Positions 1 to 64,000 of a stretch of DNA of 64,000 nt are shown here, one piece after another. Location of the stretch: contig JAOZHW010000015.1 in assembly GCA_026014685.1 (NCBI GenBank), positions 124,001 to 188,000 on the forward strand, in the 5' to 3' direction. A model generated the notes under the pieces. It saw only the letters and a list, made by a program, of their open reading frames with translations. It searched no databases and was not told the origin of the DNA. Position numbers and translations under genes: made by a program. How positions within the stretch are numbered: position 1 is the first letter of the stretch; each line of letters opens with the position of its first letter. The DNA is from Candidatus Bathyarchaeota archaeon. GTDB lineage: Archaea > Thermoproteota > Bathyarchaeia > Bathyarchaeales > Bathycorpusculaceae.

Positions 1-525
1 TCCTTATTAAATAAACTAATTAAACCCATTCTTTAGTACAGGATAGATAAATAGGTATCCCAATAGACAAGACACCGATAACTATGGAAATCCGCTTAAT
101 CTGGTCTTTTCTAGGCGGTCTTGAAAGCTCTATTCACAACAACCAACGGTTTGTGTGGGCGACTGCGTTTTGGCTTCGGTGGGCTTAAGCGGTTGAGGGG
201 GTTGTGGATGATTTCGCCTGCAGTTTGGCTTAGTGAGAAGCGGTTTGAAGTTGAGGTCCATTGCGTTTTTTTCTAATGCCCCACTTATGGAACTAAAAGT
301 TCAACTTAAAGTTCAAAAACAAAAGTCAACATTGAAAACCACGCGACGTCTCAGCATCTACCTCCCCTCCCTTATATAAAGCAAAACCCTTAGACGTTGA
401 TCTTCTGTCACTAACCTATGCTTTTTCGATCTGTTGATTCAGTTTGGTTTTGATTAGAAAGTTTTCGGGGTGGAATTTAGGAAACCTTAAAACGAGTCAA
501 ACCCGTTCTATTAAAGTAGGATTTT
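1..525. other. Gene-free 5' segment with two repeat elements
   Basis: I see no convincing coding sequence here. The stretch holds one copy of a 46-bp dispersed repeat (337-382), listed separately, and a segment at about 125-215 that resembles 30050-30150: both have a CACAACAACCA block followed about 60 bases later by a block reading roughly AGCGGTTG..GGTTGTGGAT. In one frame both copies read like a short Trp-rich membrane segment, but the copy here has a stop in it. The last 40 bases are the leader of the metalloprotease gene. Confidence 0.5.
337..382 (+). repeat. 46-bp dispersed repeat, copy 1
   Basis: Begins AACCACGCGACGTCTCAGC and ends CTCCCTTATATAAAGC. It matches copies at 15229-15275, 37815-37860 (inverted) and 51465-51511, while the flanks are unrelated. 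The element has a small dyad (GACG..CRTC), then a C-rich tract, then a TATA-like box, so it may be a mobile or duplicated promoter. It points towards the metalloprotease gene that starts about 140 bases downstream. Confidence 0.75.
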
Positions 526-1434
526 ATGAAGTTTTCAGCGATTATGTTAGCGTTTATTCTTTGTTTGGCTGCTTGCTTTAGCGGTGATGTTGCGGTTGGG
601 CAGGATGGGGATACATATTCTCTGCAGCTTCAAGGCTACGTTTGGAACCACTCGACGCTGTCAGCGCTGGTTGTAACTACAGAGAATGAATCGTGGTGGA
701 ACCCATCCTACGTCAACGACACACTTCGAGCGGTCGGGCAATGGAACAACGCCCTCGAAGCGTACGCGGGCAACTACACCGATTACGCTTACCTTGCGAA
801 CCTAAAAATCAACCCGCGTGTCTCCAGTGAAATTCGACCCGGCTACGACCTCTACATTTCATGGGTTGAATCCTCGATAAGCAATATGTCTGATGAGGTG
901 GGGTTGGCTCAGACTTTTATCCGCGGCGACAACACCATAATAAACTGCACCATAACTCTTGCCGCTAAAACCAATCACGGTGTCGCCCTCAGCGCTACAG
1001 ATATGCAGAATATCGCGTTACATGAGGTGGGACATGGATTAGGGCTGGGTCACAGCAACTATACAGGCGATTTGATGTATTCACTGTACCGTTTGGGTGA
1101 TTCGCCAGTTGCAGTTTCAACTTTGAACGTCTATGGCGTGGCGGCTGTTTTCGGGTGGATGCCTAACCCGTCGGGGTTTTTGCCCATCAGCGGCTGGTTC
1201 AAGCAGAACTCGGTTTCTTTGTCGGCTCAAAATTATGGTTACTTGTGGGTGGCGCCAGAGAATTCTCCGCCGCAGTCATTAGCTGATAATGTTGTGGTTC
1301 AGTTTTTGGTTTTGATGTGGGGGCTTTTGTTGCATCCTGAAATCGGGTTACCCGTGGTTGGTTTAATTTTGCTTTTTGTTGTTTTAGTCCTTATTCCAAG
1401 AAAAAGGAAGCCGACCGTTAAGGTTGACTCATGA
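526..1434 (+). CDS. Membrane-anchored matrixin-like zinc metalloprotease
   Basis: A 302-residue exported metalloprotease. Residues 1-25 look like a signal peptide. The extended zinc site HEVGHGLGLGH is at residues 166-176, with His166, His170 and His176 as ligands and Glu167 as catalytic base, followed by a Met-turn-like DLMY near 182-185; this is the metzincin (matrixin/M10-like) pattern. A hydrophobic segment near 258-290 followed by RKRK should anchor the C-terminus, leaving the catalytic domain outside the cell. No separate propeptide with a cysteine switch is evident. It stands alone, convergent with the MBL gene, whose 3' end overlaps it by 17 bases. The substrate is unknown. The family call is secure, the biological role is not. 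Confidence 0.85.
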   Translation: MKFSAIMLAFILCLAACFSGDVAVGQDGDTYSLQLQGYVWNHSTLSALVVTTENESWWNPSYVNDTLRAVGQWNNALEAYAGNYTDYAYLANLKINPRVSSEIRPGYDLYISWVESSISNMSDEVGLAQTFIRGDNTIINCTITLAAKTNHGVALSATDMQNIALHEVGHGLGLGHSNYTGDLMYSLYRLGDSPVAVSTLNVYGVAAVFGWMPNPSGFLPISGWFKQNSVSLSAQNYGYLWVAPENSPPQSLADNVVVQFLVLMWGLLLHPEIGLPVVGLILLFVVLVLIPRKRKPTVKVDS

Positions 1435-2032
1435 ATTCGATGAATTCGCTTTGGGTTCGTGGTTTTAGGACGTAGTTGGTTTTTCTTTCTTTGCCGATGG
1501 TCGAGAAAGGCATTCGACCGTAGTCGTGTCCAGGGTATACCTCGATTGAATCGTCGAGTTTTAAAAGTTTGTTAAAAAGGCTGTCGTAAAGATTTTTTGC
1601 ATTTCCGCCTGGCAAGTCGGTTCTGCCGCATTCGCCAACGAAAAGTGTGTCACCAGTTAAGAGTTTCTCGTTGGCTATTAGCAGGCAGATGCTGTCTGGG
1701 GTGTGGCCGGGGGTATGGATGATTTTTATTGGGATTTTGCCGACGGTTAAGGTGTCGCCGTCTTCGACTTTTAGGTCGCTGTCCAGTTTTGTTTGTTTAT
1801 GGGCAACTGTTTGGGCGGCAAAGAGGGCTTTTAATTCGGTGTTGCCTGCGGTGTGGTCTGAGTGCCCATGGGTGTTGATTATGTATTTTAGTTTCAGGTT
1901 TTGGGTTTTTATGGTTTTGATTATTTCAGAGGCGTTATAGCTGGGGTCAACGACTGCGGTTTCTTTGGTTTCTGTATCAGCTATGAGGTATGAGAAGTTG
2001 TCGCCGTGTAGTTGGATTTGCCTAAAATACAT
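1418..2032 (-). CDS. MBL-fold metallo-hydrolase (glyoxalase II-like)
   Basis: A 204-residue metallo-beta-lactamase fold protein. The dinuclear metal motif THGHSDH lies at residues 54-60 (His55, His57, Asp59, His60); later ligands fit HTPGHTPDS near 108-116, the GDTLF segment and YPGHDYG near the C-terminus. The length and motif set match the short glyoxalase II/persulfide dioxygenase-like group without a rhodanese domain. It probably hydrolyses a thioester or oxidises a persulfide in the cytoplasm, but the motifs do not decide between them. It sits 4 bases downstream of the HD-domain gene at the 3' end of the leftward run that starts with the NHEJ genes. Confidence 0.85.
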   Translation of the reverse strand: MYFRQIQLHGDNFSYLIADTETKETAVVDPSYNASEIIKTIKTQNLKLKYIINTHGHSDHTAGNTELKALFAAQTVAHKQTKLDSDLKVEDGDTLTVGKIPIKIIHTPGHTPDSICLLIANEKLLTGDTLFVGECGRTDLPGGNAKNLYDSLFNKLLKLDDSIEVYPGHDYGRMPFSTIGKERKTNYVLKPRTQSEFIEFMSQP

Positions 2033-2036
2033 GAAG

Positions 2037-2522
2037 TCACCGCTGCTCTTTCTGTCTCTGCGTCAGCCAGCTTTTTGCCAGTTCCTGCCCTTTTTTTGAA
2101 TAAATCAGCGATACGATTTTGTTCCAGTTGAAGCCTTCGCGGGCGTTGTAGTAGGGGTATTCTTGGGGGGTGAGCATGACGAGTTTGTCGGCGTCGTAGA
2201 GGGCGAGGAAGGGTTCGGAGGGGTTGTCGGGGTGGTCGTGGTGGGTGGCGATGATTTGGCAGACTTGTTTGATGAATGTGTCTGGGCAGTTTAGTTGTTT
2301 TAGGAGTTGGGTGGCGATTTGGGGGCCTTTTTCGTATTGGTCTTTGATTGTGCAGCCGCCGATGTCGTGGAGGATGATGGAGGCGTAGGTTAAGTCTTGG
2401 AGTTCGGGTTTTACTGGGAAGTTTTGTTTTGCGATCTCAAAAACCCGTTGTGTATGTGATACTCCGAAGTCGTTGTTCTCCAAGATAGGTGTTGCTAGCT
2501 GCCAAAGTTTGTTGATATCCAT
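2037..2522 (-). CDS. HD-domain hydrolase
   Basis: A 161-residue protein with the HD metal-dependent phosphohydrolase signature: His23 in VSHTQRV, His52-Asp53 in LHDIGG, a THHDHP segment near residues 91-96 and a later DADKL supplying the final Asp. The size fits single-domain HD hydrolases such as small nucleotidases. The substrate cannot be read from the sequence. It lies between the DUF72 gene (24 bases upstream) and the MBL gene (4 bases downstream), so it is probably co-transcribed with them; a direct link to end joining is only positional. Confidence 0.8.
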   Translation of the reverse strand: MDINKLWQLATPILENNDFGVSHTQRVFEIAKQNFPVKPELQDLTYASIILHDIGGCTIKDQYEKGPQIATQLLKQLNCPDTFIKQVCQIIATHHDHPDNPSEPFLALYDADKLVMLTPQEYPYYNAREGFNWNKIVSLIYSKKGQELAKSWLTQRQKEQR

Positions 2523-2545
2523 ATTTTCACTGTCTTAGTTGATTT

Positions 2546-3337
2546 TTAGAAGTAACTGGATAAAAGCTGTTTCGCTTCATCGCCAGCTTTAGGTTGCGTA
2601 TCGATCAGTGCAGAAAGTGTTGATATGTCTTTTGGCGGGAAGCCTGAGTAGTATTTTGCGAAGTAGCCAAAAACCTCTGTTTTGCTTAAAAATGGCTTGA
2701 GTTTTTCAGCCCACAGGGTTAAGTCAGCAGTTTTGTCGATCTCGAGTTTGCCCAATGTGCCGTTAACGGTTTGTCGAGTGCCTTCCCAGCGTATATACAG
2801 AAAAGCGCCAGTCACTTCTCTGACCTCAGCCATGATGGCGTTGTCTGCCCATGCCAAAGCGACTCCGTTCTCACGTAGCAAACTGTAAAATTCGGGGGTT
2901 AACCAGCTTTTGTTTCTGACTTCAACTACGTAGCGATGATTTTTGGGCAGTTTTTGAATATAATCGGCTAAATCGGCGAAGTGCTGTGCAGTGAATGTTG
3001 GCGGGAATTGAAGAAGGAGCGGGCCAATTTTTTGCTCTAAAAATGCAACGCGGTTTAGGAAGGTTTCTGTTTCGGGTTGGCAGTTTTTGAGCATTTTGAT
3101 ATGGGTTATAAGCTGGGGAAATTTGAGTGCAAACAGGAAATCCTCGGGGGTCTGGGCTGCCCAGTTTTGGATTGTTTGCTGGGTTGGGATGCGGTAGAAT
3201 GTGCTGTCAACTTCTACCGTGTTGAATTGGTTAGCGTAGTAGGAGAGGTAGTCTTTGGAGGCTGTTTTGGCGGGGTAAAAGTTGCCCTTCCAAAAGTTGT
3301 AGCTCCAGCCAATCGTGCCCAGATGCAGCTTAGGCAT
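2546..3337 (-). CDS. DUF72 family protein (YecE-like TIM barrel)
   Basis: 263 residues of the DUF72 family, recognised by the N-terminal GTIGWSYNFWKGNFYP, the VEVDSTFYR block, the LLLQFPP block, the YVVEVRNKSW block and a terminal YFAKYYSG-type segment. Members are predicted TIM barrels with no agreed biochemical role; some bacterial members are linked to DNA damage or Fe-S contexts only by neighbourhood. The gene start overlaps the ligase stop by 8 bases, which implies translational coupling with the NHEJ genes and makes this a candidate accessory factor. Confidence 0.85.
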   Translation of the reverse strand: MPKLHLGTIGWSYNFWKGNFYPAKTASKDYLSYYANQFNTVEVDSTFYRIPTQQTIQNWAAQTPEDFLFALKFPQLITHIKMLKNCQPETETFLNRVAFLEQKIGPLLLQFPPTFTAQHFADLADYIQKLPKNHRYVVEVRNKSWLTPEFYSLLRENGVALAWADNAIMAEVREVTGAFLYIRWEGTRQTVNGTLGKLEIDKTADLTLWAEKLKPFLSKTEVFGYFAKYYSGFPPKDISTLSALIDTQPKAGDEAKQLLSSYF

Positions 3338-4796
3338 GGCTGTCTTTTCCCTTCAGCAGCAACCAATTCTTTTGGTCCTCGGATGTTTTGAGACGAACCA
3401 GAACATAGCGGCCTTCAAGACGCTGACCGTGCAGGTTGACTTCGATTTTGTCTTTCTCCCAAAGCTTTACGTCAAAGTGGCCTTTGTCCCAGATTTTCAC
3501 TGTCCCCGCCCCGTATTGCCCCTTTGGGATTTCACCCTCAAAACTGGCGTATTCGTAAGGGTGGTCCTCGGTTTCTACAGCGAGGTGACGTACGTTGCTG
3601 GTTTGGGGGATGCCTTTAGGAACCGCCCAACTTTTCAAGACGCCGTCTTTTTCGAGTCGGAGGTCCCAGTGAAGTTGGCGCGCGTGGTGTTCTTGGATGA
3701 CGTAGATTTGGGGTTCTTTGGTTTTGTTGGTTCCTTTGGGTTCGGGGGTTTGTTGGAAATTGCGTTTTGATGTGTATTCGGAGAGTTTTTCTTCTGTGGG
3801 TGGTTGGGGTTTGGGGGTTTCTGCTGTTTGTGTTGTGGGTTGTGTGGGTGTTAGTTGGTCGAGGGTGCATTGTTCGGGTGGTTTGTCTTCTCTTAATCTT
3901 TTGAAACGTGCCATTCTTAGTTTTCCATCCTTTGTTACAACTTGATAGGCGACTTCACAGACGAGTTTGGGCTCCAGCCAAGTGACTACGTCGCCTTTTT
4001 CAGGCTCAAAAGGCGCAGCATCCGTGGTTATTTTCTGGAATTTAGCCATTAAGGTGCGGAGTGTTTGTTCGGTGAAGCCTGTGCCCACTTTGCCCACATA
4101 AACAGGCTGCTTGCTCTTGTCGTAGAGCCCCAACAGCAAAGCGCCAAACGTTTGCTGCCGCACGTTTTCACCTCGGGTGTAACCAAAGATGATGCAGTCA
4201 CAGGTTTTTAGCTTCTTTATCTTTAGCCAACTACCTGTGCGTAAACCTTCCTCGTATCGGCTGTCCTTGCGTTTCGCGACAACCCCCTCCAGCCCCTTCT
4301 CCAAAATCAGCCCAAAGTAGGCTTCCCCTTTTTCTTCGATGTAGTCGCAGAGAAGCACGTTTGAGCCTTCTTTTAGCGCGTCTTTGAGGATAGCTTTGCG
4401 CTCCATCAAGGGCAAGTCCAAAAGCGGCTCACCGCCCTTTTCTAGAATATCAAAAACTACGTAGACCGCTGGTGCGCGTTGCATTTGCCGCTGGATTTCA
4501 CCCGCCGAAACTGCTTGTCCACGTTTGAGAAGCGCTTGGAAGTCAGGTACACCCTGCTGCATCACGACGATTTCGCCGTCCACCACGATGTCTCTGCCCA
4601 AGCTTGTCAATTGCTGCAGTTCAGGGAAATTCTGCTTCAGTTCTTTACCGTTGCGGCTCCGCAAACTAAACGGCTCCTCCACATAGGCGATGGCGCGGAA
4701 ACCGTCCCATTTAATTTCGAAAATCCACTCAGCGTCGGTGAAGGCTTTCTGCGTGTCGAGTGCAAGCATGGGGCGGTAGAGGCGGCTGCGGGTCAT
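3330..4796 (-). CDS. ligD: NHEJ ATP-dependent DNA ligase with C-terminal 3'-phosphoesterase domain
   Basis: 488 residues. Residues 1 to about 315 form a LigD-type ATP-dependent ligase: motif I EIKWDGFR with Lys29 as the adenylated nucleophile, a VVDGEIV motif, EGVVAKRKDS (motif IV) and SWLKIKK (motif V). A Pro/Thr/Glu-rich linker leads to residues 364-488, a LigD phosphoesterase domain with EHHARQLHWDLRLE and TEDHPYEY, containing the His, Asp and Arg residues known for 3'-end trimming in this family. The order Lig-PE differs from bacterial Pol-PE-Lig and PE-Lig-Pol fusions. The start overlaps the Ku stop (4 bases). It should heal and seal DNA double-strand breaks together with Ku and the polymerase. 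Confidence 0.93.
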   Translation of the reverse strand: MTRSRLYRPMLALDTQKAFTDAEWIFEIKWDGFRAIAYVEEPFSLRSRNGKELKQNFPELQQLTSLGRDIVVDGEIVVMQQGVPDFQALLKRGQAVSAGEIQRQMQRAPAVYVVFDILEKGGEPLLDLPLMERKAILKDALKEGSNVLLCDYIEEKGEAYFGLILEKGLEGVVAKRKDSRYEEGLRTGSWLKIKKLKTCDCIIFGYTRGENVRQQTFGALLLGLYDKSKQPVYVGKVGTGFTEQTLRTLMAKFQKITTDAAPFEPEKGDVVTWLEPKLVCEVAYQVVTKDGKLRMARFKRLREDKPPEQCTLDQLTPTQPTTQTAETPKPQPPTEEKLSEYTSKRNFQQTPEPKGTNKTKEPQIYVIQEHHARQLHWDLRLEKDGVLKSWAVPKGIPQTSNVRHLAVETEDHPYEYASFEGEIPKGQYGAGTVKIWDKGHFDVKLWEKDKIEVNLHGQRLEGRYVLVRLKTSEDQKNWLLLKGKDSHA

Positions 4797-5620
4797 TTCT
4801 TTTCCAGCTGCTTTAGGGTCTCACGCAGGGCAACCATGAGGTTTTTGGCTTCGACTTCGGGAGCTTTTTCAACTGTGATTTTTTCGCCTTTCATTTTCTG
4901 CTCCACCAGTTTCTGGACGCGCTGCATGTAGGTGTCTTCGAATTCGGCTATGTCGAAGTCGCCTGAGAGGTCTTTGACGATTTTTACTGCCAAGTCCAAT
5001 TCAGATTTCTCTGGTTCAGGCAGCTTTCCCAATTTTTCGAAATCCCGTGGGTCAACCACATCGTAAGCGTAGCGCAGAGTCGTCAGCACCAACGCCCCTT
5101 TGTAAGTGTGCAACAGTGCAGGGTACTCTTTGGTGCGCAGCGTTATGCGTGCAGCGCCTGCTTTATTGGTTTTCTCAAGCGCTTTTAGCAACAGGCTGTA
5201 GGCGTCTTTGCTTTTGTCAGGCAAAAGTGCGTAGGTGCGGTCGAAGTAGATGGGGTCAACGGAGAAGTAATCGACGAATTTGCTTATGCGGATGCGTTTG
5301 CCAGATTCAGGCCGCACAGCATCAAGCTCTGCTTTTTCGAAGGTTATGTATTCGTTTTTGGCGACTTCGTAACCGCGGACAACCTCATTCCAAGGCACGA
5401 TTTGGTCATCTTTGGTGCACATTTTCACGTACTTAAGTGGGTGTCCATCCTTTTTATGTAGAAAATGGAAAGCTACGCCTTTATCGTAAATCATCGAGTA
5501 CAATTTTACGGGAACATTGACCAGTCCAATGGTTATTGAGCCTGACCATATTGAGCGGCTGGGCGCGGCGGCGCTGGATTTCTCAGTTTGGGTCGCCTCG
5601 AGGTTTTCTTGCTCAGTCAT
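4793..5620 (-). CDS. ku: Ku DNA end-binding protein
   Basis: A 275-residue prokaryotic-type Ku. The N-terminal SIWSGSITIGLVNVPVKLY is diagnostic, followed by VVRGYEVAKNEYI, the SVDPIYFDRTY strand region and ARITLRTKEYPALL of the ring-forming core. It is a homodimeric ring that threads onto broken DNA ends and recruits LigD activities. The length fits the minimal bacterial form, with a short Lys-rich C-terminal tail. The gene sits between the polymerase gene (3 bases upstream) and the ligase gene (4-base overlap), a tight operon. Ku is rare in archaea; Methanocella is the characterised case. Confidence 0.95.
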   Translation of the reverse strand: MTEQENLEATQTEKSSAAAPSRSIWSGSITIGLVNVPVKLYSMIYDKGVAFHFLHKKDGHPLKYVKMCTKDDQIVPWNEVVRGYEVAKNEYITFEKAELDAVRPESGKRIRISKFVDYFSVDPIYFDRTYALLPDKSKDAYSLLLKALEKTNKAGAARITLRTKEYPALLHTYKGALVLTTLRYAYDVVDPRDFEKLGKLPEPEKSELDLAVKIVKDLSGDFDIAEFEDTYMQRVQKLVEQKMKGEKITVEKAPEVEAKNLMVALRETLKQLEKK

Positions 5621-5623
5621 ACC

Positions 5624-6502
5624 TTAAATCTCCAGTTGATGTCTCTTTTGAAAAAGGTCTCTCCACGGATCCGCCCTGCGTTGGGGGACACTAAAGATGG
5701 TGTAGTCCGCTGGATTTAGCCCTTTCTTAACTTCACTCCACTCCAAGGGGGTTGAGGCTGAAGCGTTGGGTGTGGGGCGGAGACTGTAGGGGATAACCAT
5801 GGTGCGCATAGGCGAATTCTGCAGATAATCCGCAAAAACTTTGCCAGGTTTCTTGGTGTCCTTGAATTCAGAGACTACCAAGCTGTTTTCTTTGGCGAGT
5901 TCGACGCCGATTTTATGCACAAATGCCCGTGCCTGCTCAAAACTGTAACGCGGCTCAATAGGGATAACGACATGCAGCCCTTTTTTGCCCGAGGTTTTAA
6001 CGAAAGCCGATAGACCCATACCGTTAAGTTTGTCTTTTAGTTGCAGGGCGACTTCGGCGGCGTCGCTGAGGGTGGCGGGTGGTTCAGGGTCCAAGTCGAA
6101 GAAGAGCAAGTCAGGCTTGTCTATGTCTGTGGTGGTGGAGAAGGGCATGTGGATTTCCAGCGCCGCCATGTTCGCCAGCCAAATTAGGGTGTCAAGGTCG
6201 TTGCAGACGATGTAGCGGACATCCCGTTTCGAAGTCGATGAGTAGATGGGGTAGAGTTGGACCCAGCGGGGGGTGCCTTCGGGCGCGTTTTTTTCGTAGA
6301 AGCTGCTTTCTCCGTTTATACCGTCGGGGTAGCGGGTTAAGACGAGGGGGCGGTTGGCGATGACGGGGAGAATTTTGGGTGCCATGCGAATGTAGTACTC
6401 GATGACCATGGCTTTAGTGACTTTAGCTTCGGGGTAGAAGACCTTGTCCAAGTTTTTTAGCTCTACCTTCGTTAACTGTTTTAACTCGTCAAGGTCTTCC
6501 AT
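5624..6502 (-). CDS. LigD-type primase-polymerase (NHEJ polymerase)
   Basis: 292 residues of the archaeo-eukaryotic primase superfamily, LigD Pol branch. Catalytic metal ligands are Asp136 and Asp138 in FFDLDPE, with a third carboxylate in VFADYLQ near residue 225; the nucleotide-binding SGKKGLHVV (His177) is intact. The N-terminal KVFYPEAKVTK and VLTRYPDGINGESSFYEKN match the LigD Pol pocket for the 5'-phosphate end. It fills and tails ends during break repair, with a ribonucleotide preference known for the family. It is first of the three NHEJ genes, 35 bases after vapC, and has a GAAAGGT-type ribosome-binding site. Confidence 0.93.
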   Translation of the reverse strand: MEDLDELKQLTKVELKNLDKVFYPEAKVTKAMVIEYYIRMAPKILPVIANRPLVLTRYPDGINGESSFYEKNAPEGTPRWVQLYPIYSSTSKRDVRYIVCNDLDTLIWLANMAALEIHMPFSTTTDIDKPDLLFFDLDPEPPATLSDAAEVALQLKDKLNGMGLSAFVKTSGKKGLHVVIPIEPRYSFEQARAFVHKIGVELAKENSLVVSEFKDTKKPGKVFADYLQNSPMRTMVIPYSLRPTPNASASTPLEWSEVKKGLNPADYTIFSVPQRRADPWRDLFQKRHQLEI

Positions 6503-6537
6503 AGCTATTACCTTTCAAAAATTACCCGCATGAATGA

Positions 6538-7047
6538 TTAATCCCGCTTTTTCGCTTTGTGCGTTTGTTTTAGGCGTGCCTCTAATTCATTTTGGTTTTT
6601 AGTTAGGTTAATGGTTTCTATTCCTGCATGGGCACTTGCTTGGACAAGTTTTTCATCCCCTGTCAATAGAGCATCAGCTTGGCTATACTGAGAACTGGCT
6701 ATTTGGAGCGCGTCAGCCTCGTAGATGTGGTGGGTCAGCAGTAGCTTCCATGTATCCAGCAACATCGGAGTTTGAATAGGAACGATTTCAAGTGTTTTTA
6801 GACGTATGAGCTTTAACAGTTCGTTGGCGAAATGTGCTAATGTTTCGTCATATTGATCTTTGGTTAGCCAGCCTCTTCGGAGTTTTTCATCAAGGACACC
6901 TAACACTTCGCCGAGGTTCCACAACGAAAAAACTATCGTCAGTTCACCTGCTTCTGCTTTTTCATATATTAAATCAGCTGCTTCGGTTCCAGGTTCGGTT
7001 AGGTATCGTTTTAGAATTGCACTTGTATCGAGGTAGAGTTTAAGCAA
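6538..7047 (-). CDS. vapC: PIN-domain toxin (VapC-like)
   Basis: A 169-residue PIN-domain ribonuclease. Acidic residues fit the PIN pattern: Asp7 in YLDTSAILKRYL, Glu near 45 in LWNLGEVLG, and Asp residues in YEADALQIA and ALLTGDEKLV. It overlaps the upstream antitoxin gene by 8 bases, the usual type II arrangement. VapC toxins cleave tRNA or rRNA when released from VapB. It is followed after 35 bases by the NHEJ polymerase gene in the same direction, so read-through could link the two units. Length slightly exceeds the typical 130-150, owing to a basic C-terminal tail. Confidence 0.85.
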   Translation of the reverse strand: MLKLYLDTSAILKRYLTEPGTEAADLIYEKAEAGELTIVFSLWNLGEVLGVLDEKLRRGWLTKDQYDETLAHFANELLKLIRLKTLEIVPIQTPMLLDTWKLLLTHHIYEADALQIASSQYSQADALLTGDEKLVQASAHAGIETINLTKNQNELEARLKQTHKAKKRD

Positions 7048-7315
7048 CCCGTTTATGCCTCATTGCGCTGATGATTTCTTCTGATGGAGGACCTTTGAGC
7101 GTGGGACGTTTTTCTCTGATTTCTTTTGATGAAGTCTCTTTTTTGGGTATTCCGAGTTTTTTGAAGGTGGATGCGATTTCGTCGTCAACAGTTTCGTTAC
7201 GGAGTATGCGTTCTACTTCGTAGCTTAGTTTTCGGAGGCTGCCGTGTTTTTTGAAGACTTGTGTTTTGAAGTTGCCCCAAACTTCGTCATCTAAATATAC
7301 TGTTACTTTAGTCAA
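7040..7315 (-). CDS. vapB: VapB-like antitoxin
   Basis: About 91 residues from a TTG start at 7315 (LTKVTVYLDDEVWGNFK). The start VTVYLDDEVW is the beta strand of a ribbon-helix-helix DNA-binding domain, followed by helices to about residue 50; the C-terminal half, rich in charged residues and ending RHKRVA, would wrap the toxin. A longer reading frame upstream exists but would begin inside the TATA/operator region, so the internal TTG is preferred. It overlaps vapC by 8 bases. A perfect palindrome at 7327-7346 is the obvious autoregulatory site. Confidence 0.78.
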   Translation of the reverse strand: MTKVTVYLDDEVWGNFKTQVFKKHGSLRKLSYEVERILRNETVDDEIASTFKKLGIPKKETSSKEIREKRPTLKGPPSEEIISAMRHKRVA

Positions 7316-7326
7316 AGACAACCACA

Positions 7327-7354
7327 CTGGTTTACTGGTAAACCAGCATATAAA
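7327..7354 (-). promoter_or_regulatory. vapBC promoter with palindromic operator
   Basis: On the minus strand a TATA box (TTTATATG, 7347-7354) is followed at once by a perfect 9-bp inverted repeat, CTGGTTTAC-TG-GTAAACCAG (7327-7346). The repeat covers the expected transcription start, about 25 bases from the TATA box, and ends about 12 bases before the vapB start. This is the expected layout for repression by a VapBC complex. The assignment is inferred from position and symmetry. Confidence 0.65.
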
Positions 7355-7570
7355 GTTGGTTAAAACACGAACATAAAAAACCCAGAAAACAAGATACAAT
7401 GTACAAATGCACTGTTTTTCATCAAAAATCGCTCTTTTTTACAGTTAACCCTATATAGGCAGCATCACATAATTAAAAATGCTGAATTAATCAAGATAAA
7501 AGGTAACTTTTCACTTACCAAGTAATCTTTTCGAGGTAATTCGCTAAAAAATGGGGGAGATATTCAAAAA

Positions 7571-8194
7571 ATGAAGCCAAAGAAGCCCACACTTGAAGAC
7601 CAACTTGCGTTTATCTCAGCGCAGCATGAAGTCTACCCAACCGAACTCTTCGACGCCCTAGTCCGATCCAAAGACGAAGGCAAAAAAACCGTCGGAGACT
7701 TAACCGTCGAATACCGAGGCAACGTAAACAACCAAGCCATTTTCCTAATAACCAAAGAAGGCAAAGTCGTAGCCCAATTCCGCGTCCCAGACCAAACCCT
7801 CAGAAGAACCGACGTCTCCTTTGACAGTTCCATGGAAACTGGTCGGGTACGTAAAGAAATAGCAAAACAAAACCCCGCACCAACGCACCTCAAAATCGAG
7901 GACCTGCGAGTCGGCATGAAAAAAATCAACGTCCTCGCCCAAGTGGTCCAAGTTGCCGAACCCTCAAAAGTGCACACCCAATTCCGCGACAACGCAGTAG
8001 TCTCAAACGCTGTAATCGAGGATGAAACAGGCAAGATTCTGCTCTGCCTCTGGGACCAACAAGTAAACACGGTACATGTAGGCGACTCGGTCGAAGTGAA
8101 GAATGCGCATGTTGCGATGTTTAAGGGTGAGAGGCAGTTGCGGTTGGGCAAAAACGGAACTGTACGCTTATTGGAAGAACCCTTAAGCAGTTAA
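7571..8194 (+). CDS. OB-fold nucleic acid-binding protein (RPA/SOSS-B-like)
   Basis: 207 residues. The C-terminal half carries a single OB fold of the replication protein A/SOSS-B type: LKIEDLRVGMKKINVLAQVV, a central VIEDETGKILLCLWDQQ strand pair and VGDSVEVKNAHVAMFKGERQLRLG. The N-terminal 95 residues (PTLEDQLAFISAQHEVYP...) are a separate domain I cannot assign. It probably binds single-stranded DNA or RNA. It is transcribed divergently from vapBC and the NHEJ operon, a suggestive but unproven repair context. ATG start; T-rich tracts follow the stop. Confidence 0.75.
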   Translation: MKPKKPTLEDQLAFISAQHEVYPTELFDALVRSKDEGKKTVGDLTVEYRGNVNNQAIFLITKEGKVVAQFRVPDQTLRRTDVSFDSSMETGRVRKEIAKQNPAPTHLKIEDLRVGMKKINVLAQVVQVAEPSKVHTQFRDNAVVSNAVIEDETGKILLCLWDQQVNTVHVGDSVEVKNAHVAMFKGERQLRLGKNGTVRLLEEPLSS

Positions 8195-8199
8195 TCCAA

Positions 8200-8226
8200 A
8201 TTTTTTTTAGATTACGGTTTTTTAAA
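8200..8226 (+). terminator. T-rich terminator after the OB-fold gene
   Basis: A run of eight T is followed by a second T6 tract within 25 bases, just after the stop of the OB-fold gene. Oligo-T tracts without a strong hairpin are the usual intrinsic termination signal in archaea. Confidence 0.45.
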
Positions 8227-8372
8227 TTCTAATTTTACAGTTGATTTACCCCCCTGCTGCCTTTTGGTGGGTAGCAAACAAATTATAAACAAAGAAGCAC
8301 TTAATTGAGCACCAACAGGGCTAACGCTAAATGAACACGGCAGAGCAGATTTGAGAATGAAGGAGAAAAAAG

Positions 8373-8711
8373 ATGAATAAGCAAGGGTTAGCTGCGTTTT
8401 TCCATTCTCAATACTCGGCTCAAGGACTAAAATACCGAGCTTCACTCATTCAACACATAGATAATCCCTATCCAAAGCTACTGCTCTTGTTAGCGGAGTT
8501 GCGGGAATCCAAAAAAATCGGAGCACGGGACGCAAAGACGCTGGTTAAAGCGGCGCGGCTAGGAAAATGGGATCGCGTCGTTTACTGCCTAAATGCCGTG
8601 TATTCAATGGACCAAATTGAGCAGAGATTGGGGTTGTCTAAGCTTAGCAAGCTCAACAAAACAGATAAAAACGCAAGCCCTAAAATTTTGGATCCAAAGA
8701 ATGACGTGTAA
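8373..8711 (+). CDS. Small helical protein of unknown function
   Basis: 112 residues, not recognised. It is basic and predicted mostly helical, with YPKLLLLLAELRESKKIGARDAKTLVKAAR-type amphipathic segments around residues 32-62, and a polar Lys/Asn-rich tail. No cysteine pairs, signal peptide or membrane segment. The ATG has a good ribosome-binding site (AAGGAGA, 8359-8365), and an AATTATAAAC TATA-like box lies near 8281-8290, so the gene looks real. It is convergent with the Ig-repeat gene. Confidence 0.6.
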   Translation: MNKQGLAAFFHSQYSAQGLKYRASLIQHIDNPYPKLLLLLAELRESKKIGARDAKTLVKAARLGKWDRVVYCLNAVYSMDQIEQRLGLSKLSKLNKTDKNASPKILDPKNDV

Positions 8712-8733
8712 ACCTTTTTAGTTTTACAGCCTG

Positions 8734-11268
8734 CTACATTTTGCTGACACTTGCATCTAGGGCTTGCTCTTTCTTCATTCGTTGCCCGCGATACGCCAAA
8801 AGTAGAATCACTGACAAAGCAATGACAAAAGAAACCACTACGAAAACCAACAGAATGGATAGACTTGTGGTCTCTTGAGCACCATAACTGGCCTCTATTA
8901 AGGTGGGTTCATCAATTACTATCGGTGAAGTGGCGTTTACATCCATCAAAGTGTATACCTTATCCGCTAGCAGGTTCGATATTAAGGGTTCAAAATTGAA
9001 AGCAAGTTGCGTGCCATTCTCAACCCACAGGGTATGAGGCAACTTAGAATAGCCGATAGGGGTGTCTGCGACGGTTAGGATTGTTCCTTGAGCATCCGAC
9101 AACACACCATCTTGCTGAAAAGTCACTTTATACTGCGTCACATAACTCCCAGTTATCAGAGTGGGGTGAGTTATGGTTTGGGGGCGGTCATCGCCAACGA
9201 AACTGTAGCGAGTATCCTGAACTTCGTTGGTCACCTGATCTATGAATATGCCCAAAGCTTGCTTGCCTAAATCAACCCACTCCGCCGATGGAAGAGGAAT
9301 TGAGGTTGCGTTTCCAGATGCAGAATATGTGACCAAGAACTGCTTTGAGTAATCGATTTTCTGGCTGAATTCATTTGGGATAGACATGGACCCTGCTGTT
9401 TGGGCGGTTAAGTATCTTGTTTGTCCAGCATTAATGTAGGCTTGAGTGCTCCATGAATAAGTTCGTGCAGAGACATTGCTAATAGTTATCGTGTTAGTTG
9501 AAGAAAAATAAAGTTGTCCTCCGAATCGTATGCTCCAAGTTGTCCCTGACGGCAAACCATTCGCGGTGAACCTGACTGTGTAGCCATTTACAGTTAGGTT
9601 TGCAGTGTCAGTTAGCCCCTTGTAAGTTGCCGTAACGATATAGTCCCCAACGTTGTTTGCAGTGACAGAGTTTCCAGTCACAGAAGCACCCGGTACAGCA
9701 AAACTCGTTGATTCCGTAACATCACCCAAACTATTACCTAATTGGTCAAAAGCGGTTACGGTGTAGCTTTGTGAAAGCCCAGCGGTGACGGCAATCGTTT
9801 TGGGATTGATAGTTATATACGCAAGCAGTGCGGGGTTGGCTGTGACAGTCAGGGTTGCAGTATCTGACAGCGAATCCAGTGTGGCTTTGATTGTCCAATG
9901 GCCTGCTTTCTCAGATGTGTACTGGCCGAGGCTTTGATTCCAAGAACCCCCTGCAGCGGAATCAATGGTCCAAGTTACTGAGCTTGTTGCATCCCAAGTG
10001 TTGTAGCCATCTGAAGCAGTAGCAGTAAAGCTGACCGATGAACCTGCCGCAATTGAAGTTGTTTTGGGAGCCACCGCGAGAGAAGTTGCAGGCAAGTGCC
10101 CAACCACAACCAAGGTTGCTGTATCTGATCTTCCACCGTAAGCGCCTATTATTGTGTAGGTGCCTGAAGCATTTGAGTAGACGGTGTTTCCAGATATGGC
10201 TACATTTGAGTTGACACAGCTGTAAACTGCTGAGACGCTCCAACTGTTACCGAATGTGTCATATGCAGTTGCGGTGTACGATTGGGAAACGCCAGCGTTA
10301 ACGGTTGATTCTTTCGGCGAAATGATGATGTGATCTAAATAGGTCAAGTCTGTTGCATATGTGACAGTTAAGGCGGCAGTAGCAGTTTTACCCCCGTATG
10401 AAGCCTGCACAGTATAGACGCCTGCTACTCTTGAAGTGTAAACGTTTTGTGCCCATGAACCGCCGTCTCCGCCACCGAGAATACTCCAGTCAGCTATAGT
10501 GCTGATGTCCCATCTGTTGCCTAAAGAGTCAAAGGCGGTTGCTGTGCCAGTTGCGGTGCCAGGAGCAGCAATTGATGCTGGATTAACTGAAGCAGTGATG
10601 TAAGCAAGAAACTCTGGGCTGGTTGCTGGAGTTACGTTCAATGTGGCAGTCGCCGTTTTGTCTTGATAGGTGGCAGTAACAGTCCACACGCCAGCCTTCT
10701 CTGAGGTGTAAGTTGCGCCATTCCAGTATCCGCCCGCATCCAGAGTGATGCTCCAAGCTGAAATTTTATCAGTTACATCCCATGTGTTGTCGTATGAGTC
10801 CGTGGCGGTGGCAATGTAGGATTGGCTTGAACCAGCAGAAATGGTTGATGATGCTGGGCTAATTGATAGGCTAACAACATCAGATTGATTAGTTGTTGGG
10901 GTGACCGTCAAGGAAGCTGAGTCAGATTTGCAACCATAAGACGCAGTTACAGTCCAAGTGCCAACCTTGAATACTTTTACAGAATTACTGTTCCAAACAT
11001 AGGTTCCTTCACCACTATTGATACTCCAAATTACGTATGGGCAATCTGACAAGTCCCAGCTGTTGCCGCATTTGTCATAAGCAGTTAGCGAGAAAGTTTG
11101 CCACTGACCCGCCATTACACTGCTGGTTTTTGGAGTAATAGTTAGGTGGTCAATGTGGGGGAATGAATGGGATGGTCTTGCGTTTACGGCGGCTAGATCA
11201 GTGTACACTAGTAATTGCAATACGATGGCTGATATTAGAATAAAGGTCAGCAATCTGGTTTTTTTCAT
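8734..11268 (-). CDS. Large Ig-repeat cell-surface protein
   Basis: 844 residues. Signal peptide at 1-30, then six tandem Ig-like (bacterial Ig/invasin-type) repeats of about 85 residues from about 37 to 555, each with a pattern of ISPK..S..AG..QSYTATA.D..GN.WDV and closing G.WTVTATY..KTATA.LTV. A GLPSGTTWSIRFGG-type domain follows (about 560-640), as seen in archaeal secreted proteins. A C-terminal transmembrane helix near 805-830 ends in basic and charged residues. It should project from the membrane through the S-layer, possibly in adhesion. The repeats are similar enough at DNA level to make internal recombination or collapse possible. Monocistronic. Confidence 0.82.
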   Translation of the reverse strand: MKKTRLLTFILISAIVLQLLVYTDLAAVNARPSHSFPHIDHLTITPKTSSVMAGQWQTFSLTAYDKCGNSWDLSDCPYVIWSINSGEGTYVWNSNSVKVFKVGTWTVTASYGCKSDSASLTVTPTTNQSDVVSLSISPASSTISAGSSQSYIATATDSYDNTWDVTDKISAWSITLDAGGYWNGATYTSEKAGVWTVTATYQDKTATATLNVTPATSPEFLAYITASVNPASIAAPGTATGTATAFDSLGNRWDISTIADWSILGGGDGGSWAQNVYTSRVAGVYTVQASYGGKTATAALTVTYATDLTYLDHIIISPKESTVNAGVSQSYTATAYDTFGNSWSVSAVYSCVNSNVAISGNTVYSNASGTYTIIGAYGGRSDTATLVVVGHLPATSLAVAPKTTSIAAGSSVSFTATASDGYNTWDATSSVTWTIDSAAGGSWNQSLGQYTSEKAGHWTIKATLDSLSDTATLTVTANPALLAYITINPKTIAVTAGLSQSYTVTAFDQLGNSLGDVTESTSFAVPGASVTGNSVTANNVGDYIVTATYKGLTDTANLTVNGYTVRFTANGLPSGTTWSIRFGGQLYFSSTNTITISNVSARTYSWSTQAYINAGQTRYLTAQTAGSMSIPNEFSQKIDYSKQFLVTYSASGNATSIPLPSAEWVDLGKQALGIFIDQVTNEVQDTRYSFVGDDRPQTITHPTLITGSYVTQYKVTFQQDGVLSDAQGTILTVADTPIGYSKLPHTLWVENGTQLAFNFEPLISNLLADKVYTLMDVNATSPIVIDEPTLIEASYGAQETTSLSILLVFVVVSFVIALSVILLLAYRGQRMKKEQALDASVSKM

Positions 11269-11567
11269 TTACCCTTTTTCTACCTCAAAGGGGCGACAGA
11301 GACAAAGGAGCATCATCTCTCCTTGCTTGTTTGCACTCGAATCGCCCTTCTCCTTACTCCACCCCATAGAGTCAAAATGATCATTTTTAAACCTATTTCC
11401 AAGCAACCAAAACATCGTTTCAAAGAAAAAACAGATGGATACTATGATTCAACCGCAGGTTTCAATTGAAGGTTGAATCGCTAATTCTGGTGCGAATTGA
11501 ACCCTTGTTTTACAAAACTCTTAAGTGCCCAAAATCGATAAAATATTTAAGGATTGGAGTAGGCGCA

Positions 11568-12497
11568 ATGAGCGGGAGCCTTAAGGAGACCGTCAACAGG
11601 TTACAGGAGTTGGAGAAGCAGAAACTGCAGCTTCAGGCAGAAGTTGAAGAATTAAGGAAAATGGCTGAAGCAAAAGCTTCAGCGCTGTCAAGCGAGATAT
11701 CCAGTTTACGAGAAGAGATTAATTCGTTAAAGTTGCTGATGGCAGAAGATTCATCTCAGACGACAACTCAGCCGCCACCCGAAGAAAAAGTGTCAACTCT
11801 TAGCGGGTTTGTCGAAAAAACCTGTGAAAGGCTAAACCAGTTGGGCAACCAAGTTTTTTCAGGTTCACCGTACAAGCAGAATTTTGATAAATGGATGGCT
11901 GATACAAGGGAAACGATTGCAATTTTTATGGCTAACTACCCAGTTATAGATGACCAGTTCATCAAAGAACAGGCTAAAACGCTCCGGGAAATTGAAAGTT
12001 TACTATCACAGAAAAAAGTTGAAGAATCAAACATAGAAGCACTGAACAAAAAATTAGTTGAAAAAAATCAACTACTTCAGGAGACAGAAAAAGAGTACCA
12101 ACAAAAATCAACCGAGTTGAACGCTAAAAGAAACGTAGAAGTTGAACCATTAACGAATAGAATTCGCGATTTAGAAAAAGAGATCCAAAGCCAAGAAGAC
12201 AGCATTAAAAGAAAAATCCTCCTCAAAACCCCCGGGAGGCTTCCTCAAGCAAAACAGAACCTAAAATCCGCCAAAGATGAGCTAGACTCGGCGATGCAGA
12301 CCCTTAATTCTGAGCAAGATAAGCTTCGGGTGGAATATGAAAGTAAAAAAAAGGCGATTTTGGAGGAGATTGGGCGATTAAGCGGTGAACTGGAGAGAAT
12401 TAAAACGGACACAACAATCGAAGCAAGGCGCAACGCGTGTAAATTGCTTGTGAACGCAGTAAACGGTCTGGTTGAAAGAAACGCAGCAATAACCTAA
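11568..12497 (+). CDS. Long coiled-coil protein
   Basis: About 309 residues from the ATG at 11568 (MSGSLKETVNRLQELEKQK). Residues 5-75 and 175-290 are strong coiled coil with heptads rich in Leu, Glu and Lys, separated by a less charged segment (about 95-165) that may be globular. An AAATATTTAA TATA-like box at about 11541-11550 sits about 25 bases before the ATG, implying a nearly leaderless transcript and supporting this start over the in-frame one at 11466. No family recognised. It is convergent with secY, in the place where adk often follows secY in other archaea. Confidence 0.65.
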   Translation: MSGSLKETVNRLQELEKQKLQLQAEVEELRKMAEAKASALSSEISSLREEINSLKLLMAEDSSQTTTQPPPEEKVSTLSGFVEKTCERLNQLGNQVFSGSPYKQNFDKWMADTRETIAIFMANYPVIDDQFIKEQAKTLREIESLLSQKKVEESNIEALNKKLVEKNQLLQETEKEYQQKSTELNAKRNVEVEPLTNRIRDLEKEIQSQEDSIKRKILLKTPGRLPQAKQNLKSAKDELDSAMQTLNSEQDKLRVEYESKKKAILEEIGRLSGELERIKTDTTIEARRNACKLLVNAVNGLVERNAAIT

Positions 12498-12720
12498 ATT
12501 TAACTCGCAGAAAAGGCAAAACATCGCTATTTTTCTTTTATAAAATGGAGTTCACCGTGAGAGGTTGCGTTATTCTGAAGCTTACGGATACGTTTTCGTA
12601 TGCGACTTCAAATAAAGAGCTATAGAAAAAATCTCAGTTAAACCAACGATGCAAACTGCGTCTAGTGGACGTTTAATGATTCTAAAAATGGAAAGAAGAG
12701 AACCCAGTTAAGGGTTAGGT

Positions 12721-14142
12721 TTATTCGCCCAGTATTCTTCTGAACGCTGGGAACATTTCTGCAGCGCGTTCACGCATAAGCAGCTCGTAGTACTGGTAGA
12801 TGATGCCGACGCTGAGCAAGATACCTGTGCCTGTACCGAACGCGCCGAGGAAGTCGCTTATTCCAGCCACTAAACCGACGATTATACCGCCTAAGACGGT
12901 GACGACTGGGATGTAGCGTTTAAGGATCTGCTCGATTGGGCGTTCGCTGCGTCGGTAACCGGGGATCTGCATGCCGCTGCTCATGAGTTGTTTGGCAACT
13001 TTGCTTGGTCCTAAGCCGCCGACTTCCAGCCAGATAAGCGAGAAGACGGCACAGAAACCGACGAGTATGCCTAAGTATGCTGCTGCGCGGAGTGGGTCAG
13101 CGGCGACGCCTTGAATGTTGTGAGGTGAAGTGACCAAGTAAGCTAACCCGCCAACGGGATAAACGTTGGTGGAGCCGTCGCTTACGGTTACGTTGTAGTC
13201 GCCTATGATTTGGAAGAACAGGTTAGTGCCAGGCGCAGGTTGACCCATTTGGCTCCACAGTAGCTGCGTAAAGAAGTAGACGTTAGCGAACAATGCACTG
13301 GCGAAGATGACTGGGAGGTTGCTGACGTAGAGGAGTTTAATTGGGTATCTGCTGCGGAAGCCCTTGTAGCCTGCGTAGCTCATGGGTAACTCGATTCTGA
13401 CACCCTGCAAGTAGATGACTATTAGGAATACAGAGATGGTTGCAATGAAACCGACTAGTGAGGGGTAAACGCCGCTTGTGGTACCAAAGACCCATTCAGT
13501 AGCCGTCATTGCGCCACCGAGCAACTGCTGCAGTGAACCAAAGAACAAGCCGGTGGGCGGCGAGAACATGCTCCAGACTATGTTTTGAGCTACACCTGCC
13601 ATGATGAAGAGGCTGATACCGCTACCTAAGCCCCAGCCCTTCTGGACAAGTTCATCCATTAACATAACGATTATGCCTGCGGCTATCAACTGGAAGAAAA
13701 TCGCCAGCATTACAGGGACACCGATTGCGCCGTACATGCCGCTTAAGATGTATGCGCCTGCTTGGACGCCTGTTAAGACGATGCTGAAGACTTTGCTGGC
13801 GGAGGTGAAGAGTCCTCGGTCTTCAGGGTTAGATAGATCGCATTTTATTATGCCTGAACCTGCGAGTAACTGCAGAATTAAACCTGCGGTGACGATGGGG
13901 CCGATACCGAGCTCCATGAGGGTGCCTTGGTTTGAGGCAAAGATAACACGTAAGGAACCGAAACGGTCTTGTTGCGCTGAACTGACGCCGTAGAGTGGGA
14001 TTTCGGTCATTACAAGGAAGATTACTAGGACAAGGGCGGTCCAGAAGATTTTTTCGTTAAAGCTGACTTTGCGTCCAGGCTTTTTGATTTCAGGTAAAAC
14101 TCTGCCTATTGGTTTGAAGAGGCTGAGAAATCTTCCGGCCAT
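12721..14142 (-). CDS. secY: Preprotein translocase subunit SecY
   Basis: 473 residues with about ten transmembrane segments, matching archaeal SecY/Sec61 alpha. Recognisable blocks are the N-terminal EKIFWTALVLVIFLVMTEIPLYG, the plug region following it (RFGSLRVIFASNQGTLMELGIGPIVTAG in TM2), the QKGWGLGSGISLFIMAG helix and GTGTGILLSVGIIYQYYE at the C-terminus. It forms the protein-conducting channel in the plasma membrane with SecE and Sec-beta, neither of which is in the window. It follows uL15 by 8 bases, as in the normal archaeal spc operon, but the pair is separated from the rest of the operon. Confidence 0.95.
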   Translation of the reverse strand: MAGRFLSLFKPIGRVLPEIKKPGRKVSFNEKIFWTALVLVIFLVMTEIPLYGVSSAQQDRFGSLRVIFASNQGTLMELGIGPIVTAGLILQLLAGSGIIKCDLSNPEDRGLFTSASKVFSIVLTGVQAGAYILSGMYGAIGVPVMLAIFFQLIAAGIIVMLMDELVQKGWGLGSGISLFIMAGVAQNIVWSMFSPPTGLFFGSLQQLLGGAMTATEWVFGTTSGVYPSLVGFIATISVFLIVIYLQGVRIELPMSYAGYKGFRSRYPIKLLYVSNLPVIFASALFANVYFFTQLLWSQMGQPAPGTNLFFQIIGDYNVTVSDGSTNVYPVGGLAYLVTSPHNIQGVAADPLRAAAYLGILVGFCAVFSLIWLEVGGLGPSKVAKQLMSSGMQIPGYRRSERPIEQILKRYIPVVTVLGGIIVGLVAGISDFLGAFGTGTGILLSVGIIYQYYELLMRERAAEMFPAFRRILGE

Positions 14143-14150
14143 TCAGCTGC

Positions 14151-14573
14151 TTACTCCTCGGAGGCTTCTACTTCTGCTTCTGGGAGTTCAAGTTTTCCGC
14201 CTGCTGCTTCAATTTTTTGCTGGGCGGATTTTGAGGCTGCTTTAACTTGGACGGTTAGGGCTTTGGTGATTTTGCCTGTGCCGAGGAGTTTGGTGTAGCC
14301 GAGTTCGGTGAGGTTGATGCTGCTGCCGGTTGCGAGTTGGTCTAGTTTGTGTAGGTTGATGGTTTTTTCTACTCTGTGTTTGCTTTGTGGAGAGGTGAAG
14401 CCGTGTTTTCCAAAGTAGTCTGGTTGGCTTGTTACGACTTTGCTCCACAGGTGTTTGTGGCGACCGACTTTACGGTTGCCTTTGCTACCTGAATCGCGGT
14501 GTTGTCCTATTCTTCCGTAACCTTGAGTTCTTGAGCCTCTGAATTTCCGTATTTTTCTTAGTTTATGGGGCAT
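14151..14573 (-). CDS. rpl15: Large ribosomal subunit protein uL15
   Basis: 140 residues, normal for archaeal uL15. The basic N-terminus (MPHKLRKIRKFRGSRTQGYG, then the Gly/His/Lys-rich GSKGNRKVGRHKHLW) is the rRNA-binding extension, and a C-terminal alpha/beta domain ends with KIEAAGGKLELPEAEVEASEE. It assembles into the large subunit near the exit tunnel. It precedes secY by 8 bases. Its start overlaps the end of an Hsp20 gene by 11 bases instead of following uL30, which here is 6.5 kb away. Confidence 0.95.
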   Translation of the reverse strand: MPHKLRKIRKFRGSRTQGYGRIGQHRDSGSKGNRKVGRHKHLWSKVVTSQPDYFGKHGFTSPQSKHRVEKTINLHKLDQLATGSSINLTELGYTKLLGTGKITKALTVQVKAASKSAQQKIEAAGGKLELPEAEVEASEE

Positions 14574-14993
14574 GGTGATCTGCTTTTCCTAATGCTGTTG
14601 ATTCAGCTTTTTTAAGTTTGATTTCTAGCACGCCGTTCTTGTATTTCGTGTGCGTTTCGTCTGGAATCACTACCTTCGGCAAATTTAAACTTTTATAGTA
14701 TCGGCGCTCTTTTGATTTGGCTGACAGCGTGACTTTTTGATCTTTCACATTAATCTTGAAGGTTTCCTTATTAAAGCCTGCGATTTCGGCTATGATGGTT
14801 ATGTTGTTGTTGTCCTGGAAAATGTCGATTAGGGGTTTGGGTTCCTCAAACTTTTTCTTAGCGTAACTGCTGGATGTGCGGAAATTGGGAATGGCACTCT
14901 TCGCCTTTGGGGTGATTTTGGATTTTTTTGTTTCCCCTAAATCTTTAAGGTCTAACCATTTACGGTTCTTGTTGGTTCTTCTCCATTTTGCAC
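14563..14993 (-). CDS. Hsp20/alpha-crystallin small heat-shock protein, frameshifted near its start
   Basis: The C-terminal 61 codons (from 14748) read as the end of an alpha-crystallin domain with SLNLPKVVIPDETHTKYKNGVLEIKL. The same frame continues upstream (LIDIFQDNNNITIIAEIAGFN) to about 14990, but lacks any ATG, GTG or TTG. A strong GGAGGGGG site at 15005-15012 and a GTG at 14993 lie one base out of frame; adding one base in the T4 run at 14986-14989 restores a 143-residue Hsp20 of typical length. The likely explanation is a sequencing indel or a recent mutation. The gene overlaps uL15 by 11 bases and could bring uL15-secY under its promoter. Confidence 0.65.
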
Positions 14994-14997
14994 TCGT

Positions 14998-15790
14998 GTG
15001 ATGTCCCCCTCCAGATTAACGCATCTCTATGAAGCCATTATAAAACGTATCGCACAGAAAGGGTTAGAAAATCCCTGACCAACACGACGTAGATTAATGC
15101 TAAAACTAGCGATAAATACAACCCGCAAGCAGCCAAAGATAGAGCAAAAGTCGATAGTTAGAGAAGGCTTTGTTTTGTTATAGCACCTTATATAAAGCAG
15201 TAGAAGAATCTGCACCCGCAACAGTTAGAACCACGCGACCTCTCAGAGCTGACCTCCCCTCCCTTATTTAAAGGCAGAAAAACTCGTTAAGCTATAATTC
15301 GACTGTTAACTAAGAAGCCCGTTTTTGGGATTCAATTTGGAGGGATTTGCGTAAATTTTATAACACAAAAACCGCCTGTATTCATTTGAGGATAAGAGTC
15401 AAAAAAAAGTTCGCAGGCCAACGCAGGTCACAGGTCTGAGGCAGGCAGAAGCCAAGCGACAAATCAAACTAACCAGCCAATAGCAACCGATCCATATGCT
15501 ATCAGAAAGAAAATGTAGGGAGAAAGGAAACCGACTCTTGTCCTCTCCCTCCTTTTTCTTACTAAAAGCGTTTATTGCTTGCCACATCCTCCCCGCCCCT
15601 TATATAAAGGCCGAAAATTAAATTGAAACTAAGTTGGGTTTGCTGGGGTTTCTGGCAAATGTTTTCTTTAGGAGAAAAGAAAAATGCAAAACCACGAACG
15701 CAACATTCATAAATTGAACCAGAAACCCACTCAGCCCCATCTTGGATTTCAAAGAAAAAGGGAGGGAAAGATTTTCACAGGTTTTTCACT
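14998..15790. other. 800-bp gene-free region with three TATA-like elements
   Basis: No supported protein gene. On the plus strand three similar boxes occur: CTTATATAAAGC (15187-15198), the end of a dispersed repeat CTTATTTAAAGGC (about 15263-15275), and CCCCTTATATAAAGGCC (15597-15613), the last two preceded by C-rich tracts. Nothing long enough to be a gene follows the first two, so short untranslated RNAs are possible. A short plus-strand frame at 15684-15908 lacks family features and overlaps the end of the PQQ gene, so it is not called. Confidence 0.5.
15229..15275 (+). repeat. 46-bp dispersed repeat, copy 2
   Basis: Begins AACCACGCGACCTCTCAG and ends CTCCCTTATTTAAAGGC. It is the most divergent copy: the GACG..CGTC dyad of the other copies has become GACC..AGCT, while the C-rich tract and TATA-like end are kept. 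It lies in the gene-free region upstream of the Hsp20-uL15-secY unit, pointing away from it. Confidence 0.75.
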
Positions 15791-16516
15791 TTATGGTCGC
15801 TTTCTTGTGACGAGCAATGCAAGTACAACGCCGACAATTGCGATTGCAACGATTATGCCAATAACTGCGGGTATGAAGTATAGATCTGCCATTGATTGTA
15901 CTGGCTGAATAGGTGTTGGTGTTACGAGTTCATTGACGATTAGGGTTTGGATTTGACTGTTGCTTGCTTTGTGCGTAGAATCTCCTGCCCAGGAAACGGC
16001 AACTGACCACTCACCTACTAGGTCAGGAACAAACTTGACTGTAAAGCCTCCGTTGTCGTCAGTTGTAGCGTTTATCGTTAGGGGGTTAGAGCTGTCACCT
16101 TTGCTGAAATAGACAGTCATCGGAACTGCACAATGAACTCCATTTATGCTACCTGCAACTGTAACTATTTCACCCTTAAAAATAGTGCTGGGGCGCAGTT
16201 CAAACGAGATATCAGTATTCGCTATTGTCATTGGAGCTACTTCTTTCAAACAGTAAAGTTCCCACGTTAATGTTGAAACGTAAAGTTTACCATTATATGG
16301 TGTCGGTATTGAATGGAGGTTTGCGCCGCCGCCGCTAAATTGGTAATATGAAAGCTTTTCGCCAGTTAGAGCGTCAACAACGTAGAGGGCACCGTTTTCA
16401 TTAACGTAGTATATCCTGTTATAAGAATAGGATAGTCCCGGAGCATTGTTTTGTCGCGATAGGTACGTACTCCAGAGTTCTGTTCCATTGAAAAGCATTG
16501 AGACAAGTAAGACCAA
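15791..16516 (-). CDS. C-terminal fragment of PQQ-propeller surface protein (frameshifted)
   Basis: 241 residues that continue the 760-residue fragment upstream in another frame. The first residues repeat the end of that frame (FNGTELWSTYLS against QWNRTLEYVP), so this is not an independent gene. It carries the last propeller blade (YYVNENGALYVVDALTGEKL), an Ig-like domain of about 80 residues (STIFKGEIVTVAGSI to SVAVSWAGDSTHKAS) and a C-terminal transmembrane helix ending in VTRKRP. Removing one base from the A4 run at 16491-16494 joins the two parts into about 969 residues. The first in-frame start has no convincing ribosome-binding site. Confidence 0.7.
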   Translation of the reverse strand: MVLLVSMLFNGTELWSTYLSRQNNAPGLSYSYNRIYYVNENGALYVVDALTGEKLSYYQFSGGGANLHSIPTPYNGKLYVSTLTWELYCLKEVAPMTIANTDISFELRPSTIFKGEIVTVAGSINGVHCAVPMTVYFSKGDSSNPLTINATTDDNGGFTVKFVPDLVGEWSVAVSWAGDSTHKASNSQIQTLIVNELVTPTPIQPVQSMADLYFIPAVIGIIVAIAIVGVVLALLVTRKRP

Positions 16517-18701
16517 AAAAGTTTGTTAAATAAACCTTACCGTATTGATATAGCATAGCGCAGTTTTGACTAACGCCAGTTGCCTGTTGTGGAGTCCCTG
16601 GATTGACCTCAGTGACGTATGTCCAGATAGTTTGACCTGTTGTAGCGTTTAATCCATAGTTTGTTCTGTAGTTGCTGCGTACAAACACCATGCCAGCACC
16701 TATGGTTGCAGGTGCCGAAATGCTTCCGCCTGGAACTGTAACGTTCCAAATTTGCACTCCTGTAGTAGCATTTAGTTTGAAGATATAGCCGGTGGTAACG
16801 TACCCTGTTACAACATTCGCTGGAATAAAGAGTTCGTTGCTATGGGTATCGATAGTTGGTGCTACAGAGATCGATGCGGTAGTGTTATAGGCCCAACGCT
16901 CAGATCCTGAAGAAGCATCTAAGCAGTAAACTATGCCATTAGCGGTTCCTACGTAGACACAGCCATTCGCAACAATCGGTGAACCAGTCGACCTTCCTGA
17001 ACCAGCATTCGTTGCCCAAAGTAACGTTCCTCTCGTTGCATCGAGACATAGAACTGTACCGTTTTCTGCACCTGTATACACTTTATTGTTAACGACTGCA
17101 AGTGTACTGCTGAAGCCGATTATGCCTGTAGAGTAGTTCCAAATTTGTGCACCAGTGTTTCCGTCAACTGCGTATATAGTTCCATTTATTGTGCCTACGT
17201 AACATACGCCATTAACTAGAGTTGGTGATGAGACCATGCCGCCATCTAATTGGATTGTCCAATCGTTTGTTGGTGTTGTAGGTCCATTTCCAAAGGATGT
17301 GTGGGAGGGGTCATTGTATTGCATTGCCCAATCTTGGGCAGCGTCACTTATGCACCAAACTTCGTCGAGAGTCCCTGTATCGCCAGTTATTCCCTGACTT
17401 GGGAAATTATACCCATATGTGAAGGTACCATTTTTGTACTTTGTAACTTGTGGAGTAAGGTATAGGTTGCCATAAGCGTTGCATTGCATATTGAAAGGGG
17501 GTCCGGATTCAACAGGTGCTGACCATATCAGTGTTCCATTGTATGCATCGAAACAATCGAATTTAGAATACGACAGCTTACCTGATATCGGGTCTTGATA
17601 TTGGTTTTCACCCATCTGTACGTAAACCTTTCCGCCTGCCACAGTTATAATATTTGAGTAACCTATGCCAGGTCCTGAAGCAGACCACACAAGCACTCCT
17701 GTAGTAGCATTAATCGCATAAACATTATTGTTTTGGTTGTGCTCAAAGAACATGCCGTATGCAGCAGCGGGAGAAGAAGCAAATTGGTTAAGGTATGGTG
17801 TGTTTGGATTGTATTTCCAGATTAGTTCACCAGTTGTTATGTTCCAGCCGTAGAAGTTGCCATTAAGTGATCCAAAGCCCAGCACGCCGTCTATAGCGCT
17901 CATACCGTAAGTGAACACGCTGATTTTTGTTGGTGTGACCCAGACGGTGGTGCCTGTTGTTGCATTGATACCTAATAGATATTGATTTGAGGTAGTAAGT
18001 ACACAGATTCCATTATGTTCTAATGCAACTGTTTCGCTACCATATTTGCCGAAATCTGTCTGGTTTGCTCTAGTCCAGAGCAATGTCGGAGGTTTCGACG
18101 CATCAAGTAGGGACCAAGCCTGTAATGTAGGATTAATCATGCTGCCGGTGAAAATAATCTTTAGCGAGGGATCGTAACCTATTCCGTTGAGTTGTGTCAG
18201 TCCGTTAAATGTTCCTGCGTCTATCATAAAACCTGGGGGAGCAGTCCATACTATTGTTCCATCGGATATCTTGTATGCATTATTTCCTGCTAAGAAGACG
18301 GTGTTGTCAAGTTTAATTATTGAGCCAACAATTGGTTTCTGCCAAATGATCTGACCTGTTCCCGCATCTAAGCAGTATGTAGTGTTTCCGGTACCATAGT
18401 AAACAGCGTTATTTTGGACTAAGATTCTGCCACCTATAGCAATGGGTTGTGAGCATACTCCTGGAATGCAAGTTCTCCACGCAATGTTAAAGGAACTGGG
18501 ACCAGGCCCGTCACTAGCAAAAGACCTAGAGGTATTTCCTGTTGCCTGGCCATAATCATATCGGAGAAGACTGCCAGATATTGTGGTATTTGTTGTTTGA
18601 CCTTGGGTTGTCATCGGCATATTTGAAAATATCGTTATGACCGAAGATACCACAAGTATTAACAGCATAGCTGCAACTTTTTTTTCATATATTTTTTTCA
18701 T
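16419..18701 (-). CDS. PQQ-like beta-propeller surface protein, N-terminal fragment (frameshifted)
   Basis: 760 residues ending prematurely at a frameshift. A signal peptide (1-34, KKVAAMLLILVVSSVITIF) is followed by many PQQ-type blades, each with a pattern such as VYVGTANGIVYCLDASSG..RWAYNT. Such propellers are common on archaeal cell surfaces and need not bind PQQ; the Trp-docking pattern points to a scaffold or binding role. With the downstream fragment it forms one exported, membrane-anchored protein. It is divergent from a TrmB-like regulator with 155 bases between them; a TTTTATAAAG TATA box on the minus strand lies near 18751-18762. Regulation by that neighbour is a reasonable inference. 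Confidence 0.78.
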   Translation of the reverse strand: MKKIYEKKVAAMLLILVVSSVITIFSNMPMTTQGQTTNTTISGSLLRYDYGQATGNTSRSFASDGPGPSSFNIAWRTCIPGVCSQPIAIGGRILVQNNAVYYGTGNTTYCLDAGTGQIIWQKPIVGSIIKLDNTVFLAGNNAYKISDGTIVWTAPPGFMIDAGTFNGLTQLNGIGYDPSLKIIFTGSMINPTLQAWSLLDASKPPTLLWTRANQTDFGKYGSETVALEHNGICVLTTSNQYLLGINATTGTTVWVTPTKISVFTYGMSAIDGVLGFGSLNGNFYGWNITTGELIWKYNPNTPYLNQFASSPAAAYGMFFEHNQNNNVYAINATTGVLVWSASGPGIGYSNIITVAGGKVYVQMGENQYQDPISGKLSYSKFDCFDAYNGTLIWSAPVESGPPFNMQCNAYGNLYLTPQVTKYKNGTFTYGYNFPSQGITGDTGTLDEVWCISDAAQDWAMQYNDPSHTSFGNGPTTPTNDWTIQLDGGMVSSPTLVNGVCYVGTINGTIYAVDGNTGAQIWNYSTGIIGFSSTLAVVNNKVYTGAENGTVLCLDATRGTLLWATNAGSGRSTGSPIVANGCVYVGTANGIVYCLDASSGSERWAYNTTASISVAPTIDTHSNELFIPANVVTGYVTTGYIFKLNATTGVQIWNVTVPGGSISAPATIGAGMVFVRSNYRTNYGLNATTGQTIWTYVTEVNPGTPQQATGVSQNCAMLYQYGKVYLTNFFGLTCLNAFQWNRTLEYVPIATKQCSGTILFL

Positions 18702-18856
18702 TTTTCATCTCGCCCAATGTTATTTAGGGGAGTACTATTCGCCACAAAACTTTATAAAATATTGTAAGAAAGAAATTTTCGGACAACTAAGACAAATATA
18801 AATAAATTATAAAAGCAATTAAGCATTAAAATTGAAAAAACGGAGAAAGTTGAGAT

Positions 18857-19132
18857 TTGGAAGAAATAACACAGGTATTAAAAGAGTTAGGGTTGACCCA
18901 AAAGCAAGCAAAGATTCTTCTAACCCTAAACAAATTTGAGTATGCTACAGTGAAAGACATATCTGAAGCTGCAGATGTCCATCGTCAAGAAGTCTACCAA
19001 GTTCTTACAGAGTTACAAAAAATGGGTTTGATAGAAAAAAGAATCGGAACACCTAATCAATATAAGTCCACCACAATTTCTGAAACATTAAATATTTTGC
19101 TTCAGAGAAAAAAAGTTGGATGTCAGTTATAG
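18857..19132 (+). CDS. TrmB-like transcriptional regulator, N-terminal fragment (frameshifted)
   Basis: 91 residues from a TTG start. It contains the TrmB winged helix: ELGLTQKQAKILLTL, the recognition region DISEAADVHRQEVYQVL and the wing LIEKRIGTPNQYK. The same domain, with similar residues, opens the intact regulator at 37967. The frame ends just after LLQRKK because of the A7 run at 19108-19114; one extra A would join it to the next fragment as a 260-residue protein. A TAAATTATAAAAG TATA box precedes it near 18803-18813. It is divergent from the PQQ surface protein gene. Confidence 0.75.
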   Translation: MEEITQVLKELGLTQKQAKILLTLNKFEYATVKDISEAADVHRQEVYQVLTELQKMGLIEKRIGTPNQYKSTTISETLNILLQRKKVGCQL

Positions 19133-19638
19133 AGAAAAAAACCGCAGAATTGACGAGACACGTCACTCTCGAAAAAATGTCAAAAGAAACTGAGAATGAA
19201 TTTGTTTTTATATCGGGAATTGAAAGATTCACTCACTTATTGGACAAATGTGCATTCAACGCCCATACAATAGATTGGATTCTTGTATTGGATCATTTTT
19301 CATTTCAAATCGCAGACAAATTGAAAGAAAGGGAAAGGAAATACAGGGATGATGTGAAAATAAGGATAGTTACTTCCTCACCAGAAAATCTTTCACCTTT
19401 AAAGTTAAAAGGTAAAGATGTTGAGATTCGATTTGTTTCTTTTCCTATCCCAGCAGACATAGCGATTTACAATGGAAATAGGGCACATATAGCGCTTTTT
19501 TCAAATCGGAAAAGTACTATGCAAAATGAAGTAGCTGCCTTAACATCAAATAATCCGTGTTACGTACAAGCGATCCAGAACTATTTTGACATATTATGGC
19601 AGAACTCAATAACTATTTATGCTTATCCCGAGAGGTAA
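19120..19638 (+). CDS. TrmB-like regulator, C-terminal fragment (frameshifted)
   Basis: 172 residues overlapping the N-terminal fragment by 13 bases in another frame. It begins inside the inter-domain helix (VIEKKTAELTRHVTLEK) and continues into the sensor part (WILVLDHFSFQIADKLKERERKYRDDVKIRIV), which resembles the phospholipase-D-like domain found in TrmB proteins and in the regulator at 37967. The gene ends at a perfect A/T hairpin. Read as one gene it would be a complete single-sensor TrmB family protein. Ligand unknown. Confidence 0.7.
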   Translation: MSVIEKKTAELTRHVTLEKMSKETENEFVFISGIERFTHLLDKCAFNAHTIDWILVLDHFSFQIADKLKERERKYRDDVKIRIVTSSPENLSPLKLKGKDVEIRFVSFPIPADIAIYNGNRAHIALFSNRKSTMQNEVAALTSNNPCYVQAIQNYFDILWQNSITIYAYPER

Positions 19639-19639
19639 G

Positions 19640-19666
19640 TGTATTTTTTTTTAAAAAAAAAATACA
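19640..19666 (+). terminator. Perfect A/T hairpin after the TrmB-like gene
   Basis: A 13-base perfect inverted repeat (TGTATTTTTTTTT against its complement, one base between) starts two bases after the stop codon. It contains T9 on the sense strand, so it may terminate transcription of the regulator gene. Confidence 0.5.
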
Positions 19667-19688
19667 GGTGAATGAAACACTGAGACCT

Positions 19689-19788
19689 TATAGGAAGGTT
19701 TCCTATAGAAAGAAAATTAGACAATAGTTGACACAATTATCCGTGAATACTTTCTTTAGTACCACCCTTTTGCAAACCAGCAAAAGGG
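19689..19788. repeat. Two perfect hairpins between convergent genes
   Basis: TATAGGAA-GGT-TTCCTATA (19689-19707) and CCCTTTTGC-AAACCA-GCAAAAGGG (19765-19788) are perfect inverted repeats of 8 and 9 bp with short loops. The second lies 18 bases past the stop of the DUF3892 gene on the minus strand. They could act as transcript 3' ends for the two convergent genes. Confidence 0.5.
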
Positions 19789-19805
19789 ACTGCAATGGAG
19801 GTCTC

Positions 19806-20123
19806 TTATAGTTCGGGTACGTCGTCGAATTGGTCGACTGGTTTAATCTCAGCATCCGTGCGCAGATAATCTTCGCCGTTAATAGTGACTAGATGCACAT
19901 CTTGACCTTTCCGCCACTTACCCATCGCAGTCCTAAACACAGTGGAGTAGGTGAGACCTTTTTTGATGTTGGCGATAACTTCTTCTCTTGAAACTATAGC
20001 GGTTTCACTGACCATGCTTCCGAAGTCTGAATGTACCTCTAAGGATTCTATGCGGTTCTCGTTAGGGTGTGTTTTTACTGCGGAAACCAAGAAATCTGCC
20101 CACTTCTGCAAACAATTCACCAA
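19806..20123 (-). CDS. DUF3892-like small protein
   Basis: 105 residues. The second half, GKWRKGQDVHLVTINGEDYLRTDAEIKPVDQFDDVPEL, matches the pattern of DUF3892: a hydrophobic strand, NGEDYLRTD, then a D..DNL-like end. The function of the family is unknown. The N-terminal half is helical. Convergent with the TrmB-like regulator and divergent from a membrane protein. The start is uncertain by a few codons. Confidence 0.6.
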   Translation of the reverse strand: MVNCLQKWADFLVSAVKTHPNENRIESLEVHSDFGSMVSETAIVSREEVIANIKKGLTYSTVFRTAMGKWRKGQDVHLVTINGEDYLRTDAEIKPVDQFDDVPEL

Positions 20124-20313
20124 GCCCGATGATACTTAAAGTATTATTTAATGTTTTTTGCATGATAAATCGACATTACAGGAACAACTTCTAGGTGGTA
20201 AGAACAAATATTCAATTTAAATTGCTAAATAATTCAGCTAAAAGAAAGGAGGGGTTGCATGTCATAATCTTTAAGTGGAATGATTATGGTTCACTGTTTG
20301 GAAGGGAGAATAT

Positions 20314-20964
20314 TTGAGGGGAAAACAGATTGCAATAGGATTAATCCTTACGCTAAGCGTTGTTTTACTCTGCTACAGTTTATACATTGGTGTTATGATT
20401 GGGGCTGACTGGTTCGGCAAAGACGCTGAATTTCAGTGGCACATGAACAACTACATCGTTATGGACGCTAAATACGCCTACAGCATTTTCGGGTTGGCTA
20501 CGATGGCCATCGGCGGCTTAGCTACAGGGTTAGCGATGGCAGCTTTTTTCACGGTGACTAAAACCAAAAAACACCTCATCATGCTTGTTACGGCTTTTTT
20601 TGTAGCCATCGCTATGTCTGGACTTGGTTTTAACACGCTTGACTTTATGCTTGGCTGCTTCTACTGGACCAACATGACTTATCCGCCTCCGGTGCAGGTT
20701 CCAGTTTTTGGTGCAGTGGATGTTTGGAATTTCTATTTCTTCTTCTTCGTTGTACCATTATGGTTCAGCGGGTTCCTCATGGGTTCAGCCGCATCATACT
20801 ACGCGTTCGTGGTTCAACCCAAGCAGGCAGCGGCAGCATACATAGCCAACAGAAAACTTGGCAACTTGATTGCTCACTCAGCGATGCATAAAGATTACTT
20901 GGCAGAATCCAAAACCTTCTCAGTAACCAGAAAAATCAGAGAAAACTTTGAAAACACCAACTAA
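20314..20964 (+). CDS. Multi-pass membrane protein of unknown function
   Basis: 216 residues from a TTG start with a GAAGGGAG ribosome-binding site at 20300-20307. Four hydrophobic helices are visible (about 5-28, 52-80, 88-108 and 140-170), with a Trp/Phe-rich third loop (YWTNMTYPPPVQVPVFGAVDVWNFYFFFF) and a basic cytoplasmic tail (SVTRKIRENFENTN). Family not recognised. It lies in the insert that splits the ribosomal cluster, convergent with uL30. Confidence 0.6.
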   Translation: MRGKQIAIGLILTLSVVLLCYSLYIGVMIGADWFGKDAEFQWHMNNYIVMDAKYAYSIFGLATMAIGGLATGLAMAAFFTVTKTKKHLIMLVTAFFVAIAMSGLGFNTLDFMLGCFYWTNMTYPPPVQVPVFGAVDVWNFYFFFFVVPLWFSGFLMGSAASYYAFVVQPKQAAAAYIANRKLGNLIAHSAMHKDYLAESKTFSVTRKIRENFENTN

Positions 20965-21045
20965 TCTTCCTTGTTTTTCATAACTAAACCTAAAGAATAC
21001 TGGAACAAAACTGAAATCTAAAAAATTAAAGATGGAAACGCAGGT

Positions 21046-21537
21046 TTAAACCATGCGTTTGACGAGGTCGTTTATGGCTTCGCCGCGGTAACCCGCTTCG
21101 CCGCCTACACGGAAAGCGTTTTTGGTTTGACCCTTGTAGCCTTTGCTGGGTGGATGCAGCTTGAAGCGTGGTTCGACGCCTTCGATTTTGCTGTAGACAG
21201 TTTTGCAGTTGACTATGGCGTCTGCGAGGTCTTCGATGCTTTTGAATCCGGCTTTCTGGACGAATTCTTCGCTGAGTTTTTTGTTGCCTGCTAAGCGTCC
21301 GCGTTTTGTAAGCATTGCTACGACGGTTTCTTTTGTGGGTTCGCCCCAAGTGACATAGTTGTTTACGCGTTGGAGCATGCCTTTGTAGGCTGGTCTGCTG
21401 TCGATGATGACTGCGTGGTTAGTGTGTGTTAATCGGAGTAGTTCGAGGGTTTCGCGGGCTTCCTTCATTGCGCTGACAGTGCCGCGTACTCTAACTACTA
21501 CGAGACATTTGCATTCTTCAGTTTTCTGTTGTGACAT
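21046..21537 (-). CDS. rpl30: Large ribosomal subunit protein uL30
   Basis: 163 residues from the ATG at 21537, right after the uS5 stop; an in-frame TTG 15 bases upstream would overlap uS5 and is less likely. CLVVVRVRGTVSAMKEARETLELLRL is the uL30 ferredoxin-like core and the length fits the archaeal/eukaryotic form (L7e-like). In most archaea uL15 and secY follow directly. Here the operon stops and the next genes are in the opposite direction, so this is the new 3' end of the main ribosomal transcript. Confidence 0.93.
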   Translation of the reverse strand: MSQQKTEECKCLVVVRVRGTVSAMKEARETLELLRLTHTNHAVIIDSRPAYKGMLQRVNNYVTWGEPTKETVVAMLTKRGRLAGNKKLSEEFVQKAGFKSIEDLADAIVNCKTVYSKIEGVEPRFKLHPPSKGYKGQTKNAFRVGGEAGYRGEAINDLVKRMV

Positions 21538-21539
21538 GT

Positions 21540-22199
21540 TTACTTCACCCAATCAGTTGTTGTAATCAAGTTGTAAGTTTTCTTCAAACCGTCAAAGATA
21601 GCGTACGCGTATGATGGAACGGTTCTGGTGGAGCCGTAGCTGCGCATCCAGAGGTCTTTAACGCCTGCTAAACCGAGGATGACTTTGGCGACTTCGCTGC
21701 TGACTAATCCTAAGCCTCTTGGGCCAGGGATAATTACTGCTCGGACACCACCGCATTTACCTTCAACTTGGAATGGGATGCTGTGTGGTTTACCGCAACC
21801 GCATTCCCAACTACCACAGCCCCGTTTAACTGGGATGATGTTTAGTCGGGCGTTTACTGCTGCTTTCTCTATGGCGTTGCGGACTTGGCTTGCTTTGCCT
21901 TGACCGAGGCCGATGTAGCCGTCTCGGTTGCCTACTGCGACGATGGCTTTGAAGCGTGATTTTTCGCCTGCGTCAGTTTGTTTCTGTACGAGGTTAACGT
22001 TGATGACTTCTTCCTGTAAGTCGGGGATCAGTGAGTCAACGATTTGTGATTCGCTGATTTTTATTCCGCTTAGGAAGACTTCGTCGATGCTTGTGATTTT
22101 GCCTTCTTGAACCATTTTGCCCAAGCGAGTTTTTGGTACCCACTGTTCTAGGCTGGCTTGGCGTCTTTCGCTGTCTCTACTTTTATCTCTTTGACTCAT
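21540..22199 (-). CDS. rps5: Small ribosomal subunit protein uS5
   Basis: 219 residues, typical of archaeal uS5. The N-terminal double-stranded RNA-binding-like domain includes FKAIVAVGNRDGYIGLGQGKA, and the C-terminal domain has IIPGPRGLGLVSSEVAKVILGLAG. An archaeal insertion with CGSWECGCGKPHS near residues 127-139 holds three Cys and a His that could bind metal. It helps decoding fidelity at the mRNA entry side. Its start overlaps the uL18 stop by 4 bases and its stop is 2 bases from the uL30 start. Confidence 0.95.
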   Translation of the reverse strand: MSQRDKSRDSERRQASLEQWVPKTRLGKMVQEGKITSIDEVFLSGIKISESQIVDSLIPDLQEEVINVNLVQKQTDAGEKSRFKAIVAVGNRDGYIGLGQGKASQVRNAIEKAAVNARLNIIPVKRGCGSWECGCGKPHSIPFQVEGKCGGVRAVIIPGPRGLGLVSSEVAKVILGLAGVKDLWMRSYGSTRTVPSYAYAIFDGLKKTYNLITTTDWVK

Positions 22200-23245
22200 T
22201 CTTTGTTTTCACCCTTCTTGGTTGCCTTTTTGGCAGGTGCTTTTTCTTTAGCGGGAGCTTTCTCTTTTGCAGCTGCCTTCTTCTTTGGCGCCGCTTTTAC
22301 TTTAGCTTCTTTAGCTGGAGCTTCTTCAGTGACTTCGGCTTTTTCAGCTTTTGCCGCTTTAGCTTTAGCAGGAGCTTTTTCGGCTTTGGCAGCTTTGGGG
22401 GCTTTGGCAGGTTTTTCTGCTGGAACCTCTACTGGCTCAGCTTTAGCTTCAGGTGCTTTTTCTTCAACTTTCGCCTTTGGAGCTTCTTCTTTAGCAGCTG
22501 GAGCTGGTTGAGGAGCTTTCTCCTTTACTGGAGCTGGAGCCTCTGGCGCTTTGGCTGGAGGAGCCTTTTCCTTTGGTGGAGCAGCTTTCTCCTTTACAGG
22601 TGCAGGTTTAGCAGATGCTTTTTTCGGTTTAGCTTCAGGTTCGGGAGCAATAGTTATTCCTTTGAAGGCTGCGGCTATGGCGGCTTTAACTGCGCGGTAG
22701 TGTTCAGGAAGCTTTTCTGGCGCGACCTCTGCAGCGAGAAACTTGGAGAATTTGGCTTTGTACTCATCAGAGCCTACACCTAATTCTTCAGCATAAGTTG
22801 CTATGTGGTCACCCTTGTTGCGGTCCGCCACGATTTTTTCTTCACCATGAGGTACCTCAACGCCTGCGTCGAGAACACCATTGAGAACAGCGAAGACTTT
22901 GCTGCCTTTGGTTGGGATAACCATGCCGATGTCGAGGATAGCTTGGTTTATGCCTGCCGATTTGGCTTTCAACCCGCAGAGCAAACCTGTCAGGTAAGCT
23001 GCGGGGATGTTGCCTGTGGCGGCTTTCCAACCGTATTTCTTGATGAGTTCACGGCTGTTAGCGGATACAAGGGTTTGATCGCCGATTGCTTTAGCGACGA
23101 TTATCTGTGCTGATACGTTTTTAAGTGATGGACGCACGACAAGGCGGGGTTTACCTGAAATAACCATAGCTTTACGGGCTTGGTAATCAGTTTTACCTGC
23201 ACGTCTGCGTCTGAGTTGTACTCGGTAGTGTGCACTTTTTGCCAT
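22196..23245 (-). CDS. rpl18: Large ribosomal subunit protein uL18 with very long Ala/Lys/Pro/Glu tail
   Basis: 349 residues. Residues 1 to about 197 are a normal archaeal uL18 (YRVQLRRRRAGKTDYQAR, then LLCGLKAKSAGINQAILDIGM), which binds 5S rRNA. Residues 200-349 are a low-complexity tail of Ala, Lys, Pro and Glu with loose repeats such as APVKEKAAPPKEKAPP and KEKAPAKEKAPAKK, unlike any fold. Archaeal uL18 usually ends near 190-200. The tail is encoded in frame without change in codon style, so it is a true extension. It probably stays disordered and may contact rRNA or other factors. Part of the tight spc run: 1 base after eL19. Confidence 0.93.
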   Translation of the reverse strand: MAKSAHYRVQLRRRRAGKTDYQARKAMVISGKPRLVVRPSLKNVSAQIIVAKAIGDQTLVSANSRELIKKYGWKAATGNIPAAYLTGLLCGLKAKSAGINQAILDIGMVIPTKGSKVFAVLNGVLDAGVEVPHGEEKIVADRNKGDHIATYAEELGVGSDEYKAKFSKFLAAEVAPEKLPEHYRAVKAAIAAAFKGITIAPEPEAKPKKASAKPAPVKEKAAPPKEKAPPAKAPEAPAPVKEKAPQPAPAAKEEAPKAKVEEKAPEAKAEPVEVPAEKPAKAPKAAKAEKAPAKAKAAKAEKAEVTEEAPAKEAKVKAAPKKKAAAKEKAPAKEKAPAKKATKKGENKE

Positions 23246-23246
23246 C

Positions 23247-23702
23247 TTAACGTTTCCTCCACTGATCGTTTGCTTTTAGGTTGCGTTCCATTTCGGCTAT
23301 GGATTGGAATCTGCCACTGCCAGCCATACGGTAGTATTGAGTGTAGGTGGCTTCGGTGATTACTCGGCTTGCTTTGAGCTCGCGGAGTTTTCGTCGCAAT
23401 GATCGGATTCTGATCATCCAAGCGTCTTTCTTGGTAACCTTTGCGTAGCCTGCGCCTTTGACGCTGCCTGGTCCGCTGCGTCGTCCAAGGCGTTTTTTGC
23501 CTCGGATGGTTTTTGCGCGTGAGCGGCTTACGCCCTTTTCAGGTAATGAAACGATGACTTTTTCGTGAATGAGTTTTCTGACTTCTTCACGTGTGATTGC
23601 GCCTTCAACGTCGTCTATGCGTTCAGGGTCTATCCAAACGCGGTTTTGGCCAACTTTGAGAATTTGAGCGGCTAGACGTCTCTGTCCACTTAGGTTGGTC
23701 AT
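23247..23702 (-). CDS. rpl19e: Large ribosomal subunit protein eL19
   Basis: 151 residues, standard length. LSGQRRLAAQILKVGQNRVWIDPER at the N-terminus and the KKRLGRRSGPGSVKGA block are signatures of the archaeal/eukaryotic eL19, absent from bacteria. The C-terminal helix is basic (RSLRRKLRELKASRVI). It lies between eL32 (4-base overlap) and uL18 (1-base gap), the canonical archaeal order. Confidence 0.95.
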   Translation of the reverse strand: MTNLSGQRRLAAQILKVGQNRVWIDPERIDDVEGAITREEVRKLIHEKVIVSLPEKGVSRSRAKTIRGKKRLGRRSGPGSVKGAGYAKVTKKDAWMIRIRSLRRKLRELKASRVITEATYTQYYRMAGSGRFQSIAEMERNLKANDQWRKR

Positions 23703-24265
23703 TGTTTGTCTTCTCCTTTCTTAGGTTTTGATTTCTCTTTTTTTGCTTCTTTCTTCTTGGGTGCAGCTTTGTCTTTTTTGGGCTTCTTTTCTTTAGTTTC
23801 TTTTTCTTCTTCTTTGCTTTCCGCTGCTTCTTCAGTTTCCTCTTCTTCGGCTTCTTCTTCGGTTTCCGCCGTTAGTTTGAGGTTGAGGATTTTGAGGTTA
23901 AGTTCTTTAGCTTTAGCGATGATTTCTGCACGTTTACGTTTGCCTACAGTGTGGGCTATGCGAACTGCCTGAGTGTTAACGTCGATGCCAGCTAGGTCAG
24001 CTACGTTGTAAACTATGACTTCTTCGTAGCCAGAGGGATGAAGGAATCGGGCAACTTTTGGTCCCTTATAACCCATGCTGGGTCCTGGAGGCCAACCCTT
24101 GATTTTTCGGCGGATTTTGTTGTCGAGTCCGCGTGGGCGACGCCAACTGGTGCTGAAGCGGTCAAAGCGCCAGCTTTCAGCGCGTACGAATTTGGGCTTC
24201 TTGTTTCTGGCGCGTGCCCTAACTTGGAGTGCTTTTCGTGATGGAGTAATTTTCTTTTCGCTCAT
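23699..24265 (-). CDS. rpl32e: Large ribosomal subunit protein eL32
   Basis: 188 residues. The core (residues 20-130) is eL32: FVRAESWRFDRFSTSWRRPRGLDNKIRRKIKGWPPGPSMGYKGP and LHPSGYEEVIVYN. Residues 133-188 form an added tail, first acidic (EEEAEEEETEEAAESKEEE) then Lys-rich (PKKKEAKKEKSKPKKGEDKQ). An N-terminal helical extension is common in archaea, but this charged C-terminal tail is lineage-specific. It overlaps uL6 by one base and eL19 by four. Confidence 0.94.
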   Translation of the reverse strand: MSEKKITPSRKALQVRARARNKKPKFVRAESWRFDRFSTSWRRPRGLDNKIRRKIKGWPPGPSMGYKGPKVARFLHPSGYEEVIVYNVADLAGIDVNTQAVRIAHTVGKRKRAEIIAKAKELNLKILNLKLTAETEEEAEEEETEEAAESKEEEKETKEKKPKKDKAAPKKKEAKKEKSKPKKGEDKQ

Positions 24266-24810
24266 TATGCCATTCCTTCGTTACGTTCATAAGTGTATAA
24301 ACCGTCAAGGAAGACTCGCGGGTCTTTTCGGCGCACCTTGGTGGATTGCTCGATGTTGGCGGCGGTTTGGCTGACGTCTTCTAGGTTTGCGCCTTGTAGG
24401 ATGATGTCTTCTGCTTCGATTTTGACTTTGACGTCGCCGAGGATTTTGACGCTGCGTGGTCTGCGTTCACCGGTAAAGTTTTCGATAAGGACGTTTCTGC
24501 CTTGAAGTTTGACGGATATTGGGAAGTGTGAGAAGACGATTTTCATCTTGTATGTGTAGCCTTTGGTAACGCCTGTAATCATGTTGTTTATGTGTGAGTA
24601 GATGGTTCCTACCAGAGCGGTTTCCTTTTTGCGTGGCCACTTAGCCGAAATTCGAACGGTTTTGCCTTGGCATTCAATGGCTACTGGAGCATAAGAGAAG
24701 TCGCGTGTTAGGTTACCCTTCGCACCTTTAACGTTGACTGTTTTGCCGACTACGTTGAGTGTTACGTCGTCTGGAACTTGAATGGTTCGGGATACTTCTG
24801 GAAGCCGCAT
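24265..24810 (-). CDS. rpl6: Large ribosomal subunit protein uL6
   Basis: 181 residues, normal for archaea. Two related domains are visible: VPDDVTLNVVGKTVNVKGAKGNLTRDF in the first and VKLQGRNVLIENFTGERRPR in the second, the latter being the conserved rRNA-contact block. It sits beside the sarcin-ricin loop. Gap of 14 bases from uS8 and one-base overlap with eL32. Confidence 0.95.
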   Translation of the reverse strand: MRLPEVSRTIQVPDDVTLNVVGKTVNVKGAKGNLTRDFSYAPVAIECQGKTVRISAKWPRKKETALVGTIYSHINNMITGVTKGYTYKMKIVFSHFPISVKLQGRNVLIENFTGERRPRSVKILGDVKVKIEAEDIILQGANLEDVSQTAANIEQSTKVRRKDPRVFLDGLYTYERNEGMA

Positions 24811-24824
24811 AAAACGTTTCTCTC

Positions 24825-25208
24825 CTAGTACACGAAGGCTAAGAGCCTTCCTCCGATGTTCTTTTCTTCAGCATCCTTGTGAGCGATGACGCCTTGAGAT
24901 GTTGAGACAACCATGATGCCGACGTCGCGGGAGGGAAGGAATTTCTTTTCCCAGTCCTCGTACTCGTCGGCTTTAACTGCAAAGCGTGGCTTTACGGGGC
25001 CGCACTTGTTGATTCTGCCGAGGAGTTGGACTTTGAATTTCCCTTGACGTCCGTCATCGATGAATTCGAATTCGCCTATGTAACCGTTTACTTGCATGAT
25101 GCGTAGAACTCGCCCCAGTAGTTTAGAGGCAGGGCTAATGATGCATTCGCGTTTGTTGCGTGTTTCGTTGTTTATGATGGTTACGAGACCATTTGTTAAA
25201 GTGTCCAT
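24825..25208 (-). CDS. rps8: Small ribosomal subunit protein uS8
   Basis: 127 residues, typical archaeal uS8. [35 protein letters not shown] at the N-terminus and the C-terminal [31 protein letters not shown], which contacts the central domain of 16S rRNA, are intact. It follows uS14 by 17 bases, the conserved uS14-uS8 order. Confidence 0.95.
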
Positions 25209-25225
25209 TTTCTTTCTTTTAGCTC

Positions 25226-25390
25226 CTACTCATATTTCTTGAAACCTAATTTTGGGGCAGCCTCTCTAAAACAGTGCCTACATAAATATAAATTGTAACG
25301 TCGAATAACGGGGCCGTATGAACCGCATCTTTGACATGGACGTGAACCTTTGCCGTATTTTCGTTCTTTCTTGACTTGCTGTTTTCCCAT
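25226..25390 (-). CDS. rps14: Small ribosomal subunit protein uS14 (zinc type)
   Basis: 54 residues, translated by eye because it is very short. It starts [19 protein letters not shown] and holds a CxxC...CxxC zinc knuckle (Cys19-Gln-Arg-Cys22 and Cys37-Arg-His-Cys40), then ends in PKLGFKKYE. This is the archaeal/eukaryotic zinc-binding uS14. It lies between uL5 (16-base gap) and uS8 (17-base gap), as in other archaea. Confidence 0.95.
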
Positions 25391-25406
25391 ACATTCACAC
25401 TCTGTT

Positions 25407-25946
25407 TTAGACGATTTCGACTCCTAAGGTTTGTTTAATGAAGAGAATCGATTCTTCAGGGGTCAGGACATGCTTTGGACCGATGGATTTGCTTTGGCGC
25501 TTTCTGGTTTTTACTCGTTGACCAGGACGGTTGACAGTGACGCAGATGTCCATTCCGAAGATGCCGATTTCAGGGTCATATTTGACGCCTGGAATTTCGA
25601 TGTGTTCTTTGAGGCCGAAGCTAAAGTTACCACGTACATCGAACGCTCGTCTGGCGAGTTTGTTGTCGACAACTGGAAAGACCTTCTTGAGGAAGTCAAT
25701 TGCTTCCTGCTTGCGCAAGGTCACAACCACCGCGATGGATTCACCTTCACGTATACCGAAGTCGCGGATGGTAGCTTTGGCTTTCTTTTTAACCGGGTTG
25801 CGTCCGGTGATTTCTTTGAGGACTTTGTTAGCTTTCTCTAGTGGTTCGCCTGATTTGCCGACGTTGAGGTTTACGACGACTTTTTCGATGCGGGGTTTAA
25901 GCATCGGGTGTTGTTCCCAGTTCTGCAGGATCGCTTCTTCAGACAA
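25407..25946 (-). CDS. rpl5: Large ribosomal subunit protein uL5
   Basis: 179 residues. Conserved blocks include [49 protein letters not shown] and [15 protein letters not shown]. It binds 5S rRNA in the central protuberance together with uL18. It overlaps eS4 by 8 bases and uses an ATG start. Confidence 0.95.
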
Positions 25947-26703
25947 CGTTTAGTGCCTCCAGCGTGTTAATCATTGGCGCAGCTTCTCCGATTGAGAACA
26001 CAAAGTCTAAGATGGTTTGGTAGCGTGCTCCGTTTTGGTCTTCGATGATGACTAGGGCTTGGCGACGTTTTTTGGCTTCGGTTTTTTCGATTTCAACGAT
26101 TTTGCCCATTTTGCCGACGTTCTTTCCACCTGTGATAACTGCCAAGTTGCCTTCTTTGATTTTCAATGTTTCAACAACTTGTTTTTCTGGGTATGAGACT
26201 TTGAGTACGTCGAATGTGTCGTAGGTTACTTCAACGGGGTTCTTTGGGTCAGCTACTTTAACAAGAATGACAGAGCCGTCGTGAACTGCGATTTGTACAC
26301 CGTTGTGGACAGTGGATTTGTTTTCGACTCTAAGCAAAGAAAAGTTAGATTCTTCTTTGCTTATTGGAGCCAGATACAATCCCTTGTGAGACGGCATAAC
26401 ACGGTAGTATTTGTTGCTTTCAGGTAAAGAGATAACATCCATTAAACCAACAGGGATATCGTCTTTTTTGTAGACTTTACCGTTAACTAGAACCTTGCCG
26501 TGTGTAAGTATGATTTTGCCTTCTTTTCTTGTTTCAGCAACACCTAGCATATCACGCAACACTAGGGTCAGTGGAACACATTTATGCAGTGAATGTGAAC
26601 CTGAAGAGGGCTTAACAACCCACGGTTTCTCTTTTCTGTGAATTTGCCAGAATGCTGGTGCTGGCTTACGTTTCAGCCTTGCAGTTTTTCCTTTTTTACC
26701 CAA
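25939..26703 (-). CDS. rps4e: Small ribosomal subunit protein eS4
   Basis: 254 residues, slightly longer than the usual 240. It has an N-terminal S4-like RNA-binding domain (LTLVLRDMLGVAETRKEGKIILTHGKVLVNGK), a central domain and a KOW motif (LAVITGGKNVGKMGKIVEIEKTEAKKR). eS4 is archaeal/eukaryotic only and its position between uL24 and uL5 is diagnostic of archaea. It starts one base after the uL24 stop. Confidence 0.95.
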   Translation of the reverse strand: MGKKGKTARLKRKPAPAFWQIHRKEKPWVVKPSSGSHSLHKCVPLTLVLRDMLGVAETRKEGKIILTHGKVLVNGKVYKKDDIPVGLMDVISLPESNKYYRVMPSHKGLYLAPISKEESNFSLLRVENKSTVHNGVQIAVHDGSVILVKVADPKNPVEVTYDTFDVLKVSYPEKQVVETLKIKEGNLAVITGGKNVGKMGKIVEIEKTEAKKRRQALVIIEDQNGARYQTILDFVFSIGEAAPMINTLEALNVV

Positions 26704-26704
26704 T

Positions 26705-27190
26705 TTATTGTCCTCCTTCTTCAGAGGCTTCTTCCGCTACCTTTTCAGGTGCAGCTTCTTTTTCCTCTGTTTGTTTCTTTGCTGCCTTGGCTTTTGCTGC
26801 GGGCTTTGCCTTGGCTGCTTTCTTTGCTGGGGCAGTTTTGCGTCCCAGTATGGTTTCCTTGCGGTATTTATCGTCAAGGTTTAAGGTGCGAATTTGAACT
26901 TTAGATGGATGAACACCTAGGAAGATGTTTGTTCCATCTACTTTTTCGCGTGTTAAACCTTCCATGTAGATGCGGTATGCTTTGAGGTCTACACGCGAAA
27001 CTTTGCCCTCGAATCCTTTGTTGTCGCCGCGTAAGATGCGTACAGTGTCGCCTTTGCGGACTGGGAGGGTTTTTGCTCCTTTCTGGGCTGCGAGTTCACT
27101 TGACAGTGGTGCAGCCATCATTTTGTGCCGTTTGTGAGCTGGAGCGTTGTAGACCATTTTTCTTTGTTTACTAGGATTTTTAACTTGCAT
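26705..27190 (-). CDS. rpl24: Large ribosomal subunit protein uL24 with charged tail
   Basis: 161 residues; archaeal uL24 is usually about 120. The KOW domain is clear (LPVRKGDTVRILRGDNKGFEGKVSRVDLKAYRIYMEG). After GRKTAPAKKAAKAK (from about residue 116) the chain becomes a low-complexity Ala/Lys then Glu-rich tail, like those of uL18 and eL32 in this cluster. uL24 starts rRNA folding during assembly and sits near the tunnel exit. Follows uL14 by 9 bases. Confidence 0.93.
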   Translation of the reverse strand: MQVKNPSKQRKMVYNAPAHKRHKMMAAPLSSELAAQKGAKTLPVRKGDTVRILRGDNKGFEGKVSRVDLKAYRIYMEGLTREKVDGTNIFLGVHPSKVQIRTLNLDDKYRKETILGRKTAPAKKAAKAKPAAKAKAAKKQTEEKEAAPEKVAEEASEEGGQ

Positions 27191-27199
27191 TCTTTACAC

Positions 27200-27643
27200 C
27201 TACACGATTATGCTGGAGGCGCTTGCGATTCTTGGCCAGCGTTCAGCGGCTTCTCTTGCTACTGGACCGCGGATTTCTGAGCCTTTCATTTCGCCTTCAG
27301 GAGTAATGATTACTGCCGCGTTATCTTCAAATTGAACCCAGACGCCATCCACTCTTCGGAATGCACGTCTTTGTCTGACGATGATTGCTTGGAAGATTTT
27401 TTTACGCATGTCTGGTGAGCCTTGGCGTACTGAAACGGTTACTCTGTCGCCGACAGTGGCGGTTGGGTAACGTCTGAGTCTTCCTTTGTAACCCATTGCT
27501 TGAATTAAGCGTAGAACGCGTGCACCTGTGTTGTCGGCGCATCGGAGTTCTGAGCCTGCAACTAGTCCGCGGCTAAGTTTTTGGCCGTGGGACATCATGC
27601 CTTTGGCGATTAAGCCTCTTCCTTTTGCTTTCGCTGCACACAT
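27200..27643 (-). CDS. rpl14: Large ribosomal subunit protein uL14
   Basis: 147 residues. The beta-barrel signature GLVAGSELRCADNTGARVLRLIQ and ATVGDRVTVSVRQGSPDMRKKIF are present, followed by a normal C-terminus (GPVAREAAERWPRIASASSIIV). It forms part of the intersubunit bridge region. One base separates it from uS17. Confidence 0.95.
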   Translation of the reverse strand: MCAAKAKGRGLIAKGMMSHGQKLSRGLVAGSELRCADNTGARVLRLIQAMGYKGRLRRYPTATVGDRVTVSVRQGSPDMRKKIFQAIIVRQRRAFRRVDGVWVQFEDNAAVIITPEGEMKGSEIRGPVAREAAERWPRIASASSIIV

Positions 27644-27644
27644 A

Positions 27645-27965
27645 TTATCGTTCCTCTCCTACTTTCTCAACGACCACAAAAGAAACTGTTTTGCTGAGTG
27701 GTCTGCACTCGGCGATTTTTACGCGGTCGCCTTCTTTGACGTCAATGCAGGGGGGGTTGTGTGATGGGATGTGTCCGTGTCTGCGTTCGTATCGTACGAA
27801 CTTTGAGGAGAACTGTGTGAATTCTCTGTCAACGATAACGGTTTTGTCCATCTTTGCTGAGTGAACTACGCCCTCCAGTACACGTCCGCGGACTGCGAGT
27901 GTGCCGTGGAATGGGCAGTTTTTGTCGTCACAGGTCTTTTTTGGTTGCTTAAAAGTCATCGACAT
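27645..27965 (-). CDS. rps17: Small ribosomal subunit protein uS17
   Basis: 106 residues of archaeal type, with an N-terminal CDDKNCPFHG segment (two Cys and a His) ahead of the OB-fold core (LEGVVHSAKMDKTVIVDREF and FVRYERRHGHIPSHNPPCIDVKEGDRVKIAECRPLSKT). It binds 16S rRNA early in assembly. One base after rnp1. Confidence 0.95.
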   Translation of the reverse strand: MSMTFKQPKKTCDDKNCPFHGTLAVRGRVLEGVVHSAKMDKTVIVDREFTQFSSKFVRYERRHGHIPSHNPPCIDVKEGDRVKIAECRPLSKTVSFVVVEKVGEER

Positions 27966-27966
27966 A

Positions 27967-28248
27967 TTACCATAGCCTCTTTACGCTTTTCTTTAGCCGA
28001 TCTTCTGAGCGGCCGACTAATAGTTTACCGTCAATCTCAACGACTGTACCGTCGCTGAAAGTGAAATCGAAAGTTGCAGCTTCCTTGATTACGCTGCGGG
28101 TTCTTCCTTCACGTTGGAGAAGGAAAGTGTTTCTTGTTTCCCCTACCACTAAGCCGCCGACGCCCATAAGGTTCATGTTTGGGCTTTGGGCGACTACGCC
28201 TTTGGCTCCGATGAATTCGTAACGGATTATGTCAGGGGTTATTTTCAT
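27967..28248 (-). CDS. rnp1: RNase P protein component 1 (Rpp29/Pop4)
   Basis: 93 residues. The Sm-like beta-barrel of Rpp29 is recognised from YEFIGAKGVVAQSPNMNLMGVGGLVVGETRNTF and VEIDGKLLVGRSEDR. It is a protein subunit of archaeal RNase P, which removes 5' leaders from pre-tRNA, and pairs with Rpp21. Its place between uL29 and uS17 is a conserved archaeal feature. It overlaps uL29 by 4 bases. Confidence 0.93.
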   Translation of the reverse strand: MKITPDIIRYEFIGAKGVVAQSPNMNLMGVGGLVVGETRNTFLLQREGRTRSVIKEAATFDFTFSDGTVVEIDGKLLVGRSEDRLKKSVKRLW

Positions 28249-28547
28249 TCGGGAGTTTTCTCCTCAGTTGCTTCTTTTTTGGGCTTTGCTTTTTTTGCTG
28301 GCTTTTGCTCTTTCTTTTCTGGTGCTGAGGGTGCCTTGCGTAGCCCAAGGGCTTGTTCGTTTTGTACGGTTAGGATTTGCGCGATGGTTTTGCGTAGTTG
28401 GCGTATGCGGGTTGGGTTTTCAACTGCGCCTCCTGCGTTAACCATGGTGCGTATGCGTGCAAGTTCCACGCGTAAATCGATTAATCGCTGTTCACGTGCT
28501 TCTGGTGAGAGAGCTTCGATCTCTTTCATGCGCATGATTGGAGCCAT
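28245..28547 (-). CDS. rpl29: Large ribosomal subunit protein uL29
   Basis: 100 residues. The helical hairpin of uL29 is at 1-70 (MKEIEALSPEAREQRLIDLRVELARIRTMV, then NPTRIRQLRKTIAQILTVQNE). The last 30 residues are a Lys/Glu/Pro tail (KKEQKPAKKAKPKKEATEEK), matching the tail style of other proteins in the cluster. It sits at the tunnel exit near the signal recognition particle site. It starts one base after the uS3 stop... its start codon directly abuts uS3. Confidence 0.93.
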   Translation of the reverse strand: MAPIMRMKEIEALSPEAREQRLIDLRVELARIRTMVNAGGAVENPTRIRQLRKTIAQILTVQNEQALGLRKAPSAPEKKEQKPAKKAKPKKEATEEKTPE

Positions 28548-29333
28548 TTACTGTTTTTCCTCCGCGGGTTTTTCTTCAGTTTTAGGTGCAGCTTCAGCTT
28601 TAGGTTCATCTTTGACTTCTTTTGTTTCGGCTGCGGGGGCTTGTTCTGGTGCTGCGGGTTCAGTTGCAGGCGCAGGGGTTGGAGCTGGTGCTGCTGCGAC
28701 TTGTGGAGCGGGTGGTGCAGCGATTTCTTCTTTTGGTTCAGGTGCCATGATTGTGACTTTGTCTGGGAAGTATGCGTCTGGAGGCATGATTTTCACGCGG
28801 ACACCGATCATGCCTGGTTTGAGTTGGACGTGTACTTCTGCTGTTTTCATCGCGCGTAAGGCGGGTTCACCAACGATTGGGTAGTGTCCTGCGCGGAATT
28901 TTTCGAAGCGTGCACGTTCAGTGGTAAGTTTTCCGCTGATGACGATTTCGCATCCGAGTGCACCTGCTTCCATGACTTGGTTAAGTGCCCAGAAACCTGC
29001 GCGTCGGAAGTGTACACCACGCTCTAAAGCGGATGCAACGCGGTTTGCGACGACGTGAGCGTTGAATTCTGGAACTTCAATTTCTGAAACCGAAATCTGT
29101 GGGTTAGCAACTTTAAAGTTGTGTTCCAGTGAAGCGGCGAGTTCTTTGATGGTTTCTCCGCCTCTGCCGATAACTAAGCCTGGGCGCATAGCGTAGATGA
29201 CTACGTGGGTGCCCAAGGGTGTTTTGGATAAGTTTACTCCGCCATATCCGGCTCTTTCAAGTTTTTTTTGCAGAAACTCATCAATTTCTGTTCGTTTAAT
29301 GGATTCTGTTATAAAACGTTTGACTATGCTCAT
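28548..29333 (-). CDS. rps3: Small ribosomal subunit protein uS3 with Ala/Pro/Glu tail
   Basis: 261 residues. The KH domain (THVVIYAMRPGLVIGRGGETIKELAA) and the C-terminal domain (FRAGHYPIVGEPALRAMKTAEVHVQLKPGMIGVRVKI) are intact up to about residue 196. The remaining 65 residues are a disordered Ala/Pro/Glu/Lys tail (APAPTPAPATEPAAPEQAPA). uS3 lines the mRNA entry channel. It directly abuts uL22 upstream and uL29 downstream. Confidence 0.94.
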   Translation of the reverse strand: MSIVKRFITESIKRTEIDEFLQKKLERAGYGGVNLSKTPLGTHVVIYAMRPGLVIGRGGETIKELAASLEHNFKVANPQISVSEIEVPEFNAHVVANRVASALERGVHFRRAGFWALNQVMEAGALGCEIVISGKLTTERARFEKFRAGHYPIVGEPALRAMKTAEVHVQLKPGMIGVRVKIMPPDAYFPDKVTIMAPEPKEEIAAPPAPQVAAAPAPTPAPATEPAAPEQAPAAETKEVKDEPKAEAAPKTEEKPAEEKQ

Positions 29334-29819
29334 TTACTGTTCTCCTGAGGTGGCTTTTTCTTCGAGCACGATTTCAACGTGGGTTAAGACGTCATATTTC
29401 GGTGATGCTCGGCCGTGTGCTCTTGGGGTGTAACGCTTTAGTTTAACGCCCTGATATGCAGCGCTATGCATGACTCTGAGGCGATCCACATCTAGGCCCT
29501 TGTTTTCGGCGTTGGCTTGAGCTGCCTGCAATACGCGGAGGACTTGTTCAGCGGTTTTTACAGGGTACCTGCCGACGCAGCGTTTTTGCATACCGCCTTT
29601 GTGGCCTAATTTTTTAGTGAATCGTGTGTATGGGACTGGCCTTTTTTTGGCTACTACGTCGCGGAGGAAATCTTTGGCCTGTGCAAGATCCATGCCTTTG
29701 ATGGCTTTGGCGACCTCGCGTGCAGCTTTGTGGGATATTTTGAGTTCTCTTCCGCTGGCTTTCGCTGTTTTTTCTGGATTAAGCATTTCGTTGATTATTG
29801 AGTAGCCCCATTTTGGCAT
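29334..29819 (-). CDS. rpl22: Large ribosomal subunit protein uL22
   Basis: 161 residues from the ATG at 29819 (MPKWGYSIINEMLNPEKTA), preceded by CGGAGAAATAATA; a TTG seven codons upstream would place the ribosome-binding site inside the gene. The core ISHKAAREVAKAIKGMDLAQAKDFLRDV and RAHGRASPKYDVLTHVEIVL are typical, and the beta hairpin reaches the exit tunnel. It is the first gene of this cluster; uS19, uL2, uL23, uL4 and uL3, which usually precede it in archaea, are not in the window. Confidence 0.94.
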   Translation of the reverse strand: MPKWGYSIINEMLNPEKTAKASGRELKISHKAAREVAKAIKGMDLAQAKDFLRDVVAKKRPVPYTRFTKKLGHKGGMQKRCVGRYPVKTAEQVLRVLQAAQANAENKGLDVDRLRVMHSAAYQGVKLKRYTPRAHGRASPKYDVLTHVEIVLEEKATSGEQ

Positions 29820-29856
29820 TATTATTTCTCCGATGCGCAATCAAACACGTAAAAGC

Positions 29857-29866
29857 AATTTATATG
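29857..29866 (-). promoter_or_regulatory. TATA box of the uL22-to-uL30 operon
   Basis: On the minus strand CCATATAAATT lies about 38-47 bases before the uL22 ATG. A start site 22-27 bases downstream would give a leader of about 15-20 bases with the ribosome-binding site. It supports uL22 as the true first gene of the unit. Confidence 0.5.
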
Positions 29867-29869
29867 GCT

Positions 29870-30213
29870 TTCCGTATCACAACTAAGATTTTACTCTAAA
29901 CTGAGCAAGTGGTTGTTCCGGCGAAGGAACTATTCGAACGCCATGAGGTGTATAGTTTCACGATTACATTTACTCTTTTATAGTTTACCCAAAAAACTCG
30001 GGTTGCCGCGGAGTTCTAGGTGTTTTTAGGTTTTTTCGTTAGTTGTTGTTGGTGGAAAGTCGCTATACACAACAACCAGTGGGCTTGGCTTTGGTTTCTG
30101 TTTTGGTTTGGGCTGGTTTTAGCGGTTGCAGGCTGGTTGTGGATAGTGGCACAATTAGATTGGGTTTGTGTCTCAAACAGGCCTGCTGCCAATTTGGGCA
30201 TAACTTAAAGAGC
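29870..30213. other. Divergent intergenic region with a partial repeat
   Basis: Between the ribosomal operon and a plus-strand membrane gene. The segment 30045-30150 resembles 120-220. In plus-strand frame 30020-30208 it reads as a 62-residue Trp-rich membrane-like peptide, but the coding potential is weak and the matching copy has a stop. ACAACCAG (30068-30080 region) and CTGGTTGT about 60 bases later form an inverted repeat. No RNA gene recognised. Confidence 0.35.
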
Positions 30214-30534
30214 ATGCGACCCCACTCAAACGCAGGTATAACCTTGAAAAACTGGAAAACCATCGGAAAAATAGCCACCTTCTTTGCCATCGCAACCTTC
30301 GTTTTCACCGCTTTCCAAGCCGCAACAACATACCTCCTACTCGCATTGTACAGCACCGGCGCCCCCGCAGAATACATCATCCTATACGTCCTCAACACCA
30401 TAACACCTTACCTGGTAATTGCAGTGCTCTCACTAATCGTTGCAGTCATGGCTAAAGGAGAAGGAGAAGAACAGCAACAAGAAGAAGCATTACCTCAAGA
30501 GGAAGAAGAACAAACCCCAGAGGTCAATGCCTAA
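30214..30534 (+). CDS. Small two-helix membrane protein
   Basis: 106 residues from the ATG at 30214. Two transmembrane helices are evident (about 17-44, IATFFAIATFVFTAFQAATTYLL, and 50-78, IILYVLNTITPYLVIAVLSLIV), followed by an acidic Gln/Glu-rich tail (EGEEQQQEEALPQEEEEQ). The same frame is open to 30043, but the extra residues look non-coding and overlap the repeat-like segment. Family not recognised. It ends 98 bases before hypE. Confidence 0.6.
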   Translation: MRPHSNAGITLKNWKTIGKIATFFAIATFVFTAFQAATTYLLLALYSTGAPAEYIILYVLNTITPYLVIAVLSLIVAVMAKGEGEEQQQEEALPQEEEEQTPEVNA

Positions 30535-30632
30535 ATTTTTCTACCCCCACTTACGGGATTTTTGCGATGCGTTTATTTCAGTCATTTAGGGTAGTCTATT
30601 CAAGCAAAAAACCCCAAAGAGCCCGATAAACC

Positions 30633-31694
30633 ATGGAAAAAACTGAGAAAATCACTATGTTGCATGGCGCAGGAGGCACCGTCATGCATGACCTCGTCAA
30701 AAACTACATCGTAAAAGCGTTTGGCGGCATCGGCAACGCGGAAGTTCCCCTTGAAGCCATGGACGACGCAGCAGTCGTCGGCGACATAGTTTTCAAAAGT
30801 GATTCCCACGCAGTGAAACCCATCTTTTTCCCCGGCGGAGACATCGGGCGCATAGCCATCTCAGGCACTGTCAACGACATCAGCTGTTTGGGTGCGCAGC
30901 CGTTTGCGTTGGCGTGTGGGCTTGTTTTGGAGGAGGGGTTGGCGCTTTCGGATTTAGAGCGCATCCTCGCAAGCATGCGGGAAGCGTGCCTGGAAGCCGA
31001 CGTGGGCATCGTCACAGGCGACACTAAAGTCGTCGAAAGGGGCGCGTTAGGCGGCTGTGTTATGAATGTTTCAGGCATCGGTAAACGCACCCCTGCTTTA
31101 GATCACAACCTCACAATAGTCAAGAAAAAACGGGAACTCAACGCCCGCTGGACATTGGATTCAAACCTTGCCGCAGGAGACAAAATCATCCTATTGGGCG
31201 CTATAGGGGACCATGGAATCGCTGTGCTTTCGGCGCAGCAGGGGCTAAAGTTTGGCAGCGAAATCAAATCCGACGTTAAACCCCTAAACCGCATGGCACA
31301 GGCGCTCCTCGGCGAGGTAGGCGGGGTTGTCGCCATGAAAGACCCCACCCGTGGGGGTTTGGCAGATGCGCTAAACGAGTGGACAGAAAAATCCCACATC
31401 GGCATCTTAACCCACGAAGACAAAATCCCCATCCACCCAGACGTGCAAGCTGCGTGCGAAATGCTCGGCTTGGACCCGCTTGAAATCGGTAACGAAGGTA
31501 AACTCATCATAGGAGTCATCCCAGAAAAAGCACAGGAAGCGCTAGAGTTTCTGCGGGGAACCCCTCAGGGCAGAGAGGCACAGATAATTGGGGAAGCTAC
31601 GGCGGAGTTTAGGAGGGTTGCGATGCAGACGGCGGTTGGAGGAAAGCGGATTATTGCTCGTCCAGTGGGTGACCCTGTGCCGCGCATCTGCTGA
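30633..31694 (+). CDS. hypE: Hydrogenase maturation protein HypE
   Basis: 353 residues. The N-terminal ITMLHGAGGTVMHDLV, the ATP-binding DDAAVV and GGDIGRIAISGTVNDISCLG blocks, the KDPTRGGLADALNEW segment and the C-terminal VPRIC are all diagnostic. The terminal Cys receives a carbamoyl group from HypF and dehydrates it to thiocyanate, giving the CN ligand for the [NiFe] centre. It lies apart from hypF-C-D, which are on the other strand from 33838; no hydrogenase subunits, hypA or hypB are present. Confidence 0.95.
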   Translation: MEKTEKITMLHGAGGTVMHDLVKNYIVKAFGGIGNAEVPLEAMDDAAVVGDIVFKSDSHAVKPIFFPGGDIGRIAISGTVNDISCLGAQPFALACGLVLEEGLALSDLERILASMREACLEADVGIVTGDTKVVERGALGGCVMNVSGIGKRTPALDHNLTIVKKKRELNARWTLDSNLAAGDKIILLGAIGDHGIAVLSAQQGLKFGSEIKSDVKPLNRMAQALLGEVGGVVAMKDPTRGGLADALNEWTEKSHIGILTHEDKIPIHPDVQAACEMLGLDPLEIGNEGKLIIGVIPEKAQEALEFLRGTPQGREAQIIGEATAEFRRVAMQTAVGGKRIIARPVGDPVPRIC

Positions 31695-31779
31695 TGAATC
31701 GAGTGCGTGTTCCTTAGCCCAAATCAGGGTATTTTGCAAAAATTAATAAAAAACATACGCCGAAAAGCTACAGAAGCAT

Positions 31780-33372
31780 ATGCTAAACTTAGACCCCGGC
31801 AGGTTTGGGCTTAAGCGATGGCACATACTACTCCTAACCCTTTTTGTCGTCTGCGCCGTAGGTTTCTCGATACATTTAACGTACATGAGCGCGGTGTGGG
31901 ATGAAACAGTACGCCTTCTAGGCGGATTTATGATCTACCAAGGCAGAATCAGCGAGTACCTCATGTTTACGCGGTATCCGCCCTTGATGGATTTTGTCAC
32001 CGCAGGCTACTTCGGCGTCTTTGGAGCCAGCGTTTTCTCGGCGCGGCTGGTTTCCGTAACTTTTTCTCTACTCACGTTGGCAGCGGTGTTTGCGCTTGCC
32101 TCCAAAGCGTACGGGCGTAAAGTGGCGTTTGTTTCCTGCGCTATACTGGCGACTATGCCAGGCTACATTTTCATCTCACGAGTGGCGCTTCTCGACATTC
32201 CCATCACTTTTTTCTTCACGGCCACGCTTCTGATGTTTTTGGTTTGGTTGCATAGCGGAAAAAACAGCGCTATAATTCTCTGTGGATTACTGTTGGGGTT
32301 GGCGACTTTGACGAAGTATCAAGCCATCGTCGCGGGGTTGGTTATTTTGGTTGCTTTGCCGCTGCTTTTCTACCGCAACAACTACTTCAAAGCTAAAATT
32401 TCCCGTTTTCCGCTTCTGCTTGCGTCTGCGGCGGTAATAATTGTGCCCACGTTGGTGTGGATTTATTCGTCGGGGATTTTGTGGCAGTGGCTGGGGCTGA
32501 TGCAGTCAAGCGACACCTTAACCAACGTTTACGGCGCCCGTTTCCCCCTACCGATTTTCTACATGCTAGAAACAACCATGCCCTTTGACTACATGCATCC
32601 AATTCTGCTGCCTGTTTTTGTAATGGGTTTGTTGGGGCTTGGTTTCTTGGTTTGGCGCCGAAAACCAGAAGACAAACTCCTGCTCGTGTGGTTTGCTGTA
32701 GTGTATGTCTTTTTTACTTTTGTGGGAACAAGAAGTTGGCGTTACGTGATGCCCTTTTTTCCAGTTTTAGCCATCTCAGCATCCAACCTAATCATATTTC
32801 TATACGCAAAGTTTGCCGACATCTGGCGTTCTGCACAGACGCCTTCGAACAAAAAGTTTGTTGCTAAGCTGTCGGCGGGCGTTCTAATTTGCTTATCTGG
32901 GGGTGTGCTTGTTGCCAGCGTGGTTGACGCGTATAGTTGGATATCTGAAGACTCCAAATACATCGAGTTACCTGAGACGGTTAACTACATAGCAGAAAGG
33001 TTGGGGCAAGACGATGCAGTGATGGTGGTATGTGGAGTTAACTTGGTGAACCAGAAAGGTGTTGAGTTCTACTTGAAAGCCTACGAATCTAAAACCAATA
33101 AAGTGCTGCTCTACCCACTTGAACCAGCAGACACCTACACCCCGAACTTCAACATAACCACCCTGACCAAGCTATGCAAAACCAACAACGTCAAATACCT
33201 GATTCTCTTCGAAAACCGAGGCGAAACCTACTACAACTCAACCTTGACGGCGGCGTCAATAGGGGAATTAATACGGGATAGCGGCGAATTTAGCCACGAG
33301 GCAACAATTGGGGTGAAACCTAACAGATTTTTTGTGTTCCAAGTTAACGGCACAGCAAACACCGTGGGTTAG
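31780..33372 (+). CDS. GT39-like membrane glycosyltransferase
   Basis: 530 residues with about ten transmembrane helices in the first 390, then a soluble C-terminal domain. The first extracytoplasmic loop has MSAVWDETVRLLGGFM, the acidic Asp-Glu pair expected in GT-C enzymes, followed by TRYPPLMDFVTAGYFGVFGASVFSARLVS, as in the PMT/ArnT group. Such enzymes move a sugar from a polyprenyl phosphate donor to protein or lipid outside the membrane. It begins 85 bases after hypE, but shares no evident function with it. Acceptor unknown. Confidence 0.8.
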   Translation: MLNLDPGRFGLKRWHILLLTLFVVCAVGFSIHLTYMSAVWDETVRLLGGFMIYQGRISEYLMFTRYPPLMDFVTAGYFGVFGASVFSARLVSVTFSLLTLAAVFALASKAYGRKVAFVSCAILATMPGYIFISRVALLDIPITFFFTATLLMFLVWLHSGKNSAIILCGLLLGLATLTKYQAIVAGLVILVALPLLFYRNNYFKAKISRFPLLLASAAVIIVPTLVWIYSSGILWQWLGLMQSSDTLTNVYGARFPLPIFYMLETTMPFDYMHPILLPVFVMGLLGLGFLVWRRKPEDKLLLVWFAVVYVFFTFVGTRSWRYVMPFFPVLAISASNLIIFLYAKFADIWRSAQTPSNKKFVAKLSAGVLICLSGGVLVASVVDAYSWISEDSKYIELPETVNYIAERLGQDDAVMVVCGVNLVNQKGVEFYLKAYESKTNKVLLYPLEPADTYTPNFNITTLTKLCKTNNVKYLILFENRGETYYNSTLTAASIGELIRDSGEFSHEATIGVKPNRFFVFQVNGTANTVG

Positions 33373-33655
33373 TTGAATCAAGGGTCAGTTTGTCTGCTGG
33401 TTTGTTGTTGCATGGATGTACCAACATCGGTATTTATGGCACAAAACAAAGTAGTAAGTTAAGGACGCTTAAACGCAGGTGTTTCCCCTCTCTCTTCCTG
33501 AACTTCCCTTCTTGCGTTTAAGCTCTCCTTTAATTTATCGTTTACAACGTTTTAGTGGCAAGTTAGGGCATAAAACGATAGACCGCTGAGACGACATTAA
33601 GAATATAATCAGTGACGCAATGTTATGTATAAACCAAATTTAGAGGGGAAACAGC

Positions 33656-33829
33656 ATGGCTCAAATTAAACAAGTTGAAAGAATAGATAAAGAAAGAAGT
33701 TACCGCATCGACATAGGCGCCTACGGAAGCATATGCATCGAAGCGCCAACCAAAGAAGAATGCCTTGAACTATTCCGAGAAGTCACCAGCACCAAACGCG
33801 AATCCAAAATCGAACAGGCAATCCGCTAA
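33656..33829 (+). CDS. 57-residue protein of unknown function
   Basis: A short gene, translated by eye: MAQIKQVERIDKERSYRI..., ending RESKIEQAIR. It has a GAGGGGAA ribosome-binding site 6 bases before the ATG and a coding-like base pattern. The layout of strands and helix (RSYRIDIGAYGSICIEAPTKEECLELFREV) suggests a small alpha/beta protein. Family not recognised. It is convergent with hypD, leaving 8 bases between the stop codons. Confidence 0.65.
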   Translation: MAQIKQVERIDKERSYRIDIGAYGSICIEAPTKEECLELFREVTSTKRESKIEQAIR

Positions 33830-33837
33830 ACTCTCTT

Positions 33838-34929
33838 TTAAGGCGAGTTGGCGGCGACGTTCTTTGCCCACACACGGCAGGTACCTTCACTGCTCACCAT
33901 ACAGGCACCGACGGGTTTAGCTGGAGTACAGGCTTTGAGAAACATAGGGCATTCTTTAGGCTTAATTTTCCCAATAATCACCAAGTGACACTCGCAGCCC
34001 AACAGAATATCTTTGCCTTTTTCCAATTTTACGCCGTATTTTTTGCGGGCATCGTAGGTTGCGAGGGATTCGCGGAGTTGCAACGCGGAGTCGGGGAGTC
34101 TACCTATGCCCCGCCAGTTGCCAGCCGTGACCTCAAAGGCTTTCTCGATCATTTCTTGAGCTTTCTTGTTACCCTCGGGCTTCACTACCCTTGAATACTC
34201 GTTTTCGAGTTTAGCATCGTTTTCGCTGTGCTGCTTCACAATCATGTAGATAGCCATCAAAACATCGTTTGGCTCAAACCCAGCAACTACGGTGGGCATT
34301 CGGTACACCCGTGTGAAGAGTTCATACGGTTTCAAGCCAATGATGGCGCTTACATGCCCCGGCGCGATGAAACCGTCAATTTCAAGGTCACCCACGCCAA
34401 GGAGCAGCTCCATAGCGGGGGGGATAAGGCGATGCGAAACCAAGAAACTAAAGTTCTTAGGCAAATCCCCTAACGCTTCAACGGCAGTTATCGGAGCAGT
34501 GGTTTCGAACCCGACAGCATGAAACACAAAGTCCTTCTGTGGTTCCTTCTTTGCCATTTCCACCGCGTCAGAAAGCGCATAAACTATTCGAACGTCAGCG
34601 CCGCCTGCTTTAGCCTCCAAAAGCGAAGATTCACTTCCCGGCACCCGCAACAAGTCACCGAAGCAGGTTATAACATTCCCCTGATTAGCCAGCAGCACAG
34701 CCTCATCAACCTCTGCAGCAGGGACGATACACACTGGACAACCAGGTCCAGCGATAACCTCCACGTTCTCAGGCAACAAACTGCGCAACCCAAAATGGGT
34801 TATAGTCCATTCGTGCGTTCCGCAGACATGGCAAATCTTTACTTGCCCCTTCTTCGGTGCAACTTCACGGATTTTTTTTGCGATGCTCTGGGCCAACTCG
34901 GGGTTTCTAAAGCGGAGGTTCGTTGACAC
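33838..34929 (-). CDS. hypD: Hydrogenase maturation protein HypD
   Basis: 363 residues. Conserved Cys motifs are present: KICHVCGTHEWTI near residue 33-45, GPGCPVCIVP near 62-71, and GCECHLV with a terminal group of Cys (CPMFLKACTPAKPVGACMVSSEGTC) that binds the [4Fe-4S] cluster. HypD is the scaffold on which the Fe(CN)2CO unit of [NiFe] hydrogenase is built, together with HypC and HypE. It starts 12 bases after hypC in the unit hypF-hypC-hypD. Confidence 0.95.
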   Translation of the reverse strand: MSTNLRFRNPELAQSIAKKIREVAPKKGQVKICHVCGTHEWTITHFGLRSLLPENVEVIAGPGCPVCIVPAAEVDEAVLLANQGNVITCFGDLLRVPGSESSLLEAKAGGADVRIVYALSDAVEMAKKEPQKDFVFHAVGFETTAPITAVEALGDLPKNFSFLVSHRLIPPAMELLLGVGDLEIDGFIAPGHVSAIIGLKPYELFTRVYRMPTVVAGFEPNDVLMAIYMIVKQHSENDAKLENEYSRVVKPEGNKKAQEMIEKAFEVTAGNWRGIGRLPDSALQLRESLATYDARKKYGVKLEKGKDILLGCECHLVIIGKIKPKECPMFLKACTPAKPVGACMVSSEGTCRVWAKNVAANSP

Positions 34930-34941
34930 AAAGATGCCTCG

Positions 34942-35166
34942 CTATTCTCCAGTTGAAGCGATAACGTCGTTCCAGAGGCTCAAAGTTTCCAGCGCCTCTT
35001 GTTCTTCAAGAACTTGGATGGCGTAGCCTGCGTGCACAAGCACATAATCGCCCAGTTTAGCCTCAACAAGCGACACGTTAACTTCCCTCAGCACGCCCTG
35101 GCCGAAGTCAACTTGGGCAGTTTCGCCCTGTAGAGACATAATTTTGGCAGGAATAGCTAAACACAT
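34942..35166 (-). CDS. hypC: Hydrogenase maturation chaperone HypC
   Basis: 74 residues, starting MCLAIPAKI. The essential Cys must be residue 2, so the ATG at 35166 is preferred over the in-frame one two codons upstream. VDFGQGVLREVNVSLVEAKLGDYVLVHAGYAIQ is typical of the OB-fold body. It carries the iron unit to the hydrogenase large subunit. It lies between hypF and hypD. Confidence 0.94.
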   Translation of the reverse strand: MCLAIPAKIMSLQGETAQVDFGQGVLREVNVSLVEAKLGDYVLVHAGYAIQVLEEQEALETLSLWNDVIASTGE

Positions 35167-35217
35167 AAACATCAGATACCAAGGAAATGGGTTTTGGGGC
35201 GATAAAAACTGATTGGT

Positions 35218-37500
35218 CTAAAAAGATGAAAATGATGCAACAACTGCTTGACCAAAAGAGACTCCGCCGTCGCCTGCTGGAACCGCCTCATGCACAAAGA
35301 AACTTAAACCCGCCGCTTCAACCGCCAACCGCATGTGATGTGCGAGGAGTTGGTTGCATGCTGCGCCGCCTGTGAAACCCACGTTTTTTGTGCCCTGAAC
35401 CTGAGCTTGCTCAACAGTCAAAGAAGCAAGACCCTGAGCTATGTAAGAATGGGCGGTGTATGCTAAATCTGCAACAGAAACCCTACCTAAACTGTCATAG
35501 ATAGCCTTAATCAAGTAAGAAGTCCCAAGTATATTTCCATAAATCTGCGGTTTAAGCTGCAAAACGTCCCTGCCAGTTAACGCTGCGGATTCCAACTTCA
35601 TCGCAGGTTCCCCCTCATAGGTACGAGCCGTACAGATGCCTAATAGAGCCGAAACCGCGTCAAGAACCCTACCGCAACTAGTCGTTTGAACCACGCCTGT
35701 GCCTTTTCTTAGTTGGTTTAAGATGAGTTCAGCTTCCATTTCCCCGTAAGATAGCAGGTTGCTGTTTTTCAAAAGCCACTCCTGAACTTCAACGCCTGCC
35801 TTGTTGAGCATCGCCGCCGCCAAACGCACAGGATAACGGCTAGCCAAGTCGCCACCCAAAAGAGCCTGATGCTCTAAATGACCCAACCTACAGAACTCCG
35901 CTGAACCATTTCTTGCGTATAGAACTTCACCGCCCCAAGCCTCGCCGTCGGAGCCGTAACCGTAGCCATCACAAGTCACCGCAACAACATCGTCTAAACC
36001 GTGCTCCGCCATCAACGCCGCCGCGTGTGCAAAGTGATGCTGCACCTGAATCAGCGGCAACCCCTGCGACTCTGTCAGCTCCTTGGCAAGGCGGGTGGTG
36101 TTGAATTTTGGGTGTAAATCGCAGGCGATGACCTCGGCGTGGGTGTTGGTTAGGTGCTGGAGGTGTGTGGTGGCTTCTTGGAGGAAGGTTTGGGTTTCGA
36201 GGTTTTCTACGTCGCCGATGTGTTGGCTTATGAAGGCTTTGTCTTCGTGGAGCACACAGGCTGTGTTGTTTAATTCGCCGCCTAACCCTACCACGCAGCG
36301 CTTGGATTTGTGTTTGAGGCGTATTGGGGCTGGGGCGTAGCCACGACTTCGGCGTAGAAAAACTGGGCGGTCACCGTGCAGTCGCATCACGCTGTCGTCG
36401 CATCGGTGAGCGATTTTTCTATCATGAAACAAGAAGTAGTCTACTGTTCTGCCGAGTATTTTGAGGCCTTCAGCGTTGTCTTTAACGATGGGTTGGTTTG
36501 GGGGGTTTGCGCTGGTCATAACAAACGCGGAATCAGCCACGCCGTCAAAGAGCATGTAGTGCAAGCCCGTGTAGGGCAACATGACGCCGACATTGTGCAG
36601 GTTAGGCGCAACCAACGATGAGAGGTTATATCGGCTGTTTTTGGTGAGCAAAACGATGGGGCGCTGAGGAGATGACAGCAATTCCGCCTCCTTTGCCTCC
36701 ACCACACCAAAACTTTTAGCCGCCTCCAAACTCCGCGCCATAATCGCAAAAGGTTTCTCCTTGCGGTGCTTGGTTTCTCGAAGCCTCAGCAACGGTTCCT
36801 CAAGCACAGTCGACGCAGCAATGTGGAACCCACCATACCCCTTCACCGCCAAAATGCTACCCTCCGAAAGGAGCCGTCCAGCTTCCCGCACAGGGTCGCC
36901 TACTTCTACAGGTTCGCCGTCGCATGTGGTTAGGTAAGCTTTGGGTCCGCAGGTTGGGCACGCCACCGTCTGCGCATGAAACCGCCTGTTAGCAGGATCC
37001 ACGTACTCTTTTTGACAGAAGCCGCACAGCGGAAACTCGCGCATGGTTGTGTTTTCTCGGTCGTAGGGTAGTCGCTCGATGATGGTGAAGCGGGGACCGC
37101 AGTCGGTGCAGGTTATGAAGAAGTAGTCGAAGCGGGGGTCGCTTGGGTTGCGGAGTTCAGTTAGGCATTGGTTGCAGATGGCTATGTCGGGTGGTATGAC
37201 GGAGCCTGATTGTTCGGCTTCTTGGGAGCTCTGGATAATCGTGAATTGGCTGTGTTCGTTTTTGCCCAAAAGCTCGGTGCGTTGGATTTGGTCTATTCTG
37301 GCCAGCGGCGGCTTCTCAGCCTGCAAACCAGCCATAAACGCCTCGATTTTTTGCGTGTCTCCCTCGAGTAGGATTTCTACGCCCGCGTCACCCCTGTTCT
37401 GCACATACCCCGCTAACCCGTGCTTTACGGCGGTACGGTAGATGAAGGGACGAAAACCTACGCCCTGAACAATACCCGAAACGACAAGTTTGACACGCAA
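35218..37500 (-). CDS. hypF: Carbamoyltransferase HypF
   Basis: 760 residues in the full HypF order: acylphosphatase domain (1-90, VSGIVQGVGFRPFIYRTA), two zinc-finger pairs (about 107-185, CNQCLTE, CTDCGPRF, CGFCQKEY, CPTCGP), a YrdC-like domain (about 200-380, AVKGYGGFHIAA and KHRKEKPFAIM) and a Kae1-like carbamoyltransferase domain with VQHHFAHAAALMAEHG. It makes carbamoyl-adenylate from carbamoyl phosphate and loads HypE. It is first in the hypF-C-D unit; a minus-strand TATA-like ATGTATAAG at about 37541-37549 precedes it. Confidence 0.95.
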   Translation of the reverse strand: MRVKLVVSGIVQGVGFRPFIYRTAVKHGLAGYVQNRGDAGVEILLEGDTQKIEAFMAGLQAEKPPLARIDQIQRTELLGKNEHSQFTIIQSSQEAEQSGSVIPPDIAICNQCLTELRNPSDPRFDYFFITCTDCGPRFTIIERLPYDRENTTMREFPLCGFCQKEYVDPANRRFHAQTVACPTCGPKAYLTTCDGEPVEVGDPVREAGRLLSEGSILAVKGYGGFHIAASTVLEEPLLRLRETKHRKEKPFAIMARSLEAAKSFGVVEAKEAELLSSPQRPIVLLTKNSRYNLSSLVAPNLHNVGVMLPYTGLHYMLFDGVADSAFVMTSANPPNQPIVKDNAEGLKILGRTVDYFLFHDRKIAHRCDDSVMRLHGDRPVFLRRSRGYAPAPIRLKHKSKRCVVGLGGELNNTACVLHEDKAFISQHIGDVENLETQTFLQEATTHLQHLTNTHAEVIACDLHPKFNTTRLAKELTESQGLPLIQVQHHFAHAAALMAEHGLDDVVAVTCDGYGYGSDGEAWGGEVLYARNGSAEFCRLGHLEHQALLGGDLASRYPVRLAAAMLNKAGVEVQEWLLKNSNLLSYGEMEAELILNQLRKGTGVVQTTSCGRVLDAVSALLGICTARTYEGEPAMKLESAALTGRDVLQLKPQIYGNILGTSYLIKAIYDSLGRVSVADLAYTAHSYIAQGLASLTVEQAQVQGTKNVGFTGGAACNQLLAHHMRLAVEAAGLSFFVHEAVPAGDGGVSFGQAVVASFSSF

Positions 37501-37599
37501 ACAGTTAACCTTAACTTAACTTTGGGTCGAGGTAATCTCTTATACATTTCTAGATTTTCTCAGACAACCCTTAAAACAGCTAAAGAACAATCCCAATGT

Positions 37600-37803
37600 A
37601 TGAAGCCTGCTACGTTTGCCGTCGCTTTCGTGCTCACTGTATGCTTAGTCCTAGGAGGCGTGGCTATGTTCCCTGTTTTGGCTCAGGCGGCAACAACCAA
37701 CAATGAGGTTGTTTTCGGTTTCTTTTTGGGGCCGTTTGTGGTGGTGCTGTTTTTCTGTTGGTTAGGCGAGAAACTGTTGCTAAAAGTCTTCAAAAGGCAA
37801 TAG
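37600..37803 (+). CDS. Small membrane protein
   Basis: 67 residues from the ATG at 37600 (MKPATFAVAFVLTVCLVLGG). Two hydrophobic segments (about 4-30 and 40-60) with a short polar loop (QAATTNNEVV) between them and a basic end (LLLKVFKRQ). An earlier in-frame start at 37420 would overlap hypF and reads as non-coding. It is divergent from hypF and ends just before an inverted copy of the dispersed repeat. Function unknown. Confidence 0.55.
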   Translation: MKPATFAVAFVLTVCLVLGGVAMFPVLAQAATTNNEVVFGFFLGPFVVVLFFCWLGEKLLLKVFKRQ

Positions 37804-37814
37804 TGGTTTTCGCA

Positions 37815-37860
37815 GCTTTAAATAAGGGAGGGGAGGTAGACGCTGAGACGTCGCGTGGTT
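37815..37860 (-). repeat. 46-bp dispersed repeat, copy 3 (inverted)
   Basis: On the minus strand it begins AACCACGCGACGTCTCAGC and ends CTCCCTTATTTAAAGC, with a perfect GACG-TCTCAG-CGTC dyad. It lies 11 bases after the stop of a small membrane protein and points back into that gene, so any transcript from its TATA-like end would be antisense to it. Confidence 0.8.
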
Positions 37861-37966
37861 TGGCTTGAATTTCTGTGCATAAGCTTGCAGTTACCCAGTT
37901 ACTTCTTACAAAAGTATTATACAGCTCAATAGACTTATAGATGCGTTTAAGGGGTTAAGGGTATCT

Positions 37967-39382
37967 TTGAACAGTATCGAGCAGAATGCTGAAACCCTTT
38001 CAAGTTTCGGTATGACAGTTAAACAAGCCAAAGTCTACCTATCGCTAGTTTTTTTAGGCACCGCTGCGGTTGGCGAAATCTCCAAGCATTCAAAGGTTCG
38101 CCGAGAAGAAGTTTATCGCATTTTGCCGAAGCTGGAAAAAATGGGTTTAATCGAGAAGACCCTGAGCACCCCTGTTAAACTCAAAGCCACCTCAGTGGAG
38201 AACGCCCTTGAAATCCTAATAAAAAATGAGGAAGAAAAAGCAAAGAATCGCATTGCAGAGTTGTCCGCCAAGAAAGCAGAGTTTCTCAAACATTTCCAAA
38301 CCAGCTCCAAAGAATCCAAAATGGGTGACGGTGAACAGTTCTCTTTAACTTCAGAAAAAGCTGTTGCCTTAAGCAAAATTAAAGCTCTAATAGACCTTGC
38401 TCAAACCCAAATCGAATATGTTTCTTCACGTGAAAAAATTCTTCAATTCGTCAAGTTCTATTCCGAATCACTGATCGCCGCCGTCGGTCGGGGCGTAAAA
38501 TTTCGCTTAATCTCCAATCCAGCTAAAGGGGGGGAAGATCAACTAAGAAAAGCCATCCGGCAGGTGTTTGCAGATAAATCCGGGGTTTCTGTTCGGTACT
38601 CTGAAAGTCTTCCCAACCACTTCTTGATCGTCGACAGTAAACAGGTTTTAATCGCCACCTCAACGGAGGGTTATTTGGCTGATAAACCCTTGTTGTGGTC
38701 GAATAATCTGCCGCATGTTAGCGTTTACAAAAAACTTTTCGAAGACCTCTGGGAGTCCTCCGTTGAGTTAGTTCCTCTGAACGTAAGCAGCGATAGCGAG
38801 CGGCTCATAAGCTTCGTTAAAAAGATGAAGCCTTCCCAACACGTTATTCTTTTGTATGAAACAGTGGACGCAAAATTCAAAGTGCTCTTAACTTACCTTA
38901 AATTCGGTTTACAGAATGGCGAAGCAGCTGTTTATGTTTGTTCTGAGTCAAGTGTGGAGGAAGTAACTGCCGCCATGACGCAAATAGGCATCGACGTAGC
39001 CAAACATCAGAAAAGCGGTGCCTTGAAGGTTTTAGATTATACACAACACTACATAATAGATGGCCAATTTCAAATAGAGACAACAGAACAGCTTTGGAGA
39101 AAATATTTCGATGAAGCGGTTTCGCGCGGTTTTAGGGGTTTACGTGTGGCGGGGGAGACTGCTTGTTTCTTCAAACACAACTTGGTCAAGGAACTGGTTG
39201 ATTACGAGCGGTATTTGCATAAAAACCCCAGTGTACCGATGATCGCTATTTGCGCTTTCCGCGCAGAACAACTTATGAATCCAAATAATCCAGTTAACGT
39301 CTACTCAGAGCTTGTGAAATCACATGGAAAAGTGCTGTTTAGCTGGTTAGACAAAGAGCTTGGTCGCGTCGCTATAAGTTAA
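37967..39382 (+). CDS. TrmB-type regulator with C-terminal MEDS sensor domain
   Basis: 471 residues. A TrmB winged helix is at 10-80 (FGMTVKQAKVYLSLV, SKVRREEVYRILPKLEKMGLIEKT), then a helical linker, a phospholipase-D-like sensor region (about 125-265) and a C-terminal MEDS domain (about 285-445, SQHVILLYETVDAKFKVLLTYLKFGLQNGEAAVYV and GFRGLRVAGETACFFKHN). MEDS domains occur in methanogen and methylotroph (DcmR) sensors. It probably binds a small molecule and controls nearby or distant genes. TTG start. It is the intact relative of the frameshifted regulator at 18857. Confidence 0.83.
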   Translation: MNSIEQNAETLSSFGMTVKQAKVYLSLVFLGTAAVGEISKHSKVRREEVYRILPKLEKMGLIEKTLSTPVKLKATSVENALEILIKNEEEKAKNRIAELSAKKAEFLKHFQTSSKESKMGDGEQFSLTSEKAVALSKIKALIDLAQTQIEYVSSREKILQFVKFYSESLIAAVGRGVKFRLISNPAKGGEDQLRKAIRQVFADKSGVSVRYSESLPNHFLIVDSKQVLIATSTEGYLADKPLLWSNNLPHVSVYKKLFEDLWESSVELVPLNVSSDSERLISFVKKMKPSQHVILLYETVDAKFKVLLTYLKFGLQNGEAAVYVCSESSVEEVTAAMTQIGIDVAKHQKSGALKVLDYTQHYIIDGQFQIETTEQLWRKYFDEAVSRGFRGLRVAGETACFFKHNLVKELVDYERYLHKNPSVPMIAICAFRAEQLMNPNNPVNVYSELVKSHGKVLFSWLDKELGRVAIS

Positions 39383-39453
39383 CTCCAAGATGCAGCGTGT
39401 GCTGGTAGTGTACATTGCGCTGACTATGTTGTTTACTCCTGTTTTGCGGCATC

Positions 39454-39729
39454 TTAGATATGGTTAATGTAGTTTTGTCTTAGGCGTTTGCTTTTCTTAG
39501 GTGTGTAATGAATTTTTGGCGCAATAAAAATTGAATTGCCCTCTCTGAGGTGCTCTATGATAGCGTTGAAATCTATGGTTGAACTCTCCACAACCTCAAC
39601 CGACTGACTGTCATCGTTGTGGACAAACATAATATCAAACATGGCTTTGTCTATGTTTGATCGGCCAAGCGGTTGTTGCCCCTCGCATCTTGGGTTTGCC
39701 TTTTCTTCTAAATTCAAACTCTTCTGCAT
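39454..39729 (-). CDS. Small protein of unknown function
   Basis: 91 residues. After a polar N-terminus, DKAMFDIMFVHNDDSQSVEVVESSTIDFNAIIEHLREGNSIFIAPK looks like a small alpha/beta fold, and the end is basic (TPKKSKRLRQNYINHI). GAGGGAAG lies just before the ATG. Family not recognised; it could bind nucleic acid. It is convergent with the TrmB-MEDS gene. Confidence 0.5.
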   Translation of the reverse strand: MQKSLNLEEKANPRCEGQQPLGRSNIDKAMFDIMFVHNDDSQSVEVVESSTIDFNAIIEHLREGNSIFIAPKIHYTPKKSKRLRQNYINHI

Positions 39730-39941
39730 CTATCTTCCCTCACTGTGCCTTGAGCCTTATTTGTTGAAACTTGTCTTAAACTCATGTGACTGTAGGCTTG
39801 ACACAACAAGTGAATCAGCATAAACCGAAAACAATGCTGGAACTTCTGTTTGCTCCCTCGCTATCTGACCTTTTTTTGGGGGTTTTTGGGTAATATTGAT
39901 AAGCAAGTTGCGTGAGCAGTTGGATTCAGGTGTAACTCTGG

Positions 39942-42194
39942 TTGGATAGTGTACCGTCTCGACTGAATGCATACGAAAAGTCCGATTTTGAGGGACAAGA
40001 ATTGGCAAACATAATGGATGTTGAAGCGTTCCAGTCGATGATGAATGACCTTTACGCTGTTACCAAAATAAGTTTTGCAATCAAAGACCTCAAAGGAAAC
40101 GTGTTGGCTTCCGCGGGCTGGCAAGATATTTGCACAAAATTTCACAGGGTTAATCCGCAGTCGTTTTGGAATTGTTTAGAAACCGACATCCAGCTAACTC
40201 AAGGTGTTGCAAGAGGAGAATTTAGGGCTTTTAAATGTAAAAATAACATGTGGGATATCGTTACCCCCATAATCATTGGTGAACGGCATGTTGGGAACCT
40301 TTTTTCGGGGCAGTTTTTTTTCGACGACGAAGTGGTAGACAGACAAGTTTTTGTTGAGCAAGCAGAAAAGTACGGTTTTGACAAAGACGCTTACCTGGCT
40401 GCTTTGGACCGCGTTCCAAGGTGGAACCGTGCGGTAGTTATGAACCTTATGCATTTCTACGCGAAACTTTCTGAAATGATTTCCAAAATTAGTTACATCA
40501 ACCTAAAACTAACCAAAGCCTTATCTGACCAGAAACTTGTCGAAGCACAGCTTCGAGAAAGCCACCATGACCTTATGCATGCTCAAGAAGTAGCTAAAAC
40601 TGGAAGTTGGCGGTTAAATCTCCAGAACAACGAGTTAACATGGTCGGATGAAACATACAAAATATTCGGTATCAAAAAGGGCACCCCCTTACATTATGAA
40701 ACATTTCTCGGTTTAGTTCACCCTGAAGACCGAGAAACAGTAGATAAAGCATGGAAAGCGGCGCTTCGCGGAGAAATCTACGACTTGGAACATCGGATAC
40801 TTGCTCAAGGGGAAACTCGTTGGGTTCATGAAAAGGCCGAGTTAGAATTCGACCAAAACGGTTTACTTATCGGCGGCTTTGGCACCGTTCAAGACATAAC
40901 CGAGCACAAACTCAATGAACAGAAGCTCCGTCGACTAAACCGCGCGTTGCGGGCAATTAGCAACAGCAACCAAGTTTTGATGCGCGCCACCGACGAGGCA
41001 GCTTTCTTACAGCAGGGTTGCCGAATTATTGTTGAAGACTGCGGGTACACTTTGGTTTGGATAGGTTTTGCCTTGGATGACGAAGCGAAATCGGTTAAGC
41101 CGATGGCTTACGCAGGGTTCGATCAAGGCTACATTGATGCTCTAAAAGTCACTTGGGCAGACACTGAACGTGGGCAAGGTCCAACAGGCAGGGCTATCCG
41201 AACAGGTCAGCCTCAGATTTGTGCAGATATGCGTACTGACCCAAATTTTGCTATTTGGCGTCCATTAGCGGTAGCTCGTGGTTACTCTTCGTGTATCGCG
41301 TTACCTCTAATGTCTGAGGGTAAAGCTTTTGGTGCAATAAACATTTACTCACGTGAGCTTAACCCGTTTTCTGATGACGAAGTAAAGTTGCTCGCCGAGT
41401 TAGCCAGCGACTTTTCACATGGCATCATGCTACTTAGGATGAAGGCCGCTGCTAAACATGCTGAGGAAGCTTGGCGTTTGAGTGAGGAACGCTTCTCGAA
41501 GGCTTTTAACCAGAGTCCAGTTGCGTTGAGTATTTCACGACTTTCTGACGGCCGATTTGTCGATGTGAACCAGACATTTCTTGACCTTTTAGAGTACAAC
41601 AGAGAAGAAGTCATTGGTTGTACTGCCCCTGAACTTAACGTGTTTGCTAATCCGCATGCTCAGAAAGAGTTCTTTGAGATTTTCAGTAAAGAAAAAAGTG
41701 TCCGCAACGTAGAAGTTACTTTTAGAACTAAATCGGGCAAGTTGATTCCAACTATTGTTTCAGTAGAAAAAATCTCCATAAACAACCAAGATCACATAAT
41801 TACAACATTTGTCGATATCACTAGGCGTAAATTGGCAGAGGGGCAGCTTGCGAAAGCAAAGCATGAGTGGGAACAAACTTTTGATGCCCTTCCAGATATG
41901 ATTGCAATAATGGACAAAAAACACAGGATTCTACGAGTTAACAAAGCTATGGCTGACCGTTTAGGCGTTAAGGCTGAGCAGTGTATCGGGATGCCTTGCT
42001 TTAGGTGTGTGCATGGTACGGATGTGCCTCCTGAAGTTTGTCCGCATTCACAAACGGTTGCTGATGGTAAAGAACATACTGTGAAACTTTTTGATGCTCG
42101 GCTTGGAGATATTGCCATTACTACTACTCCGATTAGGGGTGATGATGGGAAGCCGTTTGCTTCTGTGCATGTTGTTCGCAGTCTAAAAAAATAG
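39942..42194 (+). CDS. PocR-PAS-GAF-PAS sensor protein without kinase domain
   Basis: 750 residues from a TTG start; an ATG at 40014 is possible. Domains in order: PocR-type sensor (about 25-180, with CTKFHRVNPQSFWNC and GNLFSGQFFFDDE), PAS/PAC (about 215-325, YKIFGIKKGTPLHYETFLGLVHPEDRE), GAF (about 345-500, GPTGRAIRTGQPQICADMRTDPNF), then two more PAS domains (about 520-635 and 640-750). The final PAS keeps CFRCVHGTDVPPEVCPH, a Cys-rich insertion that may hold metal. No histidine kinase or cyclase domain follows, so output must be by protein contact. Confidence 0.83.
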   Translation: MDSVPSRLNAYEKSDFEGQELANIMDVEAFQSMMNDLYAVTKISFAIKDLKGNVLASAGWQDICTKFHRVNPQSFWNCLETDIQLTQGVARGEFRAFKCKNNMWDIVTPIIIGERHVGNLFSGQFFFDDEVVDRQVFVEQAEKYGFDKDAYLAALDRVPRWNRAVVMNLMHFYAKLSEMISKISYINLKLTKALSDQKLVEAQLRESHHDLMHAQEVAKTGSWRLNLQNNELTWSDETYKIFGIKKGTPLHYETFLGLVHPEDRETVDKAWKAALRGEIYDLEHRILAQGETRWVHEKAELEFDQNGLLIGGFGTVQDITEHKLNEQKLRRLNRALRAISNSNQVLMRATDEAAFLQQGCRIIVEDCGYTLVWIGFALDDEAKSVKPMAYAGFDQGYIDALKVTWADTERGQGPTGRAIRTGQPQICADMRTDPNFAIWRPLAVARGYSSCIALPLMSEGKAFGAINIYSRELNPFSDDEVKLLAELASDFSHGIMLLRMKAAAKHAEEAWRLSEERFSKAFNQSPVALSISRLSDGRFVDVNQTFLDLLEYNREEVIGCTAPELNVFANPHAQKEFFEIFSKEKSVRNVEVTFRTKSGKLIPTIVSVEKISINNQDHIITTFVDITRRKLAEGQLAKAKHEWEQTFDALPDMIAIMDKKHRILRVNKAMADRLGVKAEQCIGMPCFRCVHGTDVPPEVCPHSQTVADGKEHTVKLFDARLGDIAITTTPIRGDDGKPFASVHVVRSLKK

Positions 42195-42224
42195 AACATG
42201 CGGATTCAAGTTAACCGTTTCGAA

Positions 42225-43553
42225 TCAAATAGCCACGTAACCCAACTCGTCACTGTGCTCTTCTTCTACAACCTTGCCTTTGAGGTAAGTCTGGGCGGCC
42301 CCCTTAACTTCAACCTTACATGTTTTACCTAACAACTCTTCGCTACACTGAACAACGACAGGTTTGTACGCGAAGTTGCGGCCAATCCATGACCCCTCGA
42401 CTTTGCCCTTTTCATCAAAAAACACCTGGCCACTCCAGCCGATCCAACGCTGGTTGCGTTTCGCTGAAATCTGCTTCGCCAACTCCGCTGCTATGCTGCT
42501 TCGATTTTTGATTTCTTCTTTATCCACCAACCCTTCGCGGATATTCCAGGCTGGTGTTTTGGGTCTAGCGAAAAATTTGGAGACGTTAGTTATGTCTGGT
42601 TCAACATCTTTGAGTAGTTGCAGTGTGTGCTCAAATGCTTGCGGCGTTTCACCTGGATAACCCACGATGACGTCGGTGGCAACTGTTAAGTCGGGGAATG
42701 TGTCTCTGAAAGCTTCGACGGTGGCTTTGAATTGTTCAACCGTGTAGAATCTCTGCATTTCTTTGAGGACGGTGTTGTCGCCGCTTTGCACGGGCAAATG
42801 TAGAAACTTGAAAACCCGCTCCGACTCAAAAGCACAGATCAACCGTTCTTCGATGTCGGTGACCAAATTAGGCGTCATCATGCCCACTCGAACCCGGAAA
42901 TCACCCTTTAACCTGTCAATCGCCAAAAGCAACGCCGCTAAGTCGGTTTTTATGTCTCTGCCGTAGCTTGCCGTGTCCTGTGAAGTTAACCAAAACTCTC
43001 TTGCGCCCGAATCGAAATCAACCTGTACACGTTGGACTATGTCTTTTATGTTGTAGCTTCGCAGGTGTCCCCGTGCTTGCACAACGCAGCAGTAGGCACA
43101 GCTGCCTAAACACCCAAAATTAATCGGAACGATACTAACCACAGGGTTGCTTCGCTGATGGGGCAAACTGAGCAGTGGATTCTCTTTCTTAGCTGATAGG
43201 TCAGTGACTTTTTCGCCAGCCAAAACACGCCCCACAATATCTACGATTTCTCCGCCGAGCGCTGGCCCAACAGCACCGTCAAAGTGGACTTCGCGGCTGA
43301 GGCGTTCAAAGCTGATTTTAGGCAGGCAACCTGCAACGACGATTTTTTTGTCTTTCGGGGCGCCTTTTATGTCGTTGATTATGCGGTTCTCGGTGGGTCC
43401 TTTCACGGCACAACTGTTGTAGATTATGAGGTCTGCTTCCGCTTCGGATGTGGTGAGGTTGTAGCCTGCTTGTTTTAGACATCCGGACAGGGTTTCGCCG
43501 TCGGCGATGTTTGAGGAGCAGCCGTAGTTTTTTATGTGGACTTTTGAGGGCAT
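42225..43553 (-). CDS. Radical SAM tRNA methylthiotransferase (MtaB/CDKAL1-like)
   Basis: 442 residues. The N-terminal methylthiotransferase domain has Cys12, Cys48 and Cys76 for the auxiliary [4Fe-4S] cluster; the radical SAM cluster Cys are at 148, 152 and 155 (GCLGSCAYC). The C-terminal TRAM domain (about 380-440) binds tRNA. In archaea this group adds a methylthio group to t6A at tRNA position 37. It stands alone on the minus strand, convergent with the PocR-PAS sensor. Confidence 0.9.
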   Translation of the reverse strand: MPSKVHIKNYGCSSNIADGETLSGCLKQAGYNLTTSEAEADLIIYNSCAVKGPTENRIINDIKGAPKDKKIVVAGCLPKISFERLSREVHFDGAVGPALGGEIVDIVGRVLAGEKVTDLSAKKENPLLSLPHQRSNPVVSIVPINFGCLGSCAYCCVVQARGHLRSYNIKDIVQRVQVDFDSGAREFWLTSQDTASYGRDIKTDLAALLLAIDRLKGDFRVRVGMMTPNLVTDIEERLICAFESERVFKFLHLPVQSGDNTVLKEMQRFYTVEQFKATVEAFRDTFPDLTVATDVIVGYPGETPQAFEHTLQLLKDVEPDITNVSKFFARPKTPAWNIREGLVDKEEIKNRSSIAAELAKQISAKRNQRWIGWSGQVFFDEKGKVEGSWIGRNFAYKPVVVQCSEELLGKTCKVEVKGAAQTYLKGKVVEEEHSDELGYVAI

Positions 43554-43761
43554 TTGTTACCTGTTCGTTAGTTGCTGTGTCTTGGCATAAAAACGTGTTC
43601 CCTGTATGGGGGAAATTGACAGATACCTGATACATACCCCATTTGTCATTTATAAATTATGGAACCAACATGTTATGTGCATATTTGTTTCATAATATGT
43701 AGAAGTATAAGTGTCCAGTAGTGGTGTATAGTCATAAAACCCGCAGGGAGAGTTAACTCGC

Positions 43762-43917
43762 TTGAAACTAATCACTCTGTATCTACCTGAAACGTATATA
43801 AAAGCTTTGGACCAGTTGGTGGACGAACGGTTCTACCCCAACCGCGCCGAAGCCATACGAGTTGCAATAAGAGACTTAATCAGTGCAGAAGTTTGGAGGA
43901 GAAAAGGCGTTGACTAA
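43762..43917 (+). CDS. Small ribbon-helix-helix regulator (CopG/CdrS-like)
   Basis: 51 residues from a TTG start with GCAGGGAGAG upstream, too short for ordinary calling. LITLYLPETYIKALDQLV and FYPNRAEAIRVAIRDLI are the ribbon and the two helices of a ribbon-helix-helix protein, in the form common in archaea and related to the haloarchaeal division regulator CdrS. It overlaps the next gene by 8 bases, so the two are coupled. The target is unknown; the partner gene suggests a two-protein unit. Confidence 0.8.
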   Translation: MKLITLYLPETYIKALDQLVDERFYPNRAEAIRVAIRDLISAEVWRRKGVD

Positions 43918-44197
43918 ACCCCTACATGACGAATTAAAATGCCCCCTAATGCCCGAAGACGTGAAGGTTGAAGTTGCGCCCTCAATCATCGAAACTCCTT
44001 TGGTGATTGCGGCGCCCTGCATCAGCCGTAAACGCAAAACTGGCAAAGTAAAAGTTAGGATGGTTAAAACAAAAGTGACTGCCAAAAAGAGTCGACTAGA
44101 AAAAGTCACCAGCCACCTCTACGACCTCGACGACTGCGGCGGCCCAGAAAAAACCCTCAACATCGACTTGGGCCTCTACCAAATGGAAGACTTCTAG
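43910..44197 (+). CDS. Small basic protein coupled to the RHH regulator
   Basis: About 95 residues from a TTG at 43910 that lies inside the last codons of the RHH gene, with GGAGGAG at 43896-43902. The middle is strongly basic (SRKRKTGKVKVRMVKTKVTAKKSRLEK) and the end acidic (YDLDDCGGPEKTLNIDLGLYQMEDF). Family not recognised. Overlap with the RHH regulator suggests a complex or shared control. Confidence 0.6.
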   Translation: MTKPLHDELKCPLMPEDVKVEVAPSIIETPLVIAAPCISRKRKTGKVKVRMVKTKVTAKKSRLEKVTSHLYDLDDCGGPEKTLNIDLGLYQMEDF

Positions 44198-44270
44198 TTC
44201 TTCCTACCCACCCTTTTAGTCGCATAATTCTTAATAAAAATTAATATCTACTTGTTAGCTGCTTGTTGTT

Positions 44271-44981
44271 ATGGTCTCTATCCTAAACGGTATACGTGCC
44301 GATCTGCAAGCAAACGCAGACGAAAAAACCAAGCAGACTGCGCAGCACTTCTTTAAAGAACAAATCAAAGTTTACGGTATAAAAACGGCTATTGTTGGCA
44401 AAGTCGCAAAGAAGTATTGGCTTCAAGTCAGGCTTTTAGGAAAGCAAGATATTTTTGGTTTATGTGAAGACCTTCTGCGTTCAGGCTACATGGAGGAAGC
44501 CTTCGTCGTTTCCAACTGGCTGTCAAAATACATTGACAAACTCGAAGCCATCGACATAACCACCTTTAAACGCTGGATCGAAAACTACGTGGATAACTGG
44601 GCTAAATGCGACAGCTTCTGCAACCACACCGTCGGCGATTTAATCCAGAAATGCCCTGAAATTGTCAGCGAAGTGAAAAGCTGGGCAAAAAGCCAAAACC
44701 GCTGGCTTAAACGCGCTGCTGCTGTATCCTTCATTGTTCCAGCAAAGCGCGGCAAATTCCTCAAAGACGCCTTCGAAATCTGTGACGCGCTACTCTTGGA
44801 CGGCGACGACTTGGTGCAGAAGGGATACGGTTGGCTGCTCAAAGAAGAAAGCCGTGTGCACCAAAAAGAAGTCTTCGACTACGTGGTAAAACACCAAAAA
44901 GTTATGCCGCGAACGGCGCTGCGTTACGCGATTGAGTTGATGCCAAAAGAACTCAAAGCAGAAGCCATGAAGAAGGAATAA
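44271..44981 (+). CDS. DNA alkylation repair protein (AlkD-like HEAT repeat)
   Basis: 236 residues, all helical, of the AlkD/DUF1061 HEAT-repeat group: AQHFFKEQIKVYGIKTAIVGKVAKKYW, YMEEAFVVSNWLSKYIDKL, then WCDSFCNHTVGD-like residues in ENYVDNWAKCDSFCNHTVG, and RWLKRAAAVSFIVPAKRGKF. AlkD members remove alkylated bases without base flipping; the aromatic and Asp residues in the concave groove appear kept. Monocistronic. Other roles (DNA binding only) remain possible. Confidence 0.83.
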   Translation: MVSILNGIRADLQANADEKTKQTAQHFFKEQIKVYGIKTAIVGKVAKKYWLQVRLLGKQDIFGLCEDLLRSGYMEEAFVVSNWLSKYIDKLEAIDITTFKRWIENYVDNWAKCDSFCNHTVGDLIQKCPEIVSEVKSWAKSQNRWLKRAAAVSFIVPAKRGKFLKDAFEICDALLLDGDDLVQKGYGWLLKEESRVHQKEVFDYVVKHQKVMPRTALRYAIELMPKELKAEAMKKE

Positions 44982-45020
44982 CTGCGGACCGCCTAAGTGG
45001 TAAGCTGGTTATTTTAGGGT

Positions 45021-45476
45021 TTAATTGATTGGTTTTTTCCAGCCGCCATTACTAAATCGTGCAATCGCTCCAAACGGAATCGCCAACAGCGCCACATCAA
45101 CCACCGCGGCAACCAGCAAAGACCATCCCAGTGTCGTCTGGAAGACCAAGTTTATGGTTGTGAAAGCCAGCAAGAGGAAGATGCCGTTTAGCCAGAACTC
45201 TACCTGCCAGCCTTTGGTGCCATAGAGGATGTTTATGAGAAAAATGTTTAGAGCGCCGACGGCTATGGGTTGAATCAAGTAAGTTACCACCAGCAACAAG
45301 GCGAAACCTATTGGCGGCATGTACATCATAAAAGACGTTTGGGCGCCATCGAGATAAAACGCAACTTCTGATAAAACACCTGTTAAGATTATGCCTTGTA
45401 AGAAAAGCTTCGCTATCAAAGGTAGCCGTTGTAGTCGTTGACAGATATCAGACAATATTTTTAGCAATCCATTCAC
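45021..45476 (-). CDS. Four-helix membrane protein
   Basis: 151 residues with four transmembrane segments (about 20-40, 50-78, 92-115 and 120-140). Not recognised as a family. It overlaps the upstream GH-like gene by 29 bases on the same strand, so they are probably co-expressed, and the pair may act at the cell surface. The start is uncertain because of the long overlap. Confidence 0.6.
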   Translation of the reverse strand: MNGLLKILSDICQRLQRLPLIAKLFLQGIILTGVLSEVAFYLDGAQTSFMMYMPPIGFALLLVVTYLIQPIAVGALNIFLINILYGTKGWQVEFWLNGIFLLLAFTTINLVFQTTLGWSLLVAAVVDVALLAIPFGAIARFSNGGWKKPIN

Positions 45477-46374
45477 CTACTGCAGTTTCTGTTGGTGTGC
45501 CTCTTATGCCGTAATGGTCTGCGGCGCTGTTCCAGTAAACAAGCCAGCAGCCTTTTAATCCCATGTTCTTGTAGAGTGTTAAGCCTTTTAGGATAAAGTC
45601 GGTTTGGGCTTGACTGTTAGATGTAGACATGCCGAACTCTGTAATCACTACGTCGCGGTTAGTGATTTTGTGCAGTACATCGACGAATTGGGGTGAGAGC
45701 ACCAAAAACGCATCCATGAAAATGTCCAACCCCACAAAATCCAGCTTTTTACTCAACTCAATCGGCACGTTAGTTCGGATTATGTAGCTTATTCCGAAAT
45801 TAGTGTAGAGCTGCACGTCAAGATGATGCGCCTGAACCGTATCATACATTATGTTAAATTTTGATGTGATTTCGTCGTCGGTGAACATGGCTCCTAGCGT
45901 CCAAGTCGAGGACAGTTCAGGCTCGTTAAAAATCTGGATGTATGCGAGGCGGTGTCCCCAGCGGTTTAGGTAGTAATCCACTTTTTCGGGTGTGTCTAGT
46001 GTTTTGATAACTAAGGCGACGTCTAAACCGTAATATTCGGTGGCTGCAAAAAACGCGTCGTTTTTGCGGTTCTGGTAGTGAGTATAATCTTCAGTGTCGC
46101 ATTCCATAGTGATTCGGATGACTTTGAAACCTAAATCATGAATCCGTGCGACTTGGCCATAGATCTCTGATAAATCATCCTGTTCAAAGACATAATGAAT
46201 CCCCACTTGAAACTCGGAATTGTTCTTCTGTGCCGACGCATAATACTGATAAGGAAAGAAAAGCTGAACAAACACCAGCAGAATACAACAGGTGATTATG
46301 ATCAAGTTTTTGATTAGGCTTCTGTTTGTGAACTCTACAACTTCGTGAGCGATGCCCGCGACAATTTTATTCAT
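45448..46374 (-). CDS. Membrane-anchored glycoside hydrolase-like protein (clan GH-A)
   Basis: 308 residues from MNKIVAG at 46374 (an in-frame start eight codons upstream is possible). A transmembrane segment (about 22-50) anchors an extracellular TIM barrel. Numbered from the longer start, FNEPE with Glu159 gives the acid/base and VITEFG with Glu254 the nucleophile, at the ends of strands 4 and 7, as in GH-A enzymes. VGLDIFMDAF before the second Glu supports this. It probably cleaves a surface or environmental polysaccharide; no substrate is evident. Confidence 0.72.
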   Translation of the reverse strand: MNKIVAGIAHEVVEFTNRSLIKNLIIITCCILLVFVQLFFPYQYYASAQKNNSEFQVGIHYVFEQDDLSEIYGQVARIHDLGFKVIRITMECDTEDYTHYQNRKNDAFFAATEYYGLDVALVIKTLDTPEKVDYYLNRWGHRLAYIQIFNEPELSSTWTLGAMFTDDEITSKFNIMYDTVQAHHLDVQLYTNFGISYIIRTNVPIELSKKLDFVGLDIFMDAFLVLSPQFVDVLHKITNRDVVITEFGMSTSNSQAQTDFILKGLTLYKNMGLKGCWLVYWNSAADHYGIRGTPTETAVGEWIAKNIV

Positions 46375-46436
46375 GCACAACAGTATTGACGGAGTCAACT
46401 TTTATATTTTAATCAAAAACGGACTAAAAAGAAAGT

Positions 46437-47594
46437 TTAGAAGAAGCTCTGAATAGGTGAGTCTTCTTGAGTGTTTCCGCATTGGGTTTTGATTTCTTCG
46501 ATTCTGGTTTTAGTCAAGGCTTTGATGTTGTTAAAGTTAGACATTTCGCCGTAACTAACAAGTGTGATGGCTGTTCCGTCTTCGCCTTTGCGTGCGGTTC
46601 TGCCGATGCGGTGGAAATAGTTCGGTGGGTCTTCGGGTACGTCGTAGTTGAATATGTGTGTGATGTCGGGTATGTCGAGACCTCTCGCGGCGACGTCTGT
46701 TGCGACCAGAAGGGTTCGTCTGCCGTGGCGGAATTCGTTGATTGCGCGGTCTCTTTGAGCTTGGGTAAAGCCTGCGTGAAGTACTTGACTGCGGTGGCCG
46801 CGTTTGTAGAGTTGGTCGGCTAAGCGGCTGGTTTCGTGGCGTGTTCGGCAGAATATGATGGCTTTTTCAACGCGGTCGTCTTGGAGTAAGTCGCAAAGGG
46901 CGTTGAGTTTGCCGCCTTGGTTGACGACGAGGTAGTATTGTTTCATTTGTGTTAGCGCGATTTCGTCTTTGCTTACAAGGATTTTCTGTGGGTTGCGCAT
47001 GTACTTGTTGGCGAGGCGCATGACGTTTTCGTCCATGGTTGCACTGAAGAGGGCGGTTTGGCGGTCGCGTGGGGTTTTGGAGAGTATGAATTCGATGTCT
47101 TCTATGAAGCCCATGTCGAGCATGCGGTCAGCTTCGTCTAAAACAACAAAACGCACTGAACCCAAGTTTAGCACTCTGCGTTCCATGAGGTCGATGAGTC
47201 TGCCGGGGGTGCCGACGACGATATTGACTCCGCTTGCGAGCGAATGAATTTGTTTGTTGATTGATTCTCCGCCATAGACGGCTAGAACCTTAACCTTGGC
47301 GTATTTGCCGAATTTTGCGATGTTATCGGCCACTTGGTTGGCTAATTCGCGTGTGGGTACCAAAATGAGTCCTTGGACGCCGCGGATGTCACGGTTTAGG
47401 TTTTCTACCATGGGAACGCCGAAAGCGGCTGTTTTGCCTGTTCCTGTTTGTGCTTGCCCGATGACGTCTTTGCCTTCGAGTAAGGGCATTATTGCTTGAG
47501 CTTGAATCGGAAAAAGTGTGTCAAACCCAAGTTCGTTTATACTTCTTAGGACTTCTGGTTTTATCGGTAAGTCCTTAAATGATTGCATTTGCAT
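46437..47594 (-). CDS. DEAD-box RNA helicase
   Basis: 385 residues, a minimal DEAD-box core. The motifs are intact: FPIQAQAI (Q motif), AQTGTGKT at 48-55, PTRELA, GTPGRL, VLDEADRMLDMGF, SAT, IFCRTRHE, TDVAARGLDIP and HRIGRTAR. It unwinds short RNA duplexes and probably assists ribosome assembly or RNA folding. A TATA-like GTTTTTATAC on the minus strand (about 47697-47706) lies about 100 bases before the start. Confidence 0.95.
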   Translation of the reverse strand: MQMQSFKDLPIKPEVLRSINELGFDTLFPIQAQAIMPLLEGKDVIGQAQTGTGKTAAFGVPMVENLNRDIRGVQGLILVPTRELANQVADNIAKFGKYAKVKVLAVYGGESINKQIHSLASGVNIVVGTPGRLIDLMERRVLNLGSVRFVVLDEADRMLDMGFIEDIEFILSKTPRDRQTALFSATMDENVMRLANKYMRNPQKILVSKDEIALTQMKQYYLVVNQGGKLNALCDLLQDDRVEKAIIFCRTRHETSRLADQLYKRGHRSQVLHAGFTQAQRDRAINEFRHGRRTLLVATDVAARGLDIPDITHIFNYDVPEDPPNYFHRIGRTARKGEDGTAITLVSYGEMSNFNNIKALTKTRIEEIKTQCGNTQEDSPIQSFF

Positions 47595-47919
47595 TTCTAC
47601 TGTTCTTCTGCCACAGATGTTTTTTCATGCTTTTCTGAAAGCTTGGCAGCTTTGTGATACATGAGTTAATGTGACAGCCACATGTTGGGCTGGGGCGTAT
47701 AAAAACTTTTAGCAAAAATCATTGCAAAATCAACGTTCAGAAGCCCTAAAAACAGCGAAAACACCGCAACTGCTTAATAAAGCGTCATTTGGGTCAGCGA
47801 TTAATTGACGAGCTCTCACAGCCAGCGGCTCGAAGCCGTCGCCTCACATCATCCCAGGCTAAAGTCTATGGGTGCAGAAATTTATCTATTTTGATAAGTA
47901 GATAAAGAAAAAGGATTAG
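47595..47919. other. Intergenic region upstream of the DEAD-box helicase
   Basis: Holds the helicase promoter (minus strand TATA-like box near 47697-47706) and a GC-rich block at 47785-47860 that stands out from its A/T-rich surroundings and has features of a C/D box RNA, listed separately. No protein gene seen. Confidence 0.5.
47790..47856 (-). ncRNA. Candidate C/D box sRNA
   Basis: On the minus strand TGGG (47853-47856) is followed by an ATGATG C-box-like element (47847-47852), and a CTGA D box (47794-47797) is followed by CCCA (47790-47793). The TGGG and CCCA ends can pair to close the kink-turn. The length of 67 bases fits archaeal sRNAs. The internal D' and C' boxes are weak (CTGG and TGTGAGA). 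A target was not worked out, so this remains a candidate. Confidence 0.3.
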
Positions 47920-48486
47920 TTACCTAACAAGTTGCGCTACAAAGTCTGATGCACGAGCGTCTATGTCTTCGGTTTCCCCGATTTTAACCACAACAGCATT
48001 CGACAGAACACCGCCACTTTGAAGGGCTGCAACGCCACCTTTGATTTGAGCGATATCTTCTGGAGTCGTTGCACATTGGCCACTTCCGAAAACGCCGACT
48101 TTAGTGTTTGCGTCAGGATTTAGGCTATTTAGCGTGCCAATAACCGAAGCTGTTGGTGCCCCTGCATAGATTGGTCCCCCAACAACGATGACATCGTATC
48201 CTGAGGTGACCGATGCAGCTGAACTTTTTATCCCTGCCAACGTAACCGTAAAGCCCTGGGATTGTAACTCTGAAGCAACTTTTTCTGCGACACGAGTTGA
48301 TGCGCCAGATAAGCCGGGGTCGTAGAGAACCAAAGCAGTTCCCATAGATGCCCCTTGAGGTGTTAGGGTCTGTGTGCCCGTTGCAGTGTATGCGGCTAAA
48401 TCGAGAAATAATATGGCTCCGATGATGACGAAGGCCAGGATTATAACTGCGAAAACTGCGAGGATAATTTTTAAAAGCTTTTTCAT
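47920..48486 (-). CDS. Membrane-anchored flavodoxin-like protein
   Basis: 188 residues from the ATG at 48486, which has GGAGAAG upstream; the frame is open 105 bases further but those residues look non-coding. A transmembrane helix (6-32) is followed by a flavodoxin fold: ALVLYDPGLSGASTRVAEKVASELQ would form the phosphate-binding loop, and VIVVGGPIYAGAPTASV the second FMN-contact loop. The family is usually soluble, so the anchor is unusual. It may pass electrons at the membrane. Redox partner unknown. Confidence 0.78.
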   Translation of the reverse strand: MKKLLKIILAVFAVIILAFVIIGAILFLDLAAYTATGTQTLTPQGASMGTALVLYDPGLSGASTRVAEKVASELQSQGFTVTLAGIKSSAASVTSGYDVIVVGGPIYAGAPTASVIGTLNSLNPDANTKVGVFGSGQCATTPEDIAQIKGGVAALQSGGVLSNAVVVKIGETEDIDARASDFVAQLVR

Positions 48487-48692
48487 TTTGATTTCTTCTC
48501 CTTTAGTGTGACTGGTCTGATTTTCCATAAAAGGCTTGTGCAGCGATGAAGAATCGTACAAAAAAGAAAGCAGAACACACCTCAACCTCAAGGGTTTTGT
48601 TTACTTTAACGACAAATGTCGTATCTAAAGGCTTAAACCAAGCCGAGAGTAGGATAGCATATTGCGGTTTATGGTGGAGGTGAAAAAGGAAA

Positions 48693-48770
48693 ATGCTGAC
48701 ATACAGAATCGAAGAAGATGAAGATTGGGAAGAAGGCGAAGACGAAGAATGGGAAGAAGAAGAATGGTAA
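48693..48770 (+). CDS. Acidic Trp-patterned microprotein (25 residues)
   Basis: A 25-codon frame, MLTYRIEEDEDWEEGEDEEW and four more Glu plus Trp, then stop, with GGAGG at 48676-48680 a suitable distance ahead. Seventeen of the 25 residues are Glu, Asp or Trp, with Trp spaced by five to eight positions. If translated it is a strongly acidic peptide, perhaps a nucleic acid mimic or a metal/cation binder. The evidence is composition and ribosome-binding site only. Confidence 0.4.
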   Translation: MLTYRIEEDEDWEEGEDEEWEEEEW

Positions 48771-48895
48771 ACTAGCCAACTAACTATCTAATTATCTTTC
48801 TTTTAACTTTAAGGCAGTTATCGATGTGCTGCTTGCTCAACTTTTGAACAATAACTATTTAGGAGATAATCACATAATTTTTATTGGTATTTCTA

Positions 48896-49105
48896 ATGGA
48901 AAAAACTAAACCTGAGAAATCATTAGAGAAAGCTGCCCACGGTATGGCTGACACCATGCTAGCAGTTATAGATAAATTGGCCGGGAAAGAATCGGACATT
49001 AAACTGAGTTTTGAAGACTTAACGCTCGATTTAGGAATGTTTAAAGCTACACTCAATGGCTCAATCGTTTTAGACATCGTTTACTCCAAAGAAGCAAAAA
49101 CCTAA
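48896..49105 (+). CDS. Small protein of unknown function, first of a pair
   Basis: 69 residues from the ATG at 48896 (another in-frame start lies four codons earlier). A helical first half (KSLEKAAHGMADTMLAVIDKLAGKE) is followed by strand-like DIKLSFEDLTLDLGMFKATLNGSIVLDIVY. Family not recognised. It ends 17 bases before the next gene, in the same direction, and both have long amphipathic strands, so they may work together. Confidence 0.55.
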   Translation: MEKTKPEKSLEKAAHGMADTMLAVIDKLAGKESDIKLSFEDLTLDLGMFKATLNGSIVLDIVYSKEAKT

Positions 49106-49122
49106 CTTGCAGGGCAACAGAT

Positions 49123-49518
49123 ATGTCCCTAGCAGACATTTTAGGCCAGATGTTGCTGTCAGGGAAAGTAACTGTATCAACAAATAACGTTGAATCCATT
49201 GAAATCAGGGCTGCAAACAAAAAAATCGACGTTAACGCCGTCAACAAAACTATAGTAAAAGAAGCCCTGAAGGCGTCCCGAACTGGCGGAAACCAAGGCT
49301 TACTGAAAAGCTTAGATGCAGTGCGGAACAACTTGGATATGTTGAGGGGCGTGGCGGAGGAACTTTCAGACGCCGGGGTAACCGTTACGCTTTCTTATAA
49401 GGGCGATTTGGTTGCGACTTTGGGGTCTGAAGCTAAGCCTAAACTGTCAAGTGTTGTCACAGGTACAAAGGCTATTGAGATAAACAACCCGATTAAGCTC
49501 ATCGAATTAGGTTTATAG
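49123..49518 (+). CDS. Small archaeal protein of unknown function, second of a pair
   Basis: 131 residues. The N-terminal half has strands (KVTVSTNNVESIEIRAANKKIDVNAVNK), the middle is a helix (LLKSLDAVRNNLDMLRGVAEELSDAG) and the end has GVTVTLSYKGDLVATLGSEA. No cysteine, signal or membrane segment. Not recognised. It lies between the first small gene (17-base gap) and ABCE1 (114-base gap). Confidence 0.6.
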   Translation: MSLADILGQMLLSGKVTVSTNNVESIEIRAANKKIDVNAVNKTIVKEALKASRTGGNQGLLKSLDAVRNNLDMLRGVAEELSDAGVTVTLSYKGDLVATLGSEAKPKLSSVVTGTKAIEINNPIKLIELGL

Positions 49519-49632
49519 TGTGAACCTTTTTCTTTTTTGTGTTAGTTCCGCTCAGAGATTACGTTTAGTAGGTTTTATCTTAAGTTTTAGATTTATAACT
49601 CACAAGTTCATTTCATACTTGGACGTTTAGCT

Positions 49633-51459
49633 ATGACGCGAATCGCTGTATTGGACACCGACAAATGCAAAGTCAAAAAATGTAACCAACTCTGCGTAAC
49701 CTTTTGCCCGATGGTACGTAGCAGAGTCGAAGCCATAAGAGTCGAAGGCAACAAAGCCATAATCTCCGAAACACTCTGCAGCGGATGCGGTATATGCGTC
49801 AAAAAATGCCCCTTCAAAGCCATAAGCATCGTCAACCTGCCAGACGAGTTAGAAAAAGATTGCAGCCACCGCTTCAGCGAAAACAGTTTCAAACTCTTCC
49901 GACTGCCCATGCCTTCACCCGGCACGGTGTTAGGTTTGCTTGGGCAAAACGGTATCGGCAAAAGCACTTCGCTGAAGGTTTTTGCAGGGGAAATAAAACC
50001 CAACCTCGGCAAATTTGAAGAACCGCCCTCTTGGGAAGAAGTTATCCAGTATTACCGTGGCTCCAGTTTGCAGGATTACTTTACGCGCTTAAGCGAGAAG
50101 CGTCTCAAAGTCAGCAATAAACCTCAGTACGTGGATAAAATCCCCAAAGCAGTTACGGGTAAAGTCGGGGATTTGCTGGAAAAAGTTGACGAACGCAAAC
50201 AGCTTGATGCCATCGCTGACGAGTTGGAGTTGCGAAACATCTGGGATCGCCCCCTTGAGGTGCTCAGCGGCGGAGAGTTGCAGCGGGTTGCGGTTGCGGC
50301 GGCGCTTAGCCGAGAAGCAGACGTGTACCTTTTTGATGAACCTTCAAGTTACTTAGACGTTAAACAGCGGTTGGTGGTTGCCAGAGCTATTCGCAGCCTC
50401 AAGGAGCAGCAGAAAACCATAATCGTCGCCGAACACGACTTAGCCATCATAGATTACCTCTCAGACCAAATCTGCGTTTTCTACGGAGAACCAGGCGTTT
50501 ATGGCGTCGTCAGCCACGTTCATGGAGTCCGAACAGGCATCAACATCTACCTGCAGGGCTACATACCCGACGAAAACATCATGTTCAGAAAAGAAAGCAT
50601 AACTTTTCACGAAAAACCCCCCAGCACAGGCGAAAACATCGGTGCCTCTCTGCTTCATTGGGAAAAGATGGAGAAGACCTTTAGTGAGTTTAAACTCGTC
50701 ATCGAACCAGGCGAAATCAAGACCGGTGAAATCATCGGTATCTTGGGACCAAACGGCATCGGCAAAACAACCTTCGTTAAAATGCTTGCGGGCATCGAAG
50801 AAACCGATGACAAACGGCAACTTAGCAAATTAACCGTCAGCTATAAACCTCAATACATAGCGCCAGACTATGAAGGCACCGTGCAGGAGTTGCTCATGAG
50901 TGTGGCGAAAGAGAATTTCACGTCAAGCTGGTACAAAACCGAAATCGCTAACCCTCTGCGGTTGCAGGTACTCATGGACCGCAACGTCATGGAGCTCAGC
51001 GGCGGCGAACTTCAAAAAGTCGCTATAGCAGCATGCCTCAGCCGAAAAACTGACCTGTTTCTGCTTGACGAACCCAGCGCATACCTCGACGTCGAAGAAC
51101 GCTTAAACGTAGCCAAAACCCTGCGCCGCGTCGTCGAAGCGCACGGGATCCCCGCGTTTGTGGTGGAGCATGATGTGGTTACGCAGGATTTCATAGCTGA
51201 CCGTTTGATGGTTTTTAACGGCAAGCCAGGTGAATACGGTTTAGCTCATCCGCCTACAAGTCTGCGTGGTGGGATGAACACTTTCCTCAAAGAAATGGGC
51301 ATCACCTTCCGACGGGATTCTGTCACTTTCCGCCCGCGCGTCAACAAGGAAGGTTCACAGATGGATGAGTTCCAGAAAGGCATCGGCGAATACTACTACA
51401 CCAAGATAGCTAAAGATAAAGAAGACAAAGACGAAGAGAAACCTAAACATAAAAAGTAG
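49633..51459 (+). CDS. Ribosome recycling ATPase ABCE1/Rli1
   Basis: 608 residues. The N-terminal domain has eight Cys for two [4Fe-4S] clusters (KCKVKKCNQLCVTFCP and CSGCGICVKKCPF). Two ABC cassettes follow: GQNGIGKS, LSGGELQRVAVAAAL and DEPSSYLD in the first, GPNGIGKT, LSGGELQKVAIAACL and DEPSAYLD in the second, with a hinge between them. It splits ribosomes after termination with Pelota or aRF1. Present in all archaea and eukaryotes, absent from bacteria. A dispersed repeat copy starts 6 bases after the stop. Confidence 0.97.
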   Translation: MTRIAVLDTDKCKVKKCNQLCVTFCPMVRSRVEAIRVEGNKAIISETLCSGCGICVKKCPFKAISIVNLPDELEKDCSHRFSENSFKLFRLPMPSPGTVLGLLGQNGIGKSTSLKVFAGEIKPNLGKFEEPPSWEEVIQYYRGSSLQDYFTRLSEKRLKVSNKPQYVDKIPKAVTGKVGDLLEKVDERKQLDAIADELELRNIWDRPLEVLSGGELQRVAVAAALSREADVYLFDEPSSYLDVKQRLVVARAIRSLKEQQKTIIVAEHDLAIIDYLSDQICVFYGEPGVYGVVSHVHGVRTGINIYLQGYIPDENIMFRKESITFHEKPPSTGENIGASLLHWEKMEKTFSEFKLVIEPGEIKTGEIIGILGPNGIGKTTFVKMLAGIEETDDKRQLSKLTVSYKPQYIAPDYEGTVQELLMSVAKENFTSSWYKTEIANPLRLQVLMDRNVMELSGGELQKVAIAACLSRKTDLFLLDEPSAYLDVEERLNVAKTLRRVVEAHGIPAFVVEHDVVTQDFIADRLMVFNGKPGEYGLAHPPTSLRGGMNTFLKEMGITFRRDSVTFRPRVNKEGSQMDEFQKGIGEYYYTKIAKDKEDKDEEKPKHKK

Positions 51460-51834
51460 CCCTAAACCACGCGACGTCTCAACGTCTACCTCCCCTCCCT
51501 TATTTAAAGGCACAATACCGCCGCTTTGCCGATCCGCCACTGACCCCCTCCCTAATATATAGAACAGCGGACTAAGTGGATGCCCCTGTGATTACGCGCG
51601 GTAATCTCTTTGATGGGTTGTACGAAATAAGCTTAAAGGTGTTTTTTGCTTCAACGTGTTCGAGATTTGAATAGGTCAATGTTGACATCTTCACGGGTTA
51701 GTGGCATATTTATAAGGCAGGTGTGACAAATGAATTATTCGGGAGATAGGCGTCTGCAGATATGTTTCGCAATTCGTAATATAGTTTAAAAGCCTAGACG
51801 CCTTAACTGTATCAAAACGAAAGGAGATACCCAA
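51460..51834. other. Intergenic region with repeat and promoter
   Basis: It contains repeat copy 4 (51465-51511), a weaker C-rich plus AATATATAG box at about 51545-51560, and the promoter of the next gene: AGTTTAAAAGCC at 51783-51794 and AAGGAGAT at 51820-51827 ahead of the ATG at 51835. No other gene seen. Confidence 0.5.
51465..51511 (+). repeat. 46-bp dispersed repeat, copy 4
   Basis: Begins AACCACGCGACGTCTCAAC and ends CTCCCTTATTTAAAGGC, with the GACG-TCTCAA-CGTC dyad intact. It lies 6 bases after the ABCE1 stop codon and points to the winged-helix gene about 320 bases downstream. Confidence 0.8.
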
Positions 51835-52170
51835 ATGGTGAAGAACGTGGACGAAGAGAAGATAAAAAGCGTGCTAACTGAGCCGAAGCTCGCCGCCATC
51901 AAAGCCATGCTCGAAAAAGATCATGCAATTGACTGCCTGCTTTTGCTCTATGTCGGACGCGGCAAATGGAAAGACGCCAAAGATTTCATGCGAGACAACA
52001 AGTTGACCCTAAGTGACGGCACTTTTAGGGCTAGAATGATTGAAATTGAATCTTTGGGTTTAGCCAAAAGCGAACGTATTGACCCACTCAAAAAGTATTA
52101 TATGAAGACTGAGTTGGGTGAGAAAGTCGCGAAGTTGCTTCTCAAGTTCTTTGACGAGTTAAGTGAATAG
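51835..52170 (+). CDS. Winged-helix DNA-binding protein
   Basis: 111 residues with an archaeal winged-helix layout: AIDCLLLLYVGRGKWKDAKDFMRDN, the recognition segment LSDGTFRARMIEIESLGLAKSER and the wing PLKKYYMKTELGEKVAKLLL. It has a clear TATA box and ribosome-binding site. It lies upstream of the pilin-Roadblock genes in the same direction, 187 bases before the pilin, so it may regulate them. Single domain with no sensor. Confidence 0.72.
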   Translation: MVKNVDEEKIKSVLTEPKLAAIKAMLEKDHAIDCLLLLYVGRGKWKDAKDFMRDNKLTLSDGTFRARMIEIESLGLAKSERIDPLKKYYMKTELGEKVAKLLLKFFDELSE

Positions 52171-52296
52171 AAGAGTCTTTCGCTTTTACTTTTCTTCTTA
52201 TTTTCTTGTGTATGTTTGTTTTTGTGTGTTTTTTGGTGTAGTATTTGTGGTCTGTATTTTTGTTCAACAGACCAATAGTATTGTTTAGTAAGTCAT

Positions 52297-52345
52297 AATA
52301 TTTAAAAGCGTCTTTTTGAAAACCATAAGTAAAGCAAATAGGAGA
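52297..52345 (+). promoter_or_regulatory. Promoter and ribosome-binding site of the pilin operon
   Basis: AATATTTAAAAGCG (52297-52310) resembles the AGTTTAAAAGCC box ahead of the winged-helix gene; AGGAGA lies at 52340-52345, 11 bases before the pilin ATG. This gives the pilin its own promoter. Confidence 0.5.
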
Positions 52346-52356
52346 CAAACCAAAAA

Positions 52357-52818
52357 ATGAACCCAATATTTAGAAAACTAAAGAAAAACTCGAAAGCACT
52401 AAGCCCCGTAGTTGCTTCAATCATCCTCATCGCCGTAACAGTCGCAGTCAGCGTCGTCGTCGCAGCATGGATGGGCGGCATGACCATCGGACTGATGGGA
52501 AACGCCGAACAAGTATCAGTAACCAATTATCAGTTTAGTGCTCCTGACACGGTGGTTATAAGCGTAAGAAATACTGGAACCGCTACAGTATCATTGAGTT
52601 CTGCAACTATTGATGGTGTCGCAGTTCAAGAAATCGCCCCAGTTGCTCCATCTAGTGATATGAATATTGCTAAAGGCCAAACCGGTACATATTCGCTTAC
52701 AATTCCAGGCTCAGTTGCAAACTCAGAAGGCGAATTCAGCGCAGGCGCTCAATATTCAATAAAATTGGTCACAGCTAAAGGGACAACCATTCCATATACC
52801 ATAACATACAACCCATAA
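52357..52818 (+). CDS. Archaeal type IV pilin-like protein
   Basis: 153 residues. The class III signal is clear: a basic leader (RKLKKNSKA), then LSPVVASIILIAVTVAVSVVVAAWMGG, where prepilin peptidase should cut before Leu-Ser. The rest is a beta-rich head (TNYQFSAPDTVVISVRNTGTATVSLSSATIDG). It is a surface pilus subunit, for adhesion or sensing. No ATPase, membrane platform or peptidase gene is in the window. It is followed by a coiled-coil gene and two Roadblock-like genes in the same direction. Confidence 0.85.
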   Translation: MNPIFRKLKKNSKALSPVVASIILIAVTVAVSVVVAAWMGGMTIGLMGNAEQVSVTNYQFSAPDTVVISVRNTGTATVSLSSATIDGVAVQEIAPVAPSSDMNIAKGQTGTYSLTIPGSVANSEGEFSAGAQYSIKLVTAKGTTIPYTITYNP

Positions 52819-52919
52819 AAAACCTACCTTTAGAAAACAATAATTCAGGGGTAAGGTGAAGGATTGCTTCACCTCTATTTTCCTTTTCTCTTTCAAAATC
52901 TGGAAGGAGCACACATATC

Positions 52920-53345
52920 ATGGTAACACAAATCAAAGAATACACATCAGCCCAAGCAATAGCAGAAGCCATGGACAAACAACTCGCCGAAACAAAAAGC
53001 GTCCTAGGCGAATACCTGCGCAAACTCGACGACATCCGCACTTTGGCGGAAAAATCCAAAAAAATCCGCGACACCGTCCTACGGTTAGCAGGCAAAAAAG
53101 CCCCAACCGAGAACCCTGGCGAAATCACCGTGGGTACATTGAACATTGTTTTGGATGCCACACCGTTTCATGAGTTGTCCGCTATAGAATCCGTGGTCCG
53201 CAGCCACCAAGAACGGCTGCTGGTGTTGCAGAAAGTGCGTGAAGCCTTGAAGTGGCTGGATCAACTTGGCGACACGGAGGGCCTCAAGTACCTTGTTTTG
53301 GAGGACGAGGGCATCCCAGAACGTATCTTGTTCAAAATAGCTTAA
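52920..53345 (+). CDS. Helical protein in the pilin-Roadblock cluster
   Basis: 141 residues, unrecognised. The N-terminal part is helical and probably coiled coil (AIAEAMDKQLAETKSVLGEYLRKLDDIRTLAEKSKKIRD). A middle strand (EITVGTLNIVLDATPFHELSAIE) and further helices follow. GAAGGAG precedes the ATG. It lies between the pilin and the first Roadblock-like gene (24-base gap), so it may be the adaptor between them. Confidence 0.65.
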   Translation: MVTQIKEYTSAQAIAEAMDKQLAETKSVLGEYLRKLDDIRTLAEKSKKIRDTVLRLAGKKAPTENPGEITVGTLNIVLDATPFHELSAIESVVRSHQERLLVLQKVREALKWLDQLGDTEGLKYLVLEDEGIPERILFKIA

Positions 53346-53369
53346 CCAAAATGGAAAGGAGCACACTTT

Positions 53370-54170
53370 GTGACTGAGGAACTTCGATCTGTTCTCGGCG
53401 AATTCCGCGTTTTAAGCCCAGATATCACAACCGCAGTGGTCTTCGGCTCAGACGGGGAAGCCATAGCCGCCACCGAAGGCACCACACCTGAACAAACCCA
53501 AGCCCTTATCACAAACCTCAACAGCATAACCCACGCGCAGTGCATAGGTGGAATCCAAAACTTAACCATCCAAGACGTAAATACTCAACTAACCGTTAAC
53601 GCTGTTGACGAAACCTATTTTGCTGTGGTTTCTTCTCGGGGTGGGCAGCAGAAAGTTGTAAAGTCACTTACTGAAGTTGTGGCTCCAACGATTATTCGGC
53701 TGGCATTGGGGAAACTTGTTGTGAAACCGACAAAAACCGAGTTTACCGCTGAACCCGCTGAGGTGAAGGCTGAACCTGAGGTTTTAGCTGAAGTTGCCCC
53801 AGAAGAACCCGCCTTTGAATCAATCACCCAGCCAGAGGAACCACTGGAACCACTTGAACCTCCGTTGCCTAAAGCCCCAACCACGCAGTTTATGGTGGAA
53901 AAAATCAGCGGGATCCTAGTGCCTCCCGACACGGTTCGCATAGACAGCGAAGTCATAGACAAGTGGCGCGAACTCTACGGCAACAGACAATTCACCACAG
54001 TTCACATCGAAACCTTAGAGGGCAAAACCTTAACCTGCAAATTCAAGCCCATAAAAGACATCAAAGCAAACGAGAAAGGTATGATTCAAGTTCCAGAGCG
54101 AATTATCCAAATTTTGGGAAGCGGCAGGGGTAAGTTGGTTGTGGTTAAACCAGTGGTTGAGGAGGCTTAG
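53370..54170 (+). CDS. Roadblock/LC7-like protein with C-terminal extension
   Basis: 266 residues from a GTG start with GGAAAGGAG upstream. Residues 1 to about 112 look like a Roadblock/LC7 (MglB-type) domain: TTAVVFGSDGEAIAATEGTT, LTVNAVDETYFAVVSSRGG and VVKSLTEVVAPTIIRL. A Pro/Glu/Ala linker (about 118-172) leads to a domain ending GMIQVPERIIQILGSGRGKLVVVKP, which recalls swapped-hairpin AbrB-like or cradle-loop folds. Roadblock proteins bind and regulate small Ras-like GTPases. No GTPase gene is in the window. It is 3 bases before the next gene. Confidence 0.62.
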   Translation: MTEELRSVLGEFRVLSPDITTAVVFGSDGEAIAATEGTTPEQTQALITNLNSITHAQCIGGIQNLTIQDVNTQLTVNAVDETYFAVVSSRGGQQKVVKSLTEVVAPTIIRLALGKLVVKPTKTEFTAEPAEVKAEPEVLAEVAPEEPAFESITQPEEPLEPLEPPLPKAPTTQFMVEKISGILVPPDTVRIDSEVIDKWRELYGNRQFTTVHIETLEGKTLTCKFKPIKDIKANEKGMIQVPERIIQILGSGRGKLVVVKPVVEEA

Positions 54171-54172
54171 TC

Positions 54173-54565
54173 TTGAAACAGGACGCCGTTACCGAAACTC
54201 AGCCTCTGCCTGATGCACCGACCATTGCTGTCGGCGAAGACAACTCGGTCTTCACAAGCTTAGCAGCTACCCTGACTGAAATCCGCAAACTCAAAGGCGT
54301 CGTTGGCTATATCTTGCGAAGCAACACAGCCGCCATCGTTGACCTGCCACAGCCAGAAACACCTGAATATGCGATGCTATCTGCACAGGTATCTGACAGC
54401 AGTAAAGGGATAGCCAAACAGTTCAACTTAACCGACGTAGAAAGCGTTTTGGTAGAAGGAAAAACACATAAACTGCTCTGCATACGCCTCGGCGAAAACA
54501 AAATAGGCATCTTCATGGAGAAAACATGCGCTCATGCGTGGATTGTGAAAAGAATTCTCCTCTAA
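54173..54565 (+). CDS. Second Roadblock/LC7-like protein
   Basis: 130 residues from a TTG start, 3 bases after the previous stop. SLAATLTEIRKLKGVVGYILRSNTAAIVDLP, then TDVESVLVEGKTHKLLCIRLGENKIGIFMEKT, follows the Roadblock order of helix, two strands, helix, three strands. A heterodimer with the previous protein is plausible. Weak similarity by eye only, so the family call needs a profile search. Confidence 0.6.
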   Translation: MKQDAVTETQPLPDAPTIAVGEDNSVFTSLAATLTEIRKLKGVVGYILRSNTAAIVDLPQPETPEYAMLSAQVSDSSKGIAKQFNLTDVESVLVEGKTHKLLCIRLGENKIGIFMEKTCAHAWIVKRILL

Positions 54566-54717
54566 ACCCAGAGCCCTCCTTTATTTGTTGAGCAAACAGT
54601 CTAGTTAACATATAAAAATCACGTTTTGCCAATTCTTATTGGAAAACATCACTGTTTTCTGTTTTGCCCGCTGTGGCTGCTGCAGGGTGCTTCCATATTT
54701 TGAGAGGCGCATCGGCG

Positions 54718-55068
54718 ATGTTTGTTATTAGGTATGTTGCGGGTTTGTTTTTGGTTTTCATGGGCGCCATGGATTGCTTAACCACGGTAGTGGGCACGCT
54801 TTACTTTGGTACAGTTGAACTGAACCCGCTGATTTCGGAGTTAGTGAATACAAATTTGTCTGCCTTTGCCGCGTTAAAATTGACTGTTACGGTTATGGTT
54901 GGTGTAATTTTTGTTTTAGCCGAAAAAACCTTACAGCGTAGCCGAAACGTTAATGACAAATCGTTTAGAACTGCCTATAAAATCCTGCGGTTTTCCTACA
55001 TTGGGATTGTTCTGTTCCTTTTAGTTGTCGTCTTAAACAACCTCATCGTTCTGTTGCGGATGCTCTAA
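54718..55068 (+). CDS. DUF5658-like membrane protein
   Basis: 116 residues from the ATG at 54718 (an in-frame start 54 bases upstream reads as non-coding). Three transmembrane helices. The pattern GAMDCLTTVVGTLYFGTVELNPLISEL with LKLTVTVMV fits DUF5658: Asp and Thr-Thr in the first helix, Glu-Asn-Pro in the loop, Lys in the next. Function of the family unknown. Confidence 0.7.
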   Translation: MFVIRYVAGLFLVFMGAMDCLTTVVGTLYFGTVELNPLISELVNTNLSAFAALKLTVTVMVGVIFVLAEKTLQRSRNVNDKSFRTAYKILRFSYIGIVLFLLVVVLNNLIVLLRML

Positions 55069-55111
55069 GGCAGGCAAGGACTTTAAAGCACCCCATACAT
55101 ACGCTTAAGCT

Positions 55112-55690
55112 GTGAATACTTTGCCCAGAGAATTCGTCCTGTTTTCACGTATGGGGAAAACCGACCCAAACTTCACCAGTCTCCACGACGCAGGAAGACT
55201 AGACATAGTACACGAATGCATCGTAAGTAGCCTATTCCTCTCTCATGGCTTGCGAAGAGACGTGAATTTCCACGCAGTCCTCAACGGACCACCCAACCCT
55301 CCAGTCCACCTTCAAATCAACGGCGAAACCCTCTACGACGTACGCACTGACATGGAAACATGGCAGCAAATCCTCAAAAAAACCCTCGCAGGCAAAACAC
55401 ACCCCGGCATCAGCAAAGATAAAACAGCCTTCGAAACCCTCCTAAAAAATAAAGCGCAGACGCATCAAGTGTTTATTTTGGAAGAGGATGGCAAAAACGT
55501 CTCGGATGTGGCGTTTCCAGAGCACTGCCTTTTTGTTTTAGGCGACCATGTGGGTTTGCCGAAAAAGGCAGAAGACTTCGCGCTTAGGTTTGGTGAAAAA
55601 ATCAGCCTCGGCAAAACACCCTACTTGGCGGCTTCCTGCATAACCATAATCAACTACACCCTTGATCAGCAAACTAAACATGGCTCTTGA
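55112..55690 (+). CDS. trmY: tRNA (pseudouridine-54-N1)-methyltransferase TrmY
   Basis: 192 residues of the SPOUT class. FVLFSRMGKTDPNFTSLHDAGRLDIVHECIVSSLFLS is the family start, and FVLGDHVGLPKKAED with ISLGKTPYLAASCITIINYTLDQ forms the trefoil-knot SAM site. In archaea TrmY makes N1-methylpseudouridine at tRNA position 54. It is convergent with thiL, overlapping it by 17 bases. Confidence 0.92.
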   Translation: MNTLPREFVLFSRMGKTDPNFTSLHDAGRLDIVHECIVSSLFLSHGLRRDVNFHAVLNGPPNPPVHLQINGETLYDVRTDMETWQQILKKTLAGKTHPGISKDKTAFETLLKNKAQTHQVFILEEDGKNVSDVAFPEHCLFVLGDHVGLPKKAEDFALRFGEKISLGKTPYLAASCITIINYTLDQQTKHGS

Positions 55691-56702
55691 AGTGCTCCCA
55701 GCCTTTTGCCTCAACCTTGCGCCGTTTGCCCTCGATTTCCAGAACAACTTGCCTGTCAAACGTTGCGTGCCCGATGGGGATTAAGCATCCGCCGACGGTT
55801 TGAACCACCGCCTGCGCCTCTGCAAACTTGCCAGGCTTAACTGTTAGAACTAACTCGTATTCCTCGCCACCATAGAGTGCTAATTCTAGTGGGTCCAAGT
55901 TGTTTTGAGATCCGAATTCTTGGGCTTCAGGTGCGATGGGAGGTTTGTCGATGACGAAGCCTACTTTGCTTTTGCGTGCTAACTCATGTATGCTCCAGGC
56001 TAAGCCGTCGCTGGAATCCATAGAAGCTGTAACAAAGTCGTATCCGCGTAACGCCAACCCCTCGCGAAGCCGAGCTTTTGGGTTGTAAACTGCGTCTTCC
56101 AAAGCCGCACGCACCGAAGATGACGCCTTACCGCCGTCGAGAAGCATGCGTAGTCCGGCAGCGGTCTTGCCAAACAGCCCTGTAACAGCTAAAATGTCGC
56201 TGCCACGTGCGCCACTACGCAGCATCAAACCGCTTCTTGCAGTGCCAAACAGCGATATGCTGATGATTAACTCTTGGGTTTGGTTGGTGTCTCCACCGAT
56301 AACGTATGCGCCGTATTCTCGTGCGCCAGTGTTGAGGCCGTTGGCGATTTCTGTCACGGCTTGTTCTGTCGCCAACTCTTTGGGTAACCCCAGAGCTACC
56401 ACAATCGCCGTGGGCAAGACGCCTTTGGATGCGAAGTCGCTTATGTTCATGACAACAGCTTTGCGTGCAGCGGCAAACAGGCTCATCCCCGGCGGCACAT
56501 CCGTAGAACCCACCAGCATGTCGGTTTTTAGGACAGCCATCCCTTCACCCCAAAGCGGCGCAGCAGAAACGTCGTCGCCGAAAGGAATGGGAAGGTCAGG
56601 CATAACGGTGAGGCGTTTCTGGATTAACTTGATGATTTCATGTTCGCCTAAGCGTGCTTCTCCACTCAAAGCATTATCCCAGCTGATAGGGCAAAAAGGC
56701 AA
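55674..56702 (-). CDS. thiL: Thiamine-monophosphate kinase ThiL
   Basis: 342 residues. LGEHEIIKLIQKRL, the FGDDVSAAPLWGEGMAVLKTDMLVGSTDVP ATP/magnesium block, NISDFASKGVLPTAIVVALGLP and GGDTNQTQELIISISLFGTA are standard. SMDSSDGLAWSIHELA and GGEEYELVLTV follow. It phosphorylates thiamine monophosphate to the diphosphate cofactor. The first 14 residues may be an over-extended start. Divergent from the tRNA-Thr gene. Confidence 0.92.
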   Translation of the reverse strand: MPFCPISWDNALSGEARLGEHEIIKLIQKRLTVMPDLPIPFGDDVSAAPLWGEGMAVLKTDMLVGSTDVPPGMSLFAAARKAVVMNISDFASKGVLPTAIVVALGLPKELATEQAVTEIANGLNTGAREYGAYVIGGDTNQTQELIISISLFGTARSGLMLRSGARGSDILAVTGLFGKTAAGLRMLLDGGKASSSVRAALEDAVYNPKARLREGLALRGYDFVTASMDSSDGLAWSIHELARKSKVGFVIDKPPIAPEAQEFGSQNNLDPLELALYGGEEYELVLTVKPGKFAEAQAVVQTVGGCLIPIGHATFDRQVVLEIEGKRRKVEAKGWEHFKSHV

Positions 56703-56789
56703 ACTAGCAAATAAACAAGTAGATACCCCAACACACCTTAAACCAACATTTAAAAATACCCAGCGCCCTCAGATACGCAAAGAAACCAT

Positions 56790-56866
56790 GCCTCGATGGC
56801 TCAGCCTGGTAGAGCGGCTGCCTCGTAAGCAGCAGGCCGCGGGATCAAAGCCCGCTCGAGGCTCCA
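56790..56866 (+). tRNA. tRNA-Thr (CGU)
   Basis: A 77-base cloverleaf: acceptor GCCTCGA/TCGAGGC, D stem GCTC/GAGC, anticodon stem GCTGC/GCAGC with loop CTCGTAA (anticodon CGU), T stem GCGGG/CCCGC with loop ATCAAAG, discriminator T and encoded CCA. No intron. The T loop has A at position 54 instead of the near-universal T, and G at 60. All stems pair perfectly, so the gene looks functional. Confidence 0.95.
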
Positions 56867-56959
56867 TTTGTAGTTTTGTTCTACGAATAGGCGTCAACTT
56901 GGCTGGGTTGGGAAGGTTTATTAGATTTTACTATAGGGATGTTTTTGGAGGCAAAGTAC

Positions 56960-57295
56960 ATGCGCCTTTTTACGCACGGTTCGCAAGAGAAACTTCGGTG
57001 CCCCTACAAGGGATGTGAAAAGCACTTCGATAAGCCAACCGTGATTACAGACACCTCAACTATTCCGCGTCAGACGCATTATGCTTGCCCCTACTGCATG
57101 TCACGCCTCGACATAGTCACTGAAAAAACGAAGATAGTGGAATTAAAAGCAGCAGAGTACCCAACAGTTTTTGATTCACCCGCCAAATGCGCCCACTTCA
57201 ACGGGTTGCTAAACGCACCACCAGGCAGCATGCTTACCCAAGACGAATGCTTAGTCTGCCCGAAAGTGCTCCAATGCAACATACGCAAAAAATAG
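56960..57295 (+). CDS. Cys-rich zinc-ribbon-like protein
   Basis: 111 residues from the ATG at 56960, with GGAGG at 56947-56951; the ATG at 56939 lies before that site and is less likely. LRCPYKGC and YACPYCMSRL form one Cys4 zinc ribbon, and CAHFNGLL with ECLVCPKVLQC near the end gives a second group of Cys and His. Family not recognised, but it may bind nucleic acid or metal. It follows the tRNA gene by 93 bases. Confidence 0.7.
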   Translation: MRLFTHGSQEKLRCPYKGCEKHFDKPTVITDTSTIPRQTHYACPYCMSRLDIVTEKTKIVELKAAEYPTVFDSPAKCAHFNGLLNAPPGSMLTQDECLVCPKVLQCNIRKK

Positions 57296-57475
57296 CTATA
57301 CACCTTTTGTTGTTCAGCGAAGACGCCGCCTTAAAAGCTTCAAAGAGAAAACATTGTGGTTGTCTCATAACTACTGCAAACGCTTTTACGCTAAAAAAAG
57401 CGCAGTTTTAGCGTGTGCCTTACCCTTTAGTTGGGTGAGCACCGTTTTTAGGCAACAATAAGAGGCGCATCATCA

Positions 57476-57826
57476 TTGGTTTTGGTTGAAGGACTAGAAA
57501 TGCAAGGGGAAACAATCCCCAGATGGCAACTGGAAAAAGCATGGAAAACGCTGAGTGACAAGCCCTTGCCTAAAGTCAAAATGCTACAGTTAAGCGACTA
57601 CGAATTCAACCATGTGCTGGAGCATAGACGATGCTTGGAGGATGACCTGCGGGAAATAGAGGAATGGGGACGAGTGCTGTCCACGCATGGTACAGACGCC
57701 TGTATCTTTAACGCTGAAGACACAGACGACGCAGATTACATCATATTGGTCAGGAAAAATCCGTATCACAGTTTAGAAGAGATTATTCTTCACGAATTGA
57801 GGCACATCGCCAACGGTGACCTCTAA
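57476..57826 (+). CDS. Small protein with HExxH motif
   Basis: 116 residues from a TTG; the ATG at 57500 is an alternative. Near the C-terminus SLEEIILHELRHIANGDL has the zinc-metallopeptidase HExxH pattern with an Asp after it. YIILVRKNPYH before it resembles the strand leading to the active helix in small archaeal metallopeptidase-like proteins. It ends 4 bases into the LLM gene 3' end (convergent). The activity is not established; a third ligand is not obvious. Confidence 0.6.
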   Translation: MVLVEGLEMQGETIPRWQLEKAWKTLSDKPLPKVKMLQLSDYEFNHVLEHRRCLEDDLREIEEWGRVLSTHGTDACIFNAEDTDDADYIILVRKNPYHSLEEIILHELRHIANGDL

Positions 57827-58800
57827 CCTAACTTGGCTACTGCGCGGCTAAACAGTTCAATTCCATCGGTGCTGGGCAAATCGGCGAAGTACAACATAAA
57901 ATGAGTCACACCTAAATCAACATAAACCCCCAAAGCCGCCTCGCATTCATCCACTGTTCCGACTAGAGTGTATTTTTTGAAAGCTTCAAGCGAAGTGCCA
58001 GCGGGCTTGTATTTGGCGACTCTTTCATCCAAGGCTTTTTGGTCTGCTGCAACAATGATTTGCCCACTTGGCCAGCAAGACCGCTCTATCGCCCAAAAAT
58101 CTCGGCCGACAGTTCTGCAGTGCCGCTCTAAAACCGCAAGCTTTCGCGTGTAATCCTCCACTGAGGGTATGAATCCCCAGTCGAAGCGGTCGGCGTGTTT
58201 GGCGGTGACTTTTAGAGTGTGTTTTTCTCCTGCTCCGCCGACGGTGATTGGGGGGTGTGGTTTCTGTTTGGGTTTGGGTTCGCAGACTGCATCTTTTAGT
58301 GTGTAGTATCTGCCTGAGTAGTTGGCTTTGCTCTCTGTCCAGAGTCGAGTGATTACGTCTAATGCTTCATCTAACTGTGCGACCCTAACAGACGGCTTAG
58401 CAAAGTCGAAACCGTACGCAGTATGCTCAGCTTCCTGCACGCCTGCGCCGACACCAAATTCTAAACGCCCCTCAGAGATCACATCTAGGGTTGCGGCTTC
58501 CTTAGCCAGTAACGCGGGGTTTCGGTGGGCGTTACAGGTTACCATGGTTCCGAGACGAATTCTTTGGGTTGACGCGGCAAGGGCGGCTAGTGTGGTCCAG
58601 CATTCAAGAATCTGGGCGTTGTTGTACATGAGGTGGTCGTCTATCCAAACCGAGTCATAGCCCAACTGTTCGCAGGTTAGAACGATTTTTTTGAGTTGCT
58701 CGTAGTATGGTTTGGGGTTTTGGGTTTGGAAAGCGTAGAAGGGGAGGAAGACTCCGAATTTGAGGTTACCCAAACATACCACTCTGAGTTGATTAAGCAT
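57823..58800 (-). CDS. LLM-class F420-dependent oxidoreductase
   Basis: 325 residues, a luciferase-like TIM barrel. KFGVFLPFYAFQ, GYDSVWIDDHLMYNN, RIRLGTMVTCNAHRNPALLAKEAATLDVISEGRLEFGVGAG and PPITVGGAGEKHTLKVTAKHADRFDW match the F420-binding subgroup common in archaea and actinobacteria. It transfers hydride between F420 and an unknown substrate. The first dozen residues may be an over-extended start. Monocistronic. Confidence 0.9.
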   Translation of the reverse strand: MLNQLRVVCLGNLKFGVFLPFYAFQTQNPKPYYEQLKKIVLTCEQLGYDSVWIDDHLMYNNAQILECWTTLAALAASTQRIRLGTMVTCNAHRNPALLAKEAATLDVISEGRLEFGVGAGVQEAEHTAYGFDFAKPSVRVAQLDEALDVITRLWTESKANYSGRYYTLKDAVCEPKPKQKPHPPITVGGAGEKHTLKVTAKHADRFDWGFIPSVEDYTRKLAVLERHCRTVGRDFWAIERSCWPSGQIIVAADQKALDERVAKYKPAGTSLEAFKKYTLVGTVDECEAALGVYVDLGVTHFMLYFADLPSTDGIELFSRAVAKLG

Positions 58801-59092
58801 CTATGGCCGTTGGACAGTAATAGCTTTAGCTATAAATCAGCAGAGCAGATGGGAGTCAGCGGATAGTTATCAAGGTCATTTTTCTTTGAGTATTTTGCCT
58901 TCAGCGCCTCTTTTTGGCAAACACAACAGCTTTATAGAATCGCCAATTTGCAGCCCCATTTTGAACAGTTAACCATCCATATACGTTGAAAAATGCACGT
59001 TTTCACCATAAAACACCCAAAGTCACCCCAATAAGTAATTATAATTCATAAAACCTATCTAAAACAAACCTAACTACCCCAGTGAATTCCCT

Positions 59093-59608
59093 ATGCCGAC
59101 TAAACCGCCTTCTATATTCGACTTGATGAATGAAGAAAGCGAAGCGGTTGATGAGGCAGAAGAAAAACGGCGGCAACGCAAAGAACTCCTCGAACCTACA
59201 GGCGTCAAAGACCTCTTCAAAGAAGGAAAAATCAGCATAAACAAGTTCACCTGCGTCGGCGGACAATGCAAACTCTGCATCAAAGCCTGCCCAACCAACG
59301 CGCTCTACTGGGGCACAGGTGAAGTCGGCATAGTTGACGATCTCTGTGTTTACTGTGGCGCGTGTGTTGCAAGCTGCATGGTGGATGACTGCATAAAGGT
59401 CGAGCGTACAGGCGAAGACGGCAAAGTTGAGAAATTTAGCAAAATGTCTGATTTGATTAAGCTGCAAGAGAAAAAGAACGCTAAAAAACGGTTTGAACGA
59501 GTAAAGTCAAACGCTATTCTTCTGCGGCGCGCGTACAAAGGAAAAGACGAAATTAAAAAAATTCGTGAACAGCAAAAACTCTACGTCGACCAAGAATACA
59601 GAATATAA
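59093..59608 (+). CDS. Ferredoxin-domain protein
   Basis: 171 residues. A helical charged N-terminus (about 1-48) precedes a two-cluster ferredoxin domain: TCVGGQCKLCIKACPTNAL and LCVYCGACVASCMVDDCI, eight Cys in the usual CxxCxxxCP order apart from small spacing changes. A long basic helix follows (KKNAKKRFERVKSNAILLRRAYKGKDEIKKIREQQKLY). It may serve as an electron carrier tied to a larger partner through the tail. No redox enzyme lies beside it. Confidence 0.82.
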   Translation: MPTKPPSIFDLMNEESEAVDEAEEKRRQRKELLEPTGVKDLFKEGKISINKFTCVGGQCKLCIKACPTNALYWGTGEVGIVDDLCVYCGACVASCMVDDCIKVERTGEDGKVEKFSKMSDLIKLQEKKNAKKRFERVKSNAILLRRAYKGKDEIKKIREQQKLYVDQEYRI

Positions 59609-59636
59609 CAAGTACAACACCAACATCAATTTGCAG

Positions 59637-61367
59637 CTAGTTTGGTTCATTTTTTAGGGGCAATGTAACGTGGAACACGGTTCCTCGACCGGTCTCGCTT
59701 TCGACCATGATTTTTCCACCATGTGCTTCAACGATTCGTTTGCAGATAGGCAACCCCAACCCCATGCCCTTTGTTTTGGTAGTAAACAGCGGCGTCCAAA
59801 GTTTTTTCTGTGCTTCTTTCGGGATGCCTTGGCCTGTGTCTTTGAATTGGAATTGGATTTCTTCGGGTTTGCTTTGTGCGGTTATTGTTAGTGTGCCGCC
59901 GTTTGGCATTGCGTCAAAGGCGTTTGTGATTAGGTTTACAAAAACGCGGCTAACCTTTGCTACATCCACCGACATTTTTGGGGTGTCTTCGAGGTTTTCT
60001 TCCAATTTTATGTGGGGTGGCACTTTGACCATGGACAGCGCCATATCCAGTATCGACCTCGGAGTCGCAGTTTCTATCTCAAGCTTCATTTCGCGGGAGT
60101 AATCAAGTAGATCTTTGACGATTTTGTTTGAGTAATCTATGCTTTTCTCTATGGCTGAAAGCATATCTCTGCCTGTATCATCCATCAAGGCGCCGTAGTG
60201 GTTTTTGAGGTAGAAAGTCGCGGCGCTAATGCTGCTAAGCGGGTTCCGAAGGTCGTGACCAACCATACCTGCCAATTCACCGATGGAGGCAAACCGTTCT
60301 GCGGCAACAAGTTTAGCAGCCATCAGTTTGCGGTTGGTGATGTCGTGGATCACACAAGCGAACCCTAAATCATGACCTTTTTTGTTTCGAACAACCGACA
60401 GCGAGACCAAAACGTTTCGTGGTTCACCTGATTTTATGGTGAAAATAGTTTCGTGGTTTCGGATTTCTCCTGTTTTAGACAGCTCCAAAAGAATTTGGCG
60501 GTCGTTCTTTTCTGTTTTGAATAATTCTGAAAGGGGTTTGCCTATGATTTCTTTCTCGCTGTAGCCTGAGGCTGTAACGAATTCATGGTTTACTCGGATG
60601 ATTTTTCCGTCGGCGTTTGCCAAAACTAAGGGGTCAGGCATCGCGGACAGGATGTTTTCTGCTGCCACCGCAGGGTTTAGGTTGAATAGCTTATAGCGCC
60701 AAATGGCGTAGGCAATTATTCCGCTGAAGAGGCATGTGGTGATGGAGTTTAGGCTTGGAAAAGGTATGTTCATCAAAGGAAAGATTGAAGTCGTGAACAG
60801 AGAAGAAACCACGGGGAAGGCTAATCCGAAAGTGATGAATTTGGTTTGGGTCTTTTTAGTATGGTCAGTGCTTCTAAAGTAGTATAATCCGCAAATGATG
60901 AGCGCCGAAAGCGCCAACGACGACGCCCAAACACTGTTAACCAACACTACCACGGATTCGGATACTGGCGGCGCAGAAAAATCAAAACCCCACTGTCTGA
61001 GTACAGGCGGCGCGGAGATCCAGTTGGTGGTTAAGTCTATGCCTGAAAAGATGGCTGCTGGAACATACATCAAAAGGTAAGTTACCTTGTGTTTGAGCAG
61101 GTCGCTTTCTGTGTAGGCAAGGGCGAAATGTATCAGAAACGCTGAGTAGAAGGGCCACAGGAAAAGGATTTTGCCCAATATCGAAGCGGTTTCTATAGAT
61201 GTGGCTTGATAGCGTAGAAACTCTGCAAACGACCAAAAACTGCTCCACACCAAAGTTAACATGAAAACCTTGTTTACAAGGGCTTTTTTGTCTAGGTAGT
61301 AAACGGCGACGGCGGTGATGAGGCAGATGATGCTTGTGAAAAGAGAGAACCATGCAAACGGGGTCAT
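59637..61367 (-). CDS. Membrane histidine kinase with PAS domain (1)
   Basis: 576 residues. The N-terminal part (1-225) has seven or eight transmembrane helices of the histidine-kinase 7TM sensor type. A PAS domain follows (about 235-345, ALVLANADGKIIRVNHEFVTASGYSEKEIIG-like), then HisKA with MVGHDLRNPLSSI containing the phospho-His, and HATPase_c with NLITNAFDAM, DTGQGIP and GMGLGLPICKR. It senses a membrane or extracellular cue. No response regulator or receiver domain is near it. The next gene downstream on the strand is unrelated. Confidence 0.9.
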   Translation of the reverse strand: MTPFAWFSLFTSIICLITAVAVYYLDKKALVNKVFMLTLVWSSFWSFAEFLRYQATSIETASILGKILFLWPFYSAFLIHFALAYTESDLLKHKVTYLLMYVPAAIFSGIDLTTNWISAPPVLRQWGFDFSAPPVSESVVVLVNSVWASSLALSALIICGLYYFRSTDHTKKTQTKFITFGLAFPVVSSLFTTSIFPLMNIPFPSLNSITTCLFSGIIAYAIWRYKLFNLNPAVAAENILSAMPDPLVLANADGKIIRVNHEFVTASGYSEKEIIGKPLSELFKTEKNDRQILLELSKTGEIRNHETIFTIKSGEPRNVLVSLSVVRNKKGHDLGFACVIHDITNRKLMAAKLVAAERFASIGELAGMVGHDLRNPLSSISAATFYLKNHYGALMDDTGRDMLSAIEKSIDYSNKIVKDLLDYSREMKLEIETATPRSILDMALSMVKVPPHIKLEENLEDTPKMSVDVAKVSRVFVNLITNAFDAMPNGGTLTITAQSKPEEIQFQFKDTGQGIPKEAQKKLWTPLFTTKTKGMGLGLPICKRIVEAHGGKIMVESETGRGTVFHVTLPLKNEPN

Positions 61368-61512
61368 ACAGCACCGCCTCTAACTAGACGGCTGTTTTCT
61401 CTCTTCTGAATCAGTAAGCATCGTTGTTTAAGCAAGTTTTTCAGCGAGATTTTTGTATTCGCAAAACGAATATAAGGTCTGTGAACAATTAATTCGTATT
61501 AAAATGCCACGT

Positions 61513-62871
61513 TTAGGCTTCTTTTTGTTCTTTGCTTTGGTGTGTTGGGAGTGCTATGGTTATGGTTGTGCCTTTGCCGAGGCTGCTTTTAACAGCGATT
61601 TTTCCTCCATGAGCATCTATGAAGCGTTTGCAGACAGGTAAACCAAACCCCATACCCTTCGCCTTCGTCGTAAACATAGGGGTAAAAAGTTTCGTGAGAG
61701 TTTCTTGATTCATGCCTAAACCGGTATCTTGAAAACTGAAAACGACAACGTTGTCACTTTTTTTGGTTTTGATTGCTAGTTTTCCGCCTTCTGGCATGGC
61801 GTCAAGGGCATTTTTGATTACGGCAGCGAAGGCATGTTCAATCTTGCGAACATCAACTTCCATTGCAGGGTCGTTGGTTGCGTTGTTAACTATTTGGATG
61901 TTTGTTGGAATAGTTATCTGTTTAAGCGATGCATCGATCAGGTTTTTAGGGTCAGTCTGCGAGGGGTGCAGGGTGATGGGTTGGGAGTAATCTATTAGGT
62001 CGTTGATTATTTTGTCTGAACGCCTAATGCAGCTGTCGATTTCGTCAAGCATCTCGCTGCAAGCAGGGTCCTCGTTGGCGATGTTACTGTGAGTTTTGAG
62101 GTAATATGTGGCACTTCGGATGCCCTGCAAAGGATTACGGAGGTCATGCCCAATGATTCCCGCTAATTCCCCGATAGCCGCCAACCGTTCCGCGTTAAGC
62201 AGTTTCGTCTCCATTTCTTTGAGGTTTCTGTTTGCTTCTTCCAGCTTCTGCTCTAAGACTATGAAAGAGGGCAGACTGCTTGGGTTCACGGTTTGGGGTC
62301 GGTGGAACATGAAAGCGATGAACACCACCCCGAAAACCGCCAGCATAACGGGGATATCAATTGAAGTACCCAGATCAAGAACTAACCCCTCAAACAAAAA
62401 GCACAATGCGGCAATCAAAAAATTAAGGTCCGCTGAATCACGGCTTTTAGAGAAGAGGTAGATCAAAATTGGGACAGCGGTTCCAGTTAATAGAATCATC
62501 AACCCTAAACGCAGCTCCGTAAAGGGGAACTGAGCAAAAAACGCAGCCAAAGAAAGCACAGTTCCAACCATAAAAACAGCGAATGGAATTTGGAAGTTTT
62601 CAACTTTGAAGAGGCTTGACAACGCCGCTATGGCAACTGCAAGAGCCATCGGCATAAACAGCCACTCTCCAGCGGGAAAAAGCGGTGTTCCACCCAACGT
62701 TGCTATAATGGGGGCATAAAAACCAAAGGCTGATGTGAAAAGACCGAATGAGAACACGAGTTTACGTTTGTTTTTGTCTTTAAAATAGAGGTATATGAGT
62801 ATGAAGGAAAGCGTCAGTGACGCAAGGAATGGAACGAACAAGAATAGGCTGTCTTTTAATGCTTGATACAT
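61513..62871 (-). CDS. Membrane histidine kinase (2)
   Basis: 452 residues. About six transmembrane helices in the first 195 residues, a coiled-coil linker (FIVLEQKLEEANRNLKEMETKLL), HisKA with IIGHDLRNPLQGI, and HATPase_c with VIKNALDAMPEGG, DTGLGMN and GMGFGLPVCKR. It lacks the PAS domain of the neighbour at 59637 but shares the kinase core closely, as expected from a tandem duplication with later change in the sensor. No response regulator is present. Confidence 0.9.
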   Translation of the reverse strand: MYQALKDSLFLFVPFLASLTLSFILIYLYFKDKNKRKLVFSFGLFTSAFGFYAPIIATLGGTPLFPAGEWLFMPMALAVAIAALSSLFKVENFQIPFAVFMVGTVLSLAAFFAQFPFTELRLGLMILLTGTAVPILIYLFSKSRDSADLNFLIAALCFLFEGLVLDLGTSIDIPVMLAVFGVVFIAFMFHRPQTVNPSSLPSFIVLEQKLEEANRNLKEMETKLLNAERLAAIGELAGIIGHDLRNPLQGIRSATYYLKTHSNIANEDPACSEMLDEIDSCIRRSDKIINDLIDYSQPITLHPSQTDPKNLIDASLKQITIPTNIQIVNNATNDPAMEVDVRKIEHAFAAVIKNALDAMPEGGKLAIKTKKSDNVVVFSFQDTGLGMNQETLTKLFTPMFTTKAKGMGFGLPVCKRFIDAHGGKIAVKSSLGKGTTITIALPTHQSKEQKEA

Positions 62872-63077
62872 TCATTTCCTCTACGCTAAAGCTGATATGG
62901 ACCGTTAAAAACCTCTGCGTAACTGAGTCACTTAGTGCTTTGTGTGTAAATAAAATAACGTAAAGTAACGTACTAACGCAAACAAGAACCGCATCCAGAT
63001 AGGAAAAACATGAAAGCAGACAGGAAAACTGATAAGCCAAAACATTATTCTACAAAAACCACAAGGAAGAAACCGTT

Positions 63078-64000
63078 ATGACTAAAACTTACACTATAGC
63101 CGCGCTTAAAGGCGACGGCATCGGCCCCGAAGTCACCGAAGCCACCGTCAAGGTGCTTGAAGCGGTAGAAAAAAAATCAGATTTCAAACTTAACATTCTC
63201 TACGGCGAAGCAGGAGCACACTGCATTCCACAACACGGAACAAACCTGCCCGCTGAAACCGTGGAACTTATCAAAAAAACCCACGCATGCCTCAAAGGTC
63301 CCATGACCACTCCTGAAGAACCAGGCGCACCCGTCAGCGTCGCTGTTACCCTTCGACGAATGTTTAACCTTTACGCTAACGTGCGTCCATCGCGTACTTT
63401 CCCAAACGTGGAATCACTCAAACCCAACATCGACCTCATCGTAGTCCGAGAAAACACAGAAGGCCTCTACTCAGGTGCAGAGTCACTGCTTGCCCCCGGC
63501 GTTGGGGTGGCGCTTAGAATTATCACGCGTGAAGCCTCCCTAAAAGTCGCGGATTTCGCCTTCAAGTTGGCGATGAAACGCAAAAAACACTTAACCTACA
63601 TCCACAAAGGCAACATCCTGCGCATAACCGACGGCATCTTCAAAGATGCAGTTAAAGAAGCACAGAAAAAGTATCCTGAAGTCGAAGTGGACGATTTACA
63701 CATCGACGCAGCCACCATGCAACTCATCAAGCAACCCGAAAAATACGATGTCATGGTTACAACTAACCTCTTCGGCGACATCCTCTCTGACGAAGCGGCG
63801 CAGGTTACAGGCAGCTTGGGCTTGGCGGCAGGTGCAAACATTGGCGAAACCTATGGCATGTTTGAACCAGTCCACGGTTCCGCACCCAAATATACAGGCA
63901 TGGACCGCGTGAATCCCATCGCAACTATAATGGCGGGCGCTATGATGCTGGATTGGCTGGGCGAGAAGGCAGCGGCACAGAAAATCGAAGATGCAGTCAT
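63078..64000 (+). CDS. Isocitrate/3-isopropylmalate dehydrogenase family protein (partial)
   Basis: The gene runs off the window; 307 codons are visible. MTKTYTIAALKGDGIGPEVTE, the LKGPMTTP loop, LRRMFNLYANVRP, VVRENTEGLYSG and the Mg-binding NLFGDILSDEAA with GSLGLAAGANIGE are standard for NAD(P)-dependent beta-decarboxylating dehydrogenases. The second-helix residues that decide between isocitrate, homoisocitrate and isopropylmalate were not resolved by eye. A start with AAGGAAGAAACC precedes the ATG. It is likely to serve the TCA cycle or leucine/lysine synthesis. Confidence 0.9.
   Translation, partial: MTKTYTIAALKGDGIGPEVTEATVKVLEAVEKKSDFKLNILYGEAGAHCIPQHGTNLPAETVELIKKTHACLKGPMTTPEEPGAPVSVAVTLRRMFNLYANVRPSRTFPNVESLKPNIDLIVVRENTEGLYSGAESLLAPGVGVALRIITREASLKVADFAFKLAMKRKKHLTYIHKGNILRITDGIFKDAVKEAQKKYPEVEVDDLHIDAATMQLIKQPEKYDVMVTTNLFGDILSDEAAQVTGSLGLAAGANIGETYGMFEPVHGSAPKYTGMDRVNPIATIMAGAMMLDWLGEKAAAQKIEDAV

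Follow-up and report, generated by a model that had tools for sequence, protein, structure and literature searches.

Among the closest described counterparts of the locus reported here is the AP-NHEJ system of Methanocella paludicola (PMC4797286), an archaeal system with the same four activities in homologous domains and with Pol and PE as in solved structures. Its Pol, PE, Lig and Ku are encoded by separate genes, whereas PE and ligase are fused in our locus. Bacterial LigD, arranged as PE-Lig-Pol (Pseudomonas type) or Pol-PE-Lig (Mycobacterium type), has the same three catalytic domains beside Ku; its PE lies ahead of Lig, whereas here Lig lies ahead of PE and Pol is separate. For archaea, a review names only Methanocella as possessing a complete NHEJ set (PMC8708640), and Ku together with LIG has been reported in ten archaea among 243 (PMC7719229).

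The fourth gene of the locus encodes a DUF72 protein. That DUF72 acts in DNA repair is itself not a new suggestion: the DUF72 protein Tm1631 was predicted, by computation only, to be a DNA-lesion endonuclease (Konc et al., PMC3828134; Ogrizek et al., PMC4939058). DUF72 is also enriched beside polB2 in archaea and bacteria (PMC11791011). Those operons resemble ours in that DUF72 neighbors a polymerase system for DNA damage, but they belong to a different pathway, translesion synthesis, and the passage on them names no NHEJ genes. In our reading, the operon described below represents a variant of prokaryotic NHEJ that is new and has its own DUF72 accessory.

Results

Organization of the operon

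The window, by which we mean the whole stretch of 64,000 nucleotides that was analyzed, comes from a Bathyarchaeia genome of 2.3 Mb that is 99% complete. Six genes follow one another on its minus strand between positions 1418 and 6502, in the order Pol, Ku, Lig-PE, DUF72, HD, MBL:

5624..6502, minus strand: Pol, an NHEJ primase-polymerase of the LigD Pol type, with its own gene, first in the unit (PF21686, 2.3e-81; TIGR02778, 2.5e-74)
4793..5620, minus strand: Ku, prokaryotic homodimer type (TIGR02772, 9.8e-76; PF02735, 2.4e-41)
3330..4796, minus strand: Lig-PE, a ligase–3'-phosphoesterase fusion of 488 aa (TIGR02779, 5.9e-84; TIGR02777, 5.7e-58; PDB matches 1vs0 and 3p43)
2546..3337, minus strand: DUF72, a TIM barrel of the YecE/Tm1631 family, NHEJ-linked archaeal subclade (PF01904, 2.4e-58; 33 loci; one clade; structure model)
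2037..2522, minus strand: HD-domain protein, local to part of the genus (PF01966, 1.6e-7)
1418..2032, minus strand: MBL-fold hydrolase, glyoxalase II-like, a genus-level neighbor (PF00753, 4.1e-27; TIGR03413, 131 bits)

Pol and Ku are separated by 3 bases, Ku and the ligase gene overlap by 4, and the DUF72 gene overlaps the end of the ligase gene by 8, so that Pol, Ku, Lig-PE and DUF72 form a single overlapping unit; HD follows after 23 bases and MBL after a further 4. A preliminary description of the locus had reported the tight Pol-Ku-Lig-PE unit, the overlap of DUF72 with the ligase stop and the proximity of HD and MBL, and all of its coordinates, gaps and overlaps were correct.

The domains of the operon were assigned with curated profile cut-offs, all of which were passed. 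The match to TIGR02772 identifies Ku as a homologue with the β-barrel core expected of archaeo-prokaryotic NHEJ, and the ligase, PE and Pol domains encoded with it in the tight unit score above the cut-offs of TIGR02779, TIGR02777 and TIGR02778. The call of an archaeal NHEJ operon was thereby upheld. Judged from the sequence, this is probably a full operon for archaeo-prokaryotic NHEJ to which a dedicated fourth gene has been added; the NHEJ core is known in kind. DNA ligase D, with Lig, Pol and PE on one chain, was ruled out because Pol is a separate gene; against the TIGR02776 cut-off of 373.2, Lig-PE scores 249.7 and Pol 255.1. The MBL protein stays under the equivalog cut-off of TIGR03413 (131 versus 200.8 bits).

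The ligase part of Lig-PE (residues 9–311) aligns with the M. tuberculosis LigD ligase domain 1vs0 and retains an intact KWDG motif. The PE part (residues 338–485) aligns closely with the solved archaeal PE 3p43, including the motifs EHHARQLHWDLR ... DHPYEY, and contains the His/His/Asp/Arg/His/Tyr residue set of the Methanocella PE (PMC4797286). These boundaries bear out the N-terminal ligase and C-terminal PE of the preliminary description. Its statement that all catalytic residues are visible holds for the PE motifs and the ligase lysine motif, whereas Pol and Ku rest on full-length family matches.

Distribution and gene order of archaeal NHEJ loci

Ku was found in 54 of the 257 genomes of the class Bathyarchaeia (13 of 109 genera), in 25 of 398 genomes of the phylum sample and in 40 of 247 genomes of Halobacteriota. 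Archaeal NHEJ is rare by genome count, as had been stated, but the numbers for the class and for Halobacteriota qualify that view. A pair of Ku loci from the window's genus (L113, L114) belong to "Candidatus Bathyarchaeota archaeon" palsa_989 and fen_992, which places the organism in the Bathyarchaeia.

Gene order was read at all 54 Ku loci of the class and at further archaeal loci. The order Pol, Ku, Lig-PE was present at nearly all Ku loci of the Bathyarchaeia families f1, f6, f21 and f27. It recurred outside these families in L105, from another family of the same phylum and reached only through the phylum-wide search, and in L115 (Methanosarcinales), L117 (archaeon LFW-280), L119 (Methanomicrobiales) and Methanoperedens (L116+L298, split over two contigs). 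Family f10 of the class has a different type, a locus with Ku, Lig and a divergent Pol but without PE or DUF72. Lig and PE occupy separate frames in L040, L041 and L080, overlapping by 4 bases in the first two. In G648, which we take to be the genome of M. paludicola, neither Pol nor Lig nor PE lies within 9 kb of Ku, and DUF72 is also missing from its vicinity.

All bacterial fusions with PE that we examined place PE ahead of Lig, as PE-Lig-Pol, Pol-PE-Lig or PE-Lig (L107, L108, L109, L111, L164, L167, L171, L172, L179, L189, L190, L299, L300, L302, L304, L306–L311); the LigDs on the bacterial plasmids examined also have PE ahead of Lig. Lig before PE was found at none of the bacterial loci examined and only in archaea. 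The Lig-then-PE order, shared by dozens of loci, thus characterizes this type of archaeal NHEJ and is no oddity of one genome. The fusion had been presented as unusual, with the proviso that its order might prove common in archaeal and bacterial relatives: it is the normal form within the archaeal type and absent from the bacterial loci examined. None of the papers that we consulted, all from outside subscription journals, describes the Lig-PE order.

DUF72 at archaeal Ku loci

DUF72 lies directly behind Lig-PE at 33 of the 43 decidable archaeal loci, those whose sequence extends far enough past Lig-PE, and these loci span two phyla; they are related by ancestry, so that the 33 are not 33 independent events. 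The gene is present at 11 of 18 loci in the genus of the window (one a fragment) and at 22 of 25 elsewhere. The ten decidable loci without it comprise seven of the same genus and L086, L087 and L119, and in L039 the gene is broken. DUF72 is thus dispensable. The full order Pol, Ku, Lig-PE, DUF72, with tight spacing, was seen in families f1, f6, f21 and f27, in L105 and in the Halobacteriota L115, L117 and L116+L298.

When the genes surrounding 47 archaeal loci from 17 lineage groups were all clustered without supervision, four families proved to be present in most groups: Lig-PE in 16, Ku in 15, Pol in 14 and DUF72 in 13 (the 33 loci). An ABC ATPase came next, in 5 of the 17 groups. HD adjoins the operon in 6 of the 19 Ku-bearing genomes of the genus and in none elsewhere, so that HD was rejected as an NHEJ partner, together with the coupling proposed for it previously; MBL was likewise rejected, its synteny being at genus level. 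No fusions of DUF72 with NHEJ proteins were found, and long frames in G+C-rich genomes proved not to be fusions. Among 39 viral contigs with Ku, none had DUF72 or PE nearby.

Within the class, DUF72 proteins that share 45% identity or more with that of the window occur only beside NHEJ genes or in an operon remnant. Three apparent Ku-less cases were resolved: the contig ends inside Ku in G255 and breaks inside Lig-PE in G254, and G128 carries a remnant that has lost Ku and Pol and retains DUF72, PE and the last part of Lig. In G252 and G253, Ku is present and a related DUF72 (39–40% identity) lies elsewhere in the genome, indicating that the linkage is not absolute. The linked archaeal DUF72s form a single clade (SH-aLRT 98) apart from other archaeal DUF72 paralogues, and only three members of this clade are unlinked (G252, G253 and G128).

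DUF72 at bacterial Ku loci

Bacteria served as an independent test: the positions of Ku and DUF72 were mapped genome by genome, and pairs within 8 kb of Ku were compared with the expectation from genome size and copy number. DUF72 lay within this distance in 10 of 61 Ku-bearing genomes of Actinomycetota (expected, 0.63) and in 5 of 15 of Myxococcota (expected, 0.10), ∼16–50-fold over random placement in two phyla whose LigD differs from the archaeal type. The Poisson P is ∼1e-6 in each phylum even with the expectation doubled, values that overstate the strength since the phyla were chosen after the first linked hits (L171, L172 and L177) and the genomes are mutually related.

The arrangements differ. 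In two Myxococcota (L308 and L310), DUF72 is co-directional with a PE-Lig-Pol LigD and overlaps or almost touches its end; in two others (L171, identical with L312, and L172) it starts ∼15 bases past Ku; and in L299–L304 and L307 it lies a few kilobases off, facing Ku. Of the linked bacterial DUF72s, 14 of 17 fall into one clade (support 98) with two unlinked proteins, separate from the archaeal clade. The linkage between DUF72 and NHEJ therefore has at least two origins.

The coupling of DUF72 to NHEJ raised in the preliminary description thus stood up to the survey of Ku neighborhoods proposed with it: the gene is a conserved archaeal neighbor, and it is enriched near Ku in bacteria. Taken together, these sequence comparisons make a genuine association of DUF72 with NHEJ very probable. 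This linkage across two domains appears to be new; a full-text search of literature outside subscription journals returned no paper containing both "DUF72" and "NHEJ."

Fold and conserved residues of DUF72

The window's DUF72 protein is a member of its family, matching PF01904 over profile positions 1–216 of 217. Its AlphaFold2 model (mean pLDDT, 86.8) superimposes on Tm1631 (1vpq) with a TM score of 0.78 and also matches the DUF72 structures 1vpy and 1ztv. Lower in the list, sugar and glycoside enzymes appear beside endonuclease IV (4hno), a weak fold match (E, 4.9e-3; TM, 0.51). Likeness to endonuclease IV is common to many TIM barrels. Assignment of DUF72 as an endonuclease IV or UV-damage endonuclease was rejected on this weak match and on the lack of an Asp/His/Glu metal set and of zinc ligands conserved in the clade.

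The phosphate site predicted by Konc et al. for Tm1631 is retained in the linked DUF72s (E42, K72, H79, Q110, E139, R141 and R183), with R141 present in 26 of 28 linked archaeal proteins. The archaeal clade differs from Tm1631 in having Met/Ile at the Ser7 site and Ser/Gly/Ala (once Asp)-Lys in place of Asn239-Asn240 in the 28 linked archaeal proteins, giving a clade signature at residues 226–228 of F-S/G/A-K instead of F-N-N. Linked bacterial DUF72s with letters at the Asn239-Asn240 site number nine or ten, and the majority of them have Lys-His.

Discussion

The well-studied families to which the proteins belong, together with their conserved residues, suggest how the operon would work. Ku would bind broken ends and bridge them, Pol would fill gaps with a preference for ribonucleotides, PE would strip 3'-phosphates and excess ribonucleotides, and the ligase would seal the break. 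Comparative genomics points to DUF72, translationally coupled with the rest, as an accessory of this pathway. As an end processor it may cleave phosphodiester bonds or bind lesions, with DNA ends or unpaired nucleotides as its targets, in a task that Pol, PE and ligase would not take over. From the TIM-barrel fold, the conserved predicted phosphate site and the published Tm1631 predictions, we infer a candidate enzyme whose predicted phosphate site is intact, which has one change peculiar to its clade and which would act alongside Pol and PE on DNA ends. That DUF72 is such a direct DNA-end enzyme is a tentative assignment to which we would not yet commit; the remaining probability falls to a non-nucleolytic or regulatory role.

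DUF72 might instead be an ordinary gene that took its place behind the operon in a single ancestor, became fixed there and was inherited or transferred along with it, with no role in end joining. One archaeal DUF72 clade does accompany one operon type, and roughly one decidable locus in four has lost the gene or carries a broken copy. However, no other flanking gene is retained across lineages, the separate DUF72 clades of Myxococcota and Actinomycetota lie equally near Ku in differing gene orders and strands, and DUF72 is under purifying selection: within the genus its dN/dS has a median of ∼0.13, higher than the 0.06–0.09 of Ku, Pol and Lig-PE, all rough values with dS near saturation. We therefore regard such co-inheritance as improbable. 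Hardly credible, and already disfavored, is the view that the Lig-PE fusion is the sole real novelty and the DUF72-HD-MBL run a house-keeping block; MBL does stay by the operon at three loci where DUF72 is missing (L023, L036 and L037), but HD and MBL are limited to the genus, whereas DUF72 stands at the operon without them in 12 more lineage groups.

Less easily set aside, though in our judgment still rather unlikely, is the view that DUF72 serves the DNA-damage response in general: it would be co-expressed with several repair systems (polB2 and NHEJ) and would work apart from the joining step, perhaps in the removal of lesions or in nucleotide-pool or signaling chemistry. DUF72 is common where Ku is missing from the genome, so that NHEJ is not what the family does in general; TIM barrels span many chemistries, as the sugar and glycoside enzymes of our fold search recall; and proximity to polB2 in archaea and bacteria (PMC11791011) fits the same picture. 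Against it, the NHEJ-linked archaeal DUF72s are a separate subclade with its own 226–228 signature, and within the class the NHEJ-type DUF72 accompanies Ku.

The variant of NHEJ that we favor, defined by the Lig-PE order and a dedicated DUF72, appears to be new. DUF72 could represent an additional functional class among the components of prokaryotic NHEJ, one that was recruited on two or more occasions (to archaeal Pol-Ku-LigPE operons and to myxobacterial and actinobacterial Ku/LigD loci) and that processes ends or lesions before joining, a proposal that we consider plausible enough to put forward but hold provisionally. For archaea, NHEJ is far more frequent in the class Bathyarchaeia (Ku in 54 of 257 genomes) than the review that names only Methanocella (PMC8708640) indicated, and it comes in several gene architectures. 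DUF72 proteins occur from E. coli to archaea with no agreed function, and their linkage to Ku and LigD turns this into a concrete hypothesis involving four small proteins. If true, it would give the first assigned role to one of the most widespread uncharacterized TIM-barrel families.

Genes flanking the NHEJ operon

Directly upstream of Pol, a PIN-domain gene and a small upstream gene overlapping it form a VapBC-like pair in the window; reading of gene order in the Ku loci of Bathyarchaeia revealed no such pair upstream of Pol at related loci. An RPA/SSB-like OB-fold gene diverges from the operon and is retained beside it in most genomes of the window's genus.

Window 6538-7399, minus strand: PIN-domain gene and overlapping small upstream gene
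Window 7571-8194, plus strand: RPA/SSB-like OB-fold gene

Fusion and apparent loss of NHEJ domains

In Halobacteriota genomes (loci L347, L348 and L354), Ku and the ATP-dependent ligase were found as a single polypeptide of ~650-670 aa. In seven Halobacteriota (L339-L345; Pfam run on L341), a PE-Pol fusion lies downstream of Ku > Lig, and this Ku > Lig > PE-Pol arrangement represents a further domain order.

L347:1337-3340: Ku-ligase polypeptide
L348:8826-10796: Ku-ligase polypeptide (Pfam, Ku 12-174 and ligase 287-585)
L354:7329-9278: Ku-ligase polypeptide

The ligase is missing from the Pol-Ku-PE loci of Methanolinea-like genomes (L121, L346, L349 and L351). In Methanoperedens BLZ2, the N-terminal ~20 residues of the PE gene product (L120:8786-9301) are a ligase-typical start, and compared with the Pol > Ku > Lig-PE locus of archaeon LFW-280 (L117), the gene looks as if it had lost the ligase domain in frame. 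Bathyarchaeia of family f7 that lack Ku (L358, L359, L360 and L361) carry either a Pol-PE fusion or Lig-PE with a truncated ligase. The KWDG motif of this ligase is changed to KWNG or QWGG, and it resembles a decayed ligase.

Ku followed by PE and Lig as separate genes was observed on a 'Candidatus Parcubacteria' contig (L152; 0.7-Mb genome), a set that could be genuine or mis-binned.

PE outside Ku genomes

Whole-genome searches of 257 Bathyarchaeia detected PE (PF13298) in 188, the copies being mostly short stand-alone frames in genomes lacking Ku. This frequent, mostly stand-alone occurrence without Ku indicates that PE probably has a role beyond NHEJ.
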